Below are positions 1-64,000 of a DNA stretch of 64,000 nucleotides, one piece after another. The DNA comes from Sphingomonas sp. (GTDB lineage Bacteria; Pseudomonadota; Alphaproteobacteria; Sphingomonadales; Sphingomonadaceae), in NCBI RefSeq assembly GCF_017304635.1, contig NZ_JAFKMA010000001.1, positions 124,001-188,000 of the forward strand, given 5' to 3'. The position numbers were made by a program, and so were the translations under genes. The first letter of the stretch is position 1; every line of letters begins with the position of its first letter. Under the pieces are notes generated by a model, which saw only the letters and a program-made list of their open reading frames with translations, had not been told where the DNA came from and did not search any database.

Positions 1-865
1 CGAGCACGACTTCCAACGCCGCACGTCGAGCCAATCGCGCATCGTTATCGAACGGAATGGTCGAGTCCTTCGAATAGGTGGCCAGCAATCCGCCGTTTAT
101 CGTCGCGTCGATGGTGGCCTTTGTTGAACATATGCCGAGATGTTGCGCGGCGCGCTCAATGATGGGCGCGGGGGCGGCGAAGAACGCCTCGGTCTCGATC
201 ACTCGGGCCCGCGGCATAGTGTCGACGGCGCTGGCAAACGCACGAGTCTGCGCAAGCCAGAGCGCCGCAACTCGTCGAGCATCCGATGATCCGGATAGAT
301 CGCCGAGATACTGCGCAAGGCGCGTGGTCAACGTGCGTAACCAGGCGCGGTGACCATCGCTGCGCAGGATGGCGAGGAGATAGTCGCGAAGCTCGCAGTG
401 CAAAAATATCGCCGGGGCGGAGGGATCAAGCTCGATGAGGCCGTCCAACAGAAAGTTGACCGGGACGTTTGCTTTGATGATGGTCGGCGCATCGGCTCGG
501 TAGCGCTTGCTAAGCATCGCGACGACCATCGGCAGGCGAGTGCGATCGCCGATTATGGCCGTCTGGCGCAGAGCGACAGGCTCGCGCATAATGATGTTAC
601 TCGCCGGATCGTCGAGCGCTCGCGCCAAAAGGGTGGATCCACAGTGCGCCATGTGAAAGATCCAGCCCACCGGTAACGCCGGCGGCGATGATGCGATCAA
701 CTCCGTGATCGATCGGCGTCGCGACCCCTCAGCGGCAAGCGAAATACGTCCGTCGAGAAAGATCGATCGATGATAGGCGTCGCGATCCATCTCCACAAAA
801 ATCGCGTCGGGACCATCGAACGAATGGAGAAAATGATCAGGCGATGTGAAGAGGTCGTCTGTCAT
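1..865 (-). CDS. Sulfotransferase-like protein, C-terminus beyond window
   Basis: Open reading frame on the minus strand starting at ATG 865-863 and still open at base 1, so at least 288 residues are visible and the C-terminus is missing. Residues about 70-84 contain a hydrophobic strand followed by H-C-G-S-T-L-L, resembling the 5'-phosphosulfate-binding loop of PAPS-dependent sulfotransferases, and REPVALRQ follows at about 94. Proteins of this kind in sphingomonads sit beside TauD/TfdA dioxygenases and TonB receptors; here a TauD-type gene is divergent, with 49 bp between the two start codons. Substrate unknown. It could be a sulfotransferase-fold protein without sulfotransferase activity. 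Confidence 0.7.
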   Translation of the reverse strand, partial: MTDDLFTSPDHFLHSFDGPDAIFVEMDRDAYHRSIFLDGRISLAAEGSRRRSITELIASSPPALPVGWIFHMAHCGSTLLARALDDPASNIIMREPVALRQTAIIGDRTRLPMVVAMLSKRYRADAPTIIKANVPVNFLLDGLIELDPSAPAIFLHCELRDYLLAILRSDGHRAWLRTLTTRLAQYLGDLSGSSDARRVAALWLAQTRAFASAVDTMPRARVIETEAFFAAPAPIIERAAQHLGICSTKATIDATINGGLLATYSKDSTIPFDNDARLARRAALEVVL

Positions 866-914
866 ACGCAACCTATAGCGTGGGTGGTTGGCGGTCGCTA
901 TCCTGCTTACCGTT

Positions 915-1880
915 ATGACAGCCGTGCGATTGCCCGACGCCGCCACTCCCTATGTGCTCATTGAGCGGACGAATGAGCGCGATGTTCTCGAGGTCGATCC
1001 TGCAACGATCATCGATCTGTACCGAACGCATGGCGCTATCCTGCTACGAGGATTCTGCGCGGACGCCGTTCATTTTCGAGACTTTGCGCGGCAGTTTTGC
1101 GCGACGGCGGTAGTCAACGAAAGTCGGGGGAGGCAACCGATCGACGCCGCTCATCATATCCATGCGGTGGATGCCGGAACGCGGGCATTTGCGCTTCATC
1201 CTGAGTTGGCACGCGAGCCATGGAAGCCCGACGTTGCGATGTTCGGATGCCTGTCGGCACCGAGCGTCGGCGGTCGAACCACGATTTGCGATGGCGTGGC
1301 CCTCAATCGTGCGTTGCCAGAGGTAGTCCGGTCGGGCTTGGCGGGGCGTCGCCTCGTTTATGTCATGCCGACATGGCCGGCATTGCTGGAATATTGGTTA
1401 GGTTCCGGCGAGCCCGATGATGCATTGTTGTCTAGTCCGCCGCAATCGTGCCCCTACCGTTTCGAGCGGAGGGGGGACAGGGTCGTCCGATATTTTTCAA
1501 GACCGGCATTACACCGCCCGATGTTCATCGACGCTCCCGCATTCGGAAATTTCCTGCTGTTTGCGCGATTCAATAATAACCGGACGGATTTTCCCTTGCT
1601 CGATGACGGGACGTCGGTTCCTGAGGTGTGGTTGCAGTCGATCAAGTCGGCTGGCGACCGGATTGCCACCGAGATATCGTGGCAATCCGGTGATGTGCTG
1701 ATGCTCGACAACACGCGGTTCATGCACGGGAGAACCGCGATCGTCGACGGGGGAACGCGTCTGGTCGCGACCTTCTTCGGTTACCTCAAGTTTGCCTGTC
1801 CGAATCCGGAAGAACCCGTCGACGCGATATGGCGGCGAGAGGATTTTCGACCGCCACTTCCTCCAGATCTGGTACGATGA
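915..1880 (+). CDS. TauD/TfdA-family Fe(II)/2-oxoglutarate dioxygenase
   Basis: A 321-residue protein. ATG 915 is preferred to an in-frame TTG at 888 because it gives the normal N-terminus of the family. The iron-binding facial triad is visible: H-P-E at residues 95-97 (proximal His and acid) and the distal His in M-H-G-R at 270-273, whose Arg would bind 2-oxoglutarate. GG-RTT-CDG at about 119-127 is typical of TauD-like folds. It should couple 2-oxoglutarate decarboxylation to hydroxylation of an unknown small molecule. It is divergent from the sulfotransferase-like gene and converges on clpB with only 7 bp between stops. Confidence 0.85.
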   Translation: MTAVRLPDAATPYVLIERTNERDVLEVDPATIIDLYRTHGAILLRGFCADAVHFRDFARQFCATAVVNESRGRQPIDAAHHIHAVDAGTRAFALHPELAREPWKPDVAMFGCLSAPSVGGRTTICDGVALNRALPEVVRSGLAGRRLVYVMPTWPALLEYWLGSGEPDDALLSSPPQSCPYRFERRGDRVVRYFSRPALHRPMFIDAPAFGNFLLFARFNNNRTDFPLLDDGTSVPEVWLQSIKSAGDRIATEISWQSGDVLMLDNTRFMHGRTAIVDGGTRLVATFFGYLKFACPNPEEPVDAIWRREDFRPPLPPDLVR

Positions 1881-1887
1881 GCGTACA

Positions 1888-4467
<2,580 letters not shown>

Positions 4468-4500
4468 GCGGAATCCCTGTCTGCCGTTGGCTGCAAGGTA

Positions 4501-4520
4501 GTGTTGCTATTATGCAACAC
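4501..4520. promoter_or_regulatory. Inverted repeat between clpB and M16 protease gene
   Basis: Perfect 7-bp arms GTGTTGC and GCAACAC separated by TATTAT, 34 bp upstream of the clpB start and 127 bp upstream of the divergent protease start. The position suits an operator or promoter element. It does not match CIRCE. On the minus strand CTTGTG overlaps it as a possible -35 element. Function unproven. Confidence 0.4.
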
Positions 4521-4646
4521 AAGGGGCGATCGGATCGAACCGGCAAAACGCGCCGGAATAAGCGCAACGGCCGGCATGCCGCTTGCCGCATGCTGGATGG
4601 CATATTAGCGGCGGCGGCGACAATATCCGGGTCGGAGGGGATCATC

Positions 4647-7496
4647 ATGCAGGCCAAATTCATCGCGCTGTGCGGCGTCGCGGCGGTCGCGCTCGTGTCG
4701 GCGGCATCGGCCGCGCCGGGGCGTCGCGCCGCGCCGGCGATCACCGCACCCGCTATCCCGGCGGCGGCACCGGTCGCGGTGCTCGCGCGCTCGATCGACA
4801 TCCCCTACACCCAGTTCACGCTGAGGAACGGCCTGCGCGTCGTCGTGCATACCGACCGCAAGGCGCCCGTCGTGGCGGTCAGCGTCTGGTATAATGTCGG
4901 GTCGAAGATGGAGCCGAAGGGCAAGACCGGCTTCGCGCACCTGTTCGAGCATCTGATGTTCAACGGCAGCGAGAATGCGCCGGGCGATTTCTTCGCGCCG
5001 CTCAAGGATGTCGGCGCGACTGACCTGAACGGCACGACCTATTTCGACCGGACCAATTATTTCGAGACGGTGCCGACCCCGGCGCTGGACCGCGCGCTGT
5101 TCCTCGAAAGCGACCGCATGGGCTACCTGACGGGGGCGATCACCCAGGCCGTGCTCGACGAGCAGCGCGGCGTCGTCCAGAACGAGAAGCGGCAGGGCGA
5201 CAACCAGCCTTATGGCCTGGTCCAGTACAAGCGGCTGACGGGCCTGTTCCCCGATGGGCATCCGTACCAGCATACCACGATCGGCTCGATGGCCGACCTC
5301 GACAGCGCGAGCCTGGCCGACGTCAAGGAATGGTTCCGCTCGCATTACGGGCCGAACAATGCGGTGCTGGTGCTGGCGGGCGACATCGACGTCGCGACCG
5401 CGAAGCCGCTGGTCGAGAAATATTTCGGCGCCACCCCGGCGGGGCCGAAGACCGTGCTGCCCGCCGCGCCGGTGCCGACCCTGGCCAAGCCGGTCTTCGA
5501 GACGATGAAGGATCGCGTCGCGATGACCCGGATCATCCGGTCCTGGGCGGTGCCGGGGAACGACAATCCGGATAATGTCGCACTCGACGTCGCGGCCGGC
5601 GTGCTCGGCGGTATGAGGAGCTCGCGGCTGAACCAGGAGCTGGTTCGCAAGGACAAGCTGGCGGTCGGCGTCAATGCGTTCAACGAGACCTTCGCGCAGG
5701 TCGGCATCTTCACCGTCAGCGCCGACGTGCGGCCTGGCGTTGACCCCGCACTGGTCGCCAAGCGGCTCGACGAGATGATCGCGCAGTTCGTCGCGACCGG
5801 CCCGACCGCGGACGAAGTGAAGCGCTTCCAGGTGTCGACCATCGCCGGGCGCATCCAGGGGCTCGAGTCGGTCGGCGGGTTCGGCGGCAAGGCGGTCGCT
5901 CTGGCGGAAGGGGCGCTCTACAGCAACGATCCGGGCCATTATAAGAAGGAGCTGGCCGAACTGGCGGCCGAAACCCCGGTCGGCGTCAAGGCGGTCACCG
6001 CCAGGTGGCTGGGGCGGCCGGTCTACGGCCTGACCATCGAACCCGGCCCGCGCGACGCCTATGCGGAGGCCGTGGTGCCGCCGGCCCGCGCGGTCGTCGC
6101 CGCGCCCGACGTCGCGCTCAAGGGGACGCGTGGCGCGATGCCCGTGGCGGGATCGATCGCCGACCTGACCTTCCCCCAGGTCAGGCGGGCGACGCTCGCG
6201 AACGGCATCACTGTCGTCTATGCCCGGCGCACCGCGACCCCGATGACGACCGTTCAGGTCAGCTTCGATGCCGGCATCTCCGCCGACGTGCCGACCGCGC
6301 TCGGGACGCAGCAGTTGACGTTGGCCGGTCTGGCCGCCGGCACCACCACGCTTGATGCGCAGCAGTTCGCCGAGGCGAAGGAACGGTTGGGCATCGGGAT
6401 CGGCGCCGGCGCCGATTTCGATCGCACCTCGGTCGGCATGTCGGTGCCCAGCGTCAACCTGACGCCGGGTATCGCGCTGCTCGCCGACGTACTGCGCAAC
6501 CCGTCGTTCCGCGCCAGCGAGATCGAATTGTCGCGCAGCCAGCAGCTCGCGGAGATCGCGTCCGAACTGACCAATCCCAATGCGCTGGTCTATCGCGCGG
6601 CGATGCCGCGGATCTATGGGGCGACCTCGCCATATGCGAAGTCGTTCGGCGGGGGCGATCGCTCTGCCGTCGCCAGGCTGACCCGCGACGACCTGATCGC
6701 GTTCCGCCAGGCATGGCTCCGCCCCGACAAGGCGACGATCTTCGTCGTCAGCGACCGCCCGCTGGCGGAAGTCGCCGCGGCGTTCGATCGCAGTCTCGGC
6801 GACTGGCGGATGACGGGTACGCCGGGCGTCAAGGGATCGGCCGACGTCGCGACCCCGGTCACGCCGCGGATCGTGCTGATCGATCGCCCGGATTCGCCGC
6901 AATCGGTGCTGCTGGGCGCGGTGCCGACGAATCTGGTGGGGACGGCGGATATGCTCCCGCTGGCGGCGGCGAACGACGGGCTGGGCGGCGGCTTCCTCGG
7001 TCGGATCAACATGGACCTGCGCGAGGGCAAGCATTGGACCTATGGCGCGAGCGGCACCTTCATGCGCGCCCGCGGTGCGACGCCCTACCTGATCTCGACC
7101 GGGGTGCAGGCCGATCGCACCGGGGACTCGATCGTCGCCGCGACCCAGGACCTGGCGGGCTATGTCGGCGACCAGCCGATGACGGCCGCCGAGTTCGACC
7201 GCGCCGTCGCCGGATCGATCCGCTCGCTGCCCGGCAATTTCGAGACGTCCGGCGCGGTGATCGGCGCGATGCAGTCCAACGTCCTTTTTGGTCGGCCCGA
7301 CGATTATTACACGACCGTCGCCGCGCGCTTCCGTGCGCTGACTTTGCCCCAACTCCGTAGCGTCATGCGCGCGACGCTCGATCCCAAGCGGCTGATCTGG
7401 GTGGTGGTCGGCGACGCCCGCACCGTCCGGCCGCAGCTTGACAAGGTCGGGCTGCCTGTCGAGGTCGTTCCAGCGGCGTCGCTCGGCAGCCGCTGA
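4647..7496 (+). CDS. M16-family zinc metallopeptidase, secreted
   Basis: A 949-residue pitrilysin-type protease. The start at ATG 4647 follows GGAGGGG and yields a signal peptide (MQAKFIALCG... cleaving near SAA-APG at about 22); the longer open frame from 4512 lacks these features. The inverted zinc motif H-x-x-E-H is HLFEH at 98-102, followed by LMFNGSEN. The chain contains two M16 repeats; the second half (about 510-949) lacks a zinc motif, as in two-domain M16B 'zinc protease' proteins, where it shapes the substrate chamber. Expected to degrade peptides in the periplasm. Confidence 0.92.
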   Translation: MQAKFIALCGVAAVALVSAASAAPGRRAAPAITAPAIPAAAPVAVLARSIDIPYTQFTLRNGLRVVVHTDRKAPVVAVSVWYNVGSKMEPKGKTGFAHLFEHLMFNGSENAPGDFFAPLKDVGATDLNGTTYFDRTNYFETVPTPALDRALFLESDRMGYLTGAITQAVLDEQRGVVQNEKRQGDNQPYGLVQYKRLTGLFPDGHPYQHTTIGSMADLDSASLADVKEWFRSHYGPNNAVLVLAGDIDVATAKPLVEKYFGATPAGPKTVLPAAPVPTLAKPVFETMKDRVAMTRIIRSWAVPGNDNPDNVALDVAAGVLGGMRSSRLNQELVRKDKLAVGVNAFNETFAQVGIFTVSADVRPGVDPALVAKRLDEMIAQFVATGPTADEVKRFQVSTIAGRIQGLESVGGFGGKAVALAEGALYSNDPGHYKKELAELAAETPVGVKAVTARWLGRPVYGLTIEPGPRDAYAEAVVPPARAVVAAPDVALKGTRGAMPVAGSIADLTFPQVRRATLANGITVVYARRTATPMTTVQVSFDAGISADVPTALGTQQLTLAGLAAGTTTLDAQQFAEAKERLGIGIGAGADFDRTSVGMSVPSVNLTPGIALLADVLRNPSFRASEIELSRSQQLAEIASELTNPNALVYRAAMPRIYGATSPYAKSFGGGDRSAVARLTRDDLIAFRQAWLRPDKATIFVVSDRPLAEVAAAFDRSLGDWRMTGTPGVKGSADVATPVTPRIVLIDRPDSPQSVLLGAVPTNLVGTADMLPLAAANDGLGGGFLGRINMDLREGKHWTYGASGTFMRARGATPYLISTGVQADRTGDSIVAATQDLAGYVGDQPMTAAEFDRAVAGSIRSLPGNFETSGAVIGAMQSNVLFGRPDDYYTTVAARFRALTLPQLRSVMRATLDPKRLIWVVVGDARTVRPQLDKVGLPVEVVPAASLGSR

Positions 7497-7515
7497 CACG
7501 ATATCCGGGAGAGAG

Positions 7516-7818
7516 ATGATGGCAGTCGACGGCACCTACGAAACGGTCGTGAAGTCGCCGATGGGCGACCAGAAGGCGACGCTGACCGTCAAGAGCGACG
7601 GCGACACCTGGACCGGTACCCAGGCCGGCGCGATGGGATCGATGGACATCACCGACGGCAAGGTCGACGGCGACAAGCTGACCTGGTCGGTCGCGATCAC
7701 CGTGCCGATGCCGATGACGCTGACCAACGAAGCGACGGTGGACGGGGATACGATCACGGGGACGGTGACGGCGGGCGCGTTCGGGAGCTTTCCGTTGACG
7801 GGGACTCGAACCGCCTAA
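7516..7818 (+). CDS. Small beta-rich hypothetical protein
   Basis: A 100-residue protein (start ATG 7516, with ATG 7519 possible) behind a GGGAGAG ribosome-binding site, 19 bp after the M16 protease and probably co-transcribed. The sequence alternates short strands (GTYETVVKSPMG, ATLTVKSDGDTWTG, KLTWSVAITVPMPM), suggesting a small lipocalin-like beta-barrel of the kind found fused or adjacent to hydrolases in sphingomonads. No signal peptide. Function unknown. Confidence 0.75.
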   Translation: MMAVDGTYETVVKSPMGDQKATLTVKSDGDTWTGTQAGAMGSMDITDGKVDGDKLTWSVAITVPMPMTLTNEATVDGDTITGTVTAGAFGSFPLTGTRTA

Positions 7819-8010
7819 CGCAGCTGGAGGGTGATCCGGCGGCGACAGCCGCCGGCGAGTACCGATGGCCGGCGCGGCGCCCAGCCGCGGCTGACGGCGC
7901 GGGAGCGACAGGTAAACGATGCCCCGCATCGTTCAGATCATGCCGGGGGCATGATCGACCTGACGCTCTCTCGCACCGTTCGTGTTTGGACATGGTCTCC
8001 TGAGATCTTC

Positions 8011-8090
8011 GTCACCTCGGCCTTGAGCCGAGGTCCCGCTTTTTTGGCGATTGATGAAGTAGCGGGCCTCTGGCTCAGGGCCGGGGTGAC
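8011..8090. repeat. Palindromic intergenic repeat (CACCCCGGC type), degenerate copy
   Basis: Arms at 8011-8039 (GTCACCTCGGCCTTGAGCCG...) and 8062-8090 (...CAGGGCCGGGGTGAC) are imperfect inverses. Each arm is itself a hairpin. It lies in the 7819-8353 gap, which holds only repeats and hairpins and no credible gene. Confidence 0.7.
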
Positions 8091-8126
8091 GGGTGGGGTA
8101 GGGGCCTTTCGCTTACTCTCCAACCG

Positions 8127-8230
8127 CCACCCCGGCGACGGCCGGGGCCCAGTCGGGAAGGCGGAGGTAACGGAGCGCAACGTCTCTCGCTGGCGTCCCC
8201 CGCCTGGGCCCGGCGTTTGCCGGGGTGGGG
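8127..8230. repeat. Palindromic intergenic repeat (CACCCCGGC type)
   Basis: Left arm CCACCCCGGCGACGGCCGGG from 8127 and right arm ending GCCGGGGTGGGG at 8230, in inverted orientation. The same family recurs at 11274, 16709, 21343, 44367, 45222 and 49252. Confidence 0.75.
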
Positions 8231-8334
8231 TAGTGGAGGAGGCGGGACCGCACTAACCAGCGGCCCGGGCGCGGAGTAAATCCGCGCCGTCGGACGATGC
8301 CGGAAGGCACCGCCGGCCGGGCGAACCGGTTCTG

Positions 8335-8357
8335 GTAAAATAGCGCCGCTATTTTAC
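8335..8357. terminator. Hairpin overlapping the aldehyde dehydrogenase stop codon
   Basis: Perfect 10-bp stem GTAAAATAGC / GCTATTTTAC with a 3-nt loop; the TAA stop of the minus-strand dehydrogenase lies in its arm (8354-8356). No long U-run follows, so termination or 3'-end protection is inferred. It caps a GC-rich stretch of hairpins (about 8235-8334). Confidence 0.5.
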
Positions 8358-9778
8358 GCCGGTTCTCCAACAATCGTCTTCAACTCCATGAAGTCCGCCA
8401 GCCCATACTTACCGCCCTCGCGACCATTGCCCGATTGCTTGTACCCGCCGAACGGCGTCCCGCCGCCGCCGCTCCACGCGTTGATCGTCACCAGCCCCGC
8501 GCGCAGCTTCGGCGCGACCTTCGCCGCCTCCGCCGGATCGCCGGAGATCGTCGCGGACAGGCCATAATCGGTGTCGTTCGCCATCGCGATCGCATCGTCG
8601 TCGTCGCCGTAGCGGGTGATCGTCGCGACCGGGCCGAACGTTTCCTCGCGATAGATGCGCATCTCCGGCGTCACGTCCGCCAGCAGGGTCGGCTTGACGA
8701 AGAAGCCGGCATTGCGCCCGTCCGGGCGCCCGGTTCCGCCGGTCACCAGGGTCGCGCCCTCGTCGATCGCCGACTGGATCAGGCCCTGGATCTTCTCGTA
8801 CTGCGCCTTGTTGACGACCGGGCCGATATGCCCGCCCATCACGCTCGCGGCATCGACCTGCGTCGCTTCCATGATTCCCTTCACGACATTGGTCGCATCG
8901 GCGACCTGGCTGTCGTGGACGAGCAAGCGGGTCGGGGCGATGCAGCTCTGCCCGCTGTTCGCCAGCACGCCCTGCACGGTCGGCGGCAGCACGGTGGGCA
9001 GATCGGCGCCCTTCAGCACCAGGTTCGGCGCCTTGCCGCCGAGTTCCTGGTGGACGCGCTTGACGGTCGGCGCGGCGGCCTGGGCGACGGCGATCCCGGC
9101 ACGCGTCGAGCCGGTAAAGCTCACCATGTCGACATCCTTGTGGCTCGACAGCGCCGCGCCGACCCCCGGCCCGTCACCGTTGACCAGATTGAACACCCCC
9201 GCCGGCACACCGGCCTTGTCGAGGATCTCGGCCAGCACCACCGCGCAACCGGGTGCTTCCTCGGACGGTTTGAGCACCATCGTGTTCCCGGCGGCCAGCG
9301 CGGGCGCGACCTTCGCGCAGATCTGGTTGAGCGGCCAGTTCCACGGCGTAATCATGCCGACCACGCCGATCGGCTCGTGCACGACGCGGTTCTTGCCGAT
9401 GCTTTCCGAAAACTTGAACTCCTTGAGCGCGGCCAGCGTGCCCATGAAATAGCCGAGCCCCGCCGGCGCCTGCGCCATGTTGGCGAACCCGATCGGCGCG
9501 CCCATCTCTTCGCTGGTGGCGGCGGCAAGGTCGGGGATGCGCGCCTTGTATTCCTCGATGATCCGCTCGAGCAACGCGACGCGGTCCTCGACCGAGGTCT
9601 GCGAATAGGTCCTGAACGCTTTCTTCGCGGCGGCGACCGCCTTGTCGACGTCGGCGGCTGTGCCGAGCGTGATTTCGCTGACCGGCTGTTCGGTCGAGGG
9701 GTCGATCACCTCGTGGCGCTTGCCGCCCTCGCTATCGACCCACGCGCCGTCGATATACTGCTTCAGGTAGCTCTTCAT
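8354..9778 (-). CDS. Aldehyde dehydrogenase family protein (NAD(P)-dependent)
   Basis: A 474-residue class-3-fold aldehyde dehydrogenase. Visible signatures are PWNWP at about 145-149 (oxyanion Asn146), KPSEEAP with NAD(P)-binding Lys170, FTGSTRAG at 221-228, general base Glu245 in QELGGKAPN, and catalytic Cys279 in NSGQSC. Oxidises an aldehyde to its acid in the cytoplasm; the substrate cannot be set from sequence. The start at 9778 follows GGAGGCGAGG. Monocistronic between a hairpin and yebC. Confidence 0.93.
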   Translation of the reverse strand: MKSYLKQYIDGAWVDSEGGKRHEVIDPSTEQPVSEITLGTAADVDKAVAAAKKAFRTYSQTSVEDRVALLERIIEEYKARIPDLAAATSEEMGAPIGFANMAQAPAGLGYFMGTLAALKEFKFSESIGKNRVVHEPIGVVGMITPWNWPLNQICAKVAPALAAGNTMVLKPSEEAPGCAVVLAEILDKAGVPAGVFNLVNGDGPGVGAALSSHKDVDMVSFTGSTRAGIAVAQAAAPTVKRVHQELGGKAPNLVLKGADLPTVLPPTVQGVLANSGQSCIAPTRLLVHDSQVADATNVVKGIMEATQVDAASVMGGHIGPVVNKAQYEKIQGLIQSAIDEGATLVTGGTGRPDGRNAGFFVKPTLLADVTPEMRIYREETFGPVATITRYGDDDDAIAMANDTDYGLSATISGDPAEAAKVAPKLRAGLVTINAWSGGGGTPFGGYKQSGNGREGGKYGLADFMELKTIVGEPA

Positions 9779-9920
9779 CCTCGCCTCCGTCTTTGGAATA
9801 TCCGGTATGGCGCGTGTTGTAGGCCGTGGCGGAAGCGTTGCAAGCCGAAACCCTTCGCGCGTGCTTTGACCCGTTCCCCACCCGCGGCTAGAGGATCGCG
9901 CACAGCCCTAAGAGGACCCA

Positions 9921-10664
9921 ATGGCCGGCCATTCCAAGTTCAAGAACATCATGCACCGCAAGGGCGCGCAAGATAAGAAGCGCTCGGGTGCCTTTTCTAA
10001 GCTCAGCCGCGAAATCACCGTCGCGGCGAAGATGGGCCTGCCTGATCCCGACATGAACCCGCGCCTGCGCGCCGCGGTCAATGCGGCCAAGGCGGCATCG
10101 ATGCCGAAGGACAACATCCAGCGCTCGATCGACAAGGCGAGCCGCGGCGATGCCGAGAATTACGAGGAAATCCGCTACGAAGGGTTCGGCCCGGGCGGCG
10201 TGTCGCTCATCATCGAGGCGCTGACCGACAACCGCAACCGCACCGCGACCAACGTGCGGACGGCGGTCGCCAAGAACGGCGGCAACCTCGGCGCGCCGAA
10301 CTCGGTCAGCCACGCCTTCGACCGGATGGGGCTGATCGCATATCCGGCCAAGGCCGGCGACGCCGACACGGTGTTCGAGGCGGCGCTGGAGGCCGGCGCG
10401 GAGGACGTGACGTCGAGCGAGGACGGCCACGAAATTTGGACCGAGCAGTCGAGCCTGCACGAAGTCGCCAAGGCGCTGGAGCCGGTGCTGGGCGAAGCGG
10501 AGAGCGCGAAGCTCGCCTGGCGCCCGCAGACGATGGTCGAAGTCGGCGAGGGCGACGCCGCGACCCTGTTCAAGCTGATCGACGCGCTCGACGACGACGA
10601 CGACGTGCAGACCGTGTGGGGCAATTACGAGGTGTCCGACGCGGTGATGGAGAAGTTGGGGTGA
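9921..10664 (+). CDS. yebC: YebC/PmpR-family protein (translation or transcription factor)
   Basis: A 247-residue protein beginning [20 protein letters not shown], the diagnostic YebC N-terminus, with the usual three-domain length and acidic C-terminal segment ([16 protein letters not shown]). Family members have been described as DNA-binding regulators and, more recently, as factors relieving ribosome stalling. It precedes ruvC, a widely conserved arrangement, but a 108-bp palindromic repeat separates the two. Confidence 0.96.
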
Positions 10665-10672
10665 GCGCATCT

Positions 10673-10780
10673 CCCTCTCCCATCGGGAGAGGGAAGGGTG
10701 AGGGTCGAAACCGGCGGCTCTTCTTCACCCTCACCCTTCCGCCGCTTCGCGGCTCCCTCCCTCTCCCGATGGGAGAGGGA
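10673..10780. repeat. Palindromic repeat (CCCTCTCCC type) supplying the ruvC ribosome-binding site
   Basis: Left hairpin CCCTCTCCCATCGGGAGAGG and right hairpin CCCTCTCCCGATGGGAGAGG flank inverted copies of TTCACCCTCACCCTTCC-like sequence. The last arm, GGGAGAGGGA at 10771-10780, lies 2 nt before the ruvC TTG start and is the only purine-rich element available as Shine-Dalgarno. Same family as 18775-18903. Confidence 0.8.
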
Positions 10781-10782
10781 TT

Positions 10783-11271
10783 TTGATCGTCCTCGGCCTC
10801 GACCCCGGGCTCGGCACGACCGGCTGGGGCCTGATCCGCGCCGAGGGCAACCGGCTGTCGCATCTCGCCAACGGCCAGTTGAAGACCGACGCGAAGGAAA
10901 GCCTGGCTCGGCGGCTGGCACATCTCGACACGATGCTCACCGCGCTGATCGCCGATCACGCGCCGCAGGCGGCGGCGGTCGAAGAGGTGTTCGTCAACGC
11001 CAACCCGCAATCGACGCTGAAGCTCGGCCAGGCGCGCGGCGTCGTGCTGCTCAGCATCGCCCGCGCCGGGATCGAGCCCGGCGAATATGCCGCGCGACTG
11101 GTCAAGAAGGCGGTGGTCGGCGTCGGCGGCGCGGAAAAAGCCCAGGTCCACGCGATGGTCGCGCGCCTGTTGCCCGGCGCGAAGATCGCCGGCGCCGACG
11201 CCGCCGACGCGCTGGCGGTCGCGATCTGCCACGCGCATCATCTGGCGAGCGCGCGGCGGCTTTCCCGTTAG
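10783..11271 (+). CDS. ruvC: Holliday junction endonuclease RuvC
   Basis: A 162-residue protein. The start is TTG at 10783, giving M-I-V-L-G-L-D-P-G, the standard RuvC N-terminus. Acidic active-site residues are visible: Asp7 (GLDPG), Glu67 (AVEEVF), and Asp139/Asp142 ([10 protein letters not shown]). It resolves four-way junctions produced by RecA and moved by RuvAB. First gene of ruvC-ruvA-...-ruvB. Confidence 0.97.
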
Positions 11272-11273
11272 CC

Positions 11274-11367
11274 GTCACCCCGGACTTGTTCCGGGGTCCA
11301 CCCTGCCGCATACGAGGCGAAAGCGGTGCTTGCCGCCCGGTGGATGCCGGGACAAGCCCGGCATGAC
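11274..11367. repeat. Palindromic repeat filling the ruvC-ruvA gap
   Basis: Inverted arms: GTCACCCCGGACTTGTTCCG from 11274 and a matching arm ending GACAAGCCCGGCATGAC at 11367. It starts 2 bp after the ruvC stop and ends 15 bp before the ruvA GTG, occupying nearly the whole spacer of the operon. Confidence 0.85.
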
Positions 11368-11382
11368 GGGTGGTGGCAAGGC

Positions 11383-11976
11383 GTGATCGCGCATCTCAGG
11401 GGAAGGTTGGAAGCGACCGGCATCGACCATGCGGTGATCGATGTCGGCGGGGTCGGCTATCTGGTCGGGGCGTCGGCGAAGACGCTCGGCAGCATCGGGC
11501 CGGTGGGGGAGGCGACGACCCTGTTCACCGAGATGCTGGTGGCCGAGGATTCGATCCGGCTGGTCGGCTTCGCCCGGCCCGACGAGCGCGACTGGTTCCG
11601 CTTGCTGACCGGGGTACAGGGCGTCGGTGCGCGCGTGGCGCTCGCGATCCTGTCGGTGCTCGACCCGGCCGAGCTCGCGCGCGCGATCGGCGCGCAGGAC
11701 AAGGCGATGATCGGCCGCGCGAACGGGGTGGGACCGAAACTCGCCGAACGCATCGTGCGCGAGTTGAAGGACAAGGCCGGCGGCGTGATCCCCGGCGGCG
11801 TCACCCCGGTCGCGGTGGCGGCGGGCGCGGCGCAGGACGCGGTGTCGGCGCTGCTCAACCTCGGCTTCCGCCCGCCCGAAGCGAATGCCGCGGTCGGCGC
11901 GGCGGAGGAGGAACTGGGCGCGGGCGCGGGGCTGGACGCACTGGTCCGGCTGGCGCTGCGGAAGGCGGCGAAGTGA
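11383..11976 (+). CDS. ruvA: Holliday junction branch-migration protein RuvA
   Basis: A 197-residue protein. The start is GTG 11383, giving (M)[12 protein letters not shown], the normal RuvA OB-fold N-terminus; the upstream ATG at 11326 would translate the palindromic repeat and is rejected. The helix-hairpin-helix region ([14 protein letters not shown] and [15 protein letters not shown], about 70-130) binds the junction; the C-terminal helical domain (about 150-197) contacts RuvB. RuvA loads RuvB on Holliday junctions. A mobile-looking cassette follows 14 bp downstream. Confidence 0.95.
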
Positions 11977-11990
11977 TTCCTCTCCTAGTC

Positions 11991-12017
11991 CGTCATGCTG
12001 AACTCGTTTCAGCATCC
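11991..12017 (+). repeat. Left inverted end of the GIY-YIG cassette
   Basis: 27-bp arm identical to the reverse complement of 12367-12393. Contains a GCTGAAC...GTTTCAGC internal hairpin. Confidence 0.85.
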
Positions 12018-12051
12018 GTCGGGCGTCGAGCGACGTCCAGGCGGGGTGGCA

Positions 12052-12375
12052 ATGCAACCATGCGTCTATCTGCTCGCGAGTCGGCCGCACGGCACGATCT
12101 ATATCGGCGTGACGGCGCATCTGATCGAGCGGTTGCACCAGCACCGCACCGGGTCGGTGGCCGGCTTCACCTCGCGATACGGCGTCGCTCGGTTGATGCG
12201 ATACGAGTTGCTCGCGTCGATGCCCGAGACGATCGCGCGCGAGAAGCAGTTGAAGCGCTGGCATCGACAATGGAAGATCAATCTGACCGAAAGCGAGAAC
12301 CCCGACTGGTCGGATCTGGCGGTGGGGCTGGGGTTCGAGTCGTTGCCGGATCGCGCGCGGCGCGATGGATGCTGA
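12052..12375 (+). CDS. GIY-YIG nuclease domain protein (YhbQ/UPF0213-like)
   Basis: A 107-residue single-domain protein starting at ATG 12052 behind GGGG; the longer frame from 11995 reads through the repeat. GIY-YIG landmarks: C-V-Y at 4-6 and Y-I-G at 17-19 form the first strands, Arg27 in the first helix (IERLHQHR), and metal-binding Glu64 in AREKQLKRW. All catalytic positions look intact. It is flanked by perfect inverted repeats 34 bp before its start and overlapping its last codons, so its stop codon lies in the right repeat. Probable DNA nuclease; its link to the repeat is inference. Confidence 0.85.
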   Translation: MQPCVYLLASRPHGTIYIGVTAHLIERLHQHRTGSVAGFTSRYGVARLMRYELLASMPETIAREKQLKRWHRQWKINLTESENPDWSDLAVGLGFESLPDRARRDGC

Positions 12376-12393
12376 AACGAGTTCAGCATGACG
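12367..12393 (-). repeat. Right inverted end of the GIY-YIG cassette
   Basis: Exact inverse of 11991-12017. Its outer edge abuts ACGGAGG, which serves as the ribosome-binding site of the next gene at 12404. Confidence 0.85.
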
Positions 12394-12403
12394 GAGGATC
12401 GAG

Positions 12404-12799
12404 GTGACTCGCACCGCCACCTGCTTCTGCGGCCAGCTCTCGCTCACCTGCGTCGGCGATCCCGTCCGTATCTCTGTGTGCCATTGCCGCGATTGCAAGC
12501 GGCGTTCGGGTAGCGCGTTCGCGGCACAGGCGCGGTTTCCGGCGGAGCAAGTGACCGTTACCGGCCGGTCGAAGACATGGTCGCGCGTGTCGGACGAAGG
12601 CAATGCGTCCGATTTCCACTTCTGTCCCGAGTGCGGCACGACGTTGTGGTACAACGCCCGCCCGCATCACGATCTGTATGCGGTGCCGATCGGTACCTTC
12701 GCCGACCCGAGCTTCCCCCCGCCCGAATATTCGGTCTACGAAAGCCGCAAGCACGATTGGGTCGAGATCGTCGGCGAGGGCATCGACCATTATGACTGA
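12404..12799 (+). CDS. GFA-family (CENP-V/GFA domain) zinc protein
   Basis: A 131-residue protein starting at GTG 12404 with GGAGG 7 nt upstream. Zinc-ligand cysteines follow the GFA pattern: Cys7/Cys9, Cys26-x-Cys28-x2-Cys31, and Cys74-x2-Cys77. The family was named for glutathione-dependent formaldehyde activation, though most members have unproven function. It is wedged between ruvA and ruvB, and its last 8 bases overlap the ruvB start (ATGACTGA), so ruvB translation is likely coupled to it. Confidence 0.9.
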
Positions 12800-13814
12800 C
12801 GACGATCGCCTCCTCGCTCCCGCGCGCAAGCCCGACGACGTCGACGCCGCGCTGCGCCCGAAGTCGCTCGACGAGTTCGTCGGGCAGAAGGCGGCGCGCG
12901 AGAATCTGCGGGTGTTCATCGCGGCGGCGAAGGCGCGCGGTGATGCGCTCGATCACGTGCTGTTCTTCGGGCCGCCGGGGCTGGGCAAGACGACGCTGGC
13001 GCAGATCATCGCGCGCGAGATGGGCGTGGGGTTCCGCGCGACCAGCGGCCCGGTGATCGCGAAGTCGGGCGACCTCGCCGCGCTCCTCACCAATCTCGAG
13101 GACGGCGACGTGCTGTTCATCGACGAGATCCACCGGCTCCAGCCCGCGGTCGAGGAAGTGCTGTACCCGGCGATGGAGGATCGCGCGCTCGACCTGATGA
13201 TCGGCGAGGGGCCATCGGCGCGCAGCGTGCGGATCGACCTGCCGCGCTTCACGCTGGTGGGGGCGACGACGCGGCAGGGGCTGCTGACGACGCCGCTCCG
13301 CGATCGCTTCGGCATTCCGGTGCGGCTCAGTTTCTACACGGTGGACGAGCTGGAAAAGGTGGTGACGCGCGCCGCCGCCCTGCTCGACCTGCACGTCGCG
13401 CCCGATGGTGCGCAGGAGATCGCGCGGCGCAGCCGGGGCACCCCGCGGATCGCCGGGCGGCTGCTGCGGCGGGTGCGCGATTTCGCCAATGTCGCCGGGC
13501 GCGAGACGGTCGATGCGATCGCCGCCGATGCCGCGCTGTCGCGGCTGGAAGTCGACAAGCTCGGGCTCGACGCGATGGATCGCCGCTACCTACACATGAT
13601 CGCGGACATCTATCGCGGCGGCCCGGTCGGGGTGGAGACGCTGGCCGCGGGGTTGAGCGAACCGCGCGATACGATCGAGGAAGTGATCGAGCCGTATCTG
13701 ATCCAGCTCGGCCTGGTCGCCCGCACCGCGCGCGGGCGCTGCCTGAATGCAAGCGGGTGGAAGCACCTCGGGCTCAATCCGCCGGCTGCCACGCAGGATG
13801 GTCTGTTCGATTGA
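12792..13814 (+). CDS. ruvB: Holliday junction branch-migration ATPase RuvB
   Basis: A 340-residue AAA+ motor. ATG 12792 gives [20 protein letters not shown], the usual alphaproteobacterial RuvB start; longer open frames read the GFA gene out of frame. Walker A GPPGLGKT at 60-67, Walker B FIDEIH at 109-114, sensor GATTRQG, and a C-terminal winged-helix domain (about 265-335). Hexamers pump DNA through RuvA-bound junctions. It overlaps the preceding GFA gene by 8 bp. Confidence 0.97.
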
Positions 13815-13818
13815 ACCG

Positions 13819-13895
13819 TGCTCCTGCGGAAGCAGGAGCCCAGAGTGTCGAATGCGACGCTCGTGACTCTGGATTCCTGCTTTCGCAGGAATGCG
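13819..13895. repeat. Palindromic repeat (CAGGAATC type)
   Basis: Arms GTGCTCCTGCGGAAGCAGGA (13819 on) and GATTCCTGCTTTCGCAGGAA (13872 on) are inverted hairpins separated by about 30 bp, in the ruvB-ybgC gap. Related copies lie at 50524-50593 and 55976-56018. Confidence 0.7.
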
Positions 13896-13956
13896 GCGAT
13901 CGATGACCGCGCGAGGGGTTTGCCTCGCCGCCCCGCGCCGCTACAGCGCCTTGACC

Positions 13957-14448
13957 ATGACCGCCGTCGCCACCGACCAGCCCGTCGAAGGACGCTTCGA
14001 CGGTCGCGAGCATCGCTTTCCGGTGCGGGTGTATTTCGAGGACACCGACCTATCGGGCGTGGTCTATCACGCCAATTATCTCCGCTTCATGGAGCGCGCG
14101 CGGTCGGACATGCTGCGGCTGGTCGGGATCGACCAGCGCGCGACGATGGAGGCGGGCGGGAGCGCCTATGCGGTGGCCGAACTCGCGATCAAGTACCGCC
14201 GCCCGGCCAGGCTGGACGACGCGCTGATCGTGGTGTCGCGGCTGATCCAGGTGAGGGCGGCGGCGGTCGCCATTCATCAGAGAGTCATGCGCGGGTCGGA
14301 ATGGCTGGCGGCGGCGGATGTCGTCGCTGCTCTGGTCGGTCCCGACGGCCGACCGCGACGCCAGCCCGCCGCCTGGGTGTCGGCGTACGAGGCATTGATC
14401 TGGCAGCCCGAAGCGACGGGTGCGAACACAGGGGACGAGACGGACTGA
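13957..14448 (+). CDS. ybgC: YbgC-type acyl-CoA thioesterase of the Tol-Pal cluster
   Basis: A 163-residue hot-dog-fold thioesterase; ATG 13957 is the start that gives normal family length. VYFEDTDLSGVVYHANYLRF at 25-44 carries the catalytic Asp31 and the strand-helix signature of the 4-hydroxybenzoyl-CoA thioesterase group. YbgC hydrolyses acyl-CoA or acyl-ACP and is linked to phospholipid metabolism. It opens the tol operon: its stop overlaps the tolQ start (TGATG). Confidence 0.93.
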   Translation: MTAVATDQPVEGRFDGREHRFPVRVYFEDTDLSGVVYHANYLRFMERARSDMLRLVGIDQRATMEAGGSAYAVAELAIKYRRPARLDDALIVVSRLIQVRAAAVAIHQRVMRGSEWLAAADVVAALVGPDGRPRRQPAAWVSAYEALIWQPEATGANTGDETD

Positions 14449-15140
14449 TGCACTGGAGCCTCGATCTTTCGAAGGATTCGACCTCGCCGCTCGCGCTGCT
14501 GCTGCATGCCGACATCGTGGTGCAGATCGTGATGCTGGGGCTGCTGGTCGCCAGTATCTGGACTTGGGCGATCATCATCGGCGCCTCGCGCAAGCTGGCC
14601 GCGACGCGGCGCCAGACCGCGAAGTTCGAGAGCGATTTCTGGACCGCCAACGACATCGACGCCTTCTACAAGGCACAAGGGGAAGCCGGCACGCCGGTCG
14701 CGCGGGTGTTCGCCGCGGGGGTGACCGAATGGCGCCGCTCGACCGCCGGCGGGATCGTCGATCGCGAGGGCGTGCGCGAGCGGCTGGCGACGGCGATGGG
14801 CGCGGCGGTCGCGAGCGAGACCGACAAGCTGGCCGACCGGCTGAACGTGCTGGCGACGGTGGCGGGTGCGGCGCCGTTCGTCGGGCTGTTCGGCACAGTG
14901 TGGGGGATCATGTCGACCTTCACCGCGATCTCGGCGCAGCAGAACACGTCGCTGGTGACGGTGGGGCCGGGCATCGCCGAAGCGCTGTTCGCGACCGCGA
15001 TCGGGCTGTTCGCGGCGATCCCCGCGCTGATCGCGTACAACCGCTTCAGCCACCGCGTGAACCAGGTCGAGGCACGGCTGAACCGCTTCGCCGACGGGTT
15101 CCACTCGACCCTCAGCCGCCAGTTGGAAGCGAAACGGTGA
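14448..15140 (+). CDS. tolQ: Tol-Pal system motor protein TolQ
   Basis: A 230-residue MotA/TolQ/ExbB-family inner-membrane protein with three membrane segments (about 22-45, 133-157 and 172-195). The conserved GLFGTVWGIMSTF motif lies in the second. With TolR it uses the proton motive force to energise TolA, needed for outer-membrane constriction at division. ATG overlaps the ybgC stop by 1 nt. A 133-bp repeat separates it from tolR. Confidence 0.96.
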   Translation: MHWSLDLSKDSTSPLALLLHADIVVQIVMLGLLVASIWTWAIIIGASRKLAATRRQTAKFESDFWTANDIDAFYKAQGEAGTPVARVFAAGVTEWRRSTAGGIVDREGVRERLATAMGAAVASETDKLADRLNVLATVAGAAPFVGLFGTVWGIMSTFTAISAQQNTSLVTVGPGIAEALFATAIGLFAAIPALIAYNRFSHRVNQVEARLNRFADGFHSTLSRQLEAKR

Positions 15141-15150
15141 GGGTGGCCAA

Positions 15151-15283
15151 CCAAATCCTCCCTGGGACGGGGAGGGGGACCGGCGAAGCCGGTGGAGGGG
15201 GTTCGCCGCACGCGATCCCTCCGTGGCCCGCCCTCTCCGTCAGCGCTGCGCGCTGCCATCTCCCCGTGAACGGGGAGGATTGG
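15151..15283. repeat. Palindromic repeat (AATCCTCCC type) between tolQ and tolR
   Basis: Left end CCAAATCCTCCC, right end GGGGAGGATTGG at 15272-15283, with nested hairpins (GACCGGCGAAGCCGG, CAGCGCTGCGCGCTG) between. The right arm GGGGAGG lies 12 nt before the tolR ATG and is its only plausible Shine-Dalgarno. Confidence 0.8.
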
Positions 15284-15289
15284 TAGGCG

Positions 15290-15730
15290 ATGGCCGTCAA
15301 CCTTCCCTCGTCGCGCGGTTCGGGCCGGCGCGCGCCGATGGCGGATATCAACGTGACGCCGCTGGTCGACGTGATGCTGGTGCTCCTCATCATCTTCATG
15401 GTGACGGCGCCGCTGATGACGGCGGGCGTGCCGGTGAACCTGCCCGACAGCCGAGCGAAGGCGCTGGAGCAGGACCACAAGCCCGTTTCGATCTCGATCG
15501 AGCGCGACGGCACCATCTATCTCGAGGACAAGGCGGTGGCCGAGGATGCGCTGCCCGACGCGCTTTCCGCGATCGCCGCCAGGCCGGGGCCGGACGGCAA
15601 GCCGCCGCAAGTGCTGTTGCGCGCCGACCGGGGCCTCGATTACGGGCGGGTGATGGCGGTGATGGGCGACCTCAACCATGCCGGGCTCAACCGCGTGTCG
15701 CTGCTGTCCAACGCCAAGGAAGCGCAATGA
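15290..15730 (+). CDS. tolR: Tol-Pal system protein TolR
   Basis: A 146-residue ExbD/TolR-family protein with one membrane helix (about 24-44) carrying the proton-path Asp27 in PLVDVMLVLLIIFMV, followed by a periplasmic domain. Partners TolQ as the stator/rotor channel driving TolA. Translation probably uses the GGGGAGG at the end of the upstream repeat. Its last bases overlap tolA (ATGA). Confidence 0.96.
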   Translation: MAVNLPSSRGSGRRAPMADINVTPLVDVMLVLLIIFMVTAPLMTAGVPVNLPDSRAKALEQDHKPVSISIERDGTIYLEDKAVAEDALPDALSAIAARPGPDGKPPQVLLRADRGLDYGRVMAVMGDLNHAGLNRVSLLSNAKEAQ

Positions 15731-16677
15731 GCGCGACCGCCGCCTCGACCGAGACGCGCGACCGCGCGATCGAGTTCGGCGCGGCGGCGTTGCTGCATGT
15801 CGGGTTGCTGGTCGGGCTGTCGGCGGTGCTGCTCAGCCCCAAGACGCCACCCCCGCCGCCGGCGCCGATGGACGTGACGATCGCCGACGACGTGGGCTTG
15901 CAGGCGACCGCGCCGCAATCGGTCACGCCGCCGGCGCAGAGCCGCGCGCCCGATCTCGGCGCGCCGGAGGACGCCGCGCCGCCTGCGCCCAGCGTCGAAC
16001 CCGAACCGGTGCCCGCGAAACCGCAGCCGGTCGAGCCTGCGCCTGCGCCGGTGCCTAGACGCGCCGAGGTGCCGAAGCCGCAACCGGTCGCAAGGGTCGC
16101 GCCGGAGCCGGCGAAACCGGCCAAGTCGCAGCCGGTGAAGAGAGTCGTCGCTCCGCCGCAACCGGCGAAGCCGCAAGCGCGCCCCGCGCCGTCGGGCGCG
16201 CTCGCCGGCATCGTCGGTCGCGGCACCGGCGTGACCCAGGGCGCCAAGGCGGCTCGCCCGCGCGGCTCGTCGCTGGGCAGCGTGATGAGCGGGCTCGGCG
16301 CCGCGCCCAGCCAGTCGCGCAGCATCACGCCGCAGGCCGCGACGATGAGCCAGCGGGCGGCGATGGATATCGGCCAGAAGATCAAGCAGCAGGTCCAGCC
16401 CTGCGCCAACCAGCAGGTCAATCCAGGCCCGGGTGCGGAGAAGATCCGCGTGACGATCCGCCTGCGCATCAACCGCGACGGCACGCTGGCATCGCGCCCG
16501 ACGATCGAGGGGCATGATGGCGTCGACGACGACAATCGCCGCTATCTTCGCCAGGTCGACGATCGCGCGATCGCGACGTTCATGGGCTGCCAGCCGCTGC
16601 GCGGTTTGCCGCCGGAACTGTACGACGTTCCCAATGGCTGGAGCAGTTTTTCGCTCCGCTACAAATTGCCGGGATAG
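15727..16677 (+). CDS. tolA: Tol-Pal energy-transducing protein TolA
   Basis: A 316-residue protein starting at ATG 15727 inside the tolR stop. One N-terminal membrane helix (about 17-37), a long Pro/Ala/Lys-rich periplasmic spacer (about 40-200, many P-x-P and K-P-x-P repeats), and a C-terminal TolA/TonB-like domain (KIRVTIRLRINRDG region to the end). It spans the periplasm to contact TolB and Pal. Identity rests on architecture and position, since TolA sequence is poorly conserved. Confidence 0.88.
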   Translation: MSATAASTETRDRAIEFGAAALLHVGLLVGLSAVLLSPKTPPPPPAPMDVTIADDVGLQATAPQSVTPPAQSRAPDLGAPEDAAPPAPSVEPEPVPAKPQPVEPAPAPVPRRAEVPKPQPVARVAPEPAKPAKSQPVKRVVAPPQPAKPQARPAPSGALAGIVGRGTGVTQGAKAARPRGSSLGSVMSGLGAAPSQSRSITPQAATMSQRAAMDIGQKIKQQVQPCANQQVNPGPGAEKIRVTIRLRINRDGTLASRPTIEGHDGVDDDNRRYLRQVDDRAIATFMGCQPLRGLPPELYDVPNGWSSFSLRYKLPG

Positions 16678-16708
16678 ATGATGAGCCGATGTGATCTTCC
16701 AACTCCCC

Positions 16709-16779
16709 GCCACCCCGGCGAAGGCCGGGGCCCAGCATCGGGCCGTTCGCAACTGGGCCCCGGCCTTCGTCGGGGTGGC
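16709..16779. repeat. Palindromic repeat between tolA and tolB
   Basis: Near-perfect inverted arms: GCCACCCCGGCGAAGGCCGG from 16709 and its counterpart ending CGTCGGGGTGGC at 16779, with CTGGGCCCC/GGGGCCCAG at the inner ends. It does not appear to end the operon, since tolB follows 45 bp later. Confidence 0.85.
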
Positions 16780-16824
16780 GACAAAAGGATCGGCGTTCGA
16801 CCGTCGGCACCGTTTAGGACAAGC

Positions 16825-18219
16825 ATGATGACGAAGCCGCTCCACCTCCTGCTCGCCGCCACCGCGCTCGCATTCGCGCCCGGTGCCTACGCCCAGACGC
16901 AGCCCGCGCCGACCCCGCCGCCCGCCACGCCCGCGCAACAGCAGGGCCAGCCCGGCGGCCTGGTCGTCGATGTCGAGGGCGGCATCTCCGCGCCCATGGG
17001 GATCGCGATCCCGCCGCTGCCGACGCCGCAGGCGGTCGACACGCCGGCCGGGCGCACCGATACGCTGGGCGCCGAACTGGCCAAGGTCATCACCGGCGAT
17101 CTCGGCAATTCGGGTCTGTTCAAGCCGCTGCCGGCCGGGCGCCTGCTGCCCGTCAATTTCGCCGAGGCGACCGCGCCGAATTATGCCGGGTGGAGCGCGG
17201 CGGGCGCGACCGCGCTGGTGCAAGGGTACGTCAAGGCGAACGGCGACGGCACGCTGACCGTGGGCTGCTACCTCTACGACACCGCACAGCAGGCCGAGTT
17301 GAAGCGCCAGGGCTATGTCGTGCCCTATGCCGAATGGCGCCGCGCCGCGCACAAATGCGCCGATATGGTCTATACCCGGCTGACCGGCGAAGGCCCCTAT
17401 TTCGATAGCCGCGTCGTGTACGTGTCGGAGACGGGGCCGAAGGCGCGGCGGATCAAGCGGCTGGCGCTGATGGATCAGGACGGGTTCAACGGCCGCTTCC
17501 TGACCAATGGCCAGACGATCGTGCTGACGCCGACCTTGTCGCGCGACCAGCGGCGGATCGCGTATCTGTCGTACCTCGACAAGAAGCCGACCATCTACGT
17601 CTACGACATCGCCGCGGGGACGCAGCGCAAGCTGGTCACCGACGTGAGCCTCGCCTTCGCGCCGCGCTTTTCGCCGGACGGGCGCTGGGTGCTGTTCTCG
17701 ATGGCGACCAACGGCAGCACCAACCTCTACCGCATCCCCTCGGGCGGCGGACAGTGGCAGAAGCTGACCAACTCGATCGGCATCGACACCGGCGGCAGCT
17801 ATTCGCCCGACGGGTCGCGGATCGTGTTCGAAAGCGACCGCTCGGGCACGCAGCAGCTCTACGTGATGAACGCCGACGGCTCCGACCAGCGCCGCATCAG
17901 CTTCGGTAGCGGCCGCTACGCGACCCCGGCGTGGAGCCCGCGCGGCGACCTGATCGCGTTCACCAAGATCGGCGGCGGCTTCCATGTCGGGATCATGTCG
18001 CCGGCGGGCAGCGGCGAGAAGATCCTGACCGATGGCTGGCAGGACGAGGCGCCGAGCTGGTCGCCCAACGGCCGCGTCATTATGTTCTTCCGCTCGACGC
18101 AAGGGGGCAGCGGCGTCGCCGACCTGTGGTCGGTCGACCTGACCGGGGTCAACGAACGCCGCCTGCCGACCCCGTTCGACGGCTCCGACCCGAACTGGGG
18201 GCCGATCCGCACCGACTGA
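16825..18219 (+). CDS. tolB: Tol-Pal periplasmic beta-propeller TolB
   Basis: A 464-residue protein. ATG 16825 (or 16828) gives a signal peptide cleaved at AYA-QTQ near residue 24; the frame upstream translates the repeat. An N-terminal domain (about 45-190) is followed by a six-bladed propeller with PD40-type repeats (e.g. SPDGRWVLFSMATNG, SPDGSRIVFESDRSG). TolB binds Pal and TolA, and releases Pal from peptidoglycan at constriction sites. Confidence 0.96.
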   Translation: MMTKPLHLLLAATALAFAPGAYAQTQPAPTPPPATPAQQQGQPGGLVVDVEGGISAPMGIAIPPLPTPQAVDTPAGRTDTLGAELAKVITGDLGNSGLFKPLPAGRLLPVNFAEATAPNYAGWSAAGATALVQGYVKANGDGTLTVGCYLYDTAQQAELKRQGYVVPYAEWRRAAHKCADMVYTRLTGEGPYFDSRVVYVSETGPKARRIKRLALMDQDGFNGRFLTNGQTIVLTPTLSRDQRRIAYLSYLDKKPTIYVYDIAAGTQRKLVTDVSLAFAPRFSPDGRWVLFSMATNGSTNLYRIPSGGGQWQKLTNSIGIDTGGSYSPDGSRIVFESDRSGTQQLYVMNADGSDQRRISFGSGRYATPAWSPRGDLIAFTKIGGGFHVGIMSPAGSGEKILTDGWQDEAPSWSPNGRVIMFFRSTQGGSGVADLWSVDLTGVNERRLPTPFDGSDPNWGPIRTD

Positions 18220-18255
18220 CGTTTTCCAACACGCCAAAGAAGGGAGTTACCGACA

Positions 18256-18771
18256 ATGGCCTCTACCACGACCAAGCTGATCCTGCTCGCAGGGCTCGCC
18301 GCCACCGCTGCCTGCGCGCCCAAGCGCCCGAAGGTGCTGCCACCCTCGGCCGACCAGGCGCCGATCACCGCGCCCGCGACCGGGCCGGACACGACCGGCG
18401 GGGTGATCCCGGGCAGTCCGCAGGACTTCCAGCGCTCGGTGATGAGCGACACGATCCACTTCGCGCTCGACCAGTACGACATCGATCCGACCTCGCGGCA
18501 GATTCTCGACACGCAGGCGGTGTGGCTGACCAAGTGGCCCGATCGCCGGATCACGATCGAAGGCCATGCCGACGAGCGCGGCACTCGCGAATACAATCTC
18601 GCGCTCGGCGATCGCCGCGCCAATGCGGCGAAGAACTATCTCGCGGCGAAGGGCATCAACCCGGCGCGGATCACAACGATCAGCTACGGCAAGGAACGCC
18701 CGATCGCGCTGGGCTCGGACGAGGCGAGCTGGGCCCAGAACCGCCGCGCGGTAACGGTGGTGTTGCAATAA
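18256..18771 (+). CDS. pal: Peptidoglycan-associated lipoprotein Pal
   Basis: A 171-residue lipoprotein: signal sequence with lipobox ending at Cys20 (LAATAAC), a Pro/Ala linker, then an OmpA-like peptidoglycan-binding domain with EGHADERG at 102-109 and the DRR motif near 119-121. Anchors the outer membrane to the cell wall and is the target of TolB. Last gene of the operon; no cpoB/ybgF follows, unlike in enterobacteria. Confidence 0.97.
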   Translation: MASTTTKLILLAGLAATAACAPKRPKVLPPSADQAPITAPATGPDTTGGVIPGSPQDFQRSVMSDTIHFALDQYDIDPTSRQILDTQAVWLTKWPDRRITIEGHADERGTREYNLALGDRRANAAKNYLAAKGINPARITTISYGKERPIALGSDEASWAQNRRAVTVVLQ

Positions 18772-18774
18772 TTT

Positions 18775-18880
18775 TCCTCTCCCTTTGGGAGAGGAAGGGA
18801 GGCGCGAAGCGCCGGAAAGGTGAGAGCTAAGTCGAAAGCGTTTCGACTTAGCTCTCACCCCATCGGCGCTTCGCGCCTCT
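18775..18880. repeat. Palindromic repeat (CCCTCTCCC type) after pal
   Basis: Nested inverted repeat: TTCCTCTCCCTTTGGGAGAG on the left, GGCGCGAAGCGCC, and a central 18-bp-armed hairpin around AGCTAAGTCGAAAGCG/CGCTTTCGACTTAGCT (about 18825-18854). The outer right arm is the terminator listed separately. Confidence 0.8.
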
Positions 18881-18909
18881 GCCCTCTCCCGATGGGAGAG
18901 GGCTTTTTT
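18881..18909 (+). terminator. Rho-independent terminator of the tol-pal operon
   Basis: Perfect 10-bp stem GCCCTCTCCC/GGGAGAGGGC with a 3-nt loop (GAT), followed by six T. The terminator is the right arm of the adjacent palindromic repeat. Confidence 0.92.
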
Positions 18910-18910
18910 A

Positions 18911-18969
18911 TTGTTGCGACTCAGTCAAATCCGATATAAATGTGATATCATATTAAACGGGAGGATCCG
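18911..18969 (+). promoter_or_regulatory. AT-rich promoter region with TGATATCA palindrome
   Basis: A rare AT-rich stretch before the SPFH gene. It contains TTGCGA (18914), TATAAA (18935) and the 8-bp palindrome TGATATCA at 18943-18950 followed by TATTAAA, then the GGGAGGA ribosome-binding site. The palindrome may bind the operon's own ribbon-helix-helix protein (inference). Confidence 0.45.
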
Positions 18970-19881
18970 ATGGCCACCATTGCTTCGCCGGTCGATCGCA
19001 ACACCGCGCTGACGCTGTCGCACGAGCGGCCCGCCGCGACGTCGAGCGGGTATCTGATGTTGGGCGTGCTGCTGCTCGCGCTGCTCGCGATCGGCGTCGG
19101 GGCGAGCCGGGTGAATGCCGATCCGCTGCTCGGCGGGCCGGTCATCACGGTGGCCGGGTTCGTGTTTGTCTTCGTCCTGCTCGGCTTCTACATGCTTCAG
19201 CCCAACCAGGCGGCGGCGATCACCCTGTTCGGCAGCTACAAGGGCACCGACCGCACCACCGGGCTGCGCTGGGTGGTGCCGTGGTACGGCAAGAAGAAGC
19301 TGTCGGTACGCGCCAACAACGTGATTTCGGACCGGATCAAGGTCAACGACCTGCGCGGCAACCCGATCGAGATGGCGGCGCAAGTGGTGTGGCGCGTGAC
19401 CGACACCGCGCAGGCGCTGTTCGACGTCGACAATTACAAGAGCTTCGTGAACGTCCAGATCGAGGCGGCGGTGCGGACGATCGGCTCACGCTATCCGTAT
19501 GACGATTACGAGCATCAGGAAGTGACCCTGCGCGGCAATCACGACCAGGTCGGGGCGGAACTGCGTGCCGAACTGATCGCGCGGCTGGCGATGGCGGGGA
19601 TCACGGTCGACGAATGCGGCTTCACGCACCTGGCCTATGCGCAGGAGATCGCCGGCGCGATGCTGCGGCGGCAACAGGCGCAGGCGGTGGTCGCGGCGCG
19701 CCAGACCCTGGTCGAGGGCGCGGTCGGCATGGTGCAGATGGCGCTGGACGAATTGAGCAAGAAGGGCGTGGTCGAACTGGACGACGAGCGCCGCGCGGCG
19801 ATGGTGTCGAACCTGATGGTGGTGTTGTGCGGCGAGCGCGATACGCAGCCGGTGGTGAATACGGGCTCGCTCTACCAGTAA
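18970..19881 (+). CDS. SPFH/band-7 domain membrane protein
   Basis: A 303-residue protein with two membrane segments (about 28-46 and 57-76) and an SPFH domain from about 78 (QPNQAAAITLFGSYKGTDR, typical of the stomatin-like subgroup) ending in an Ala/Gln-rich helical region (GAMLRRQQAQAVVAARQ). Such proteins scaffold membrane microdomains. Good ribosome-binding site GGGAGGA. First gene of a four-gene operon (10-bp gap, then ATGA overlaps). Confidence 0.9.
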   Translation: MATIASPVDRNTALTLSHERPAATSSGYLMLGVLLLALLAIGVGASRVNADPLLGGPVITVAGFVFVFVLLGFYMLQPNQAAAITLFGSYKGTDRTTGLRWVVPWYGKKKLSVRANNVISDRIKVNDLRGNPIEMAAQVVWRVTDTAQALFDVDNYKSFVNVQIEAAVRTIGSRYPYDDYEHQEVTLRGNHDQVGAELRAELIARLAMAGITVDECGFTHLAYAQEIAGAMLRRQQAQAVVAARQTLVEGAVGMVQMALDELSKKGVVELDDERRAAMVSNLMVVLCGERDTQPVVNTGSLYQ

Positions 19882-19890
19882 CGCAGGACG

Positions 19891-20100
19891 ATGGCCGCCC
19901 CTCCGAAAAAGGCGTTTCCGCTGCGCCTTGATCCCGCGCTCTACGCGGCGATCGAGCGCGCGGCGGCGGGCGAGTTGCGGAGCGTCAACGCGCAGGTCGA
20001 ATGCCTGCTGCGCGAGGCGCTGGGGCGGCGGGGCGTGAAACTGGCCGATCCGGTCCGCGCGAAACGCGGCCGGCCGGCGAAACAGGAGGATGGGGAATGA
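19891..20100 (+). CDS. Arc/ribbon-helix-helix-type small protein
   Basis: A 69-residue protein: KKAFPLRLDPALYAAIERAAAGELRSVNAQVECLLREAL fits an Arc-family ribbon-helix-helix (one strand FPLRLD, two helices), with a basic tail (RAKRGRPAKQ). Expected to bind DNA as a dimer, possibly regulating its own operon. It resembles antitoxin-type RHH proteins, but the next gene is a hydrolase, not a recognisable toxin. Confidence 0.8.
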   Translation: MAAPPKKAFPLRLDPALYAAIERAAAGELRSVNAQVECLLREALGRRGVKLADPVRAKRGRPAKQEDGE

Positions 20101-21029
20101 TCGCACTGGCGATGATGATGGCGGCCGCGGTAACTGGTGCCGGCGTGGAGGTGACCATCCCGGGACCGCAGGGGCCGCTCGCCGGGACGTGGCAGCCGAG
20201 TGCCACGAGTGACGTCGGGCCGGTCGTGGTGATCGTCCCCGGCTCGGGCCCGACCGATCGCAACGGCGACAATCCGCTGGGCATCAAGGCGCAACCGTAC
20301 AAGCTGCTCGCCGAGGCGCTGGCCGCGCGCGGCATCGCCAGCGTGCGGATCGACAAGCGCGGCATGTTCGCCAGCCGCGCGGCGGTCGCCGACCCCAATG
20401 CGGCGACGATCGCGGGCTATGCCGACGATGCGCGCGGCTGGGCGAAGTTCGCCGCGGCGAAAGCGCATGCGAAGTGCGCCTGGGTGCTCGGGCATAGCGA
20501 GGGCGGGCTGGTCGCGTTGCAGGCGGCGCAGCGTTCGGACGGCATTTGCGGCGTGATCCTGGTGTCGGCGCCGGGCCGCCCGCTGGCGACGGTGATGCGC
20601 GAGCAGTTCAAGGCCAACCCGGCCAACGCCTATCTGTTGCCGCAGGCACTGGCGATGCTCGACGGGCTGGAGGCGGGGCGGACGACCGATCCCGCGACCC
20701 TGCCGGCGCCGTTGCCGATGATGTTCCCGGAAGCCGTGCAGCGGTACATGATCGGGCTGTTCCGCTACGATCCCACCAAGCTCGCCGCGACCGCGCGGGT
20801 GCCGGTGGTGATCGTGCAGGGCGATAACGATATGCAGGTGTCGGTCGAGGATGCCAAACGCCTCGCTGCTGCCCAGCCCAGGGCGACACTGACTATACTG
20901 CCCGGCGTCAACCATGTGCTGAAGGTCGTGCCCGCCGGCGATCGCATGGCGAACGGCGCGAGCTACGGCGATCCGACACTGCCGATCGCGCCCGGCGTGG
21001 TCGACGCGGTGGCGAGTGCCGTCAAATGA
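20097..21029 (+). CDS. Exported alpha/beta hydrolase (S33-type)
   Basis: A 310-residue serine hydrolase starting at ATG 20097 inside the previous stop (ATGA). A short hydrophobic N-terminus (MIALAMMMAAAVTGAG) suggests export. The nucleophile elbow is GHSEGG with Ser134; the oxyanion region is VVIVPGSGPTDRNGDN; the acid is probably in QGDNDMQ and the base His in GVNHVLK. Substrate unknown; related proteins are annotated as esterases or aminopeptidase-like. Confidence 0.88.
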   Translation: MIALAMMMAAAVTGAGVEVTIPGPQGPLAGTWQPSATSDVGPVVVIVPGSGPTDRNGDNPLGIKAQPYKLLAEALAARGIASVRIDKRGMFASRAAVADPNAATIAGYADDARGWAKFAAAKAHAKCAWVLGHSEGGLVALQAAQRSDGICGVILVSAPGRPLATVMREQFKANPANAYLLPQALAMLDGLEAGRTTDPATLPAPLPMMFPEAVQRYMIGLFRYDPTKLAATARVPVVIVQGDNDMQVSVEDAKRLAAAQPRATLTILPGVNHVLKVVPAGDRMANGASYGDPTLPIAPGVVDAVASAVK

Positions 21030-21292
21030 GCGCCGGCGACCGCAACTCGCGCGAGCCCGACGACTGGTTCCTGCCCAAGGCGTTCGGTTATGGCGCAAGC
21101 CTGCCGATCGCGTGGCAGGGCTGGGCGCTGCTCGCCGCGTACGTCGCGGCGCTGGCCGGGGCGGGCTGGGCGCTGATGCCGCGCCACCCGATCCTGTTCG
21201 TCGTCGTCGCGCTTCTCGTCACCGTCCCGCTGGTCGTCGTCAGCGAGCAACACACGCGCGGCGGCTGGCGCTGGCGGTGGGGTGGAAAGTAA
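21026..21292 (+). CDS. Small two-helix membrane protein
   Basis: An 88-residue protein overlapping the hydrolase stop (ATGA). Two membrane helices, about 28-50 and 54-72, after a polar N-terminus with PDDWFLPKAFGYGA. Fourth gene of the SPFH operon. No recognised family. Confidence 0.75.
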   Translation: MSAGDRNSREPDDWFLPKAFGYGASLPIAWQGWALLAAYVAALAGAGWALMPRHPILFVVVALLVTVPLVVVSEQHTRGGWRWRWGGK

Positions 21293-21342
21293 GGCGGTTA
21301 GGTAGCGGTCCGTTCGGCGATCGGTCAGCCCGCAAATATTTC

Positions 21343-21447
21343 GTCACCCCGGCCTTGCGCCGGGGTCCACTACGCCGCCCGCGCCACGCCCGATTTTCTT
21401 GCTCTTGTCCAAGCCGCCTGGTGGACCCCGCACAAGGCCGGGGTGAC
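21343..21447. repeat. Palindromic repeat (GTCACCCCGGC type)
   Basis: Arms GTCACCCCGGCCTTGCGCCG from 21343 and GCACAAGGCCGGGGTGAC ending 21447 are inverted. It lies between two convergent genes (ends 21292 and 21468) and could form a bidirectional terminator-like structure. Confidence 0.8.
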
Positions 21448-21467
21448 AGTTGGCAACGTGCCGCGCC

Positions 21468-22328
21468 TCAGCCCAGACTCGCATCCAGCAGCTTCGCCAG
21501 CCTGAGCCCGCCACGCTCGACCTCCAGCCGCACCGTCGGCACCAGCCGCTCGATCGTCGCCTGGTCGAGCCGCGCGCGGCTCGGGGTCGGGCCGCACGGA
21601 TCGCCGCCGGTCGCGGTCGCATAGGTCACGTCGTGCGCGACCTGCCAGCTCTCGCGGCTCCAGTCGGTGACGTCGCCCGCCGCGATCCGCCGCCGCGTCG
21701 CGGCCGGATAGGCTCGCACCAGGCTCGGCCCGGTCGAGATCGCGCGTTCGGCCAGATAGCCGTCCCAGATCGAATGCAGGTTGAGCCGCTGCGGCGCGTA
21801 GCCGCCATAATCGGCCTTCACGTCGTTGCCGCCCTTGTCGCCCTTCTCCCCGGCATGGAGCGGCTGGTGGAGGTCGCCGACGAAGTGGATCAGGAACACC
21901 AGCGCGCGGACGCGGTCGGCGGCGGGGGCGCGGCGGTCCTTCAGGATTTCGGCATCGCGGACGATCTGCGCCGACACGCAATTGCCGTCCTTGCACGGCT
22001 CGACCAGGTCGAACGGGCGGCAGATGTTGACGTCCTGATAATGCCACGGCTCGGTCGCGGCGAACTTGCGCGTGCCGTCGGGATTCTTGATCCCCTTGAT
22101 GCAATCCGCCCAGATCGCCGCTTGGTCGAGCGTACCCGCCTGGCATTGCGGCGTGTCGAGCAGCGCCTGCTGCCTGAGCAGCGCGAGGATGCGTGTCCGC
22201 GTCGTCGGCTTGATGTTGGCCCAGGCGATCTGTGCGATCGTCTGGTGGCCATATTCCCAATAGGCGCCGGCGGGGACGGCGCCGACCAGCGCGAGCAGGG
22301 CAGCGGCAAAGGCGACGATGCGTTTCAT
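21468..22328 (-). CDS. S1/P1-type nuclease, exported
   Basis: A 286-residue protein with a signal peptide (about 1-22) and an early mature Trp24 in AYWEYGHQTIA; S1/P1 nucleases bind zinc through an N-terminal Trp and nearby His (His28). Further zinc ligands are visible in HFVGDLHQPLHAG and GGNDV (about 147-170). Degrades single-stranded nucleic acid in the periplasm, probably for phosphate or nucleoside scavenging. Confidence 0.9.
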   Translation of the reverse strand: MKRIVAFAAALLALVGAVPAGAYWEYGHQTIAQIAWANIKPTTRTRILALLRQQALLDTPQCQAGTLDQAAIWADCIKGIKNPDGTRKFAATEPWHYQDVNICRPFDLVEPCKDGNCVSAQIVRDAEILKDRRAPAADRVRALVFLIHFVGDLHQPLHAGEKGDKGGNDVKADYGGYAPQRLNLHSIWDGYLAERAISTGPSLVRAYPAATRRRIAAGDVTDWSRESWQVAHDVTYATATGGDPCGPTPSRARLDQATIERLVPTVRLEVERGGLRLAKLLDASLG

Positions 22329-22549
22329 GGCCGACCGCTTACGCCGCCGCGCGAACGCTTTCCATGCAAAAACATCGCGATGGCCACAGCGCGCGCTCTT
22401 GACCAAGCCTTCACCATTTTGGGTTTTTAAAACCGCGCCGACGCCGCATAAGGTCGCTGGATTCGGTGCAGGATTTTGCGTGCCCGGTCGGCGTGGAACC
22501 ATGATAGGGACGACGTCGCCGCGCGTAGTTGGCGTTCCCAGGGGGCTTG

Positions 22550-22921
22550 ATGAAGCGAATTCGAGTGGTGGCCGCGATCCTGGCGCTCCTGACCGCGACC
22601 ATGGCCGGCCTGTTCTGGCTGGTGCCGGGGATCGGCATGGAAACGATCGCGGGCTGCGGCGTCGCCGCGCTCTGCCTGCTGATCGTCGTGCCGTTCGACG
22701 CGTCGGAGCCGCCCGCGCGCAAGCGCGTGCTGGCGGCGTGCGTCGCCTTCGTCGTCGCGGTCGGCGTCGCGCTGGGCTTCGCGATCGAGACCAGCGTCGA
22801 CCTGGGCCCGCTGAGCGCGCTGGCCGGCGTCGAGTTCGTCGGCCTGATCCTCGCCGTCTGGTCCTTCACCGTCCGCAACCGCCGCCGCCGCGCGCTGTGG
22901 AGCGATTATTACGACCGGTAG
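22550..22921 (+). CDS. Hypothetical membrane protein
   Basis: A 123-residue protein starting at ATG 22550 after GGGGG. Four hydrophobic segments (about 6-24, 31-49, 62-82 and 88-108) and a basic tail (RNRRRRALWSDYYDR). No known family. Confidence 0.65.
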   Translation: MKRIRVVAAILALLTATMAGLFWLVPGIGMETIAGCGVAALCLLIVVPFDASEPPARKRVLAACVAFVVAVGVALGFAIETSVDLGPLSALAGVEFVGLILAVWSFTVRNRRRRALWSDYYDR

Positions 22922-23264
22922 TGCCGACCACGCACGACTTTAGTTGGCCGCAGGCATCGCGCTCACAAGCGCCTTGAGCGAAGTCGCGCAGCGGAAATTG
23001 ACGCACAACCGACGCTCGATGTGCAGAGAGTCTATGCAACTGGTGGTACCGTTCCGTCGCTACGCACCGTAGCGGCCGACATCGTTCCGGTGGTCGAGTG
23101 CCATGTCGCGATGCTCGAGACGATGTGACGACGTGAGGCAGGCCACCCGCTCGCATGCCCTTTCGAGGCACAAATCCTCGCACACTCACGAAGGGTTTAT
23201 TCCTTTCGTGCGTTGATAGGGCGTTCGAACGAAAGATGGTGCGCTGGCGATTGCCGTACGAACT
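22922..23264. other. Intergenic region upstream of ECF sigma gene
   Basis: 343 bp with no credible gene. Contains an imperfect inverted repeat CACGAAGG (23187-23194)/CTTTCGTG (23203-23210) and a 10-bp palindrome CGTTCGAACG at 23222-23231 close to the sigma-factor start; these are the best candidates for its promoter or operator. Confidence 0.4.
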
Positions 23265-23837
23265 GTGAGCGAACCCGAGGACGACACGCGGCTGGTCGCT
23301 GCGATGGCGCAGGGGGATACGCGTGCGCTGGAGGTGTTGGCCGACCGGCACGGGCCGCCGCTGATGCGTCTGGCCTATCGCATGCTGGACGATGCCGCCG
23401 AAGCCGAGGACGTGACGCAGGAGGCGTTCGTGCGGCTGTGGGACCGGGCGGCGGGGTGGGTCTCGCATGGCGGCGGCGTCGCTGGCTGGCTGCGGCGGAC
23501 GGCGACCAATGCGTGCATCGACCGCATGCGCCGCCGCTCGCGATTGGCGGATGCACCGGACGTGGATCGGCCTGACGAGAGCCCGGGTGCGGAAAGGATG
23601 ATCGACGCAGCACGATTGGGGACTCTGGTGCAGCGCGCGCTCGCGACGCTGCCCGAGCGGCAGCGGGCGGCGGTCGTCCTCACCTATTATGAGGAGATCA
23701 CCAATGCCGCCGCGGCCGAGATCCTCGACATGCACCTGAAGGCGTTCGAATCGCTGCTGTTCCGCGCGCGGGCGCGACTGCGCGACGGGCTCGCCGCCGC
23801 CGGCGTGACCGCCGAAGATCTGGAGGGCTGGTCATGA
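23265..23837 (+). CDS. ECF-type RNA polymerase sigma factor
   Basis: A 190-residue sigma-70 group 4 protein with GTG start at 23265. Region 2 spans about 25-90 (YRMLDDAAEAEDVTQEAFVRLWDRA, GWLRRTATNACIDRMRRR) and region 4 about 120-170 (ALATLPERQRAAVVLTYYEEITNAAAAEILDMHLKA). Its stop overlaps the next gene (ATGA), which encodes a single-span membrane protein in the usual position of an anti-sigma factor. Confidence 0.92.
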   Translation: MSEPEDDTRLVAAMAQGDTRALEVLADRHGPPLMRLAYRMLDDAAEAEDVTQEAFVRLWDRAAGWVSHGGGVAGWLRRTATNACIDRMRRRSRLADAPDVDRPDESPGAERMIDAARLGTLVQRALATLPERQRAAVVLTYYEEITNAAAAEILDMHLKAFESLLFRARARLRDGLAAAGVTAEDLEGWS

Positions 23838-24727
23838 CGAAGGCCCATCTCGACGACCAGGCGCTCGATCGCGCGCTGTCCGCCTATGCGGCGCCCGCGC
23901 TAAAGCCCGGTCTCGGCGCACGGGTCGTGGCCGAAGCGACGCGCCCGGGTCGACCACCGGCGGCGACCGTTCGTCGTCGCGGATCGCGTCGACCCTGGAC
24001 GCGGCGCGGCATGATCCTGGGTGTCGTGATGGTCAATCTGCTCGCGGTCAGTGCGATGGCGGCCATCTTCGGCGGGCATGCGCTGGTCGACAAGGTCGCG
24101 ACGCTGGCGCACCGGTTGTTTGCGCCGTCTACGCCCGTTGCCCTGGCCCACACGCCGGCTCGGGTGCCGCGGCCGACGACGCACAGGGAGGCGCCAGCGC
24201 CGGTCGCGCTCGCAATGGCGGCGCCCATGGTGACGGCGGCGGACGCCGGGCGACAGCCCGGTTTCGTTCGGCCGCTGAAGGCCCAGCAGCGTCGGGCCAT
24301 GCCGGCCGCGGTTCATCCCCGGTCGGAGCGGGCGGCACGAGGCCGCGCCGAACGAATGGACGTCCCTCGGCACGTCGCGCGTCCGACGGACTGGCATCCT
24401 GACCGGACGCGCCACGCCCGGTCGCGCGACCCGCTGACGTCGCGAGCGCGTCGCGCCGAACAAGCGGAGGCGGCACGTGCCATCGGTGCGCCGGTGACGA
24501 CGCGCACTCTCCCCGCGCGTTCGGAAGGTACTCCGGCGATCGACCGTCAGGCCGACGCTCGGCGAGAGGAAGGCGGCCTGCGCTCGCCCGTCGACGAGCC
24601 TCGCGCCGCGCGAGAGCGTCCGGATTTCGCCCGACGCGATCGTGCGGCCGGGCGGCGTGCCGGGCAGGGAAGGCGGTTCGGCGCGGGCCAGCGGGGCGGC
24701 TTCGGTCGCGGCCGCCGCCGAATCTAG
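23834..24727 (+). CDS. Arg-rich single-span membrane protein, possible anti-sigma partner
   Basis: A 297-residue protein translationally coupled to the ECF sigma gene. The cytoplasmic N-terminus (about 1-58: LDDQALDRALSAYAAPALKPGLGARVVAEA) resembles short anti-sigma helices but lacks the zinc-binding HxxxCxxC motif. One membrane helix (about 60-82), then a roughly 200-residue low-complexity periplasmic region very rich in Arg, Ala and Pro with a Gly/Arg tail. Anti-sigma function is inferred from gene order. Confidence 0.7.
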   Translation: MTKAHLDDQALDRALSAYAAPALKPGLGARVVAEATRPGRPPAATVRRRGSRRPWTRRGMILGVVMVNLLAVSAMAAIFGGHALVDKVATLAHRLFAPSTPVALAHTPARVPRPTTHREAPAPVALAMAAPMVTAADAGRQPGFVRPLKAQQRRAMPAAVHPRSERAARGRAERMDVPRHVARPTDWHPDRTRHARSRDPLTSRARRAEQAEAARAIGAPVTTRTLPARSEGTPAIDRQADARREEGGLRSPVDEPRAARERPDFARRDRAAGRRAGQGRRFGAGQRGGFGRGRRRI

Positions 24728-24784
24728 GCCAAGCGAAAGGGCCGCCGAGCACCTCGGCGACCCTCTCGAAACGGCCGCGACCGA

Positions 24785-25120
24785 TCAGTTGTGACGATCG
24801 GTGTGGATTTGCTTGCTGACCGCCGTTTCCTGCTGGTTGAGCGAGCGCTGATCGGCGCGCGTGATGTGGCCGCCGTCGAGCTGGGCCATCTGGCGCTCCT
24901 CGTGATAGATGCCGCGGTCGTCCTTGCGCAGCGTATGCGCTTCCTGGGTGGTCAACTGGCCGTCCTTGACGCCCTGATTGATGCGATGCTGCTGGTTGAA
25001 CAGCCGCCCGTTCACTTCCGCCCGGCGCGGATGCGAAACGAAGCGGGCCGACGCAGGCATGGCGGTGGCGGCAACCCCGACGGCCGAAGCGAGCAGGACG
25101 ATCTTGCGGAAACCGGTCAT
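24785..25120 (-). CDS. Small secreted helical protein of unknown function
   Basis: A 111-residue protein starting at ATG 25120: signal peptide (cleavage near ASA-RF at about 25), then a helical mature part with EVNGRLFNQQHRINQGVKDGQLTTQEAHTL and HITRADQRSLNQQETAVSKQI. The spaced N-Q, Q-R, I-N-Q and G-x-L-T pattern occurs in a widespread secreted proteobacterial family without known role. It converges with the Arg-rich gene. Confidence 0.78.
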   Translation of the reverse strand: MTGFRKIVLLASAVGVAATAMPASARFVSHPRRAEVNGRLFNQQHRINQGVKDGQLTTQEAHTLRKDDRGIYHEERQMAQLDGGHITRADQRSLNQQETAVSKQIHTDRHN

Positions 25121-25299
25121 GACAAAACTCCTCAAAACGCGCGCAGGACGAGGGCGCGAACGACGTCCGCATGCCAAACGGGCGACCGGGCGAAACCCTT
25201 CGCGCGAGATTGAGGATTGGGTCGGATGAGCGTCGGCGGTCGCTGGGCGTTCGACGTCGCCGTACTACGGATCGCTGTACCGGATACCGGCTCCCTTTC

Positions 25300-27441
25300 T
25301 CAAAAATCGATCGACCCCGATAGTTTAAACGTCCGCGGCGTGCCTTGGAGCAGGGCGGTGCCGAAGCTGTCGAACGACGAGGCCCAGTAGCGCCGGTTCG
25401 CGACGTTATCGACGCCCGCACGCAGCGTCAGCGGACGGCCGCCCGCCACCACCACATAGCGCGCGCCGAGGTCGAACCGGGTCCATTCGGGAATCCGGAG
25501 CGTGTTGGTCGCGTTGACCTGCTGTTTGCCGGTCTGGACGACGCGGCCGGTCAGCGTCGGCCCGGTGTGGAGCACATCCCATTCGACGTTGGCGTTGATC
25601 GTGTAGTCGGGCACGCCGACCGCGGTGTTGCCGTCGGTGCCGTTGCTGGTCTTGCGCAGCGTGGCGTCGATCACGGTGCCGCCGGCGATCACGCGCAGGC
25701 CCCTGGTCAACTCGCCGTCGAACGACAGTTCTAGGCCCCGGTTGCGCTGTTCGCCGAACAGGCCGTAACGAAACAGGCCGCCGCCGGCCGCCACGCTATA
25801 GGCGCTCGGCAACGTGGTCTGGAACGCGGCGAGGCTGGCGTTGAAGCGGCCGAGCGACAGCTTGCCGCCGACTTCGTATTGGGTCGATTTGTAGGCGGGG
25901 AAGATTTCGCCGGCGTTGACGTTGCCGACCGGCGCGACCGATCCGGGCTGCAACCCCTCGATCCGGTTGGCGAACAGCGACAGGCCGGCGACCGGCTTCA
26001 CCACCAGCCCGACCACCGGGGTCGCCGCGCTCGATCGCGTCCGGGCGCTTTCGGCGCCGGTGGCGTAGGAATAGCTGATGTTGGTGATCGTCTGCAGCCG
26101 CAGCCCGGCGGTGAGCAGGATGCGGTCGCCCGCGAAGCCGAACGTGTCCGACGCGAACGCGCTGCCGAGCCGCGTGCGTGCCACGGGGAAGGGATCGGCG
26201 AGGTTGCCGCCGACCAGGGTCGAGCTCGGCAGCGCGACCTGTGGCGTGGTGTAGAGGTTGGTCGCATACCCCGCGAAGCCGGGGCCGTAGCGGAAGTCGT
26301 AGGCGTTGCGGTTGACCTGGCGGATCAGCGAGCCGCCGACATTGATCTCCTGGCTGATCCCGCCGCCCGCCAGCTTGACGCGCAGGCCAGCCTCGGCGGC
26401 TTCGTTATTGTCGGTGCGCGGCACGAACAATGCGTTGCCGGTCGCGGCGCCGGTGACGGCGTTGGTGACGGTGATGCCGTCGTAGATGCCCCGCTCCGAT
26501 CCGTCGCGCGCGCCGACCGCGGCGTAGAGCATCGCGTTCGGCGCGAGGTCGTATTCGGCGCGGAACGCACCGAAGATGTCGCGGAGCGTCGTGTAGCTGA
26601 ACGACTGGCCGTAATTGTGCTCGGCATCGGGCACGGCGGGGATGGCGGCGGTAGCGATCGTCACCTTGGGCCGCAGGTTGCGGACCTGAATCCGCTGGTA
26701 GGCGAGGTCGAGCGACAGGCGCAGGCCGCCGTGGCGATAATCGAGCCCGGCGCCGAGCACGGCGGCGCGGCGGAACTCGTTGTCGATCGCGACGTCGCCG
26801 GAGCGGTAGGCGCCGTTGACGCGCACGCCCCATTCGCCGTCGACACCGAAGCGGCGGCCGATATCGAAGCTGCCGCCGATATGCGATCCGCTGGTGTAAT
26901 TGGCGGTCAGGCGCGTGAGCGGCGCGGTGCCGGCGCGCTTCGACACCAGGTTGACGCTGCCGCCGATCCCCGATCCGCCCGGTGCTGCTCCGTTCAGGAA
27001 CGCGCTGGCGCCGTTCAGCACCTGCACGCTGTCGTACAATTCGGGCGCGACGAGCTGGCGTGGGGTGATCCCGTACAGGCCGTTGAACCCGATATCGTCG
27101 CCGTAGAGCGTGAAGCCGCGGATCACGAACTGTTCGGCGGCATTGCCGAAGCCGTAGGTCGTGCGGATCGACGGGTCGTTCTCCAGCACCTGGCCCAGCG
27201 TCTGCGGCTGCTGATTGAGGATCAGCGCGGCGTTGTAGCTCTTGATGCTGAACGGCACGTCGGCCGCGTCCTTGTCGCCCAGTACGCCGACCGACCCGCC
27301 GCGCGTCACCTCGGTACGGTTCTCCTTCTGGGCGGTGACGACGACGTCCTCGTCGCTCGCGGCGTGCGGTGCCTCCTGGGCGAGCGCGGGAGTCGCGATC
27401 GCGAGGGAGAAGAGCGAGACGGCGGTGCGGGAAAGAGTCAC
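25300..27441 (-). CDS. TonB-dependent siderophore-type outer-membrane receptor
   Basis: A 713-residue receptor. Signal peptide to about 21 (ALA-QEA), TonB-box-like EDVVVTAQKEN at about 30-41, plug domain (VPFSIKSYNAALILNQQPQTLG, FVIRGFTLYGDDIGFNGLYG, about 60-180), then a 22-strand barrel ending in Phe (KLSGSIDF). The plug matches FhuE/FpvA-type siderophore receptors. It is the last gene of a PepSY protein/58-aa protein/receptor operon behind Fur-like sites, supporting iron-chelate uptake. Confidence 0.92.
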   Translation of the reverse strand: MTLSRTAVSLFSLAIATPALAQEAPHAASDEDVVVTAQKENRTEVTRGGSVGVLGDKDAADVPFSIKSYNAALILNQQPQTLGQVLENDPSIRTTYGFGNAAEQFVIRGFTLYGDDIGFNGLYGITPRQLVAPELYDSVQVLNGASAFLNGAAPGGSGIGGSVNLVSKRAGTAPLTRLTANYTSGSHIGGSFDIGRRFGVDGEWGVRVNGAYRSGDVAIDNEFRRAAVLGAGLDYRHGGLRLSLDLAYQRIQVRNLRPKVTIATAAIPAVPDAEHNYGQSFSYTTLRDIFGAFRAEYDLAPNAMLYAAVGARDGSERGIYDGITVTNAVTGAATGNALFVPRTDNNEAAEAGLRVKLAGGGISQEINVGGSLIRQVNRNAYDFRYGPGFAGYATNLYTTPQVALPSSTLVGGNLADPFPVARTRLGSAFASDTFGFAGDRILLTAGLRLQTITNISYSYATGAESARTRSSAATPVVGLVVKPVAGLSLFANRIEGLQPGSVAPVGNVNAGEIFPAYKSTQYEVGGKLSLGRFNASLAAFQTTLPSAYSVAAGGGLFRYGLFGEQRNRGLELSFDGELTRGLRVIAGGTVIDATLRKTSNGTDGNTAVGVPDYTINANVEWDVLHTGPTLTGRVVQTGKQQVNATNTLRIPEWTRFDLGARYVVVAGGRPLTLRAGVDNVANRRYWASSFDSFGTALLQGTPRTFKLSGSIDF

Positions 27442-27450
27442 GTCGGTTCC

Positions 27451-27627
27451 TTATCTGGGCGTTCGAATGGAGCGATGGCGATAGGCCCAGCCTACCGCGA
27501 CGAGGGGGATGGCGAGCGCGATCCAGCCGACCGCGTCGCGCCAGCCGTCGCCGGTCAGCGCGACGATCAGGCCGATCACGGTCGCGATCGCGATCAGGAC
27601 GGGGATGGCGAAGGTGGAGCGGATCAT
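27451..27627 (-). CDS. Small two-helix membrane protein of the PepSY/receptor operon
   Basis: A 58-residue protein whose start overlaps the PepSY-protein stop by 4 nt. Two hydrophobic helices (about 6-24 and 30-48) with a basic C-terminus (YRHRSIRTPR). It ends 9 bp before the receptor start. Similar mini-proteins accompany PepSY-TM genes in siderophore loci; role unknown. Confidence 0.75.
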   Translation of the reverse strand: MIRSTFAIPVLIAIATVIGLIVALTGDGWRDAVGWIALAIPLVAVGWAYRHRSIRTPR

Positions 27628-28778
27628 TCGGCCGGTACCGCCGCGCCGCTCGCGACTTCGCGGACATGCGCCGCGACACCCACACGGCGGCGACCGAGCC
27701 ACAGATAGAGGCCCGATCCCAGCACGACGATCGCGAACAGGTCGAGTGCCGCCCACAGCAGCTTGAGCGGCAGGCCGCCATAATCGCCAAAGTGGAGCGG
27801 ACGGGACAACGACAGCGCCTTGAAATACCACGGCATCGGGCGTGCATCGGTCAGCTTGCCGGTCTCGGCATCGATCAACGCGACCGTCAGCAGCCGTTCG
27901 GTCAGCGGTGTGTTGCCCTGGAAATAGACCGCATAATGATGCCCGCTCGAGAAATTGCCGCCGGGGAAGGCGATGAACTGCGGGTTCATCCCCGGGATCG
28001 CGCGCCGCGCCGTCGCCATCGCGATGTCGAGCGAGCCGTAGCGAGACGGCGGCACGGGCGGCCGTCCGGCATAGGCACGCGTCATGTCGGCCAGCTCGTT
28101 CGCCTGCCACACCTTGGTGATCGGCGTGACGAACGAATTGACGACGCCGGTCACCCCGACCACCGTCATCCACGCCAGCCCGACGATCCCGATCAGATTG
28201 TGCCAGTCGAGCCACTTCACGCGCGCGCTCCGTCCGGTCCGCAAGGTGCCGAAGTCGAGCTTGCGCATGAACGGCGCGTAGAGGACCACGCCCGATACGA
28301 TCGCCGCGACGAACAGCAGGCCCATCGCGCCCAGGAACAATTCGCCCTTCAGCCCGAGAAACATGTCGGTGTGCAGCTGAAGCAGGAAGTCGGTGATCCC
28401 GCCGCCTTCGACCCGGATCGGCCGGCCGGTCGACCGGTCGAGCAGTTGCAGGTGCATGTCGGCGCCCGGCGCGTCGGGCGTCGGCCCGGTCGTCACGGTC
28501 ATCGCCGGGCGGTCATTGTCGAACGCCATGAACAGCGGCACCTCGCCCGGCCGGTCGCGCAGCGCGCGGGCGAGCATCGCGTCGAGCGAAATCAGGCCCG
28601 GCCCGTTGCCGGACGACGCTTGCCCCGTCGCCGAGACGCCGTGCCCCGTCGCCGCGTCGATCTCGTCGTGGAAGATCAGCGGCAGGCCGGTCACGCACAG
28701 CATCAGCAGGAAGAGCGTGCAGACCAGGCTCGTCCATTTGTGCGTCAGATACCAGGCGCGGATCGAGCGCTGGCTCAC
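27624..28778 (-). CDS. PepSY-associated TM-helix protein (inner-membrane siderophore reductase type)
   Basis: A 384-residue protein; GTG at 28778 gives MSQRSIRAWYLTHKWTSLVC, the typical start. Four membrane helices: about 18-38, a pair around 145-170 and 200-222, and the last near 345-365. Conserved His residues (WYLTHKW, FLLQLHTD, WLDWHNLIG, PLHFGDYGG) could bind haem. Related proteins (FoxB/FegB type) reduce or release iron from siderophores taken up by the partner receptor. First gene of a three-gene operon. Confidence 0.85.
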   Translation of the reverse strand: MSQRSIRAWYLTHKWTSLVCTLFLLMLCVTGLPLIFHDEIDAATGHGVSATGQASSGNGPGLISLDAMLARALRDRPGEVPLFMAFDNDRPAMTVTTGPTPDAPGADMHLQLLDRSTGRPIRVEGGGITDFLLQLHTDMFLGLKGELFLGAMGLLFVAAIVSGVVLYAPFMRKLDFGTLRTGRSARVKWLDWHNLIGIVGLAWMTVVGVTGVVNSFVTPITKVWQANELADMTRAYAGRPPVPPSRYGSLDIAMATARRAIPGMNPQFIAFPGGNFSSGHHYAVYFQGNTPLTERLLTVALIDAETGKLTDARPMPWYFKALSLSRPLHFGDYGGLPLKLLWAALDLFAIVVLGSGLYLWLGRRRVGVAAHVREVASGAAVPAE

Positions 28779-28796
28779 GGCAGGATCGTCATGGTA

Positions 28797-28849
28797 TTGC
28801 GACGCATTCGCAGCGGTTAGCGGAGGCGCTTGTTGCGAGCAAGTCGCAA
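28797..28849 (-). promoter_or_regulatory. Two Fur-like inverted repeats upstream of the siderophore operon
   Basis: TTGCGA-N5-TCGCAG at 28797-28813 and TTGCGA-N5-TCGCAA at 28833-28849, centres 36 bp apart, the first 19 bp before the GTG start. Paired TTGCGA-N5-TCGCAA boxes before an iron-uptake operon fit iron-responsive (Fur-type) repression in alphaproteobacteria. The assignment is inference. Confidence 0.55.
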
Positions 28850-28946
28850 AATGGATCGATACGACGATCCCGCCGCGCCCGCTCGTTCGCCAGCGTCGGT
28901 CACCGTCGATGCGTGACGATCGCCGGGATGTGCGGTAGAAGCAGGC

Positions 28947-29153
28947 ATGAAGATCAGCGCGCGCAATCAACTCGCCGGTCGCGTCACCGCAGTGACGCCG
29001 GGCGCCGTCAACGGAACGGTCAAGGTCGATATCGGCCATGGCCTGACCGTCACGGCCAGCATCACCGAGGAAGCGATCGCCGATCTCGCGCTGGCGGAAG
29101 GGGATGCGGTCACGGTGCTCATCAAGGCCAGCGACGTCCTGATCGGCAAATGA
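28947..29153 (+). CDS. Mop/TOBE-domain molybdate-binding protein (molbindin)
   Basis: A 68-residue protein beginning MKISARNQLAGRVTAVTPGAVNGTV, the signature of molbindins and the Mop domains of ModE and ModC. These hexamers bind molybdate or tungstate at subunit interfaces. It lies 1 bp upstream of a ModE-like DNA-binding gene that lacks Mop domains, so the pair may act as a split ModE. No modABC transporter genes are in the window. Confidence 0.93.
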   Translation: MKISARNQLAGRVTAVTPGAVNGTVKVDIGHGLTVTASITEEAIADLALAEGDAVTVLIKASDVLIGK

Positions 29154-29154
29154 C

Positions 29155-29535
29155 GTGCGAGTCGGCGCGCTCAAGCTGAAGCTACAGTTCGTCTGCGGCA
29201 ACAGTTTTGCGATCGGACCGGGCAAGGCCGATATACTCACCGCGATCGACCGGGAGGGCTCGATCTCCGCCGCGGGACGCGCGATGGGCATGAGCTATCG
29301 CCGCATCTGGCTGCTGGTCGACGAGATGAACCGGTGCTTCCGCGATCCGCTGGTGGCGACGCACCCCGGTGGCGGGAGCGACCGCGGCGCGACGCTGACC
29401 GATTGCGGGCGTCAGGTGCTCGCCGCGTTCCGCGCGCTGGAGCAACAGTCCGCGACCCTGCTCGATACCGCGGCCTATCGCGATCTCGGCGAATGGGTCC
29501 GCGCGGAGCCCTTGCCGCCGAAATCCGCCGACTGA
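29155..29535 (+). CDS. ModE-type winged-helix regulator without Mop domain
   Basis: A 126-residue protein with GTG start at 29155. Winged helix-turn-helix of the ModE N-terminal type: ADILTAIDREGSISAAGRAMGMSYRRIWLLVDEMN (about 25-60), then the wing HPGGGSDRGATLTDCGRQVLAAF. Canonical ModE is about 260 residues with two C-terminal Mop domains; here sensing may be provided by the adjacent Mop protein. Probably represses or activates the TonB receptor gene 107 bp downstream through the Mo-box-like site. Confidence 0.88.
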   Translation: MRVGALKLKLQFVCGNSFAIGPGKADILTAIDREGSISAAGRAMGMSYRRIWLLVDEMNRCFRDPLVATHPGGGSDRGATLTDCGRQVLAAFRALEQQSATLLDTAAYRDLGEWVRAEPLPPKSAD

Positions 29536-29581
29536 ATCTGGGATCGTCGTCGTCCCGATGCAACCTTTCGCTGAGGCGAAA

Positions 29582-29605
29582 CGCTATATACGAAAGAATA
29601 TAGCA
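29582..29605 (+). promoter_or_regulatory. Mo-box-like ModE operator upstream of the TonB receptor
   Basis: GCTATAT (29583-29589)-N8-ATATAGC (29598-29604), perfect arms, 37 bp before the receptor ATG. The half-sites and 8-bp spacing match the known E. coli modA operator pattern (GTTATAT-N8-ACATAAC, recalled from memory). A second palindrome TTTCGC-TGAG-GCGAAA lies just upstream at 29566-29581. Confidence 0.65.
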
Positions 29606-29641
29606 ATCGCACCGCCAAGCAGCGGGCAAAAAGGGGTCATC

Positions 29642-32056
29642 ATGCGTCGATATCTCGCGGCGGCGGCCGTTCTGGCCTCCGTCCTGCCCGGTGTGGCTGC
29701 CGCACAATCCGCAGCCGATACGCAGAGTTCGCCGCCTGGCGCCGCCGACCGAAGGGAGAATGCTGCGCCCGCGGACGACGCGACGTTGCCCGACGTCCTC
29801 GTCACGGCGCGGTTGCGCGCGGAAGATGCGCAGCGCATTCCCGGATCGCTGTCGGTGGTCGGCGGGACGCTGCTCGACCGTTCCTACACGGTCAACACGC
29901 AGCAATTGTCGTTGCTGGTGCCGACGCTCAACTACAGTTCGGCGAACCCGCGCAACACCGCCTTCACGATCCGCGGGCTCGGCAGCAGCGTGGTCGCGGT
30001 CAGCCAGGCCAATGACGGGCTGGAGCCGGGCGTCGGCTTCTACGTCGACCAGGTCTATCACGCGCGCCCGGCGACCGCGGCGTTCGATTTCAGCGACATC
30101 GACCGGATCGAAGTGCTGCGCGGGCCGCAAGGGACATTGTTCGGCAAGAACAGCACGGCGGGCGCGATCAACATCACCACGCGCGTGCCGAGCTTCACGC
30201 CCGAGGCGAGCGAGGAAATCTCCTACGGCAGCTTCCGGTATCTCCAGGCCAAGGCATCGGCGTCGCTGCCGCTCAGCGACACGGTCGCCGCGCGTATTTC
30301 GGGCGTGGTGACGCGGCGCGACGGCGTGATCGACAATGTCGTCACGGGGCAGGACCATAACGGCATCGGCAACCAGGCGGTGCGCGGGCAATTGCTGTTC
30401 AAGCCCAACGATCGCCTGTCGGTGCGTCTGATCGCCGACTTCACCAATTTCGAGAGCAATTGCTGCACGCAGGTCTATCTGCGCGTGGCGCCGACGCTGA
30501 AGTCCGCAGCGCGTCAATATCCGGCGCTGGCGGCGGGCCTCGGCTATCGGCCGGCCAGCCTGAACCCCTACGATCGCGTCACCGACATCGACGCCGCGCT
30601 GGGGGTGAACACCAACGAAGGCGGGGTGTCGGGCATCGTCGACTGGAAGCTCGGCGGCGCGACGCTGACGTCGGTCAGCGCCTGGCGGTTCTGGAACTGG
30701 GACGCGGCGAACGACCGCGACTATACCGGCATCCCGATCCAGCTTACTCAGCACATCCCCTCGCGCCAGGACCAGTATAGCCAGGAGCTACGGCTGGCCT
30801 CCGATGGCGACGGCGCGGTCAGCTATGTCGGCGGCCTCTATTTCTTTCGCCAGCGCGTGATCGGGCGCCCGATCTCGATCTACGGTCCGCTCGCGACCTA
30901 TTGGCTGCTGGGCTCGACGTCACCCAATACGGCGGGCCAGCCGGTCGCCAACCCGACCTATCCCGCCAACCTGCTCGACGGCTACGGCACCGACGGCCGC
31001 ACCGATTTCCAGTCGAACAGCTATGCGGCGTTCGGCGAGGTCAACTGGCGCCCGCTCGCGAAGCTGACGCTGACCGGCGGCCTGCGCTACACCTACGAGA
31101 CGAAGAAGGGCGCGTACGACACCTTCACCTTCGGCGGGTTGCAGACGACGAACACCGCGCTCAACAACGCCAAGCTCTCGATCCTGCGCGGGCAGAGCTA
31201 TGCCGCCCGCGTCAACGACGGCGCGCTGACCGGGCGCGGCAGCGTCTCGTACCAAGCGAGCGACGCCGTCCAGGTCTATGCCAGCTTCGCGCGCGGCCAG
31301 AAATCGGGCGGCATCAACATGTCGGGTCTGCCGCTCGACAACAACAACCAGCCCGCGCTCAACACCGCCGTCGTCCGGCCAGAGCAGAACACCAATTACG
31401 AAATCGGCCTGAAGACGCGACTGTTCGACCGGCGCCTGATCGTCAACGTCGACGCCTTCTATACCCGCGTCACCGATTTCCAGGCCAACGTCACCGATAC
31501 CGGCGCGGCGGCGGCCTTGCGCACCTATCTCGCCAACATCCCGCGCGTGACGGTGAAGGGCGTCGAGGCCGACGCGATCGCGCAAGTGACGCGCCGGTTC
31601 ACGTTGCGCGCGTCGCTTGCCTATGCCGACGGCCGGTATGCGTCCTACCCTAACGGCCCGTGCCCGATCGAGCGGATCGGCAGCACGACGACGATCTGCG
31701 ACTTGTCGGGCGTCGGATTGCCGGGCCTGCCGCGATGGACGGCGAGCTACGGCGCGGACTACGAACTACCCGTAACCGCGCACGGCGGCATTGCGCTGCA
31801 CGTCGACGGGCGGTCGCAGACGTCGCAATATGGCGACCCGACCGGATCGGTCTACACCGTCATCCCCGGCTATACGCTCGTCAACGGCAGCATCGGCTAC
31901 CGCGCGAAAAACTGGGAAATCGCGGTGTTCGCGCGCAACCTGTTCGACAAGAACTACATCCAGAACGTCACGATCCAGGCCGGCAACTCCGGCCTGATCC
32001 TCGCCACCCCCAGCGACCCGCGCACGATCGGCGTGACGTTCAGGGCCAGGCAGTGA
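29642..32056 (+). CDS. TonB-dependent outer-membrane receptor, probably ModE-controlled
   Basis: An 804-residue receptor starting at ATG 29642 after AAGGGG. Signal peptide to about 21 (AAA-QSA), TonB-box-like LPDVLVTARLR at about 49-59, plug with FTIRGLGSSVVAVSQANDG and IDRIEVLRGPQGTLFGKNSTAGAINI (about 100-190), then a long barrel with the C-terminal aromatic-rich end (TIGVTFRARQ). The barrel type alone does not fix the ligand. Adjacent Mop and ModE genes plus a Mo-box-like promoter point to a molybdenum-containing ligand. Confidence 0.9.
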   Translation: MRRYLAAAAVLASVLPGVAAAQSAADTQSSPPGAADRRENAAPADDATLPDVLVTARLRAEDAQRIPGSLSVVGGTLLDRSYTVNTQQLSLLVPTLNYSSANPRNTAFTIRGLGSSVVAVSQANDGLEPGVGFYVDQVYHARPATAAFDFSDIDRIEVLRGPQGTLFGKNSTAGAINITTRVPSFTPEASEEISYGSFRYLQAKASASLPLSDTVAARISGVVTRRDGVIDNVVTGQDHNGIGNQAVRGQLLFKPNDRLSVRLIADFTNFESNCCTQVYLRVAPTLKSAARQYPALAAGLGYRPASLNPYDRVTDIDAALGVNTNEGGVSGIVDWKLGGATLTSVSAWRFWNWDAANDRDYTGIPIQLTQHIPSRQDQYSQELRLASDGDGAVSYVGGLYFFRQRVIGRPISIYGPLATYWLLGSTSPNTAGQPVANPTYPANLLDGYGTDGRTDFQSNSYAAFGEVNWRPLAKLTLTGGLRYTYETKKGAYDTFTFGGLQTTNTALNNAKLSILRGQSYAARVNDGALTGRGSVSYQASDAVQVYASFARGQKSGGINMSGLPLDNNNQPALNTAVVRPEQNTNYEIGLKTRLFDRRLIVNVDAFYTRVTDFQANVTDTGAAAALRTYLANIPRVTVKGVEADAIAQVTRRFTLRASLAYADGRYASYPNGPCPIERIGSTTTICDLSGVGLPGLPRWTASYGADYELPVTAHGGIALHVDGRSQTSQYGDPTGSVYTVIPGYTLVNGSIGYRAKNWEIAVFARNLFDKNYIQNVTIQAGNSGLILATPSDPRTIGVTFRARQ

Positions 32057-32323
32057 TGCGGGGCGACTTTGCGCCCATTTAGGAGGTTGGCGACCGGCCA
32101 ACGTTACCCTGAGTCGACGGCGCACCGGCCATCGTTGGGACTGGTACCGACGCCCGCCAATCGGGTGTGATCCCCACGCCCGAAAAATCTGGCGAAGAAC
32201 AGCGATGCTCATCCGAGCGTCGCTGCGTTCGGCAAATCCGGTGGTGGTGGCTGGTCGGGCTGACAGAGCCCCTTGTCTCCGTCCACGTCGGGCGGCATCA
32301 TCGGTGGTCGAGGGGGAAGGATC

Positions 32324-33748
32324 ATGCGGATCATCGTCTTGGGTTCGTTGATGGCGGCGAGTCTGCCAGCGGCGATTTCGGCCCAGCAGCTGCCGGCACC
32401 GGCGGCGAACCCGGCGGCCGGCAGCGCGCAAGGCGACGTCTCGGTCACGATCTACAACAACGACGTGGCGCTGATTCAGGATATCAGGCAGCTCGATCTC
32501 GCCAATGGCCGCGTCCGGCAGAGTTTTCCCGACGTCAGCGCCGCGATCCGCCCGGAGACGGTCTCGCTCGCGGTACCGGGCGCGTCGATCGTCGAACAGA
32601 ATTTCGACTACGACCTGCTCAGTCCTTCGAGCCTCATGGAAAAGGCGGTCGGCGAGACGATCACGGTCGTGCGCACCAATCCGGCGACGGGCGCGGAAAC
32701 CCGCGAACGCGCCAAGGTGCTGGCCGTCAATGGTGGCGTGGTGCTCGAGATTGCCGGGCATGTCGAGGTTCTGCGCGACGACGGGCTGCCCGCGCGGGCC
32801 GTCTTCGACCGGGTGCCGGAATCGCTGCGAGCGCGGCCGACCCTGTCGGTGACGCTGGCCAGCGAACGCGCCGGCAGCCGCCCGGCGACATTGTCCTATC
32901 TGAGCCGCGGCCTCGGCTGGAACGCGGATTATGTCGCGCTGTTCGACGACAAGAGCGGCAAGGTGGACGTGCAGGGCTGGGTCACGCTGCGCAACACCAG
33001 CGGCACGACGTTCACCAATGCGAAGACCCTGCTGGTCGCCGGCGATGTCGGCAGCGCCGACGATGACGGCAGCGGCAATTATGTACCGCGTCCGCGACGG
33101 CAAACGCGCGTCCAGCCCGGCACCGAAAGCGCCGCACGCGAGCAACTCGGCGATTTCTACCTCTATCCCCTCAGCCAGCGGACCACGATCGCCGACAAGC
33201 AGACGAAGCAGGTCAGTTTCCTCGATGCCAAGGGCGTTGCGGCCTCGTCCGGTTATCGGTTCGAGAATGCGTGGCTCGGCAGTTCGGACGAGCCGAAGAG
33301 CGCGCAGAGCGTGCTGCGCTTTTCGAACGCCGGATCGGAAGGGCTGGGCGACGCGCTGCCCGCGGGCGTGGTTCGCGTCTATGTCCGCGATGCGCGTGGC
33401 CAGCCGCAATTCACGGGCGAGAACCGCATCGAGCACACGCCGCAAGGATCGACGATCGCCCTGCCGACGGGGGATGCTTTCGACGTGAAGGTGCAGGCGA
33501 CGACGGTCGAGCGAACGCGCATCGGCGACCTGCGCTGGCGGACGCAGATGCGCTACAAGGTGACGAACGCGAGATCGCGCGCCGTGACGGTCGAGGTGGT
33601 CCAGGGCGGGCTCGACTGGAGCGATACCAGGATCACCGACGAGAGCCGCAAGAGCGAGCGGCCCGACGCCGGTTCGGCCGTGTGGCAGGTTCCGGTGCCT
33701 GCCAACGGCGAGTCGATCGTCACCGCGACGTTCGATACGCGATACTAA
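32324..33748 (+). CDS. DUF4139-domain secreted protein, copy 1
   Basis: A 474-residue protein starting at ATG 32324 after GGGGGAAGG. Signal peptide to about 20 (ISA-QQL). The body is beta-rich (VSVTIYNNDVALIQDIRQLDL, TLSYLSRGLGWNADYVALFD, EVVQGGLDWSDTRITDES) as in the DUF4139/MuiA-like family, whose function is unknown. The 267-bp gap upstream (32057-32323) holds a weak GGGCG...CGCCC hairpin at 32061-32076 after the receptor and no other gene. Its stop overlaps the start of a second DUF4139 gene by 1 nt. Confidence 0.85.
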   Translation: MRIIVLGSLMAASLPAAISAQQLPAPAANPAAGSAQGDVSVTIYNNDVALIQDIRQLDLANGRVRQSFPDVSAAIRPETVSLAVPGASIVEQNFDYDLLSPSSLMEKAVGETITVVRTNPATGAETRERAKVLAVNGGVVLEIAGHVEVLRDDGLPARAVFDRVPESLRARPTLSVTLASERAGSRPATLSYLSRGLGWNADYVALFDDKSGKVDVQGWVTLRNTSGTTFTNAKTLLVAGDVGSADDDGSGNYVPRPRRQTRVQPGTESAAREQLGDFYLYPLSQRTTIADKQTKQVSFLDAKGVAASSGYRFENAWLGSSDEPKSAQSVLRFSNAGSEGLGDALPAGVVRVYVRDARGQPQFTGENRIEHTPQGSTIALPTGDAFDVKVQATTVERTRIGDLRWRTQMRYKVTNARSRAVTVEVVQGGLDWSDTRITDESRKSERPDAGSAVWQVPVPANGESIVTATFDTRY

Positions 33749-35262
33749 TGCACCGGGGCGTCCTGGCGCCGATGCTGGTCGCGGCCGCGGCGAGCGCGGC
33801 GGCGCAGCCCGTCGCCACGTCGCCCAGGGCGGACAAGGTCGCGCTCACCGTCTATCGCGCGCCGTACGGCCGCGGCGCAATGGATCTGCGGTCGCTCAAC
33901 GGTTTCGCGCTCGTCACGGAGACCAGGCGCATCCGCCTGCCGCGCGGCGCGGCGACGCTGCGGTTCGAGGGCGTGGCGAGCGGCATCATCCCGGCGAGTG
34001 CGGTGGTCGAGGGATTGCCGGGCGGCGTCGTCGAGAAGAACCGCGATGCACGGTTGCTGTCTCCCGCCTCGCTGATCGATGGCACGCTCGGCCGCGAGGT
34101 CACGCTCACCCGGACGAACCGGGCGACCGGCCGGCGCGAGAGCGAGACGGCGACGATCGTCGCCGGGCCGTCGCCGGGCGTCGTGCTGCGCACGGCGGCG
34201 GGGATCGAGACGCTGCGCTGTTCCGGTCTGCCCGAGAAGCTGGCGTTCGCCGGGGTACCGGACGGGCTGTCGGCCAAGCCGGTGCTGAGCGTGGAGACGG
34301 TCAGTCCCGCCGAGCGGACGGTGACCGTGCGCCTGAGCTATCTCGCGACCGGCTTCGACTGGCGAGCCAGCTATGTCGCCACCGTGCTGGCCGGTGGCAA
34401 CAGACTCGACCTGTTCGCCTGGCTGACGCTGGCGAACGCGAACCCGGAGGCGTTCGTGGGCGCCGAGGTGAAGGCGGTTGCCGGACAACTGAACCGCGTA
34501 TCCATGTCGGAACTGCGCAGCGCGGTGCGAGGACTGCGACTGGTCTGCTACCCGCTGGGCACCACTACGTCGGACCTGCGCGAGCGGAAGTTCGAGGAAG
34601 CCGACGATATCATCGTGACGGGATCGCGCGTGCTGGCGCCGCCAATGGTGATGATGGCGTCACCGCCGGCGCCCGCGCCCGTGCCGGTGCCACCGCCGCC
34701 CGAGAATCTGGGAGACCTGAAGCTGTACCGCGTTCCGGGGTCGACGACGGTCGCCTCCAACGCACAGAAACAGGTCGCGCTGCTGATCCGGTCGGGGGTA
34801 TCGTTCGAGCGGCGATACCGGCGTCCGGTCTATGTGGGCCAGACGATCGACGCGTCGCCAACCTCCATGGTGTTCGAGCTGCGAAATACGGTGGCCTCGG
34901 GGCTCGGGATCGCACTGCCGGCTGGAAGCACGGCGATGTATGCGGATCGCGCGCCGGATCAGCGCCTGTTGCTCGGGCTCGGCGCGCTGACCGATCGCGC
35001 GGAAGGCGAGACGTTCCGCATCGCCGCCGGCACCAGCACGCAGGTGACGCTCTCGCAACGTAAGTCGGCGACCGGCGGGATGACGTTGCGTGCGACCAAC
35101 GCGAACCCTTTCGCGGTGGTGCTCGACGTGCCGATCGGCTCGCCCGGCCAGAAGCTGGAGGCGGACGGCGACGCGATCCGGATGGTGGACGGCCGGCCCA
35201 CCTGGTCGGTCACTTTGCCCCCCGGGCAGACCATGGAACTGCGTTACCGGTCCGTCGACTAG
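33748..35262 (+). CDS. DUF4139-domain secreted protein, copy 2
   Basis: A 504-residue paralogue of the preceding protein (shared TRTNRATGRRE, LSYLATGFDWRASYVA, LRNTVASGLGIALPAGS motifs), with TAATG start/stop overlap. Signal peptide to about 18. An insertion of about 40 residues near 280-325 contains E-A-D-D-I-I-V-T-G-S-R-V followed by a Pro/Ala/Met-rich stretch, resembling the N-terminal segment of sphingomonad TonB-dependent receptors. Function unknown. Confidence 0.82.
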   Translation: MHRGVLAPMLVAAAASAAAQPVATSPRADKVALTVYRAPYGRGAMDLRSLNGFALVTETRRIRLPRGAATLRFEGVASGIIPASAVVEGLPGGVVEKNRDARLLSPASLIDGTLGREVTLTRTNRATGRRESETATIVAGPSPGVVLRTAAGIETLRCSGLPEKLAFAGVPDGLSAKPVLSVETVSPAERTVTVRLSYLATGFDWRASYVATVLAGGNRLDLFAWLTLANANPEAFVGAEVKAVAGQLNRVSMSELRSAVRGLRLVCYPLGTTTSDLRERKFEEADDIIVTGSRVLAPPMVMMASPPAPAPVPVPPPPENLGDLKLYRVPGSTTVASNAQKQVALLIRSGVSFERRYRRPVYVGQTIDASPTSMVFELRNTVASGLGIALPAGSTAMYADRAPDQRLLLGLGALTDRAEGETFRIAAGTSTQVTLSQRKSATGGMTLRATNANPFAVVLDVPIGSPGQKLEADGDAIRMVDGRPTWSVTLPPGQTMELRYRSVD

Positions 35263-35423
35263 GCGTCGCCAGACATCTGCTGACGAACGGTCTGACGACG
35301 GCGGCGAAACGCTGCCGGATCGTCGAACAGGTCGACGAGTTGCGCCGCGAGAAGCTTGCAAAGCAAATTGAGAACGTTCACAACCGAGGCTCGATAGTCG
35401 TCGTGGGAGCGATCGTAGCTGGG

Positions 35424-36638
35424 ATGATCGGTGGTGCGCCTGGCATGCCGGCGAAAGCGCGGATGATCGAACTGGACGTCCTGCGCGGTTTTGCGGTTAC
35501 CGTCATGATCGTCGTCGTCAGCCCCGGCTCCTGGGCCTATACCTACGCGCAGTTGCAGCACGCGCAGTGGCACGGGTGGACCTTCGCGGATTTCGTCTTC
35601 CCCGACTTTCTGTTCGGGGTCGGCATGGCTATCGGGCTCACGTTCGGCCGATCGCTCGATCCCATCGGCAATCGCCAAGCGTTTTGGTTCAAGGTTGGAC
35701 GGCGCGTCCTCGGCCTCGTGTTGCTGGGGCTGGCGCTCAATTACCTGAGCGTGATCGCCGGGCAGTTCGGCACGTATTCCATCGGCCCCCACGACTATCC
35801 CACCTGGCGCATACCCGGGGTTCTTCAGCGGATTGCCGGCGTTTACCTGATCGCCGTTCTCGTCGTGTCGGCAACCAAAGCGCGATCCCCGGCAGGCGCC
35901 GCCCGGCCACGACTTGGTGCGGTGGCGGCGGCGATCGCTGTATTTCTGGTCGGCTATTGGGTGATGCTGACATTCGTGCCGGTACCCGGGTTCGGCGCCG
36001 GCAATCTCGGGATGGTCGGCAACCTCCCGGCTTATATCGATCGCGCGGTTTTCGGCCCATCGCATATGTGGCCACTCGGCGCCGAGACGTGGCGCGGGCC
36101 GGTGGTGTATGACCCCGAGGGATTGCTGGCGACATTGCCGGCAAGTGCCAACGTCCTGTTCGGCGTGCTAGCCATCGGGATCTGGCAACGCGCCGGCAAA
36201 TATCGCGTCCTGACCCTGGCCGGGATCGGGCTGCTCCTCATCGCGTCGGCGCTGTTGCTCGACCCCGTGTTCCCGATCAACAAGAAGATCTGGACCAGCT
36301 CATTCGCTCTGTTGACGAGCGGCTTGTCGTTTCTCGCCCTGGTCGTGGTGAGCGCACTGCTCCGTACACGGATTCGGCCGCTGCTTTGGCCGCTCAGGGT
36401 GTTCGGAGGCAATGCGATCCTCGCCTTCTCGATCTCGATCGCGCTGTCCGCGCTGGCCGGGATCCCTTTTTCGTTCGGTAATCAGCCGGAGACGCTCCAG
36501 TCCCTCGGCTTCGCGGTCGCGTCCCACGTCATTTCCGCGCCCTACATTGCCTCGCTCGCCTGCGCGCTGGCGGTGGTCACGTTCATCTTCCTGTTGATCC
36601 TTCCGTTGCATCGGAAGGGCATCCATCTTCGCCTGTGA
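35424..36638 (+). CDS. Membrane acyltransferase of the HGSNAT/NagX type (DUF5009-like)
   Basis: About 404 residues; ATG 35424 chosen, but 35445 and 35463 are equally plausible because no strong ribosome-binding site stands out. IELDVLRGFAVTVMIVVVSPGSW and TFADFVFPDFLFGVGMAIG near the N-terminus are diagnostic of the heparan-alpha-glucosaminide N-acetyltransferase-like/NagX group, followed by about ten membrane helices. These proteins move acetyl groups or sugars across the inner membrane; NagX homologues sit in GlcNAc pathways. No such pathway genes are nearby. Confidence 0.85.
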   Translation: MIGGAPGMPAKARMIELDVLRGFAVTVMIVVVSPGSWAYTYAQLQHAQWHGWTFADFVFPDFLFGVGMAIGLTFGRSLDPIGNRQAFWFKVGRRVLGLVLLGLALNYLSVIAGQFGTYSIGPHDYPTWRIPGVLQRIAGVYLIAVLVVSATKARSPAGAARPRLGAVAAAIAVFLVGYWVMLTFVPVPGFGAGNLGMVGNLPAYIDRAVFGPSHMWPLGAETWRGPVVYDPEGLLATLPASANVLFGVLAIGIWQRAGKYRVLTLAGIGLLLIASALLLDPVFPINKKIWTSSFALLTSGLSFLALVVVSALLRTRIRPLLWPLRVFGGNAILAFSISIALSALAGIPFSFGNQPETLQSLGFAVASHVISAPYIASLACALAVVTFIFLLILPLHRKGIHLRL

Positions 36639-36704
36639 TGTCGCGTTGCGATCGGGCAAGATGACGCACGATACGCCGGCCAACCCGTCACGGATTAATC
36701 GTCG

Positions 36705-37364
36705 ATGATCGTCGAGAGAGTGGGCAATACGCGCGAGCCGGTGCTCGTCATCGACGACTTCGTGCCCGACGCCGAGGCGCTGCGCGAATATGCGTCAAAG
36801 GTCGAGTATGCGGTGGCGGCGAACCATTATCCGGGCATTCGAGCGGACCTGCCGGCGGGTTATCTGCAAGCGCTGCGATCGCTGGCGACCCCTCCGTTGA
36901 GCGAAGCGCTGGGCCGGCCGCCCGCCATCGACGTTATCGACGCGAGCTTTTCCATCGTCACGACGCCGCGCGACGAATTGACCGTGGCGCAGCGCCTGCC
37001 GCACTGCGACGCGTTCGAGCCGAACCGCTTCGCGATGGTTCATTATCTGTCGTCGGACACGGGCGGCACGGCCTTTTATCGCCATCGCTCGACGGGGTTC
37101 GAGACGGTCGACCGGCAGCGGGCGGCGATCCTCTTCCCGCACCTCGAGGCCGAAATCCGGCACCGCGGAGCACCCGCGCCAAGCTACGTCGCCGACGGCG
37201 CGCCGCTGTTCGAACGCATGCTGGACGTGTCGGCGCGATTCAACCGGGCGATATTCTATCGAAGCTGGCTGCTTCACAGCGGATCGGTTGCGCCGGAGGC
37301 GGAACTCTCCGCGGACCCGGCGACGGGACGCCTGACGGTGACCGCCTTTTTTGCTGCCGATTGA
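36705..37364 (+). CDS. DUF6445-family protein
   Basis: A 219-residue protein. PVLVIDDFVPDAEALREYA, GIRADLP, and LPHCDAFEPNRFAMVHYLSSDTGGTAFYRHRSTGFE match the DUF6445 family often found with TonB receptors, SapC and tryptophan halogenases in sphingomonads and caulobacters. The H-x-D followed by N-x-F-A-x-V-H-Y-L-x6-GG-T-x-F-Y-R-H-R arrangement resembles prolyl-hydroxylase-like oxygenases, but catalysis is unproven. Confidence 0.8.
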   Translation: MIVERVGNTREPVLVIDDFVPDAEALREYASKVEYAVAANHYPGIRADLPAGYLQALRSLATPPLSEALGRPPAIDVIDASFSIVTTPRDELTVAQRLPHCDAFEPNRFAMVHYLSSDTGGTAFYRHRSTGFETVDRQRAAILFPHLEAEIRHRGAPAPSYVADGAPLFERMLDVSARFNRAIFYRSWLLHSGSVAPEAELSADPATGRLTVTAFFAAD

Positions 37365-37642
37365 TTCCGTGCGTTCGACTCTGGGGCCCCAACTCGCCTG
37401 AAAGCTGCCATCCGATCGCCCATCGACCGACGCCCGCTTCGGATGGAGGGCGGCTGGGCCGCTCACAGTTGCGGCGTGGGCTTTTTCATCCGGTAGTGAG
37501 ACAGGCAGCACAACAAAGGCACACCGTGCTGGAAATTAGCGTGACGGTGGGGCGCTCTCCGCGAGTTCCGCTTATTTATGGTTGCCTGCGCATCTGTACC
37601 CGTTTCGCCGTCGTACCTCCCAAAAACGGGGAGAGAGTGAGG

Positions 37643-37786
37643 ATGACGAGCACACGGTTGGCAAGTGCGGCTCTTGTTGCCGCCACGCTCTTGCGGCCCG
37701 TCAGCGCACGGTTGCACGCGCGTTGCATGACGCTCAGCGACGCGCTTCTCGGTCCGGCCGTCGAGCGACTTACCGGTCGCTCATGA
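37643..37786 (+). CDS. Possible small protein, low confidence
   Basis: A 47-residue reading frame with a good purine-rich leader (GGGGAGAG ending 7 nt upstream). The N-terminus MTSTRLASAALVAATLLRPVSA resembles a signal peptide. It sits in the otherwise empty 37365-37836 gap, 50 bp before the ECF sigma gene. May be spurious; no homologue recognised. The rest of the gap shows nothing clear. Confidence 0.3.
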   Translation: MTSTRLASAALVAATLLRPVSARLHARCMTLSDALLGPAVERLTGRS

Positions 37787-37836
37787 ACCGATTGCACTGG
37801 TCGACCGTTAATCTGGCTCCTCGGACTCACTAGCGA

Positions 37837-38454
37837 GTGCCGGCAAACCACGAGAACCCACGGGTGGACGATGCGAAGACACGCCGCCCGATCGGGCCCA
37901 GTGCCGCGGAGGATCGCGCGCAGCTGGTCGAGATACTCGCCCGTATCGGCGAGGAGGATCGGTCGGCGCTGCGCGACGCCTATCGGCTGACGTCGGCGAA
38001 GCTGTTTGGCATCTGCCTGCGTATCTGTGGTGAACGAAGCGGCGCCGAGGACGTGTTGCAGGAAGTCTATGTCACGATCTGGAAACGGGCAGGCGCGTTC
38101 GAGCCGGGACGCGCCAGTCCGATTTCGTGGCTGGCGACGATCGCGCGCAACCGGTCTATCGATTGGGTGCGGGCGCGCGGCAAGCGCCCCACGCGACCGA
38201 TCGAGGAAGCGGGCGCCATCGCCGATGATTCCCCCGATCAATTGGCCATGGCCGAAAGCGACGAGACCGTGCGGCGGCTGCACGACTGCCTCGATGCGCT
38301 GGACGCACGCCAGCGCGATGCGATCCGGACGGCGTTCTTCGACGGAATGACCTATTCGGAACTGGCGAGCGCGAAGGCGGTGCCGCTGGGGACGATGAAG
38401 AGCTGGGTCCGCCGCGGCTTGCGGCAGTTGCGGGAGTGCGTCGGTGACGACTGA
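37837..38454 (+). CDS. ECF-type sigma factor (SigK/RskA-type system)
   Basis: A 205-residue sigma factor with GTG start at 37837 (GTG 37864 is an alternative). Region 2: YRLTSAKLFGICLRICGERSGAEDVLQEVYVTIWKRA...ISWLATIARNRSIDWVRARGKRP (about 48-125); region 4: CLDALDARQRDAIRTAFFDGMTYSELASAKAVPLGTMKSWVRRGL (about 150-198). It overlaps the anti-sigma gene by 11 bp. Likely controls the fasciclin and ferritin-like genes downstream. Confidence 0.92.
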   Translation: MPANHENPRVDDAKTRRPIGPSAAEDRAQLVEILARIGEEDRSALRDAYRLTSAKLFGICLRICGERSGAEDVLQEVYVTIWKRAGAFEPGRASPISWLATIARNRSIDWVRARGKRPTRPIEEAGAIADDSPDQLAMAESDETVRRLHDCLDALDARQRDAIRTAFFDGMTYSELASAKAVPLGTMKSWVRRGLRQLRECVGDD

Positions 38455-39118
38455 GCCCGATCCCGACATGATGGCGGCCGAGCTGGCGCTTGGCGTGCTG
38501 GAGGGCGACGAGCGCGCCGTCGCGTTGCGCCGGACCCTCGCCGAGCCCGAATTCGCGCGCGAGGTCGAATGGTGGCGCGATCGGCTCGGCGGGTTGTTCG
38601 ACGAATACCGGCCGGTGCCGGCGCCTGTCGACCTGGTCGATCGGCTCGATCCCGTGCGTCCGGCGCCGGCCCGGCGGTCGTGGCCGATCTTGGCGCTGGC
38701 CGGTGCGCTGGCCGCCGCGATTGCAATCTTCTTTCTCCTGCGGCCGGTTCCCGTCGTGATCCCACCGGCGGCGCAGCGGTCGCACATGATGATGCTCGCC
38801 GCGCTGGCGCCGACCGATCGCGCCGTGCCGCCGATCAGCGCGGTGGTCGACCCGGACAGCGGCGAGGTGCGCGTCGCGGCCAATGACTTGGCGCCATCGG
38901 GCAAAAGTGCGCAATTGTGGATGATAAAGGACGGCGTGCCGCATGCGATCGGGCTGCTTCACGCGGGCAGCGCGACGCGGATCGTGATGCCGGCGTCGGA
39001 TCGCGCCGTCTTGGGAGCGGGTATCGTGCTGGCGGTATCGATCGAGCCGCCGGGCGGATCGCCTAAATCGACGCCGACCGGCCCGGTGATCGCCACCGGC
39101 GCGCTTTCGCTCAGCTAG
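38444..39118 (+). CDS. RskA-like anti-sigma factor
   Basis: A 224-residue membrane protein with GTG start inside the sigma gene. The cytoplasmic part (about 1-80) has the AAELALGVLEGDERAVALRR motif of RskA-type anti-sigma domains and EFAREVEWWRDRLGGLF; one membrane helix at about 82-101; and a periplasmic RskA domain (SAQLWMIKDGVPHAIGLLH, VLAVSIEPPGGSPKSTPTGPVIATGAL). Holds the sigma factor inactive until regulated proteolysis. Confidence 0.92.
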   Translation: MTTEPDPDMMAAELALGVLEGDERAVALRRTLAEPEFAREVEWWRDRLGGLFDEYRPVPAPVDLVDRLDPVRPAPARRSWPILALAGALAAAIAIFFLLRPVPVVIPPAAQRSHMMMLAALAPTDRAVPPISAVVDPDSGEVRVAANDLAPSGKSAQLWMIKDGVPHAIGLLHAGSATRIVMPASDRAVLGAGIVLAVSIEPPGGSPKSTPTGPVIATGALSLS

Positions 39119-39147
39119 ACGCATCTGTCGCGCCCCGGCCATCGTAT

Positions 39148-39174
39148 CTCCTGCCGCCATTCAACAGGCAGGAG
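39148..39174 (+). promoter_or_regulatory. Hairpin sequestering the fasciclin-gene ribosome-binding site
   Basis: CTCCTGCC (39148-39155) pairs perfectly with GGCAGGAG (39167-39174) around an 11-nt loop. AGGAG in the 3' arm is the Shine-Dalgarno of the gene starting at 39182, so the stem could mask it. Whether it responds to temperature or a protein is unknown. Confidence 0.5.
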
Positions 39175-39181
39175 AGACGGC

Positions 39182-39733
39182 ATGAAATCGGTCCACAAAC
39201 TGATGCTCGCGACGGCGCTCGCGATCGGCGCGGGTGCGGGCGTCGCCGCGACCAAGAATCCGATGGTCGGCGGGGCGGCGATGTATCCGACCAGGAACAT
39301 CGTCCAGAACGCGGTCAACTCGAAGGACCACACCACGTTGGTCGCCGCGGTGAAGGCGGCGGGCCTGGTCGACACGCTGTCCGGTCCGGGCCCGTTCACG
39401 GTGTTCGCGCCGACCAACGCCGCGTTCGAGAAGCTGCCCGCCGGTACGGTCGACACCCTGCTCAAGCCCGAAAACAAGGACAAGCTGACCAGCGTCTTGA
39501 CCTATCACGTCGTCCCCGGCCGGATCACCGCCGCCGATATCGCCGCGAAGGCCGCGGCCAACCATGGCACTGCGACCTACGCCACGGTCCAGGGCGGCTC
39601 GCTGATGTTCAGGAAGGGCATGGGCGGCTGGACGATCATGGACGGCAAGGGCGACAGGGGGAAGATCACCATCGCCAACGTCATGCAATCGAATGGCGTG
39701 ATCCATGTCATCGATACCGTGATGATGCCATGA
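39182..39733 (+). CDS. Secreted fasciclin (FAS1) domain protein
   Basis: A 183-residue protein with a signal peptide (about 1-22) and one FAS1 domain: H1 box TVFAPTNAAFEKLP (about 72-85), the YH motif in LTSVLTYHVVPGRI, and H2 box NGVIHVIDTVMMP at the end. FAS1 proteins mediate surface adhesion. Gene order places it under the upstream ECF sigma/anti-sigma pair, 63 bp after the anti-sigma stop. Confidence 0.93.
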   Translation: MKSVHKLMLATALAIGAGAGVAATKNPMVGGAAMYPTRNIVQNAVNSKDHTTLVAAVKAAGLVDTLSGPGPFTVFAPTNAAFEKLPAGTVDTLLKPENKDKLTSVLTYHVVPGRITAADIAAKAAANHGTATYATVQGGSLMFRKGMGGWTIMDGKGDRGKITIANVMQSNGVIHVIDTVMMP

Positions 39734-39854
39734 TCTAAAGCCGCGCGGCTCGCCCGAAAACAGCGACCCCCTTGGGGCGGACGGACCGGTAGCCGCCGCG
39801 ATAGGTTCTCGCGGCGGCCGCTGCATCGGGGCTGGTGAAGATGGCCAAATAGTG

Positions 39855-39879
39855 ATGTAAGTTATGTAAATAATTACAT
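39855..39879 (+). promoter_or_regulatory. ATGTAA repeat cluster upstream of the ferritin-like genes
   Basis: ATGTAA at 39855-39860 and 39864-39869 in direct repeat, with TTACAT at 39874-39879 inverted. This AT-rich cluster in the 310-bp gap (39734-40043) looks like an operator plus promoter; the first half of the gap also has a GC-rich CCGCCGCGATAGG/CGCGGCGG hairpin. Confidence 0.4.
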
Positions 39880-40043
39880 TTTTCGGCGCATCCGCCAGTC
39901 TCGCACATCCGTTCCTACCGCGTGCCGGCATTCCGCTAAAGGGGGCGGAGCGTGCGGACGCGTGAGCGCGAGCCATGCGTCCCTGCCTTTCTCTCCCGCC
40001 GCACGCTTCGGCCGACGGTCGGCCATTTGGAACGGGAGAGCAG

Positions 40044-41036
40044 ATGATGACAGCCGACGACCAGTTGATCGAGGCGCTCGACGCGCGCGTCAAACGGCGC
40101 GAGGACCGCCGCGACTTCTTCCGCCTGGCGTTCGGTGCCGCTGCGGCTGGTGCGGCGGCCGGACTGATCCCCGGCCAGGCGATGGCCCAGACCGTGACCG
40201 ATGCCGATGTGCTGAATTTCGCGCTCAACCTCGAATATCTCGAGGCCAACTTCTATTCGTTTGCCGTCAACGGCACCGCGATCACCGGGATCGACGGCAC
40301 CGGGGCGCAGGGTTCGGCCACTGGCGGGCGCAAGGTGAACTTCACCGATCCGGTCGTCGCGGCCTATGCCCGTGAAATCGCGCAGGACGAACTCGCGCAC
40401 GTCAACTTCCTGCGGACGCAACTTGGCTCCGCGAAGGTGGCCCAGCCGACGATCGACCTCGGTACTTCGCCGAGCGGCGCGTTCAGCAGTGCGGCTCGGG
40501 CCGCGGGCATCATCACCGACGTGTCGGCCTCGTTCGATCCCTATGCCAGCGACGAGAACTTCCTGCTCGGCGCGTTCATCTTCGAAGATGTCGGGGTGAC
40601 GGCGTACAAGGGCGCAGCGCCGCTCATCACCAACAAGACCTACCTGGAGGCGGCAGCCGGAATCCTCGCCGTCGAAGCCTATCATGCCGGCCTGGTCCGG
40701 ACCGTGCTGTACCGCAAGGGAATCGGCACCCCGGCAACCGCCACCGCGCCGGCGATCGCCGCCAATCCCGCCCTGATTACCTATGCCGGCCAGATTTCCG
40801 ACGCGCGCGACAGCCTGGACGGCAGCAGCGACGACGATCAGGGCATCGCCAACGTGACTGTCGCCGAGGGATCGGGATCGAACATCGCGCCGCTGGATGC
40901 GAACGGCATCGCCTACAGCCGGTCGACCGGCCAGGTGCTCAACATCGTCTACCTCAACAAGGCCCAGGTCACGATGGGCGGGTTCTTCCCGGCCGGTGTC
41001 AACGGCAACATCAAGACCAGCGCCAACAACGCCTGA
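40044..41036 (+). CDS. Tat-exported ferritin-like protein (PCC13-62 family), copy 1
   Basis: A 330-residue protein starting at ATG 40044 behind GGGAGAG. The N-terminus carries a twin-arginine signal, [18 protein letters not shown], cleaved near AMA-QTV at about 50. The mature part is a ferritin-like four-helix domain with [36 protein letters not shown] and [13 protein letters not shown] providing Glu/His ligands, as in the plant desiccation-related PCC13-62 family. It may bind metal in the periplasm. A paralogue follows 22 bp later. Confidence 0.9.
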
Positions 41037-41057
41037 ACGGCGAGCGAGGAGATTATC

Positions 41058-42059
41058 ATGATCGACAAGGATACGACGCTCGCCATTCTCGAAGCGAGCG
41101 ACCAGCGTCGCACCGAACGGCGACGGTTTCTGGCGATGGCGGGGGGCGGTATTGCCGCCGCCGGCGGACTTGCCGTGCTGAGCGCCTGCCATAGCGACTT
41201 TCCGTCGCCCGCACCGTCACCGACGCCCACGCCGACCCCGACGGCCATCACCGATGCCGACGTGCTCAACTTCGCGCTCAACCTCGAATATCTGGAGGCG
41301 CAATTCTATCTCTACGCCGTGACCGGCGCCGGCCTCGCATCGTCGCAGCTTTCGGGCACCGGGACGCAAGGGACGGTGACGGGCGGTCGCAAGGTGACCT
41401 TCACCGATCCGGCGGTCCAGGCCTACGCGATCGAGATCGCCGCCGACGAGCGCACGCATGTCCAGTTCCTGCGCGCGCAACTGGGCAGTTCGGCGGTCGC
41501 GATGCCATCGATCAATATCGATGGCGGATCGACGGGTGCGTTCACGGCCGCGGCGCGCGCGGCCGGTGTCATTACCAGCGCCCAGACCTTCGATCCCTAT
41601 GCATCCGACGAGAACTTCCTGCTGGCAGCCTTCATCTTCGAGGATGTCGGCGTGACGGCTTATAAGGGTGCTTCGCCGCTCATCACCAACAAGACGTATC
41701 TGGAGGCGGCGGCGGGCATCCTGGCGGCGGAGGCCTATCACGCCGGACTGGTGCGGACCACGCTGTACGGCAAGGGGATCCGGACCCCATCGCTCCAACT
41801 GATCGAGAGCGCGGGCAAAATCAGCGATGCGCGCGACAGCCTCGACGGATCGAGCGACGACGACCAGGGCATTGCAAGCCCCGACGGCGGCGCGACATCG
41901 AACATCGTCCCAGCGGATGCCAACGGGATCGCGTACAGCCGCAATACCAACCAGGTGCTGCACATCGTCTATCTGAACGCGGCGGCGGGAACGGCGTCGG
42001 GCGGGTTCTTCCCGAACGGCGTCAACGGCACGATCAAGACCGCCGCAGCCAACCCGTGA
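41058..42059 (+). CDS. Tat-exported ferritin-like lipoprotein (PCC13-62 family), copy 2
   Basis: A 333-residue tandem paralogue of the preceding gene, with GAGGAG ribosome-binding site. Twin-arginine signal ERRRFLAMAGGGIAAAGG leads into a lipobox-like LAVLSAC near residue 43, suggesting a Tat-exported lipoprotein, whereas copy 1 appears soluble. Key helices match copy 1 ([49 protein letters not shown]), and both share [19 protein letters not shown]. The acid/His ligands are kept. Confidence 0.9.
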   Translation: MIDKDTTLAILEASDQRRTERRRFLAMAGGGIAAAGGLAVLSACHSDFPSPAPSPTPTPTPTAITDADVLNFALNLEYLEAQFYLYAVTGAGLASSQLSGTGTQGTVTGGRKVTFTDPAVQAYAIEIAADERTHVQFLRAQLGSSAVAMPSINIDGGSTGAFTAAARAAGVITSAQTFDPYASDENFLLAAFIFEDVGVTAYKGASPLITNKTYLEAAAGILAAEAYHAGLVRTTLYGKGIRTPSLQLIESAGKISDARDSLDGSSDDDQGIASPDGGATSNIVPADANGIAYSRNTNQVLHIVYLNAAAGTASGGFFPNGVNGTIKTAAANP

Positions 42060-42091
42060 CCACTGACCGAAACCTGCTATCGTGAAACCAA

Positions 42092-42126
42092 CCGAGCCCG
42101 CCCGCGATTTACGAGCGCGGGCTCGG
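42092..42126 (+). terminator. Hairpin terminator after the ferritin-like pair
   Basis: Perfect 10-bp stem CCGAGCCCGC/GCGGGCTCGG with a 15-nt loop, followed by CTTTGCC. The U-tract is short, so efficiency is uncertain. Confidence 0.6.
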
Positions 42127-42479
42127 CTTTGCCGCGCATCCTATCCAGATCCTCACCGTACATCCTGAGCCTTTGCCCCGGCAGCAGGCGGGCAACAGGG
42201 GACATGCTCACGAAAAGACCGGCTGTCGCTGGCGCCTGTGTCGTTGCCACGGCGTTCGCGACCCCTGCGCCTGTTGTGTAATATTCGTTTACCTTCATCA
42301 CCGACCAAGCGCTGCTCGGCGGCTCTCAGTCCGATAGCGAGGAGGGCCCTTTTTTATCCCCAACGCTTCATCGCGGCCAAGGGCGGTCAGCAAAGGGCGC
42401 GGGCGGGCATAGATGGTTAACCAACGCCTAGAAATTGGGGGCTTTTACGGGTCAGTGCTGGCCCTCGCGATTAAGGGCG
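42127..42479. other. Intergenic region before tRNA-Tyr
   Basis: About 350 bp without a convincing gene. It holds a possible plus-strand terminator (GGCTCTC...GAGGAGGGCCC then TTTTTT, 42331-42354) with no gene before it, which could mark an unrecognised small RNA, and a CtrA-like ATGGTTAACC motif at 42413-42422. A 74-residue minus-strand frame (42077-42301) is probably chance. Confidence 0.3.
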
Positions 42480-42566
42480 TGGTGGACAGGGCTGGATTCG
42501 AACCAGCGTACGGGAAACCCGGGCAGATTTACAGTCTGCTGCCTTTAACCACTCGGCCACCTGTCC
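42480..42566 (-). tRNA. tRNA-Tyr (anticodon GTA)
   Basis: On the minus strand: acceptor GGACAGG (42566-42560) pairs with CCTGTCC (42490-42484), discriminator A at 42483, and CCA encoded at 42482-42480. The anticodon loop reads CTGTAAA within GCAGACTGTAAATCTGC; there is a long variable arm (CCCGGGTTTCCCGTACG) as in class II tRNAs, and the T-arm is GCTGGTTCGAATCCAGC. Confidence 0.97.
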
Positions 42567-42752
42567 CCAGGTCGTCGCGTTCGAGAACGCGGGTCGCTCG
42601 TGGAAAGCGAGGGCGCCCAATGCCCGCGCCGGCGCGCGCTGTCAACGCACGCCGCGACATCGCTGGAATCGCCGGCAAAGCGCCTTGCGCGGGGGGCGGG
42701 GGCGCAATAGCGTGGCGGGAACGTTCGTCACGTATCCCGGGGAACATCATTC

Positions 42753-44354
42753 ATGCGCAAGTCCGTCGCCGCCGTGATCGCGGCCGCCATCGTCGCCGTC
42801 CCGCTCGCGGTCCATTCGGCCGACTATTCGATGACCAACCGCATCATCGACGAAGGCTTCAACCGTAGCCAGGTGATGACCACCGCCGAATATCTCGCCG
42901 ACCAGATCGGCCCGCGGCTGACCAACTCGCCCGCCATGCGCAAGGCGGAGGACTGGACCAGCGCCAAGTTCCGCGAATGGGGCCTGACCAACGTCCACAA
43001 GGAGCCGTTCGCGTTCGGCCGCGGCTGGTGGATCGAAAGCTCGTCGGTGCGCATGACCAGCCCACGCCCGATCCAGCTGACCGCGATCCCGATTGCCTGG
43101 ACGCCCGCGACCGCCGGCACCGTGACCGGCGAGGCAGTGGTCGCGCCGATCGCCAGCCCGGCCGATTTCGCCAAGTGGCGCGGCAAGCTGCGGGGCAAGA
43201 TCGTGCTGGTCACCAAGCCCGATACCGGGTCGGAGGGGACCGAGCCCGCGTTCAAGCGCTACACCGACGAGGAACTGGCCAAGATGGATCAGTTCCAGCA
43301 ACCGCGCTACGATCCCGCCGCCGCCGAGCGCGGGGTGCGCCGGCTGGCGTTCGCCAAGGCGCTCGACGCGTTCCTCCAGGAAGAGGGCGCTTTGGCCTAT
43401 GCCACCAAGTCGCGGCTCGACGGCAAGCTGGTCCATGGCGAGGGCTATCTGTTCGGGGTCGGCGACACGGTGAAGACGCCGGGGGTCGAGATCGCGGCGG
43501 AGGATTATCGCCGGCTCGCGCGCCTCGCCATGCTCGGGCTCGCGCCGACGGTGGCGATCAACAACGACGTCCGCTTCGACGATTCCAACGTCAACGCCAA
43601 TGACATCATCGCCGACATTCCCGGCAGCGACCGCTCGGGCGAATATGTGATGGCCGGCGCGCACCTTGATTCCTGGGTGGCGGGCGACGGCGCCGCCGAC
43701 AATGGCGCGGGCAGCGCGATGATTATGGAGGCGGCGCGCATCCTGTCGGCGCTGCACGTCAAGCCGAAGCGGACGATCCGCTTCGCGCTGTGGGCGGGCG
43801 AGGAGCAGGGGCTGCTGGGGAGCCTCGCCTATGTCGAGAACCATTTCGCGACGCGCGGCAATCCGAACGATCCCAAGGCGACGGGGCTCGCGCGCTACAT
43901 GGGCTGGGGCAATCGCTGGCCGATCACGACCAAGCCGGAATGGGCGAAGATGGCGGCCTATTTCAACATCGACAACGGCTCGGGCCGGCTGCGCGGCATC
44001 TATGCGGAGAACAATCCGGCGGTCGTGCCGATCTTCCAGGAATGGCTGAAGCCGTTCGCGTCGATGGGCGCGTCGTCGGTGGCGATCCGCAAGACCGGCG
44101 GCACCGACCACGTCTTCATGCAGGCGGTCGGCCTGCCCGGGTTCCAGTTCATCCAGGACCCGCTCGATTACGGTAGCCGAATCCACCACACCTCGGTCGA
44201 CACGTTCGATCATCTGAAGGGTGACGACATGCGCCAGGCCGCGGTGATCCTGGCGGCGTTCCTGTGGAATGCGGCGAACAGCGACGCGCTGCCGCGCCCG
44301 CCGCTCCCGACCCAGCCGGTCGCGACCGATCCGTTCGCGTATGGCGATGACTAG
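42753..44354 (+). CDS. M28-family zinc aminopeptidase, secreted
   Basis: A 533-residue protein with a signal peptide (about 1-22, VHS-ADY). A PA-type insertion (about 110-260) precedes the peptidase domain. Metal ligands are visible in GAHLDSWVAGDGAADNGAGS (His and bridging Asp, near 310), WAGEEQGLLGS (catalytic base Glu-Glu near 350), and the distal HHTSVDTFDHL His (near 475). Cleaves N-terminal residues from peptides in the periplasm. Confidence 0.93.
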   Translation: MRKSVAAVIAAAIVAVPLAVHSADYSMTNRIIDEGFNRSQVMTTAEYLADQIGPRLTNSPAMRKAEDWTSAKFREWGLTNVHKEPFAFGRGWWIESSSVRMTSPRPIQLTAIPIAWTPATAGTVTGEAVVAPIASPADFAKWRGKLRGKIVLVTKPDTGSEGTEPAFKRYTDEELAKMDQFQQPRYDPAAAERGVRRLAFAKALDAFLQEEGALAYATKSRLDGKLVHGEGYLFGVGDTVKTPGVEIAAEDYRRLARLAMLGLAPTVAINNDVRFDDSNVNANDIIADIPGSDRSGEYVMAGAHLDSWVAGDGAADNGAGSAMIMEAARILSALHVKPKRTIRFALWAGEEQGLLGSLAYVENHFATRGNPNDPKATGLARYMGWGNRWPITTKPEWAKMAAYFNIDNGSGRLRGIYAENNPAVVPIFQEWLKPFASMGASSVAIRKTGGTDHVFMQAVGLPGFQFIQDPLDYGSRIHHTSVDTFDHLKGDDMRQAAVILAAFLWNAANSDALPRPPLPTQPVATDPFAYGDD

Positions 44355-44366
44355 GATGAACGGATC

Positions 44367-44441
44367 GTCGCCCCGGCGCAGGCCAGGGCCGCTGGCGGCT
44401 CCTGCCCCGCATCACGACGCAGCGGCCTCCGCCGGGGCGAC
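44367..44441. repeat. Palindromic repeat (GTCGCCCCGG type)
   Basis: Arms GTCGCCCCGGCGCAGGCCAG from 44367 and CTCCGCCGGGGCGAC ending 44441 are imperfect inverses. It ends 6 bp before the rlmB ATG. Confidence 0.7.
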
Positions 44442-44447
44442 GGCGTA

Positions 44448-45200
44448 ATGGCGCGTCGCGGACATCGGCCAAGCCAGGCGCCGGGCAATCGCCCGCGGCT
44501 GTGGGGGCGGCATGCGGTGGGGGCGGCGCTGGTCAACCCCGACCGCGTCGTGCGCAAGCTGTGGGTGACGCGCGAGGGCGCGGCGAGCCTAAACATCCCG
44601 GACAGCATCCCGACGACCTATGCCGACGTAGCCGACCTCGGCCGGCTGGTGCCGAGCGACGCGCCGCACCAGGGGCTGGTGGCGGAGGTCGATCCGCTCG
44701 AGGACATCTGGCTCGGCGATCTGTTGCAGCAGGGCGCGGGCGAGGGCGACCAGCGCCCGCTGCTGGTGCTCGACCAAGTGACCGATCCGCACAATGTCGG
44801 GGCGATCCTGCGCTCGGCGGCGGCGTTCGACGCGCTCGGCATCGTGACGCAGGACCGCCATGCGCCGCCCGAGAGCGGGGCGCTGGCGCGCGCGGCGTCG
44901 GGCGCGCTGGAGATCGTGCCGTGGGTGCGCGTCGTCAACCTGTCGCGCGCGCTCGACGAGATCGCCGAGGCCGGCTTCTGGCGGATCGGCCTGGCGGGCG
45001 AGGCGACCGACACGCTGGCCCAGGCGATCGGCAAGGCCCGCGTCGCGCTGGTGCTGGGCGCGGAGGGCGAGGGGATGCGGCACAACACCGCGCAGCATTG
45101 CGACCAGCTCGCGCGCCTGCCGATTTCGGAGCGGATGGAGAGTTTGAACGTGTCAAACGCCGCCGCGATCGCATTGTACGCGGTGGCAGCGCGGGGCTGA
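44448..45200 (+). CDS. rlmB: 23S rRNA Gm2251 2'-O-methyltransferase family protein RlmB
   Basis: A 250-residue SpoU/TrmH protein. An N-terminal substrate-binding domain (about 1-80: LWGRHAVGAALVNPDRVVRKLWV) is followed by the trefoil-knot methyltransferase domain with motif 1 DPHNVGAILRSAAAFDA, motif 2 VALVLGAEGEGMR and motif 3 LPISERMESLNVSNAAAIALY. Methylates a 23S rRNA ribose; RlmB is favoured over TrmH by the N-terminal domain. The start lies right after a palindromic repeat and has no strong ribosome-binding site. Confidence 0.9.
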   Translation: MARRGHRPSQAPGNRPRLWGRHAVGAALVNPDRVVRKLWVTREGAASLNIPDSIPTTYADVADLGRLVPSDAPHQGLVAEVDPLEDIWLGDLLQQGAGEGDQRPLLVLDQVTDPHNVGAILRSAAAFDALGIVTQDRHAPPESGALARAASGALEIVPWVRVVNLSRALDEIAEAGFWRIGLAGEATDTLAQAIGKARVALVLGAEGEGMRHNTAQHCDQLARLPISERMESLNVSNAAAIALYAVAARG

Positions 45201-45221
45201 GCCACCGCTTTACCCACTGTC

Positions 45222-45248
45222 GTCACGCCGGCCTAGTGCCGGGGTGAC
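45222..45248. repeat. Single-hairpin repeat, possible rlmB transcription end
   Basis: GTCACGCCGGCC-TAG-TGCCGGGGTGAC forms one hairpin 22 bp after the rlmB stop. The rest of the gap to 45381 is GC-rich with a GGCGGC-CAA-GCCGCC hairpin and no gene. Confidence 0.65.
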
Positions 45249-45381
45249 GGACGAGAATGGTTCGCGTCGGCGGCCAAGCCGCCGCCATGACGTCGGTCAG
45301 GATCGGCTATCGCCGCCCTGCCGGCCGAGCCGGACGCTGCGCTGGCGCGCATCGGCGCGGGCGTGGCCGCGCCTGCGCCCG

Positions 45382-45699
45382 TCAGTCCTCCGCCGCGATC
45401 CGGACCTTCATCCCGTCCAGTCTGTCGGTGAACTCGATCTGGCACGACAGGCGGCTGGTCGCGTCGCGGTCGGCGGACGAATCGAGCAGGTCGTTCTCGT
45501 CCTCGCTCATTGGGGGCAGCATGCCGGCGAAGAACGGATCGACATGGACGTGGCACGTCGCGCAGCTGCAACAGCCGCCGCACAGCGCCAGGATCTCGTC
45601 GATCCCGGCATCGCGGATCACTTCCATGACCGACAGACCGGCCTCGCCCGTGATTTCCTGTTCTTCCCCGCCGCGATGGACGACGATAAGCTTGGGCAT
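45382..45699 (-). CDS. Adrenodoxin-type 2Fe-2S ferredoxin
   Basis: A 105-residue ferredoxin starting at ATG 45699. Cluster ligands Cys40-x5-Cys46-x2-Cys49 ([17 protein letters not shown]) and Cys86 (RLSCQIE) follow the vertebrate/bacterial adrenodoxin spacing. An extra Cys at 43-44 lies inside the binding loop. It passes electrons to an oxygenase or P450 not present in the window. Divergent from the DNA glycosylase gene (66 bp apart). Confidence 0.94.
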
Positions 45700-45765
45700 G
45701 ACGATCCTTTCCCTGTCTCCCGCGCGCCATGCCGCGCCCGGTCCCCGCAATCAAGGCCGCCGCAC

Positions 45766-46455
45766 ATGGTGACGACGCCCGAGTCCCTGCGCGCCGCCTG
45801 CGACGCGCTCGCTGCGATCGACCCGGCGTTCGGCGCGGCGGTCGCGCGCGCGGGCTACCCGGAACCGCGGATGCGGGAGCGCGGCTATGGCACATTGCTC
45901 CGCACGATCATCGGCCAGCAGGTCAGCGTCGCGGCCGCCGCCTCGGTCTGGCGCAAGCTGGAGGAGCGGATCGGCGACCTGGAGGATCCGGCCAACGTGG
46001 CGCGCGCCAGCGACGAGGATCTGCGCGCCGCCGGCCTGTCGCGGCAGAAAGCCGGCTATGCGCGCAGCCTGGCCGACGAAGTGACGAGCGGCCGGCTCGA
46101 CCTCGCGCACCTGCCCGAGGATGACGAGGAAGCGATCGCGCAGCTGGTCCGGGTGAAGGGGATCGGGCGCTGGTCGGCGGAAATCTACCTGCTGTTCGCC
46201 GAAGGGCGCGCCGACGTCTGGCCGGCGGGCGACCTGGCGGTGCAGATCGAGATCGGTCGTTTCCTCGGCCATGACGACCGGCCGAGCGAGAAGACGGTTC
46301 GCGACCTCGCCGAAAAGTGGCGCCCCCATCGCGGCGCCGCGGCGATCCTGGCGTGGCATCATTACGGCTTCGTCGCCGCGTCGCGCCGGAATGCCGGCAA
46401 TCCCGACGACCCGGATGCGGCACCCGGTCCGAAAGTCGACAAGGCGCCGATGTGA
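45766..46455 (+). CDS. AlkA-type DNA-3-methyladenine glycosylase (HhH-GPD)
   Basis: A 229-residue protein starting at ATG 45766. The helix-hairpin-helix LVRVKGIGRWSAEIYLL (about 127-143) is followed by the Gly/Pro-rich loop with catalytic Asp156 (VWPAGDLAVQ). GTLLRTIIGQQVS at 42-54 is typical of AlkA/MagIII relatives. Removes alkylated bases at the start of base-excision repair. The next gene overlaps its stop (GTGA). Confidence 0.92.
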   Translation: MVTTPESLRAACDALAAIDPAFGAAVARAGYPEPRMRERGYGTLLRTIIGQQVSVAAAASVWRKLEERIGDLEDPANVARASDEDLRAAGLSRQKAGYARSLADEVTSGRLDLAHLPEDDEEAIAQLVRVKGIGRWSAEIYLLFAEGRADVWPAGDLAVQIEIGRFLGHDDRPSEKTVRDLAEKWRPHRGAAAILAWHHYGFVAASRRNAGNPDDPDAAPGPKVDKAPM

Positions 46456-47912
46456 CCGCACCGACGATGGCCGCCCCGCGGGCGGACCGCTGGGCATGGG
46501 CGCGGCGATGGTATGTCGCGGTCGGCGCGGCCTGGTTGATCCGCTTCGTGACGATGGAGCATATCCCGTTCGTCCAGACGGCGATCTGGCGCGAGTGGTT
46601 CGATCAGAGCCGCTATTTCGCGTCGGCGCTGGCGCTCGCGCATGGCGACCTGTCGCCGACGTCGCACTGGTATCCGCTCGCCTATCCGCTGGTCGCGGCG
46701 CCGTTCGCCTGGATCATCGCCGGCGATCCGTTCGTGCTGCCCGATCTGGCGCTCTACCTGCTGACCGCCGCCGCGTTCCGCCGCGTCGCCGCGCGGCTGG
46801 GAATCGGCGGGCGAGCGGCGGCGCTGTGCTTCGTCGCGACGACGCTGATCCATGGCGATCAGGCGGGGGCATGGGTCCATCCCTGGACCACGACGCTGTC
46901 GGCGGCGCTGATCTGGTGGCTGGCCGAACGCACGCTGTCGGCGATGGCCGGCGAGGGTGAGGATGACGGACGGCTGGCCTTCGCGATCGGCGCGCTGGCG
47001 GCGGCGATCCCGCTGGTGCGGCCGGCCGATGTGCCGATCGGCCTGACCTGTGGGCTGGTGACGGTGGCGGCGATCGCCATGCAGCGCCGGCGGCCGTGGC
47101 GCCGGCTGGTCGCGCTCGCGGCTGGCGGCTTCGCGGTGCTGCTGCCCTATGCGATGCTGCACCTGGCGATCTACGGTCCGCACGCCACGCCCTATATGAC
47201 GGCGGCGGCGGCGACCGGGTTCATCTGGTCCGATCTCGGCTGGAAGGCGTATGTCCTTCTGGTGTCGGCCCGGCCGTGGTTTCCCGATACCGATGCGATC
47301 CTTCAGGTCATGCCGTGGATCGTACCGGGCGCGGCCGGGCTGGCGGCGGCGACGCTGGCCGGGCCGGCGCGGGAGCGTCGCGTCGCGGTGCTGCTGATCG
47401 CGCTGATCGTGCCGGCGGGTGCGGTGATGCTGACCTATGCCGATCTCCAGCCGCCGGGCCTGTGGCGGTTCGGGAACATGCATTATTTCAAATGGATGAT
47501 GCCCGCGTTCGGCGCCGGGCTGATCCTGGTGTGGCAGGCGTTGTGGATTCCGGCCGGGCGGCGGCGTGTCGGGGCCGCGCTGGCGGTGCTGATGCTGCCG
47601 CTGGCGATCCGTATCGTGCCGCAGCGGGTGGACGAGCGCAGCCCGGCGCGCATGCTCCAGTTCCACGGGGCGACGGACCGCGTGTGGGACGAAGCGTTCT
47701 TCGCGCCGGTGGTGATCGTCGACGCGCGCGGGCGGATGGAGAATGTCCGCAATTTCCACCAGGTGCCCGACCCGGCCGGCGAGCGCGCGATCGCGATCAG
47801 CCGCCTGTTCGCCGCCGATCCCCGCCGCGACGATCCCGGCGAACGCCCACCTTTGCCGCATCAGCCGCCCTATGCGCGATATGGCGAGCGCATCACGCTG
47901 TTCGGGTTATAG
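46452..47912 (+). CDS. Polytopic membrane protein, GT-C glycosyltransferase-like
   Basis: A 486-residue protein. GTG 46452 overlaps the glycosylase stop; ATG 46467 is an alternative. About ten membrane helices; the first loop has [32 protein letters not shown], where an acidic residue and aromatic/Tyr pattern recall GT-C enzymes that use polyprenyl-phosphate sugars. The C-terminal part (about 400-486) is soluble. Exact activity unknown; it may simply be an uncharacterised membrane protein. Confidence 0.7.
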
Positions 47913-47919
47913 GACGACG

Positions 47920-49227
47920 ATGCCCCCCGAACCTTCCTTGTCCGGTGCCCTGCCGTCGCTCGGCGAGAACCATCGCAGCGTCGCGGTGCCGGCGCGCGGG
48001 CTGCGGCGGTTGCTGGCGTTCGTCGGCCCCGGTTATCTCGTCGCGGTCGGGTACATGGACCCGGGCAATTGGGCGACCGATCTCGCCGGCGGGTCGGCGT
48101 TCGGGTATGCGCTGCTGTCGGTCGTGCTGCTGTCGAGCCTGATGGCGATCCTGCTCCAGACGCTGTCGGCGCGGCTCGGGATCGGCGCGGGGCTCGACCT
48201 CGCCCAGGCGTGTCGGTTGCATTATCCGAAGGCGGCGGTGATCCCGCTATGGCTGTTGTGCGAGTTGGCGATCATCGCCTGCGATCTCGCCGAAGTGCTC
48301 GGCACCGCGATCGCGCTCAAGCTGCTGTTCGGCCTGCCGCTGCTGGCGGGTGTCGTCCTCACCGCGTTCGACGTGTTGCTGCTGCTCGGGTTGCAGCGGT
48401 TCGGGTTCCGCAAGCTGGAGGCGTTCGTCGCGGCGCTGCTGATCGTGATCGCCGGCTGCTTCGCCTACGAGCTGGTGCTGGCGCGACCCGACTGGGCGGC
48501 TGTGGCGAGCGGCTTCATGCCGACGTCGCGGATCGTCGGCGACACCGCGATGCTCTACATCGCGATCGGCATCCTGGGCGCGACCGTCATGCCGCACAAC
48601 CTCTATCTCCATTCGTCGGTCGTGCAGACGCGCGCGGTGGCGAAGGGGGACGAGCGCGGCGCGATCCGGCTGGCGACGCTCGACACGGTCGTCGCGCTGG
48701 GCCTCGCGCTGCTCATCAACGCGGCGATCCTGATCCTGGCGGCGGCGGCGTTCCATGCCAATGGCCATACCGGAATCGCCGATATCGAGGATGCGTATCG
48801 CCTGTTGACGCCGGTGCTGGGGGCGGGCGCGGCGAGCGTGGTGTTCGCGCTGGCGCTGTTGGCGTCGGGGCAGAACTCCACCATCACCGGGACGCTCGCC
48901 GGGCAGATCGTGATGGAGGGGTTCGTCGAGCTCCGCCTGCCGATGTGGGCGCGGCGGCTGGTCACGCGCGCGCTGGCGGTGGTGCCGGCGGCGCTGGTGA
49001 TCGCGCTGGCGGGGGAGGGCGCGACGACCGGCCTGCTCGTGCTGAGCCAGGTGGTGCTGAGCCTGCAACTGCCGTTCGCGGTGATCCCGCTGGTCCATTT
49101 CACCGGGAGCCGGGCGATCATGGGCGGGTTCGTCAGCCCGCTGTGGCTGCGCGTGCTGGCGTGGGCCGTGGCGGCGGCGATCGTGGTGTTGAACGTAACC
49201 TTATTGGTTGGGTTGATGCGGGGGTGA
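47920..49227 (+). CDS. mntH: Nramp-family divalent metal transporter
   Basis: A 435-residue protein with about eleven membrane helices. The two metal-binding motifs are intact: [11 protein letters not shown] (DPGN 47-50) in helix 1 and [12 protein letters not shown] in helix 6 (near 217). It imports Mn2+ (and Fe2+) with protons. ATG 47920 lies 7 nt after the previous stop, whose bases form part of the AGGACG ribosome-binding site. No yybP-type riboswitch is visible. Confidence 0.94.
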
Positions 49228-49251
49228 CAAGCGCTGGCCATAAACGCCGAC

Positions 49252-49354
49252 CCCACCCGGGCGAAGGTCGGGGCCCAATTGGGATACCTTCGGTAACGAC
49301 GCACGGCGCGCGCCAGGAACGTCCCCCAACTGGGCCCCGGCCTTCGCCGGGGTG
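49252..49354. repeat. Palindromic repeat after mntH
   Basis: Left arm CCCACCCGGGCGAAGGTCGG from 49252 and right arm CCCCGGCCTTCGCCGGGGTG ending 49354, inverted, with CCCAATTGGG near the left inner end. It separates mntH from the holin gene. Confidence 0.75.
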
Positions 49355-49445
49355 CGATAAGGCACGAAGGACGGCTCGCCGTACTGTTTTCCTACACCTA
49401 ACCAAATAGGATAGCATCCGCCTCCACCCACAGGAGGAACGACCC

Positions 49446-49859
49446 ATGGCACTACTCGACGGCATCATCGGCCCGATCGCCGGGCTGCTCGACAAGATCA
49501 TCCCCGACCCCAAGGCGCGCGACGAGGCGAAGCTCAAGCTGCTCGAATTGCAGGGCAACCAGCAGATGGAGGCGACCAAGACCCAGATCTCGGCGATCAT
49601 GGCGGAGGCGCAGTCGACCGATCCCTGGACCAGCCGGGCGCGGCCGAGCTTCCTCTACGTGATGTATGCGCTGCTGCTCTGGTCGATCCCGATGGGCCTG
49701 ATCGCCGCCGCGCAGCCGCAGATGGCGAAGGATATCGCGGCGGGCATGAACGCGTATCTCGCCGGCATTCCGGAGCCGCTCTACGCGCTCTTCGGCACCG
49801 GCTATCTCGGCTACACCGTCGCGCGGCAATGGGGAAAGGCGAACGGCACCGACAAATGA
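49446..49859 (+). CDS. Holin family protein (3-TM, GTA/phage type)
   Basis: A 137-residue protein with GGAGGA ribosome-binding site. A charged helical N-terminus (LLDKIIPDPKARDEAKLKLLELQGNQQMEA) precedes W-T-S-R-A-R-P-S-F-L-Y-V-M-Y, then two to three membrane helices (about 68-88, 93-105 and 108-125). This matches holins of gene-transfer-agent and prophage lysis modules. No endolysin or phage genes are nearby, so it is a lone copy. Confidence 0.85.
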   Translation: MALLDGIIGPIAGLLDKIIPDPKARDEAKLKLLELQGNQQMEATKTQISAIMAEAQSTDPWTSRARPSFLYVMYALLLWSIPMGLIAAAQPQMAKDIAAGMNAYLAGIPEPLYALFGTGYLGYTVARQWGKANGTDK

Positions 49860-49972
49860 GATGACGGAGCGGGGTGGCGCGGGACCGCGCTACCCCCGTC
49901 AAGTTTGTCAAGTTTGGGCCGCCGCCGATCGCGACTGTTGCGCTCCCGCAACGCGTGCCTACATGCGGCGCC

Positions 49973-50521
49973 ATGAGTGATACGACATGGCACGGCACGA
50001 CGATCCTGTCGGTACGGCGCGGCGGCAAGGTCATCGTGATCGGCGACGGTCAGGTCTCCGCCGGGCAGACGGTGATGAAGCCCAACGCGAAGAAGGTGCG
50101 GCGGCTCGGCGACGGTAGCGTGATCGGCGGGTTCGCCGGCGCGACCGCCGACGCCTTCACCCTGTTCGAGCGGCTGGAAGCCAAGCTGGAGCGCCACAAC
50201 GGCCAGTTGATGCGAGCGGCCGTGGAGCTGGCGAAGGACTGGCGGACCGACAAATACCTCCGCAACCTGGAGGCGATGATGATCGTCGCCGACAAGGAAG
50301 TCACGCTGATCCTGACCGGCAACGGCGACGTGCTGGAACCGGAGAACGGCATCGCCGCGATCGGCTCCGGCGGCAATTACGCGCTGGCGGCGGCGCGGGC
50401 GCTGGTCGATTACGAAGCCGATGCCGAGACGATCTGCCGCAAGGCGATGGCGATCGCGGCGGAGGTCTGCGTCTACACCAACGACCGGCTGACGGTGGAG
50501 AGTCTGGACTCCACCTCCTAG
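49973..50521 (+). CDS. hslV: ATP-dependent protease peptidase subunit HslV
   Basis: A 182-residue proteasome-beta-like protease. A short propeptide MSDTTWHG precedes Thr9, which aligns with the catalytic N-terminal Thr of E. coli HslV ([19 protein letters not shown]); alphaproteobacterial HslV commonly has such an extension. [12 protein letters not shown] and [14 protein letters not shown] are diagnostic. Forms the ClpQ core with HslU. ATG 49973 chosen; the upstream frame gives no recognisable protein. Confidence 0.96.
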
Positions 50522-50523
50522 TT

Positions 50524-50593
50524 CGTCATCCCCGCGCAGGTGGGGATCCATAAACGCTGCGGGAAACTGGATTCCCGCCTTCGCGGGAATGAC
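50524..50593. repeat. Palindromic repeat (GGAATGAC type) containing the hslU start codon
   Basis: Arms CGTCATCCCCGCGCAGGTGG (from 50524) and TTCCCGCCTTCGCGGGAATGAC (ending 50593) are inverted. The repeat fills the hslV-hslU gap, and its last bases GGGAATGAC include the hslU ATG at 50589-50591. Confidence 0.85.
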
Positions 50594-51890
50594 AAAGTTG
50601 AACGACTCCCTCACCCCCAAAGCCATCGTCGCCGCGCTCGACGCGCACATCATCGGCCAGACCGACGCCAAGAAGGCGGTCGCGGTTGCGTTGCGCAATC
50701 GCTGGCGGCGACAACGGCTCGGCGCCGACCTGCGCGACGAGGTCACGCCGAAGAACATCCTGATGATCGGCCCGACCGGGTGCGGCAAGACCGAGATCAG
50801 CCGGCGTCTCGCAAAGCTGGCCGATGCGCCGTTCGTCAAGGTCGAGGCGACCAAGTTCACCGAAGTGGGTTATGTCGGCCGCGACGTCGAACAGATCGCG
50901 CGCGACCTGGTCGAGGAAGCGATCCGGCTGGAGAAGGAACGCCGCCGCCTGGCGGTCAAGGACAAGGCCGAGGACGCGGCGATGGGCCGCCTGCTCGATG
51001 CGCTGACCGGCAAGGATTCGTCGACCGCGACGCGTGAGGCGTTCAAGCAGCGGTTCCGCGACGGCGTGCTCGACGCGACCGAGATCGAGATCGAGCTGGA
51101 GGCAGCACCCGCCATGCCGTTCGACATCCCCGGTGCCGGTGCGCAGATGATAAACCTGGGCGAGATGATGAAGGGCTTCGGCGGTCCGCAGCTCAAGCGC
51201 CGCAAGCTGACCGTCCCCGCCGCCTGGACCAAGCTGGTCGAGGAAGAGGCCGACAAGCGGCTCGACCAGGACGAGGTCAGCCGCATCGCGCTCGCCGATG
51301 CCGAGGCGAACGGGATCGTCTTCCTGGACGAGATCGACAAGATCGCGGTGTCGGACGTGCGCGGCGGATCGGTCAGCCGCGAAGGCGTGCAGCGCGACCT
51401 GCTGCCCCTGATCGAGGGCACCACGGTCGCGACCAAGTACGGGCCGATGAAGACCGACCACATCCTGTTCATCGCGAGCGGCGCGTTCCACGTCGCCAAG
51501 CCGAGCGACCTGCTGCCCGAACTCCAGGGTCGCCTGCCGATCCGGGTCGAGCTGAAGGGGCTGAGCGAGGACGATTTCGTTGCGATCCTGTCCGACACCA
51601 AGGCGTCGCTGCCCGAACAGTACAAGGCGCTGATCGGCACGGAAGGCGTGACGATCGACTTCACCGACGACGGCATCCGCGCGGTCGCGCGCATCGCCGC
51701 CGAGGTGAACGGCCAGATCGAGAATATCGGCGCGCGGCGGTTGCAGACCGTGATGGAGAAACTGCTCGAGGAAGTCAGCTTCGACGCCGAGGACCGCGCT
51801 GGCGCAACCCTGACGATCGACGCCGCCTATGTCGAGACGCAGCTGGCGAGCATCGCCCGCAACACCGACCTCAGCCGGTTCGTGCTGTAA
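50589..51890 (+). CDS. hslU: HslVU unfoldase ATPase subunit HslU
   Basis: A 433-residue AAA+ protein (E. coli 443). [18 protein letters not shown] at the N-terminus, Walker A GPTGCGKT at 61-68, [16 protein letters not shown] after it, Walker [11 protein letters not shown] near 245, a shorter I-domain between (about 110-225), and the C-terminal LSRFVL tail that docks into HslV. The ATG lies inside the preceding repeat; TTG at 50598 is an alternative start with GGGA 9 nt upstream. Confidence 0.96.
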
Positions 51891-51893
51891 CGG

Positions 51894-52265
51894 TCAGCCG
51901 CGATGGACGAGTGAATCGTTCAGCGCGCCGATCACGTCGCGGATGTGCTGTTCGTCGGTACTGCGCAGCGCCTGCGTCTCACCGGACGCGCTGTGCAGTA
52001 CGACGACATGTTCCGCCTTGGCATTGACGATCAGGAAGATGCCGAGCGCGATGATCGCGATCCCGAGCACCTTCACCCCGGCACTGCCGCTGACCAGCAG
52101 GAGCAGTCCGACCACGATCGCGATGATCGCGCCGGTGCGGTTGGGCGGGATGGTGATGTTCTTGACCGAGGTCACGCCGTTCATCGCATAGGTCTGGTTG
52201 GCGACGATGAAGCGCGCGTTGGTCACTTTCACGTCGGGCGTTTCGTAGAATATGTCCTCGGCCAT
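51894..52265 (-). CDS. DUF6232-family membrane protein
   Basis: A 123-residue protein; ATG 52265 is 5 nt after GGGGGAGG. An N-terminal beta segment (DIFYETPDVKVTNARFIVANQTYAMNGVTSVK) leads into two membrane helices (about 43-60 and 63-80), followed by a cytoplasmic strand/helix (HVVVLHSASGETQALRSTDEQHIRDVIGALN). This layout matches DUF6232. Function unknown. Converges on hslU with 3 bp between stops. Confidence 0.82.
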   Translation of the reverse strand: MAEDIFYETPDVKVTNARFIVANQTYAMNGVTSVKNITIPPNRTGAIIAIVVGLLLLVSGSAGVKVLGIAIIALGIFLIVNAKAEHVVVLHSASGETQALRSTDEQHIRDVIGALNDSLVHRG

Positions 52266-52350
52266 CGGCACCTCCCCCTCTGGCGCCTAGCTTTTGGGGG
52301 AAGGAGGCGACTGTCAACGCGCCCGGGCAGAGGACGCATCCGCTTTGGTG

Positions 52351-52740
52351 CTACTTCTTCCGCGGCTTGTCGTAGGGGGTGAACTTGCCGAGCCGGCAGG
52401 TCGGGCCGGGGATGATCGATCCCGGATCGATCGTGCGGACGCGATCGTTGCGGCACAGTTGCGAGCCGTAGACGTTGACGATCAGCACGGTGTTGGGGCG
52501 CAGGCCGGGGCAGCTTTCGGGCAAATCGTTGCGCCACGTCCGCAATCCGCTCTCGCGATAGAGGATTGTGCGGTCGTCGATCACTTGCGGTCCCATCAGC
52601 CGCGAATTGTCGACGCAATCGACCGGTGTGCCGGCGATCCGTCCGCCGAGTTCGCGGTCGAGCGGATCCTGGCGCGATGCGGCCGGTGCCGCGCTGCCGG
52701 CCAGCGCCGCGAGCAGGATTACCGCAAGCGGGGCACGCAT
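52351..52740 (-). CDS. Small secreted protein, paralogue 1
   Basis: A 129-residue protein with a signal peptide (about 1-22, APA-ASR). The mature part has four Cys (DCVDNSRL, ESCPG, QLCRND, PTCRLGKF). It resembles the upstream lipoprotein in order of motifs (DC...RL..., C-R-x-D-x-V/A-x-T-x-D, C-x-x-G-x-F-T-x-Y/W), indicating tandem duplication. Start overlaps the previous stop (TGATG). Function unknown. Confidence 0.8.
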   Translation of the reverse strand: MRAPLAVILLAALAGSAAPAASRQDPLDRELGGRIAGTPVDCVDNSRLMGPQVIDDRTILYRESGLRTWRNDLPESCPGLRPNTVLIVNVYGSQLCRNDRVRTIDPGSIIPGPTCRLGKFTPYDKPRKK

Positions 52741-53141
52741 CACTTGCGCCACACCGTGAAGGATCCGATCGCGCAACTGCCGGTAGGAATGCGCGAGGTC
52801 TGGTCGACCGTCGTCGCGATATCGCCGCGACAGACGCGATCCTGGTTCGATCGCGTCACCAGGATGTCGCCCCGGGCCACGTTCTCGCAGCCGCCGGCCG
52901 TGTTGCTGACGTAGGCGAGGCGCGGACTGACGCGGTAGACCAGCTTGTCGCCATACGCCTTCAACGACGATTGCTGACGCGAGGGCAGGCAGTCGGTCGT
53001 TTCGCCGGGGGTCAGCCCGGCGAGCGACCGTTGCAATTCGCTCTGGTCCCTGGCGGCGCGGTCGGCGGCGGCGGCCCGTTCCTGCGGCGTCATCGCGCAA
53101 CCGCCGAGCGCCACGACAGACAAGAGCAAGAGAGTACGCAT
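52740..53141 (-). CDS. Small lipoprotein, paralogue 2
   Basis: A 133-residue lipoprotein; the third in-frame ATG (53141) has GGAG 6 nt upstream and gives MRTLLLLSVVALGGC with lipobox Cys15. The mature region is helical (ERAAAADRAARDQSELQRSL), then carries TDCLP, GCENVARGDI, RVCRGD and GSCAIGSFTVW, shared with the next gene. Function unknown. Confidence 0.82.
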   Translation of the reverse strand: MRTLLLLSVVALGGCAMTPQERAAAADRAARDQSELQRSLAGLTPGETTDCLPSRQQSSLKAYGDKLVYRVSPRLAYVSNTAGGCENVARGDILVTRSNQDRVCRGDIATTVDQTSRIPTGSCAIGSFTVWRK

Positions 53142-53179
53142 CGTCATCTCCATCGTGCCCCGGCAACGCTATAACGCTT

Positions 53180-53917
53180 CTAGCCCGAAAAAGCATCCTT
53201 GGCGGCGCGGCGTTCCGCCAATTGTTCGACCGATGTTGCACGCAGGAACGGATTGGTCGCCAGTTCCTCGCCGATGGTCGTCGGGACGGTCGGCTCGCCG
53301 CGCTCGCGCAGGCGCTCGACCTGCGCCAATCGCTCGGCAATGGCGGCGTTGTCAGGCTCGACCACGTGAGCATAGCGCGCGTTCGACAGCGTGTATTCGT
53401 GTGCGCAATAGACGATGGTCTCGGGTGGGAGCTGGCCGAGGCGCTGCAAGGCATCGTGCATCTGCGCCGGTGTCCCTTCGAACAACCGGCCGCAGCCCAT
53501 CGCGAACATCGTGTCGCCGGTGAAGACGATGCCGTCGTCGGCGAAGTGGAAGCTGACATGGCCGGCGGTGTGCGCGGGGGTTTCGATCACCCTTGCCGCG
53601 TGATCGCCCAGCATTAGCACATCGCCCTCCGCGACCAGCGTGTCCGCGGTCGGGATCTTCGCGGCTTCGGCGGCCGGGGCGACCACCTTGGCTCCGTGGG
53701 CATCCTTGATCGCCTGATTCCCGCCGGTGTGGTCGGGATGCCAGTGCGTGTTCCAGATCGCGCCGATCCGCCAGCCCCGCCGTTCCGCTTCGGCCAGCAC
53801 CGGCGCGGCGTCGCCTGGATCGACTACCATCGTCTCGCCACTCGCCGCGTCATGGACCAGCCAGATGTAATTGTTGCTGAACGCCGGGATGCGTACGACC
53901 TCCAGGGTGCCGGCCAT
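53180..53917 (-). CDS. gloB: Hydroxyacylglutathione hydrolase (glyoxalase II)
   Basis: A 245-residue metallo-beta-lactamase-fold enzyme. Binuclear metal motif T-H-W-H-P-D-H at 57-63, further ligands in ETPAHTAGHVSF and FTGDTMFAMGCGRLFEG, and the glutathione-binding C-terminal domain with CAHEYTLSNARYA. It releases D-lactate and glutathione from S-D-lactoylglutathione, the product of GloA encoded just upstream. ATG 53917 overlaps the gloA stop (TGATG). Confidence 0.94.
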   Translation of the reverse strand: MAGTLEVVRIPAFSNNYIWLVHDAASGETMVVDPGDAAPVLAEAERRGWRIGAIWNTHWHPDHTGGNQAIKDAHGAKVVAPAAEAAKIPTADTLVAEGDVLMLGDHAARVIETPAHTAGHVSFHFADDGIVFTGDTMFAMGCGRLFEGTPAQMHDALQRLGQLPPETIVYCAHEYTLSNARYAHVVEPDNAAIAERLAQVERLRERGEPTVPTTIGEELATNPFLRATSVEQLAERRAAKDAFSG

Positions 53918-54366
53918 CACCATTCGCCCGTATTGGGCATCGACGCCCAGGGTTCGGCGGGTTCGAGCACGCCGTTCTGCAGCAGCTCGACCGAGATGTT
54001 GTCCGGCGTGCGGACGAACGCCATGTGGCCGTCGCGCGGCGGGCGGTTGATCGTGACGCCAGCATCCATCAGGCGCTGGCACGTCGCATAGATGTCGTCG
54101 ACGCGATAGGCGAGGTGCCCGAAATTGCGTCCGCCGCTGTAGGTTTCGGCGCTGCCGTCGGCGGCCGGCCAATTGTAGGTCAGCTCGACCTCCGCGCGGC
54201 GTTTGTCGCCGAGTTCGGCATTGTCGTCCGGCGTCGCGAGGAAGATCAGCGTGAAGCGCCCCGCCTCGTTGTCGAAGCGTCGGACTTCCTTCAGACCGAG
54301 CAGTTCGAAGAACTTCACCGTCTTATCGGGATCGCTGACGCGGATCATGGTGTGGAGGTAATTCAT
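53917..54366 (-). CDS. gloA: Lactoylglutathione lyase (glyoxalase I)
   Basis: A 149-residue VOC-fold enzyme starting at ATG 54366 with GAGGAAC upstream. Metal ligands fit E. coli GloA: His in YLHTMIRVSDPDKTVKFF, Glu in AEVELTYNW, His in FGHLAYRVDDI and Glu in NISVELLQ. A short insertion follows (RPPRDGHMAF). Converts the methylglyoxal-glutathione hemithioacetal to lactoylglutathione for GloB; the two genes form a complete detoxification operon. Confidence 0.93.
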   Translation of the reverse strand: MNYLHTMIRVSDPDKTVKFFELLGLKEVRRFDNEAGRFTLIFLATPDDNAELGDKRRAEVELTYNWPAADGSAETYSGGRNFGHLAYRVDDIYATCQRLMDAGVTINRPPRDGHMAFVRTPDNISVELLQNGVLEPAEPWASMPNTGEW

Positions 54367-54464
54367 GCGCGCGTTCCTCTTCGCTGGGCGGAAAGCGCGA
54401 GATAGGTCGGCGCGGCGCATGGCGCTACCCGTCGTCGCCCGGAGCGGGAGACGACGGGCAGGGA

Positions 54465-55235
54465 TTATTTAGTGGCGGGCTTGACTGTTGCTGCCGGAAC
54501 GGGCGCGGGCGCATCATCGAACTGCGCCAACGCCGCTCGTGCGTTCTGCCCGGCGGGAGAGGTCGGCGCGATCCGGACGGTCTGTTGCCACGCCGCCTTC
54601 GCCGCATCGACATCGCCGCCGCGCGCCGCGATATTGCCGGCTTCGAGTTGCACCGAGGCGTCGTCCGCCGACAGCTTGAGCGCCTGGGCGATGTCGGTCT
54701 GCGCGCGGGGCATGTCGTTGGTCCGCCGCGCCAGCGTCGCCGACAGCAGCCACGCGAGCGGGTCGGCCGGCACTGCCTCCAGCGCCACGTCGAGATCGGT
54801 CCGCGCCGCCGACAACCGCCCCGCCGCGACCAGCGCGCGGGCGCGGTCGAGCAATGCCTCGCCCTTGTCCTGCCCCTCCAGCGTCCCCGCGGTCAGCGCG
54901 GTGGACAACGCGTCATAGGCTTTGTTCGCTTCGCCCGCCGCGAGCCAGGCATTGCCCGCCTGCGACCAATAGCGCGCGGCGAGCAGGTCCTTGGCGCCAT
55001 CGGCATCCTGCGCGGCCTGGGTGAAGGCGTTAGCCGCCTCGACCCAGCGCGATTGCTGGGCATAGGCGAGCCCCAGGCATTGTCGCGCTCTTGCCCCGCC
55101 GCCGGCGAAGCGAAAGCGTTCGGCGGCGTCGATCGCGGCCTTCGGATCGTTGACCGCGAGCTCGATGCAGGAGCGGTAGCGCGGGTCGTCGGCGACCGGC
55201 GCGGTGGCCTGGAGGGCGAAGTGGAGCAGGATCAT
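54465..55235 (-). CDS. TPR-repeat protein
   Basis: A 256-residue protein starting at ATG 55235, inside the stop of the upstream hydrolase gene (ATGA). The hydrophobic start MILLHFALQATAPVA may be a signal. It contains about five tetratricopeptide-like repeats (ARQCLGLAYAQQSRWVEAANAF, AGNAWLAAGEANKAYDALSTAL, LLSATLARRTNDMPRAQTDIAQALKL, LEAGNIAARGGDVDAAKAAWQ) and a Pro/Ala tail. Probable protein-protein adaptor; partner unknown. Confidence 0.82.
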   Translation of the reverse strand: MILLHFALQATAPVADDPRYRSCIELAVNDPKAAIDAAERFRFAGGGARARQCLGLAYAQQSRWVEAANAFTQAAQDADGAKDLLAARYWSQAGNAWLAAGEANKAYDALSTALTAGTLEGQDKGEALLDRARALVAAGRLSAARTDLDVALEAVPADPLAWLLSATLARRTNDMPRAQTDIAQALKLSADDASVQLEAGNIAARGGDVDAAKAAWQQTVRIAPTSPAGQNARAALAQFDDAPAPVPAATVKPATK

Positions 55236-55957
55236 GACGAGCGGGGCAATCCCTCGATGGCGGCGATCATCAGCGCGATGTCGCCGTCGCGCGACAGGCG
55301 ATGGTCGCCGTCCTTGACCAACGTCAGCTGCACCTCGGCTGAACGCAGGATCTGGGCGAGATGGAGCGTGCGGCTCCACGGCACGTCGTCGTCGCGCTGG
55401 CCCTGGATCAGCCGCACCGGGCAATGGATCGCGATCGACCCGGCAGTCAGCCGCGACGCCTCGCCCGATTGCCAGAACCGGCTGATGAAGACGGTCGGCT
55501 GGTCCGAATACGCAGACGGGCGCTCGATCCGTCCCTGCTGCAACAGCTCCATCTTCTCGTCCATCGAGAAGCCCCAGTCGGTGAAGTCCGGCGCCGGCGC
55601 GATGCCGACCAGCCCGGCGACCAGTTCCGGTCGGTCGCGCGCGATCATCAGCGCGATCCAGCCGCCCATCGACGACCCCACCAGGATCGCCGGTTCGCCG
55701 AACAGGTCGAGCATCGCCAGCGCATCATCGCGCCATCCGGTCAACGTCTGCTCCTCGAACGCGCCCCCGCTGGCGCCGCAGCCGGCATAATCGAACCGGA
55801 CGAAGGTGCGTCCGGTTCGCTCAGCCCACGCTTCGAGCGCCAGCGCCTTCGACCCCTCCATGTCCGACGCGTAGCCGGGGAGGAACAGAACCGGTGGCCC
55901 CTTGCCGGTGGTCAGGTGATAGGCGAGCGCGGGGCGGGGGGTGTCGGTTTCTGCCAT
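55232..55957 (-). CDS. Alpha/beta hydrolase (ABHD10-like)
   Basis: A 241-residue cytoplasmic serine hydrolase: oxyanion strand PPVLFLPGYASDMEG, FDYAGCGASGG, nucleophile elbow GSSMGG (Ser near 94), acid in QGQRDDDVPW and base His in DGDHRLSRDGD. It resembles the ABHD10/YqiA-like group of esterases. Substrate unknown. Co-transcribed with the TPR gene. Confidence 0.87.
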   Translation of the reverse strand: MAETDTPRPALAYHLTTGKGPPVLFLPGYASDMEGSKALALEAWAERTGRTFVRFDYAGCGASGGAFEEQTLTGWRDDALAMLDLFGEPAILVGSSMGGWIALMIARDRPELVAGLVGIAPAPDFTDWGFSMDEKMELLQQGRIERPSAYSDQPTVFISRFWQSGEASRLTAGSIAIHCPVRLIQGQRDDDVPWSRTLHLAQILRSAEVQLTLVKDGDHRLSRDGDIALMIAAIEGLPRSS

Positions 55958-55975
55958 ACGCGCCTGCTACCAACT

Positions 55976-56018
55976 CCGCCACCCCCGCGAAAGCTGAGGC
56001 TTTCGCAGGAATGACGAG
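55976..56018. repeat. Short palindromic repeat copy (GGAATGAC type)
   Basis: CCGCCACCCCCGCGAAAGCT and GAGGCTTTCGCAGGAATGAC in inverted orientation; a short copy of the 50524 family between two hydrolase genes. Confidence 0.55.
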
Positions 56019-56029
56019 TTGGTTGGGTG

Positions 56030-56947
56030 TCAGCCGACGAAATCCGCCAACGCCTTCGCGAACGCTTCGGGCTGGTCGAGCATCACGAAATGTGCGCTGT
56101 CGTCGACGCGGACGAAGGTCATGTGCGGCGCCGCGGCGTATGCACCCTTGTAGAATGGATCGGCCATCGCGGCGGGCAGACCGGCCGAGCTCGGATAGAC
56201 TAACGTAATCGGCGTCGCGATGCTGGCCAAGTCGCCGCGCAGGTCGGTCGTCATGTCCTTGTACAGTGCCTCGGCGGAGACGCGGGGGTCAGCCTTCATC
56301 ACCCAATCGACCACCTTGGCCTGGCTGTCGGCCTTGAGCGCCAGCGCTTTGGCCGTGCCTTGCGCGTTCGCGGCATTGGGCTTGCCATAGGTCGCGGCCA
56401 TCGCGTCGCGCATCGCCTTCGCCCGCGGCTCGACGGCGGTGACGGTCGCGGTCGGGCCGAACAGCATGCCGAACCACGGTAGCGAATCGACGATCATCAG
56501 CTTGCCGACATCCGCCGGATGCGCCTTCGCCAGCATCAGCCCGAGCAGCCCGCCCATCGAATGCCCGACCACCGCCGCGCCCTGTAACCTGTGCTTCGCG
56601 ATATAGGCGTCGAGGTCGGCGACCACGCCACCGAGCATACCCGCGCCGAGGTTCTTACCGGCATCGTCACCGGCAAAACCGTTGACTTGGACCAGCACCA
56701 CCATGTGCGTCTTCGCCAGCATCGGCGCGACGCCGTCCCACACGGCGCGCGGCGACGACAGGCCGGGGATCAGGATCACGGGCGACCCCTTGCCCATCGT
56801 CACGACGGAAATGTGGTCCATCCGCACCTCTGCCGGCGCCGCAACGGTTGAAGCGGGGGCGGGCGCCGCGTGACCATGCGCGACGTTCAGCGCCAGCAGC
56901 GGCAGGGCGAATGCGGCGATCCAGCGGGCTTTAATCTGGGGCGTCAT
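56030..56947 (-). CDS. Secreted alpha/beta hydrolase
   Basis: A 305-residue protein starting at ATG 56947 with AAGGAG upstream. Signal peptide (about 1-28), then VILIPGLSSPRAVWDG, nucleophile elbow GHSMGG near 137, and the C-terminal VDDSAHFVMLDQPEAF with the catalytic His. Third gene of a membrane protein/XRE/hydrolase operon: its start is 1 nt after the XRE stop. Confidence 0.88.
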   Translation of the reverse strand: MTPQIKARWIAAFALPLLALNVAHGHAAPAPASTVAAPAEVRMDHISVVTMGKGSPVILIPGLSSPRAVWDGVAPMLAKTHMVVLVQVNGFAGDDAGKNLGAGMLGGVVADLDAYIAKHRLQGAAVVGHSMGGLLGLMLAKAHPADVGKLMIVDSLPWFGMLFGPTATVTAVEPRAKAMRDAMAATYGKPNAANAQGTAKALALKADSQAKVVDWVMKADPRVSAEALYKDMTTDLRGDLASIATPITLVYPSSAGLPAAMADPFYKGAYAAAPHMTFVRVDDSAHFVMLDQPEAFAKALADFVG

Positions 56948-56948
56948 G

Positions 56949-57152
56949 TCAATTCTCCTTGGCAGGGCTGGTGAAAATGTCCTCGATCGCGAGGCCGAAC
57001 AGTTCGGCGATCTTGAAGGCGAGGGGGAGTGAGGGATCGTAGCGACCGGTCTCGATTGCATTGACGCTCTGGCGCGAGACCTCGAGCCGGTCGGCCAGGT
57101 CGCCCTGGCTCCAGTCGCGCTCGGCCCGCAGGACGCGGAGGCGGTTCTCCAT
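56949..57152 (-). CDS. XRE-type helix-turn-helix regulator
   Basis: A 67-residue single-domain regulator: MENRLRVLRAERDWSQGDLADRLEVSRQSVNAIETGRYDPSLPLAFKIAELF is a Cro/C1-type HTH (helix 2 SQGDLADRL, recognition helix SRQSVNAIE). It overlaps the stop of the upstream membrane protein by 1 nt. Such small regulators paired with a DUF2178-like membrane protein usually repress their own operon; the CTTTACATGTAAAG palindrome upstream is the likely site. Confidence 0.9.
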   Translation of the reverse strand: MENRLRVLRAERDWSQGDLADRLEVSRQSVNAIETGRYDPSLPLAFKIAELFGLAIEDIFTSPAKEN

Positions 57153-57559
57153 CAGAACTTTCCCGCCGTCAGCTTGTTGGCGCAGGCGCCGAGCCCAAGC
57201 CCGCCGAACCACAGTACCGACACCCAATAGACGGGCACGTGACCGACCAGGTCGAAGCTTTCGAGGAAGCCCCAGATCGTCGCGATACTGAGCGAGAAAC
57301 CGCTCGCCCAGAGCGTCTGGCGGATCATCAGCATCCGCAGATACTCATCCTTCTCCTCGACCAGATAGCGGCCGATCACGACGAAGAACCCGCTGATCGA
57401 CAGACCGGGGAGAACCGCGACCGCCCAGGCGGACGCGCCGGCCACGAGCTGATGTTTGAAGGCGTAGACCGCCACCAGCAGCGTGATCGCATAGACCACG
57501 CTCAGTAGGAGGATGCGCTTGGTGTAGCGTCGTCCGGCGGGTGTAAGTTTCATGTTCAT
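57152..57559 (-). CDS. Four-helix membrane protein partnered with XRE regulator
   Basis: A 135-residue protein; ATG 57559 is 7 nt after GGAAGGAC. Four membrane helices (about 16-34, 44-62, 82-100 and 108-127) with EEKDEYLRMLMIRQTLWASG between helices 2 and 3, a motif of membrane proteins commonly encoded beside small XRE regulators. Function unknown. Confidence 0.82.
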   Translation of the reverse strand: MNMKLTPAGRRYTKRILLLSVVYAITLLVAVYAFKHQLVAGASAWAVAVLPGLSISGFFVVIGRYLVEEKDEYLRMLMIRQTLWASGFSLSIATIWGFLESFDLVGHVPVYWVSVLWFGGLGLGACANKLTAGKF

Positions 57560-57631
57560 GTAAAGCGTCCTTCCGAATCAGTGAAGGAAACTTTACATGT
57601 AAAGCGAGCTTGTCGTCAAGTGTGCTTTACA
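57559..57631 (-). promoter_or_regulatory. CTTTACA operator cluster of the XRE operon
   Basis: A perfect 14-bp palindrome CTTTACATGTAAAG at 57591-57604, plus half-sites TGTAAAG at 57559-57565 (at the start codon) and GCTTTACA at 57624-57631. The spacing places repressor sites over the promoter and start of the membrane-protein gene. Confidence 0.6.
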
Positions 57632-57705
57632 GCTTTTGTCGCTTGCGTGTGATGGCGGTCCGACGCATCTTCGCGTTCGCCCGTTCAGGCTAAAGGAGTT
57701 GGATG

Positions 57706-57897
57706 ATGCGCACTCTGGTTCTCGCTCTCGCCGTCGCCTCGCTGTCCGCCACGCCGGCCTTCGCCGCGCCGTGCAAGGACGCCAAGGGCAAGTTCATGAA
57801 ATGTCCGGAGAAGAAGGCGGCCGCGCCGGTCCGCTGCAAGGACGCCAAGGGAAAGTTCGCCAAGTGCGGGACGCCCGGCGCCAAGCCGATGAAGTGA
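57706..57897 (+). CDS. Small secreted Cys/Lys repeat protein
   Basis: A 63-residue protein; ATG 57706 is 7 nt after AAAGGAG (ATG 57703 possible). Signal peptide ending near AFA-APC, then two copies of C-K-D-A-K-G-K-F-x-K-C separated by a KKAAAPVR linker. The short Cys-framed repeat is common in sphingomonad secreted mini-proteins; function unknown. Four Cys could form two disulfides or bind metal. Confidence 0.8.
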   Translation: MRTLVLALAVASLSATPAFAAPCKDAKGKFMKCPEKKAAAPVRCKDAKGKFAKCGTPGAKPMK

Positions 57898-58012
57898 GAC
57901 TTACGGCAGGGAAATAGCGCGAGCTGTTTCCCGCCCGGCCGCGAGCCCGGCCAGCGGTGCGCGAGCACCGGCTGACGACGCGGCTTCGCCGCGGCGGTTC
58001 GTGACGGGACAC
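57898..58012. repeat. GC-rich multi-hairpin repeat
   Basis: Successive hairpins GGGAAATAGCGCGAGCTGTTTCCC-like, CCGGCC.., GCGGTGCGCGAGCACCG and CGCGGCTTCGCCGCG. Similar strings occur around 7840-7935 and 8235-8334, suggesting a further repeat family. No gene here. Confidence 0.5.
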
Positions 58013-58013
58013 G

Positions 58014-58043
58014 AAAGGGGCGGGCCGCCAGCTCGCCCCTTTT
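58014..58043. terminator. Bidirectional terminator between convergent genes
   Basis: AAAGGGGCG (58014-58022)/CGCCCCTTT (58034-58042) with an 11-nt loop gives U-tracts on both strands. It ends the small secreted gene (plus) and the Mur ligase gene (minus, stop at 58044). Confidence 0.8.
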
Positions 58044-59492
58044 CTATGCGCCGGCGATAGTGCTCAGGATGTCGGTGGCGACCTGGCTCAGCGTATCGTC
58101 GCGCGCGCCCATTACCACGATGCGGTCTCCGGGTCGGGCGAGCCGTGCGGCGGCGGCGGCGGCTTCGCTGCGATCGGCGATGTGGCGCGCGTCGCGGTCC
58201 GCCGCCACGACGTCCGCGACGATGTCCGCGCTGGTCACCTCGCGCGTGACGGTGCCGCCATAATAGGCAGGGTCGGACAGAATCAGCACGTCGTCGTCGG
58301 CGAGCCCATCGGCGAAGGCAGCGACGAGTTCGCGGCGCATTACTTTCAACGGCCCGAAACCGTGCGGCTGGAACAGAACGATCAGCCGCCCGGGATGCGC
58401 GTGCAGCGTCGCCAGCGTCGCGGCGATCTTGTCGGGGTTGTGCCCGAAATCGTCGATCACCGTCACGCCGTTCGCTTGCCCGACCAGATCGAAGCGGCGG
58501 CGCAGCCCGGTGAACCCGCCGATCGCCGTCGCGGCCTCGATCAGCGATACGCCGGCGGCGTGGGCGGCGCCGAGTGCGGCGAGGGCGTTGGCGACGTTGT
58601 GGCGGCCGGGGACTTGAAGGGTGACCTCGATCGTCGCTCCGCCGAGTTCGGCGAGGTCAAACGAGACGCCGAATTCTCGTTCGGAGATATTGTGGGCGGA
58701 AAGGCTGGCGACGATTTGCCCGGAAGGATCGGCTGGCTTCTCCAGCGCAAATCCCACCACCCGTTCGTTCGGCAACGCTGCTGCCAGCCGCGCGGCGTCC
58801 GGATTGTCGAGATTGACGACCGCCGTTGCCGCCTTGGCGATGAAGTCGCCGAACAGTTGGTTGAGCTCGTCCAGCCCCTTGTGATCGAGGCTGACATTGT
58901 TGAGCACGGCGATGCGGGGGCGGAACAATGCGATCGACCCGTCGCTTTCGTCGACCTCGCTGACGAAAGCGTCGCCCGCACCGACCAGCGCGCTGGCGAA
59001 GGGGGCATCGGGGGCGGCGAAGTTCTTCATCACCGCGCCGTTCATCACGCTCGGATCGCGGCCGGTCGCGTGCAGGATCCAGCCGATCATGCCGGTCACC
59101 GTCGACTTGCCGCTGGTGCCGGCGACCCCGATCGGCAGCGCGCTGTCGTTGAACAGATCGGCGAGCGTTTCCGCGCGGGTGCGGCGGCGGCAGCCGAGCC
59201 GGTCGGCAGCGATGATGTCCGGCACGCTCGGCTCGATCGCGGCGCTGGCGACGACGATCTGATCGGGCGACACGATCCCGCTCCCGTCCTGCGGATGGAG
59301 CGCGACGCCGAGCGCGCGCAGATAGTCGAACTTCGCCGGCAACCGGCCGGCGTCGAGGCTGCGGTCCGACCCCGCGACCGCGTTGCCGCGCGCCGCCAGG
59401 ATCATCGCCAGCGGCATCATTCCCGACCCGCCGATCCCGACGAAGAAAGCGGGGGCAGCCGATGCGTCGACGGGGGGCTTGGCGTTATCCAT
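58044..59492 (-). CDS. mpl: Mur ligase, probably Mpl (UDP-MurNAc:peptide ligase)
   Basis: A 482-residue Mur-ligase. The N-terminal nucleotide domain has [11 protein letters not shown] (19-29), shared by MurC and Mpl; ATP-binding GTSGKST at 125-131; [10 protein letters not shown] and [13 protein letters not shown] in the central domain; and a C-terminal domain with [12 protein letters not shown]. Mpl is favoured over MurC because the gene is not in the dcw cluster and is divergent from ldcA, whose product makes Mpl's tripeptide substrate. Confidence 0.8.
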
Positions 59493-59548
59493 CGCCCGGC
59501 GCTATCCCCGCTTTCGGAACGGACGGCAAGGACGGGGCGGTAGGGCAG

Positions 59549-60388
59549 ATGAAGATCGCGGTGATGGCGCCGGCCAATCGAGTCGACGAACATGCGCTCG
59601 ACGCGGTGCCTGCACTCGCCGCCGAATACGGCGTCGAACTGGTGATCGACCCGCAATGCTGGGCAAGCGGTGGCGGCCATACTTGGGCGGGTCCGGATGA
59701 GTTGCGCGCGGATACCTTCCTTAAATATGCCAACGACCCGAGCTATCAGGCGATCTGGTTCGCGCGCGGCGGCTACGGGTCGAACCGGCTGTTCCCGTTG
59801 ATCTTCCCGCATCTCGAGGAAGCGGCGCGGCACAAGAGCTATGTCGGCTATTCCGACATGGGTTTCCTGCTCGGCGCGCTGTACGCGAAGAAGATCGGTC
59901 ATCCGATCCACGGTCCGATGCCGATCGACATCAATCGCAAGGTCGGCGGGCGCGAGTGCGCGGCGCGGAGCCTCGCCTGGCTGACGAAAGGCGACAAGAG
60001 CGCGCTCGAACCCGGCATCGTCGGGTCGGGGCGGCCGGCAGCGGCATTCAACCTGTCGATCCTCGATTCGTTGATCGGCACCAAGTGGCTACCCGATCTC
60101 GCCGATCACGACTTGCTGGTCGAGGAGGTGGACGAGCATCTCTATCGCGTCGATCGGATGATGTTCCATGTCGCCAATGCGACGCAATTGGCGCGGATCG
60201 CGTCGCTCCGGATCGGCAGCGTCAGTTTGCCCAAGCAGGACGGCCAGGCCGATTTCGGCCATACGCCCGACCAGATCGGCTGGGACTGGTCGAAGCTGAT
60301 GGGCGTGCCCTACGAAGGTCGCGCGAAGATCGGGCACGACGCCGCCAACCACGTCGTGCCGTTCGGTCAGGTCATCGCGAAGGACTGA
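59549..60388 (+). CDS. ldcA: Murein LD-carboxypeptidase (S66 family)
   Basis: A 279-residue S66 peptidase starting at ATG 59549. The nucleophile is Ser104 in VGYSDMG, with Glu194/195 (LLVEEVDEHLYR) and His264 (KIGHDAANHVVPFG) completing the triad; FARGGYGSNRL at 71-81 is the conserved strand-loop. It removes the terminal D-Ala from recycled tetrapeptides in the cytoplasm. Divergent from mpl, so both recycling steps share one promoter region. Confidence 0.9.
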   Translation: MKIAVMAPANRVDEHALDAVPALAAEYGVELVIDPQCWASGGGHTWAGPDELRADTFLKYANDPSYQAIWFARGGYGSNRLFPLIFPHLEEAARHKSYVGYSDMGFLLGALYAKKIGHPIHGPMPIDINRKVGGRECAARSLAWLTKGDKSALEPGIVGSGRPAAAFNLSILDSLIGTKWLPDLADHDLLVEEVDEHLYRVDRMMFHVANATQLARIASLRIGSVSLPKQDGQADFGHTPDQIGWDWSKLMGVPYEGRAKIGHDAANHVVPFGQVIAKD

Positions 60389-60420
60389 TCGCGCCGGCGT
60401 CCTCCGACGGCCAACGGATT

Positions 60421-60440
60421 CCTAACCAATTACCGTTAGG
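60421..60440 (+). promoter_or_regulatory. Inverted repeat upstream of the 60464 gene
   Basis: CCTAAC-N8-GTTAGG, perfect 6-bp arms, 24 bp before the next start codon. May be an operator; it loosely resembles CtrA-type TTAACC half-sites. Confidence 0.3.
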
Positions 60441-60463
60441 CGCGGTTGGAACGAGGTGCCGCG

Positions 60464-60904
60464 ATGTCGCAAACGCTGGAAGACTATCACGAACGCCTCG
60501 AGGCGATGATGATCGAGGGCGAGGCGCTGATCGCGACTCGCGACCCGGCGCGCGAGGACCTTGTGCGGCGCAAGATCGGCCAGGCAGGTCTGGTCATGGC
60601 CTCGTATCAACTGTTCGTGCACCGCGAGGTGTTCGTGCCGCTGCTCGACCGCGCCGACCCCGCGACCCGCGCCCGCGTCACCGAGATCAAGGTCGAATGC
60701 ATCGCCCTGACCGAGGATCTGCGCTTCAAGACGCGCGATTTCCTGGCGAAGACCGGCCCGCTCGATTGGGAAGCAACCGCGATCAGCATCGGATGGTTCA
60801 ATACGCGGGTCCGCCAGCACATCGCCGCGATCCGCGAGTTGATGGACCCCAAGACCGGCGCCGCATTCCTCCGCCGCATCGGCACGGTCGGCGTCGCCGC
60901 CTGA
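60464..60904 (+). CDS. Helical hypothetical protein
   Basis: A 146-residue, probably all-helical cytoplasmic protein, start ATG 60464 with GGAACGAGG upstream. QTLEDYHERLEAMMIEGEALIATRDPAREDLVRRKIGQAGLVMASYQLFVHREVFVPLL suggests a four-helix bundle; His residues (YHER, FVHRE, RQHIAAIRE) recall haemerythrin-like bundles, but the ligand spacing is not clear enough to claim it. Function unknown. Confidence 0.7.
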   Translation: MSQTLEDYHERLEAMMIEGEALIATRDPAREDLVRRKIGQAGLVMASYQLFVHREVFVPLLDRADPATRARVTEIKVECIALTEDLRFKTRDFLAKTGPLDWEATAISIGWFNTRVRQHIAAIRELMDPKTGAAFLRRIGTVGVAA

Positions 60905-60944
60905 CGGCTGGCGCTTCGGACGCCTACACGCTATATCGCTTGCC

Positions 60945-61016
60945 ATGAACGCTGCGTTCGCCTCGACCACTACTACCACCCTCCCGGGTTTCCGGGGGGC
61001 TGTCGGCACGCGCTAG
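60945..61016 (+). CDS. thrS leader peptide with five consecutive Thr codons
   Basis: A 23-codon reading frame: M-N-A-A-F-A-S, then five Thr (ACC ACT ACT ACC ACC at 60966-60980), then L-P-G-F-R-G-A-V-G-T-R and TAG. A run of threonine codons 118 bp before the threonyl-tRNA synthetase start is the hallmark of attenuation: a ribosome stalled for charged Thr-tRNA changes folding of the downstream RNA. A TATATC box at 60932-60937 would place transcription initiation at or next to the ATG, so the leader may be leaderless, as described for trpL in Sinorhizobium. Confidence 0.85.
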   Translation: MNAAFASTTTTTLPGFRGAVGTR

Positions 61017-61032
61017 CCAGCGTCGCCGGCGA

Positions 61033-61087
61033 CCTCGCCCGGGAACGGGTGAGGTTGGCGTCCGCTCCCCCGTTCCAGTCTTTCTTC
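61033..61087 (+). terminator. thrS attenuator: antiterminator and terminator hairpins
   Basis: Antiterminator: CCTCGCCCG (61033-61041) with CGGGTGAGG (61046-61054), GGAA tetraloop and one G-U pair. Terminator: GGAACGGG (61042-61049) with CCCGTTCC (61069-61076), followed by AGTCTTTCTTCC as the U-rich tail. The two share bases 61046-61049, so they are mutually exclusive. A third segment in the leader (CCGGGGGGCTGTCGGC) is partly complementary to the antiterminator's 5' arm region and could pre-empt it. Confidence 0.75.
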
Positions 61088-61133
61088 CGGACGCCGGCTT
61101 GTGCATAGGCGCGGGCAAACGACAGGAACGGCC

Positions 61134-63155
61134 ATGAACATGCTCTCGATCACGCTTCCCGACGGCTCCGTGCGCGAGGTCGCGTCCGGCACCACGCCGG
61201 CGGACATCGCTGCGGCGATCGGCCCGGGCCTTGCCAAGGCGGCGATCGCGGCGCGAGTCGACGGCGAGTTGCGCGACATCACGCGCCCGCTGGAGGCGGA
61301 CGCCAACCTCGCGCTCGTCACCAGCCGCGACGAGAAGGATGCGCTGGAACTCGCGCGCCACGACTTCGCGCACGTGCTGGCGGAGGCGGTGCAGAACCTG
61401 TTCCCGGGCACGCAGATCACGTTCGGCCCGGCGACCGACGATGGCTTCTATTACGATTTCGCGCCGAAGGATCGCCCGTTCACGGAAGAGGACCTGCCCG
61501 CGATCGAAGCGGAAATGCGCAAGGTCATCGCGAAGGACGAGCCGCTGATCCGCGAAGTGTGGAGCCGCGCCGACCTGATCGCGCGGTGGCGCAAGCAGGG
61601 CGAGAGCTTCAAGGCCGAATGGGCCGCCGAGCTGCCGGACGGCGAGGAACTGACGGTGTACCGCGCCGGCCGCGGCGACGACGCCTGGCTCGACATGTGC
61701 CGCGGTCCACACCTCGCATCCACCGGCAAGCTCGACCCGCAAGCCTTTAAGCTCACGCGTGTTTCCGGTGCCTATTGGCGCGGCGATCAGAACAACGCGA
61801 TGCTCAGCCGTATTTACGGCACCGGCTGGCTCAACAAGAAGCAGCTCGACCAGCACCTGTTTCGACTGGAAGAGGCGGCCAAGCGCGACCATCGCAAGCT
61901 GGGGCAGGAGATGGATCTGTTCCACCTCCAGGCCGAAGCGCACGGTTCGGTGTTCTGGCATCCCAAGGGCTACATGATCTGGCGCGAGCTGGAGGCGTAT
62001 ATGCGCCGTGCGATCGACGCCGCCGGCTATCGCGAGGTCAAGACGCCGCAGGTGATGGACGCGCGCCAGTGGGAGCAGTCCGGCCACTGGGGCAAGTATC
62101 GCGAGAACATGTTCGTCATTCCCGACGAAGTGCCCAACGTCGAGGACGAGGGCCCGATCGTCTCGAACGATGCCGACTGGATGGCGCTCAAGCCGATGAA
62201 CTGCCCGGCGCACGTCCTGATTTTCCGCCAGGGAATCAAGAGCTACCGCGATCTTCCTCTGCGGCTGTATGAAAACGGCTGTTGCCATCGCAACGAGCCG
62301 CACGGTGCGCTCCACGGCCTAATGCGCGTGCGCCAGTTCACGCAGGACGACGCGCACATCTTCTGCCGCGAGGATCAGATCGTCGATGAGGTTCAGGATT
62401 TCTGCCGCCTGGCCGATCGCATCTACAAGGATTTCGGCTTCACCTATTCGATCAAGCTGGCGCTGCGTCCCGACAAGCGCTTCGGCAGCGACGAGATGTG
62501 GGACAAGGCCGAGTCCGAGCTCCGCGACGCCGTGATGCGCGCGGGCCTCGCGACCGAGCAATATGGCTGGGAGGAACTGCCGGGCGAGGGGGCGTTCTAT
62601 GCGCCCAAGCTCGAATGGCATTTGACCGATGCGATCGGACGGACGTGGCAGGTCGGCACGATCCAGTCCGATCGCGTGCTGCCCGAACGGCTCGACGCGA
62701 GCTATGTCGGCGAGGATGGCGAGCGCCATCGCCCGGTGATGCTCCACCGCGCGATCTTCGGGAGCTACGAACGCTTCATCGGTATCCTGATCGAGCATTT
62801 CGCCGGCAAGCTGCCCGCTTGGTTGGCGCCGGTACAGGCTGTCGTCGCGACGATCGTGTCGGACGCCGACGAGTATGCCGGTCACGTCGCCGCCGAATTG
62901 AGGCAGGCAGGGCTCCGCGTCGACACCGATCTCCGCAACGAGAAGATCAACTACAAGGTGCGCGAGCACAGCCTGGCTAAAGTCCCCAATCTGCTCGTTG
63001 TCGGCAAGCGCGAGGCCGACGAAGGGACCGTCGCACTGCGCCAGCTCGGCAGCGACCGGCAGCAGGTGATGACGCTGGCCGAGGCGATCGCGAAGCTGAC
63101 CGGCGAGGCGCGCGCGCCCGATCTGGCGACCGCATCGGCGGCGACCGCGGCTTAA
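61134..63155 (+). CDS. thrS: Threonyl-tRNA synthetase
   Basis: A 673-residue class II synthetase, ATG 61134 with AGGAA upstream. TGS domain (about 1-62), editing domain with [16 protein letters not shown] (about 70-220), catalytic core with zinc ligands in MNCPAHV (Cys near 362), motif 2 [39 protein letters not shown] (motif 3), and the anticodon-binding domain (about 570-673). Expression is predicted to respond to Thr-tRNA charging through the upstream attenuator. Confidence 0.98.
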
Positions 63156-63216
63156 TTGCCGCGGCCCGCTTTCGTTCGGGCGCGAAATTCACTATATTGG
63201 TGAAACGACAACCTAC

Positions 63217-63221
63217 AGGAG
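63217..63221 (+). promoter_or_regulatory. infC ribosome-binding site fixing an AUC start
   Basis: AGGAG at 63217-63221 lies 8 nt before ATC 63230 (ideal spacing), but 21 nt before the first in-frame ATG (63243). An upstream TATATT at 63194-63199 may be a separate infC promoter. Confidence 0.65.
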
Positions 63222-63229
63222 CTCTACCT

Positions 63230-63775
63230 ATCCCACCGCCCATGATGCGCCGGCCGATGCAGGCGCCGCCGATGAACGGCCCCCGATTCAACGAATTCAT
63301 CCAATCGCCCAAGGTCCGCGTGATCGACCATGAGGGCGAGAATCTCGGCGTGATGTACACGCGCGAGGCAATCGAGCAGGCCGCCGAGGTCGGGCTCGAC
63401 CTTGTCGAGGTGTCGCCCAACGCCGATCCGCCGGTGGCCAAGTTCCTCGACGTCGGCAAGTTCAAGTACGAGGCGCAGAAGAAGGCGAACCTCGCCCGCA
63501 AGTCGCAGAAGACGCAGGAGATCAAGGAGATCAAGATGCGTCCGAACATCGACGACCACGACTACGACACCAAGATGAAGAAGGTCGTCGAATTCATCGG
63601 CGAAGGTGACAAGGTGAAGGTCACGATGCGCTTCCGCGGTCGCGAGCTCAGCCACGGCCAGCTCGGCATGGCGGTGCTCCAGCGCGTGGCGGAACAGGTC
63701 AACGAAGTGGCGAAGGTCGAGGCCTATCCCCGCATGGAAGGTCGCCAGATGCTGATGGTGCTGGCGCCGAAGTGA
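63230..63775 (+). CDS. infC: Translation initiation factor IF-3
   Basis: About 181 residues from ATC 63230 ([10 protein letters not shown]). N-terminal domain with [22 protein letters not shown], a Lys-rich linker helix ([24 protein letters not shown]), and C-terminal domain ending [19 protein letters not shown]-3 rejects non-canonical start codons, and infC classically begins with such a codon (AUU in E. coli), giving autorepression; AUC here would serve the same role. 74 bp after thrS, the classic thrS-infC order. ATG 63243 is the alternative. Confidence 0.93.
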
Positions 63776-64000
63776 TGTCGTGCGCAGCGAGGTGAGAATG
63801 CCTCGCTGCGTCGCTGCTTACGAGCCCATCGTTCTCGAGGATCGGCGGCGATGCCTGTCACGCGATTTTCGCAGGCATCGGACCTTCTCGATCGCATTCC
63901 GTCTGATCGGCGACTTTCGAACAGCGGGCGATGCCGAACTCGCTGATCTGCAACTCGGCGGATGATGCTGGCCGCTGGCGATGTTCCGCCGCATAAAATC
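63776..64000. other. Window end: two inverted repeats, no gene identified
   Basis: After infC come a 10-bp-stem hairpin CGCAGCGAGG (63783-63792)/CCTCGCTGCG (63801-63810), without a U-tract, and CGATGCCTG (63849-63857)/CAGGCATCG (63872-63880). A 61-codon frame here has no coding character. rpmI/rplT do not follow within the window. Confidence 0.5.

Follow-up and report, generated by a model that had tools for sequence, protein, structure and literature searches.

The thrS gene of the window (i.e. the whole stretch of 64,000 nucleotides analysed here) is preceded by a short ORF with five consecutive Thr codons, by a promoter box placed so that the transcript is predicted to start on the A of the leader ATG or close to it, and by three RNA helices, A, B and C. 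The arms of these helices covary in our alignments of related thrS leaders, and B by its position excludes the other two. We consider it likely that this element is a ribosome-mediated leader-peptide attenuator of thrS carried on a leaderless transcript, in which B would be the antiterminator and C the terminator. Its features in the window are the following.

60932..60937, + strand: -10-like box TATATC, 7 nt before the leader ATG.
60945..61016, + strand: Thr-run leader peptide ORF of 23 codons, MNAAFASTTTTTLPGFRGAVGTR, with the stop codon TAG.
60966..60980, + strand: five consecutive Thr codons, ACC ACT ACT ACC ACC, read directly from the sequence.
60980..60999, + strand: hairpin P1 (60980-60987/60992-60999), from the MFE fold, beginning on the last Thr codon.
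61002..61030, + strand: hairpin E, which encloses the stop codon of the leader (61002-61011 paired with 61020-61023 and 61025-61030), from the MFE fold, a candidate “2:3” pairing.
61030..61057, + strand: hairpin A (61030-61041/61046-61057), the antiterminator of the first-pass annotation, read as a pairing and covarying.
61042..61076, + strand: helix B (61042-61049/61069-61076), the terminator of the same annotation, a perfect 8-bp pairing that covaries.
61052..61100, + strand: helix C (61052-61064/61088-61100, with a conserved core 61057-61064/61088-61095), 13 bp, crossing B.
61077..61088, + strand: U-rich stretch AGTCTTTCTTCC, which follows B and precedes the 3' arm of C (window-type order).
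61134..63155, + strand: thrS, threonine--tRNA ligase (TIGR00418, 635 bits for a cut-off of 384).

The 23-codon frame with its five consecutive Thr codons ahead of thrS had been pointed out in the first-pass annotation, and it is borne out at 60945-61016 (codons at 60966-60980). In the whole 3.18-Mb genome about 20 places have a run of five ACN triplets in one frame or another (34 overlapping matches); at this frequency the 200 nt ahead of a single gene would contain about 0.0006 such runs on the right strand. ACT accounts for 22% of the Thr codons in leaders (172/769; 114 leaders, with a few duplicates) and for 3% in thrS genes (13/436; 16 genes), an excess that perhaps keeps the Thr run unpaired. 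No SD was seen for ORF 60945-61016, and the leader peptide has no family match in NCBIfam. Rfam covariance models gave five weak hits between positions 60000 and 62000 of the window (E up to 10) and three in ten relatives (E up to 1); none is a Thr leader or a T-box, and these two identities were dropped. The next gene after thrS is infC (IF-3, TIGR00168). Its ORF starts about 41 nt past the thrS stop and carries a TATATT-like box at its upstream end (63156-63200); given this box and this gap, infC may be transcribed together with the attenuated thrS or apart from it.

The upstream region of the window thrS was compared with two sets of regions. The first comes from a contig scan that kept 80 thrS loci, 79 of which were used (L077 begins inside the gene). 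The second consists of 100 upstream regions from family genomes, taken among the best matches listed of 292 matching genomes, and therefore leans to thrS genes resembling that of the window. A region was flagged when a short ORF has at least four Thr in seven residues, which retained 36 of the 180 regions; two of these, L083 and L135, flagged by their Thr count, were dropped by eye. The 6-of-8 Thr stretch found upstream in L003 was left unflagged by the short-ORF filter; by reading, it lies on the strand opposite to a Val-rich gene located upstream, and it was not counted. A Thr-run leader is present in 34 of the 180 thrS upstream regions: 16/79 in the first set, 17/100 in the second, and the window itself. 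It is absent from the five nearest thrS relatives of the window, from 14 loci (L002-L015) whose thrS is 81-89% identical to that of the window, and from all 21 loci with a thrS identity of 65% or less. On a thrS tree of 78 proteins obtained by a quick method, leader presence requires 9 changes, at least 6 of them forced by starred branches, and it is clustered (0/500 shuffles as low); one mostly Erythrobacteraceae branch has the leader in 10 of its 11 rows. The simplest reading of this patchy presence would be repeated loss. Several of the leader-free loci L002-L015 have a promoter-like CTATAT closer to the gene, and L002, L004, L005 and L014 share a promoter-like TTGCCTATAT followed by GGCATAAGC near the thrS start codon.

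From the 34 Thr-run leader regions we built a covariance model, R1, of 127 positions, with P1, A and C as pairs. R1 matches 105 of the 298 genomes sampled in the family of the window, distributed over 37 of 96 genera. It matches 48/196 genomes in an order sample that overlaps the family sample, and 4/385 in a class-wide sample, all four from the same family. The element is always upstream of thrS and on the same strand in the 34 genomes for which both coordinates are listed (34/34): 29 are at 28-73 nt from thrS, one is at 122 nt, and four, from one genus, are at 581-592 nt. A weak second match (G230:C50, E 0.007) has no Thr leader. Among the 105 matches, 98 were analysed, i.e. the window, 17 earlier regions and 80 more, and the other seven were read by eye. 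Each of the 80 further matches has a Thr-rich ORF in the model frame (80/80), and five of them repeat a leader already present among the 34. Downstream, 79 of the 80 show in some frame a P-D/N-G motif like that of the thrS start, which is a loose test. The 98 family leaders all encode at least four Thr, and 65 of them five in a row, a conservation that is partly built in since R1 was trained on Thr codons; the promoter and helix B are outside the model.

In the genus with the long distance, the element stands directly ahead of a 168-aa ORF and may therefore control two genes. This ORF (MRYYIDTEFNGTDGQ...) was read in L234 90-830 (G006) ahead of thrS, and a similar ORF start is found in L269, L270 and L272. 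It has no Pfam match at E 0.01; we take that of L234 to look like a DEDD exonuclease. L236, from another genus, is the only one of the 80 further matches with no thrS-start motif in the stretch examined, and it may be alike.

The promoter region was analysed in the 98 leaders, which represent 97 distinct upstream stretches and 36 genera. A -10-like hexamer of the [CTG]TA type ends 6-7 nt before the in-frame ATG in 86 of them, while other spacings are found in 2-10 leaders each, except for 20-21 nt (19 leaders). TTG or nTGA is located exactly 17 nt upstream of the hexamer in 77 of these 86 leaders, and SD-like words appear in only 3. The conserved -10 spacing and the scarcity of SD-like words support a leaderless transcript: a start 6-7 nt past the -10 box puts the 5' end on the A of the ATG. 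The proposal that TATATC, 7 nt before the ATG, would start the transcript at the leader ATG thus holds as to placement, 86/98 leaders having the same spacing. In the window itself the -35 slot reads TGGCGC, which is not TTGA-like and leaves no recognisable -35, and simple promoter and terminator scans found nothing at the leader. As described for S. meliloti, the trpL transcript likewise starts on the ATG (PMC7298713), and work on Caulobacter reports 375 leaderless mRNAs (PMC4117421).

The leader of the window folds better than most of its shuffled versions (z -2.84, 3/200 as good). Of the two arms of C, the 5' one is enclosed by the arms of B and the 3' one is located past them, thus B and C are mutually exclusive. 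B also overlaps the loop and the 3' arm of A, and consequently excludes A. RNAalifold, run on all 34 rows, proposed 12 pairs and missed B and C; the helices were named by hand after this result and then counted. The GGGG:CUCC pairing given by RNAalifold, between the 3' arm of P1 and the 3' arm of B, was not adopted, there being no changes on both sides.

Covariation was counted on 28 of the 34 sequences, the six others having insertions or the window-type order (window, L084, L160, L027, L029 and L020). For A and C together 92.7% of the cells are paired, with 20 two-sided changes against 7.4 after shuffling (0/500); for B the values are 83.0% and 17 against 8.4 (0/500). In the 97 matches other than the window (96 distinct) B is paired in 87.2% of the cells and shows 59 two-sided cells against 23.4 (0/500 shuffles), and pairing drops to 29-68% when B is slid. 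For P1, A and C, to which the alignment was fitted, the same 97 matches give 91.2% paired cells and 109 two-sided cells against 32.5 (0/500). Taken separately, and with the same reservation on the fit, the P1 columns are 87.1% paired (96 distinct sequences) and the C columns 96.5%, with two-sided changes at 5 of the 6 pairs of C. The number of B pairs with two-sided changes is not unusual (225/500 shuffles for the 28 sequences, 117/500 for the 97), and all the covariation shuffles ignore relatedness. A test by best-stem picking and arm swapping was biased by the picking, and it was replaced by the same search on chimeras. In this alignment-free check 390/1114 chimeras for B and 274/1114 for C are as good as the own sequence, a weaker result but in the same direction. 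Hairpin E, tried as a covarying “2:3” stem, gave no signal (574/1114 chimeras as good).

These data bear on the two competing hairpins of the first-pass annotation. Its antiterminator arms, 61033-61041/61046-61054, are found inside the longer hairpin A; A and B do share bases and both show compensatory changes among the sphingomonad thrS upstream regions, where the Thr run is also conserved, but the third covarying helix, C, had been missed. As for its terminator, 61042-61049/61069-61076 with a U-rich tail, the pairing and the stretch AGTCTTTCTTCC are present, while the terminator role is unsupported family-wide, B being under the stalling logic the structure that gains, as described below. 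The earlier observation is confirmed, and its reading as a whole is partly supported.

To follow the balance between B and C we computed folding energies with one or the other held in place and the RNA under the ribosome removed, some helices being set by hand in the set of 34. Without a ribosome, dG(B)-dG(C) has a median of +3.2 in this set; a ribosome placed on the stop codon brings it to +6.2, on the first Thr codon to +1.9 and on the last one to -1.1. From the stop to the last Thr codon, 30 of the 34 sequences move towards B and 14 change sign. In the set of 97, with columns taken from the alignment, 92 sequences were used, five being skipped for too few B pairs. Their median goes from +7.5 kcal/mol at the stop to +1.4 at the last Thr codon, 88 sequences moving towards B and 3 away. 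C is favoured at the stop in 87 of the 92, B at the stall in 36, and both hold in 32. When the freed segment is shuffled, the shift is -3.95 against -6.14 for the real sequences of the 34 set (173/680 shuffles as low) and -4.83 against -6.15 for those of the 92 set (311/920 shuffles as low). Shuffles reproduce much of the shift; thus its direction is consistent, but a good part of it is due to the G-rich composition. For the window copy all four states favour C, and the stall shift is -2.8 (6/20 shuffles as low).

We then considered the T residues that follow each helix. After the 3' arm of C, T peaks at 61% at position +6 for a background of 16% (97 matches). The U-run that follows C consists, in most relatives, of only CTT plus 0-2 T, which is weak for an intrinsic terminator, and 10/97 have neither CTT nor TTT within 20 nt after C. 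Clear U-runs at this place, from TTTT to TTTTTT, are those of L216 (GCGCTTTTTTCG), L261 (GCGCTTTTTCC) and L280 (GCTTTTC). After B, T is found at no fixed place, with at most 41% at any position. The best 7-nt stretch has about 2.8 T on average after B and after C alike, and T-content alone does not assign the roles of the two helices. A T-rich stretch after B and before the 3' arm of C is found in five sequences: the window, L084, L266, L160 and L264, the last having the same leader as L027 and only a short stretch, TGCCTTCCC.

The stalling logic together with the fixed CTT after C favours, for the family, a model in which B is the antiterminator and C a weak terminator. Transcription would begin at the ATG of the 23-codon ORF. 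If Thr-tRNA(Thr) is short, the ribosome would stall in the Thr run and free the RNA just downstream (the 3' arm of P1 and beyond), which could pair with the 5' arm of A. This arm being occupied, the loop and the 3' arm of A would be available for B; the formation of B would bar C, and the transcript would continue into thrS. If Thr-tRNA is plentiful, the ribosome would reach the stop codon, A would form and B would be blocked; C and its short U-run would then form and transcription would stop. Judging from the sequences, the sphingomonad thrS leader probably raises the level of the enzyme when the supply of charged threonine-tRNA falls; the response to charged tRNA, the termination of transcription and the role of each helix are predicted on the same ground. 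The U-run follows B in the window and in a few relatives, thus the B and C roles of the family may not apply to the window copy. A more specific version, which we put forward tentatively, is that of a relay attenuator on a transcript starting at the leader AUG: the stall would break A, B would form and C would be forbidden, i.e. the signal would be inverted twice. In the lineage of the window the U-run would have moved from behind C to behind B, and terminator and antiterminator may have swapped roles.

It is possible, though we would give it less than an even chance, that the window subgroup keeps the roles first proposed, with A as antiterminator and B plus AGUCUUUCUUCC as terminator. These roles need a ribosome at the stop codon that hinders A, and a stalled one that leaves A free. 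In the MFE fold of the window hairpin E does not overlap A, and stalling therefore need not break it; the T-rich stretch after B in the five sequences above is also in line with these roles, as is the equal frequency of T behind B and behind C over the family as a whole. The energies depend on where the ribosome is assumed to end. At the length where only B has been made, the window ensemble in which B is not forced is better by 0.7-4.7 kcal/mol according to the assumed ribosome edge. If the edge is set 19 nt beyond the stop codon's first base, the gap between B and the whole ensemble is no more than 0.7 kcal/mol in the window, and there is none in L084; with an edge at 13 or 16 nt, the window ensemble without B forced is better by 1.9 or 4.4 kcal/mol, which argues against B as terminator. 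Moreover, the 3' arm of C would be conserved in the window subgroup without obvious use, and in the rest of the family CTT follows C at a fixed place and stalling tips the balance to B.

An unlikely explanation, but one with some merit, is that leader and helices act post-transcriptionally or via Rho, stalling altering Rho access, RNA decay or thrS translation. The U-runs are indeed weak in most members, the terminator scan found no terminator-like site in the window, and the thrL hairpin of S. lividans is likewise described without a U-rich sequence (PMC8079986). Against this explanation stand the position of C in the window, where it ends at 61100, 33 nt before the thrS start, and the several relatives in which C is directly followed by four to six U. 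Finally, that the Thr run arose by chance and has no regulatory role is practically refuted already by its conservation, the strongest evidence being the 105/298 family genomes: five-ACN runs do occur elsewhere in the genome and the leader is missing in the five closest thrS relatives, but the Thr run, the promoter spacing and the three covarying helices are conserved in the family sample.

In other bacteria thrS is controlled by different means. The E. coli thrS translational operator and the Firmicute thrS T-box respond to ThrRS or to uncharged tRNA; they involve no leader peptide, and the window has no T-box match. Leader-peptide control of synthetase genes is a kind already known, thrS included. 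The first-pass annotation, which held that synthetase genes are rarely controlled in this way, understated it: such leaders are described for thrS, trpS, leuS and alaS in Streptomyces, cysS in Rhodobacterales and trpS in Caulobacter. The closest likeness is thrL of S. lividans TK24, a leaderless, Thr-containing leader ORF before thrS whose termination signal is also unclear; as far as its description can be compared by eye, it differs by its host (Actinobacteria), its 18 codons with two Thr, and its single hairpin (PMC8079986). The uORFC-8-2 motif, found before cysS in the single order Rhodobacterales, is also an alphaproteobacterial element ahead of a tRNA-synthetase gene for which ribosome-mediated attenuation is proposed. 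Its description gives it two Cys codons and two prominent stems, with a third stem that is rare and lacks covariation, and a 3' U run (PMC8632094), whereas the sphingomonad element has three covarying helices, one excluding the two others, and a promoter that points to a leaderless transcript. Likened by its description, trpL of S. meliloti is a leaderless attenuator whose ORF transcript starts with the ATG and in which stalling at the cognate codons favours the antiterminator; in contrast to the thrS leader it has 14 codons and controls a biosynthetic operon (PMC7298713). Attenuators of the classical type are described for trpS and leuS in Streptomyces and pheST in gammaproteobacteria, which also control synthetases; compared by description, the sphingomonad element has a further helix (PMC1262725). 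In Caulobacter a leader ORF is reported before trpS (PMC4117421). No sphingomonad thrS leader was found among the matches listed in the open-licence literature.

The family described here is a sizeable and testable one for synthetase attenuation, present in about one third of the genomes sampled in one alphaproteobacterial family and supported by covariation for three competing helices. It ties synthetase attenuation to the leaderless translation of a regulatory ORF. Its presence or absence among close relatives opens the study of how attenuators are gained, lost and rewired, and the window subgroup may show a terminator and an antiterminator changing places.

At 61099-61125 the window has a GC-rich stem whose core is GCCATGGC/GCATAAGC-like. 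Stems of this type, 22-62 nt before thrS, are found in 32/34 leader regions and in 39/146 leader-free regions (176/2920 in shuffles), with words that were picked after looking. One idea is that this stem is a ThrRS-binding site.
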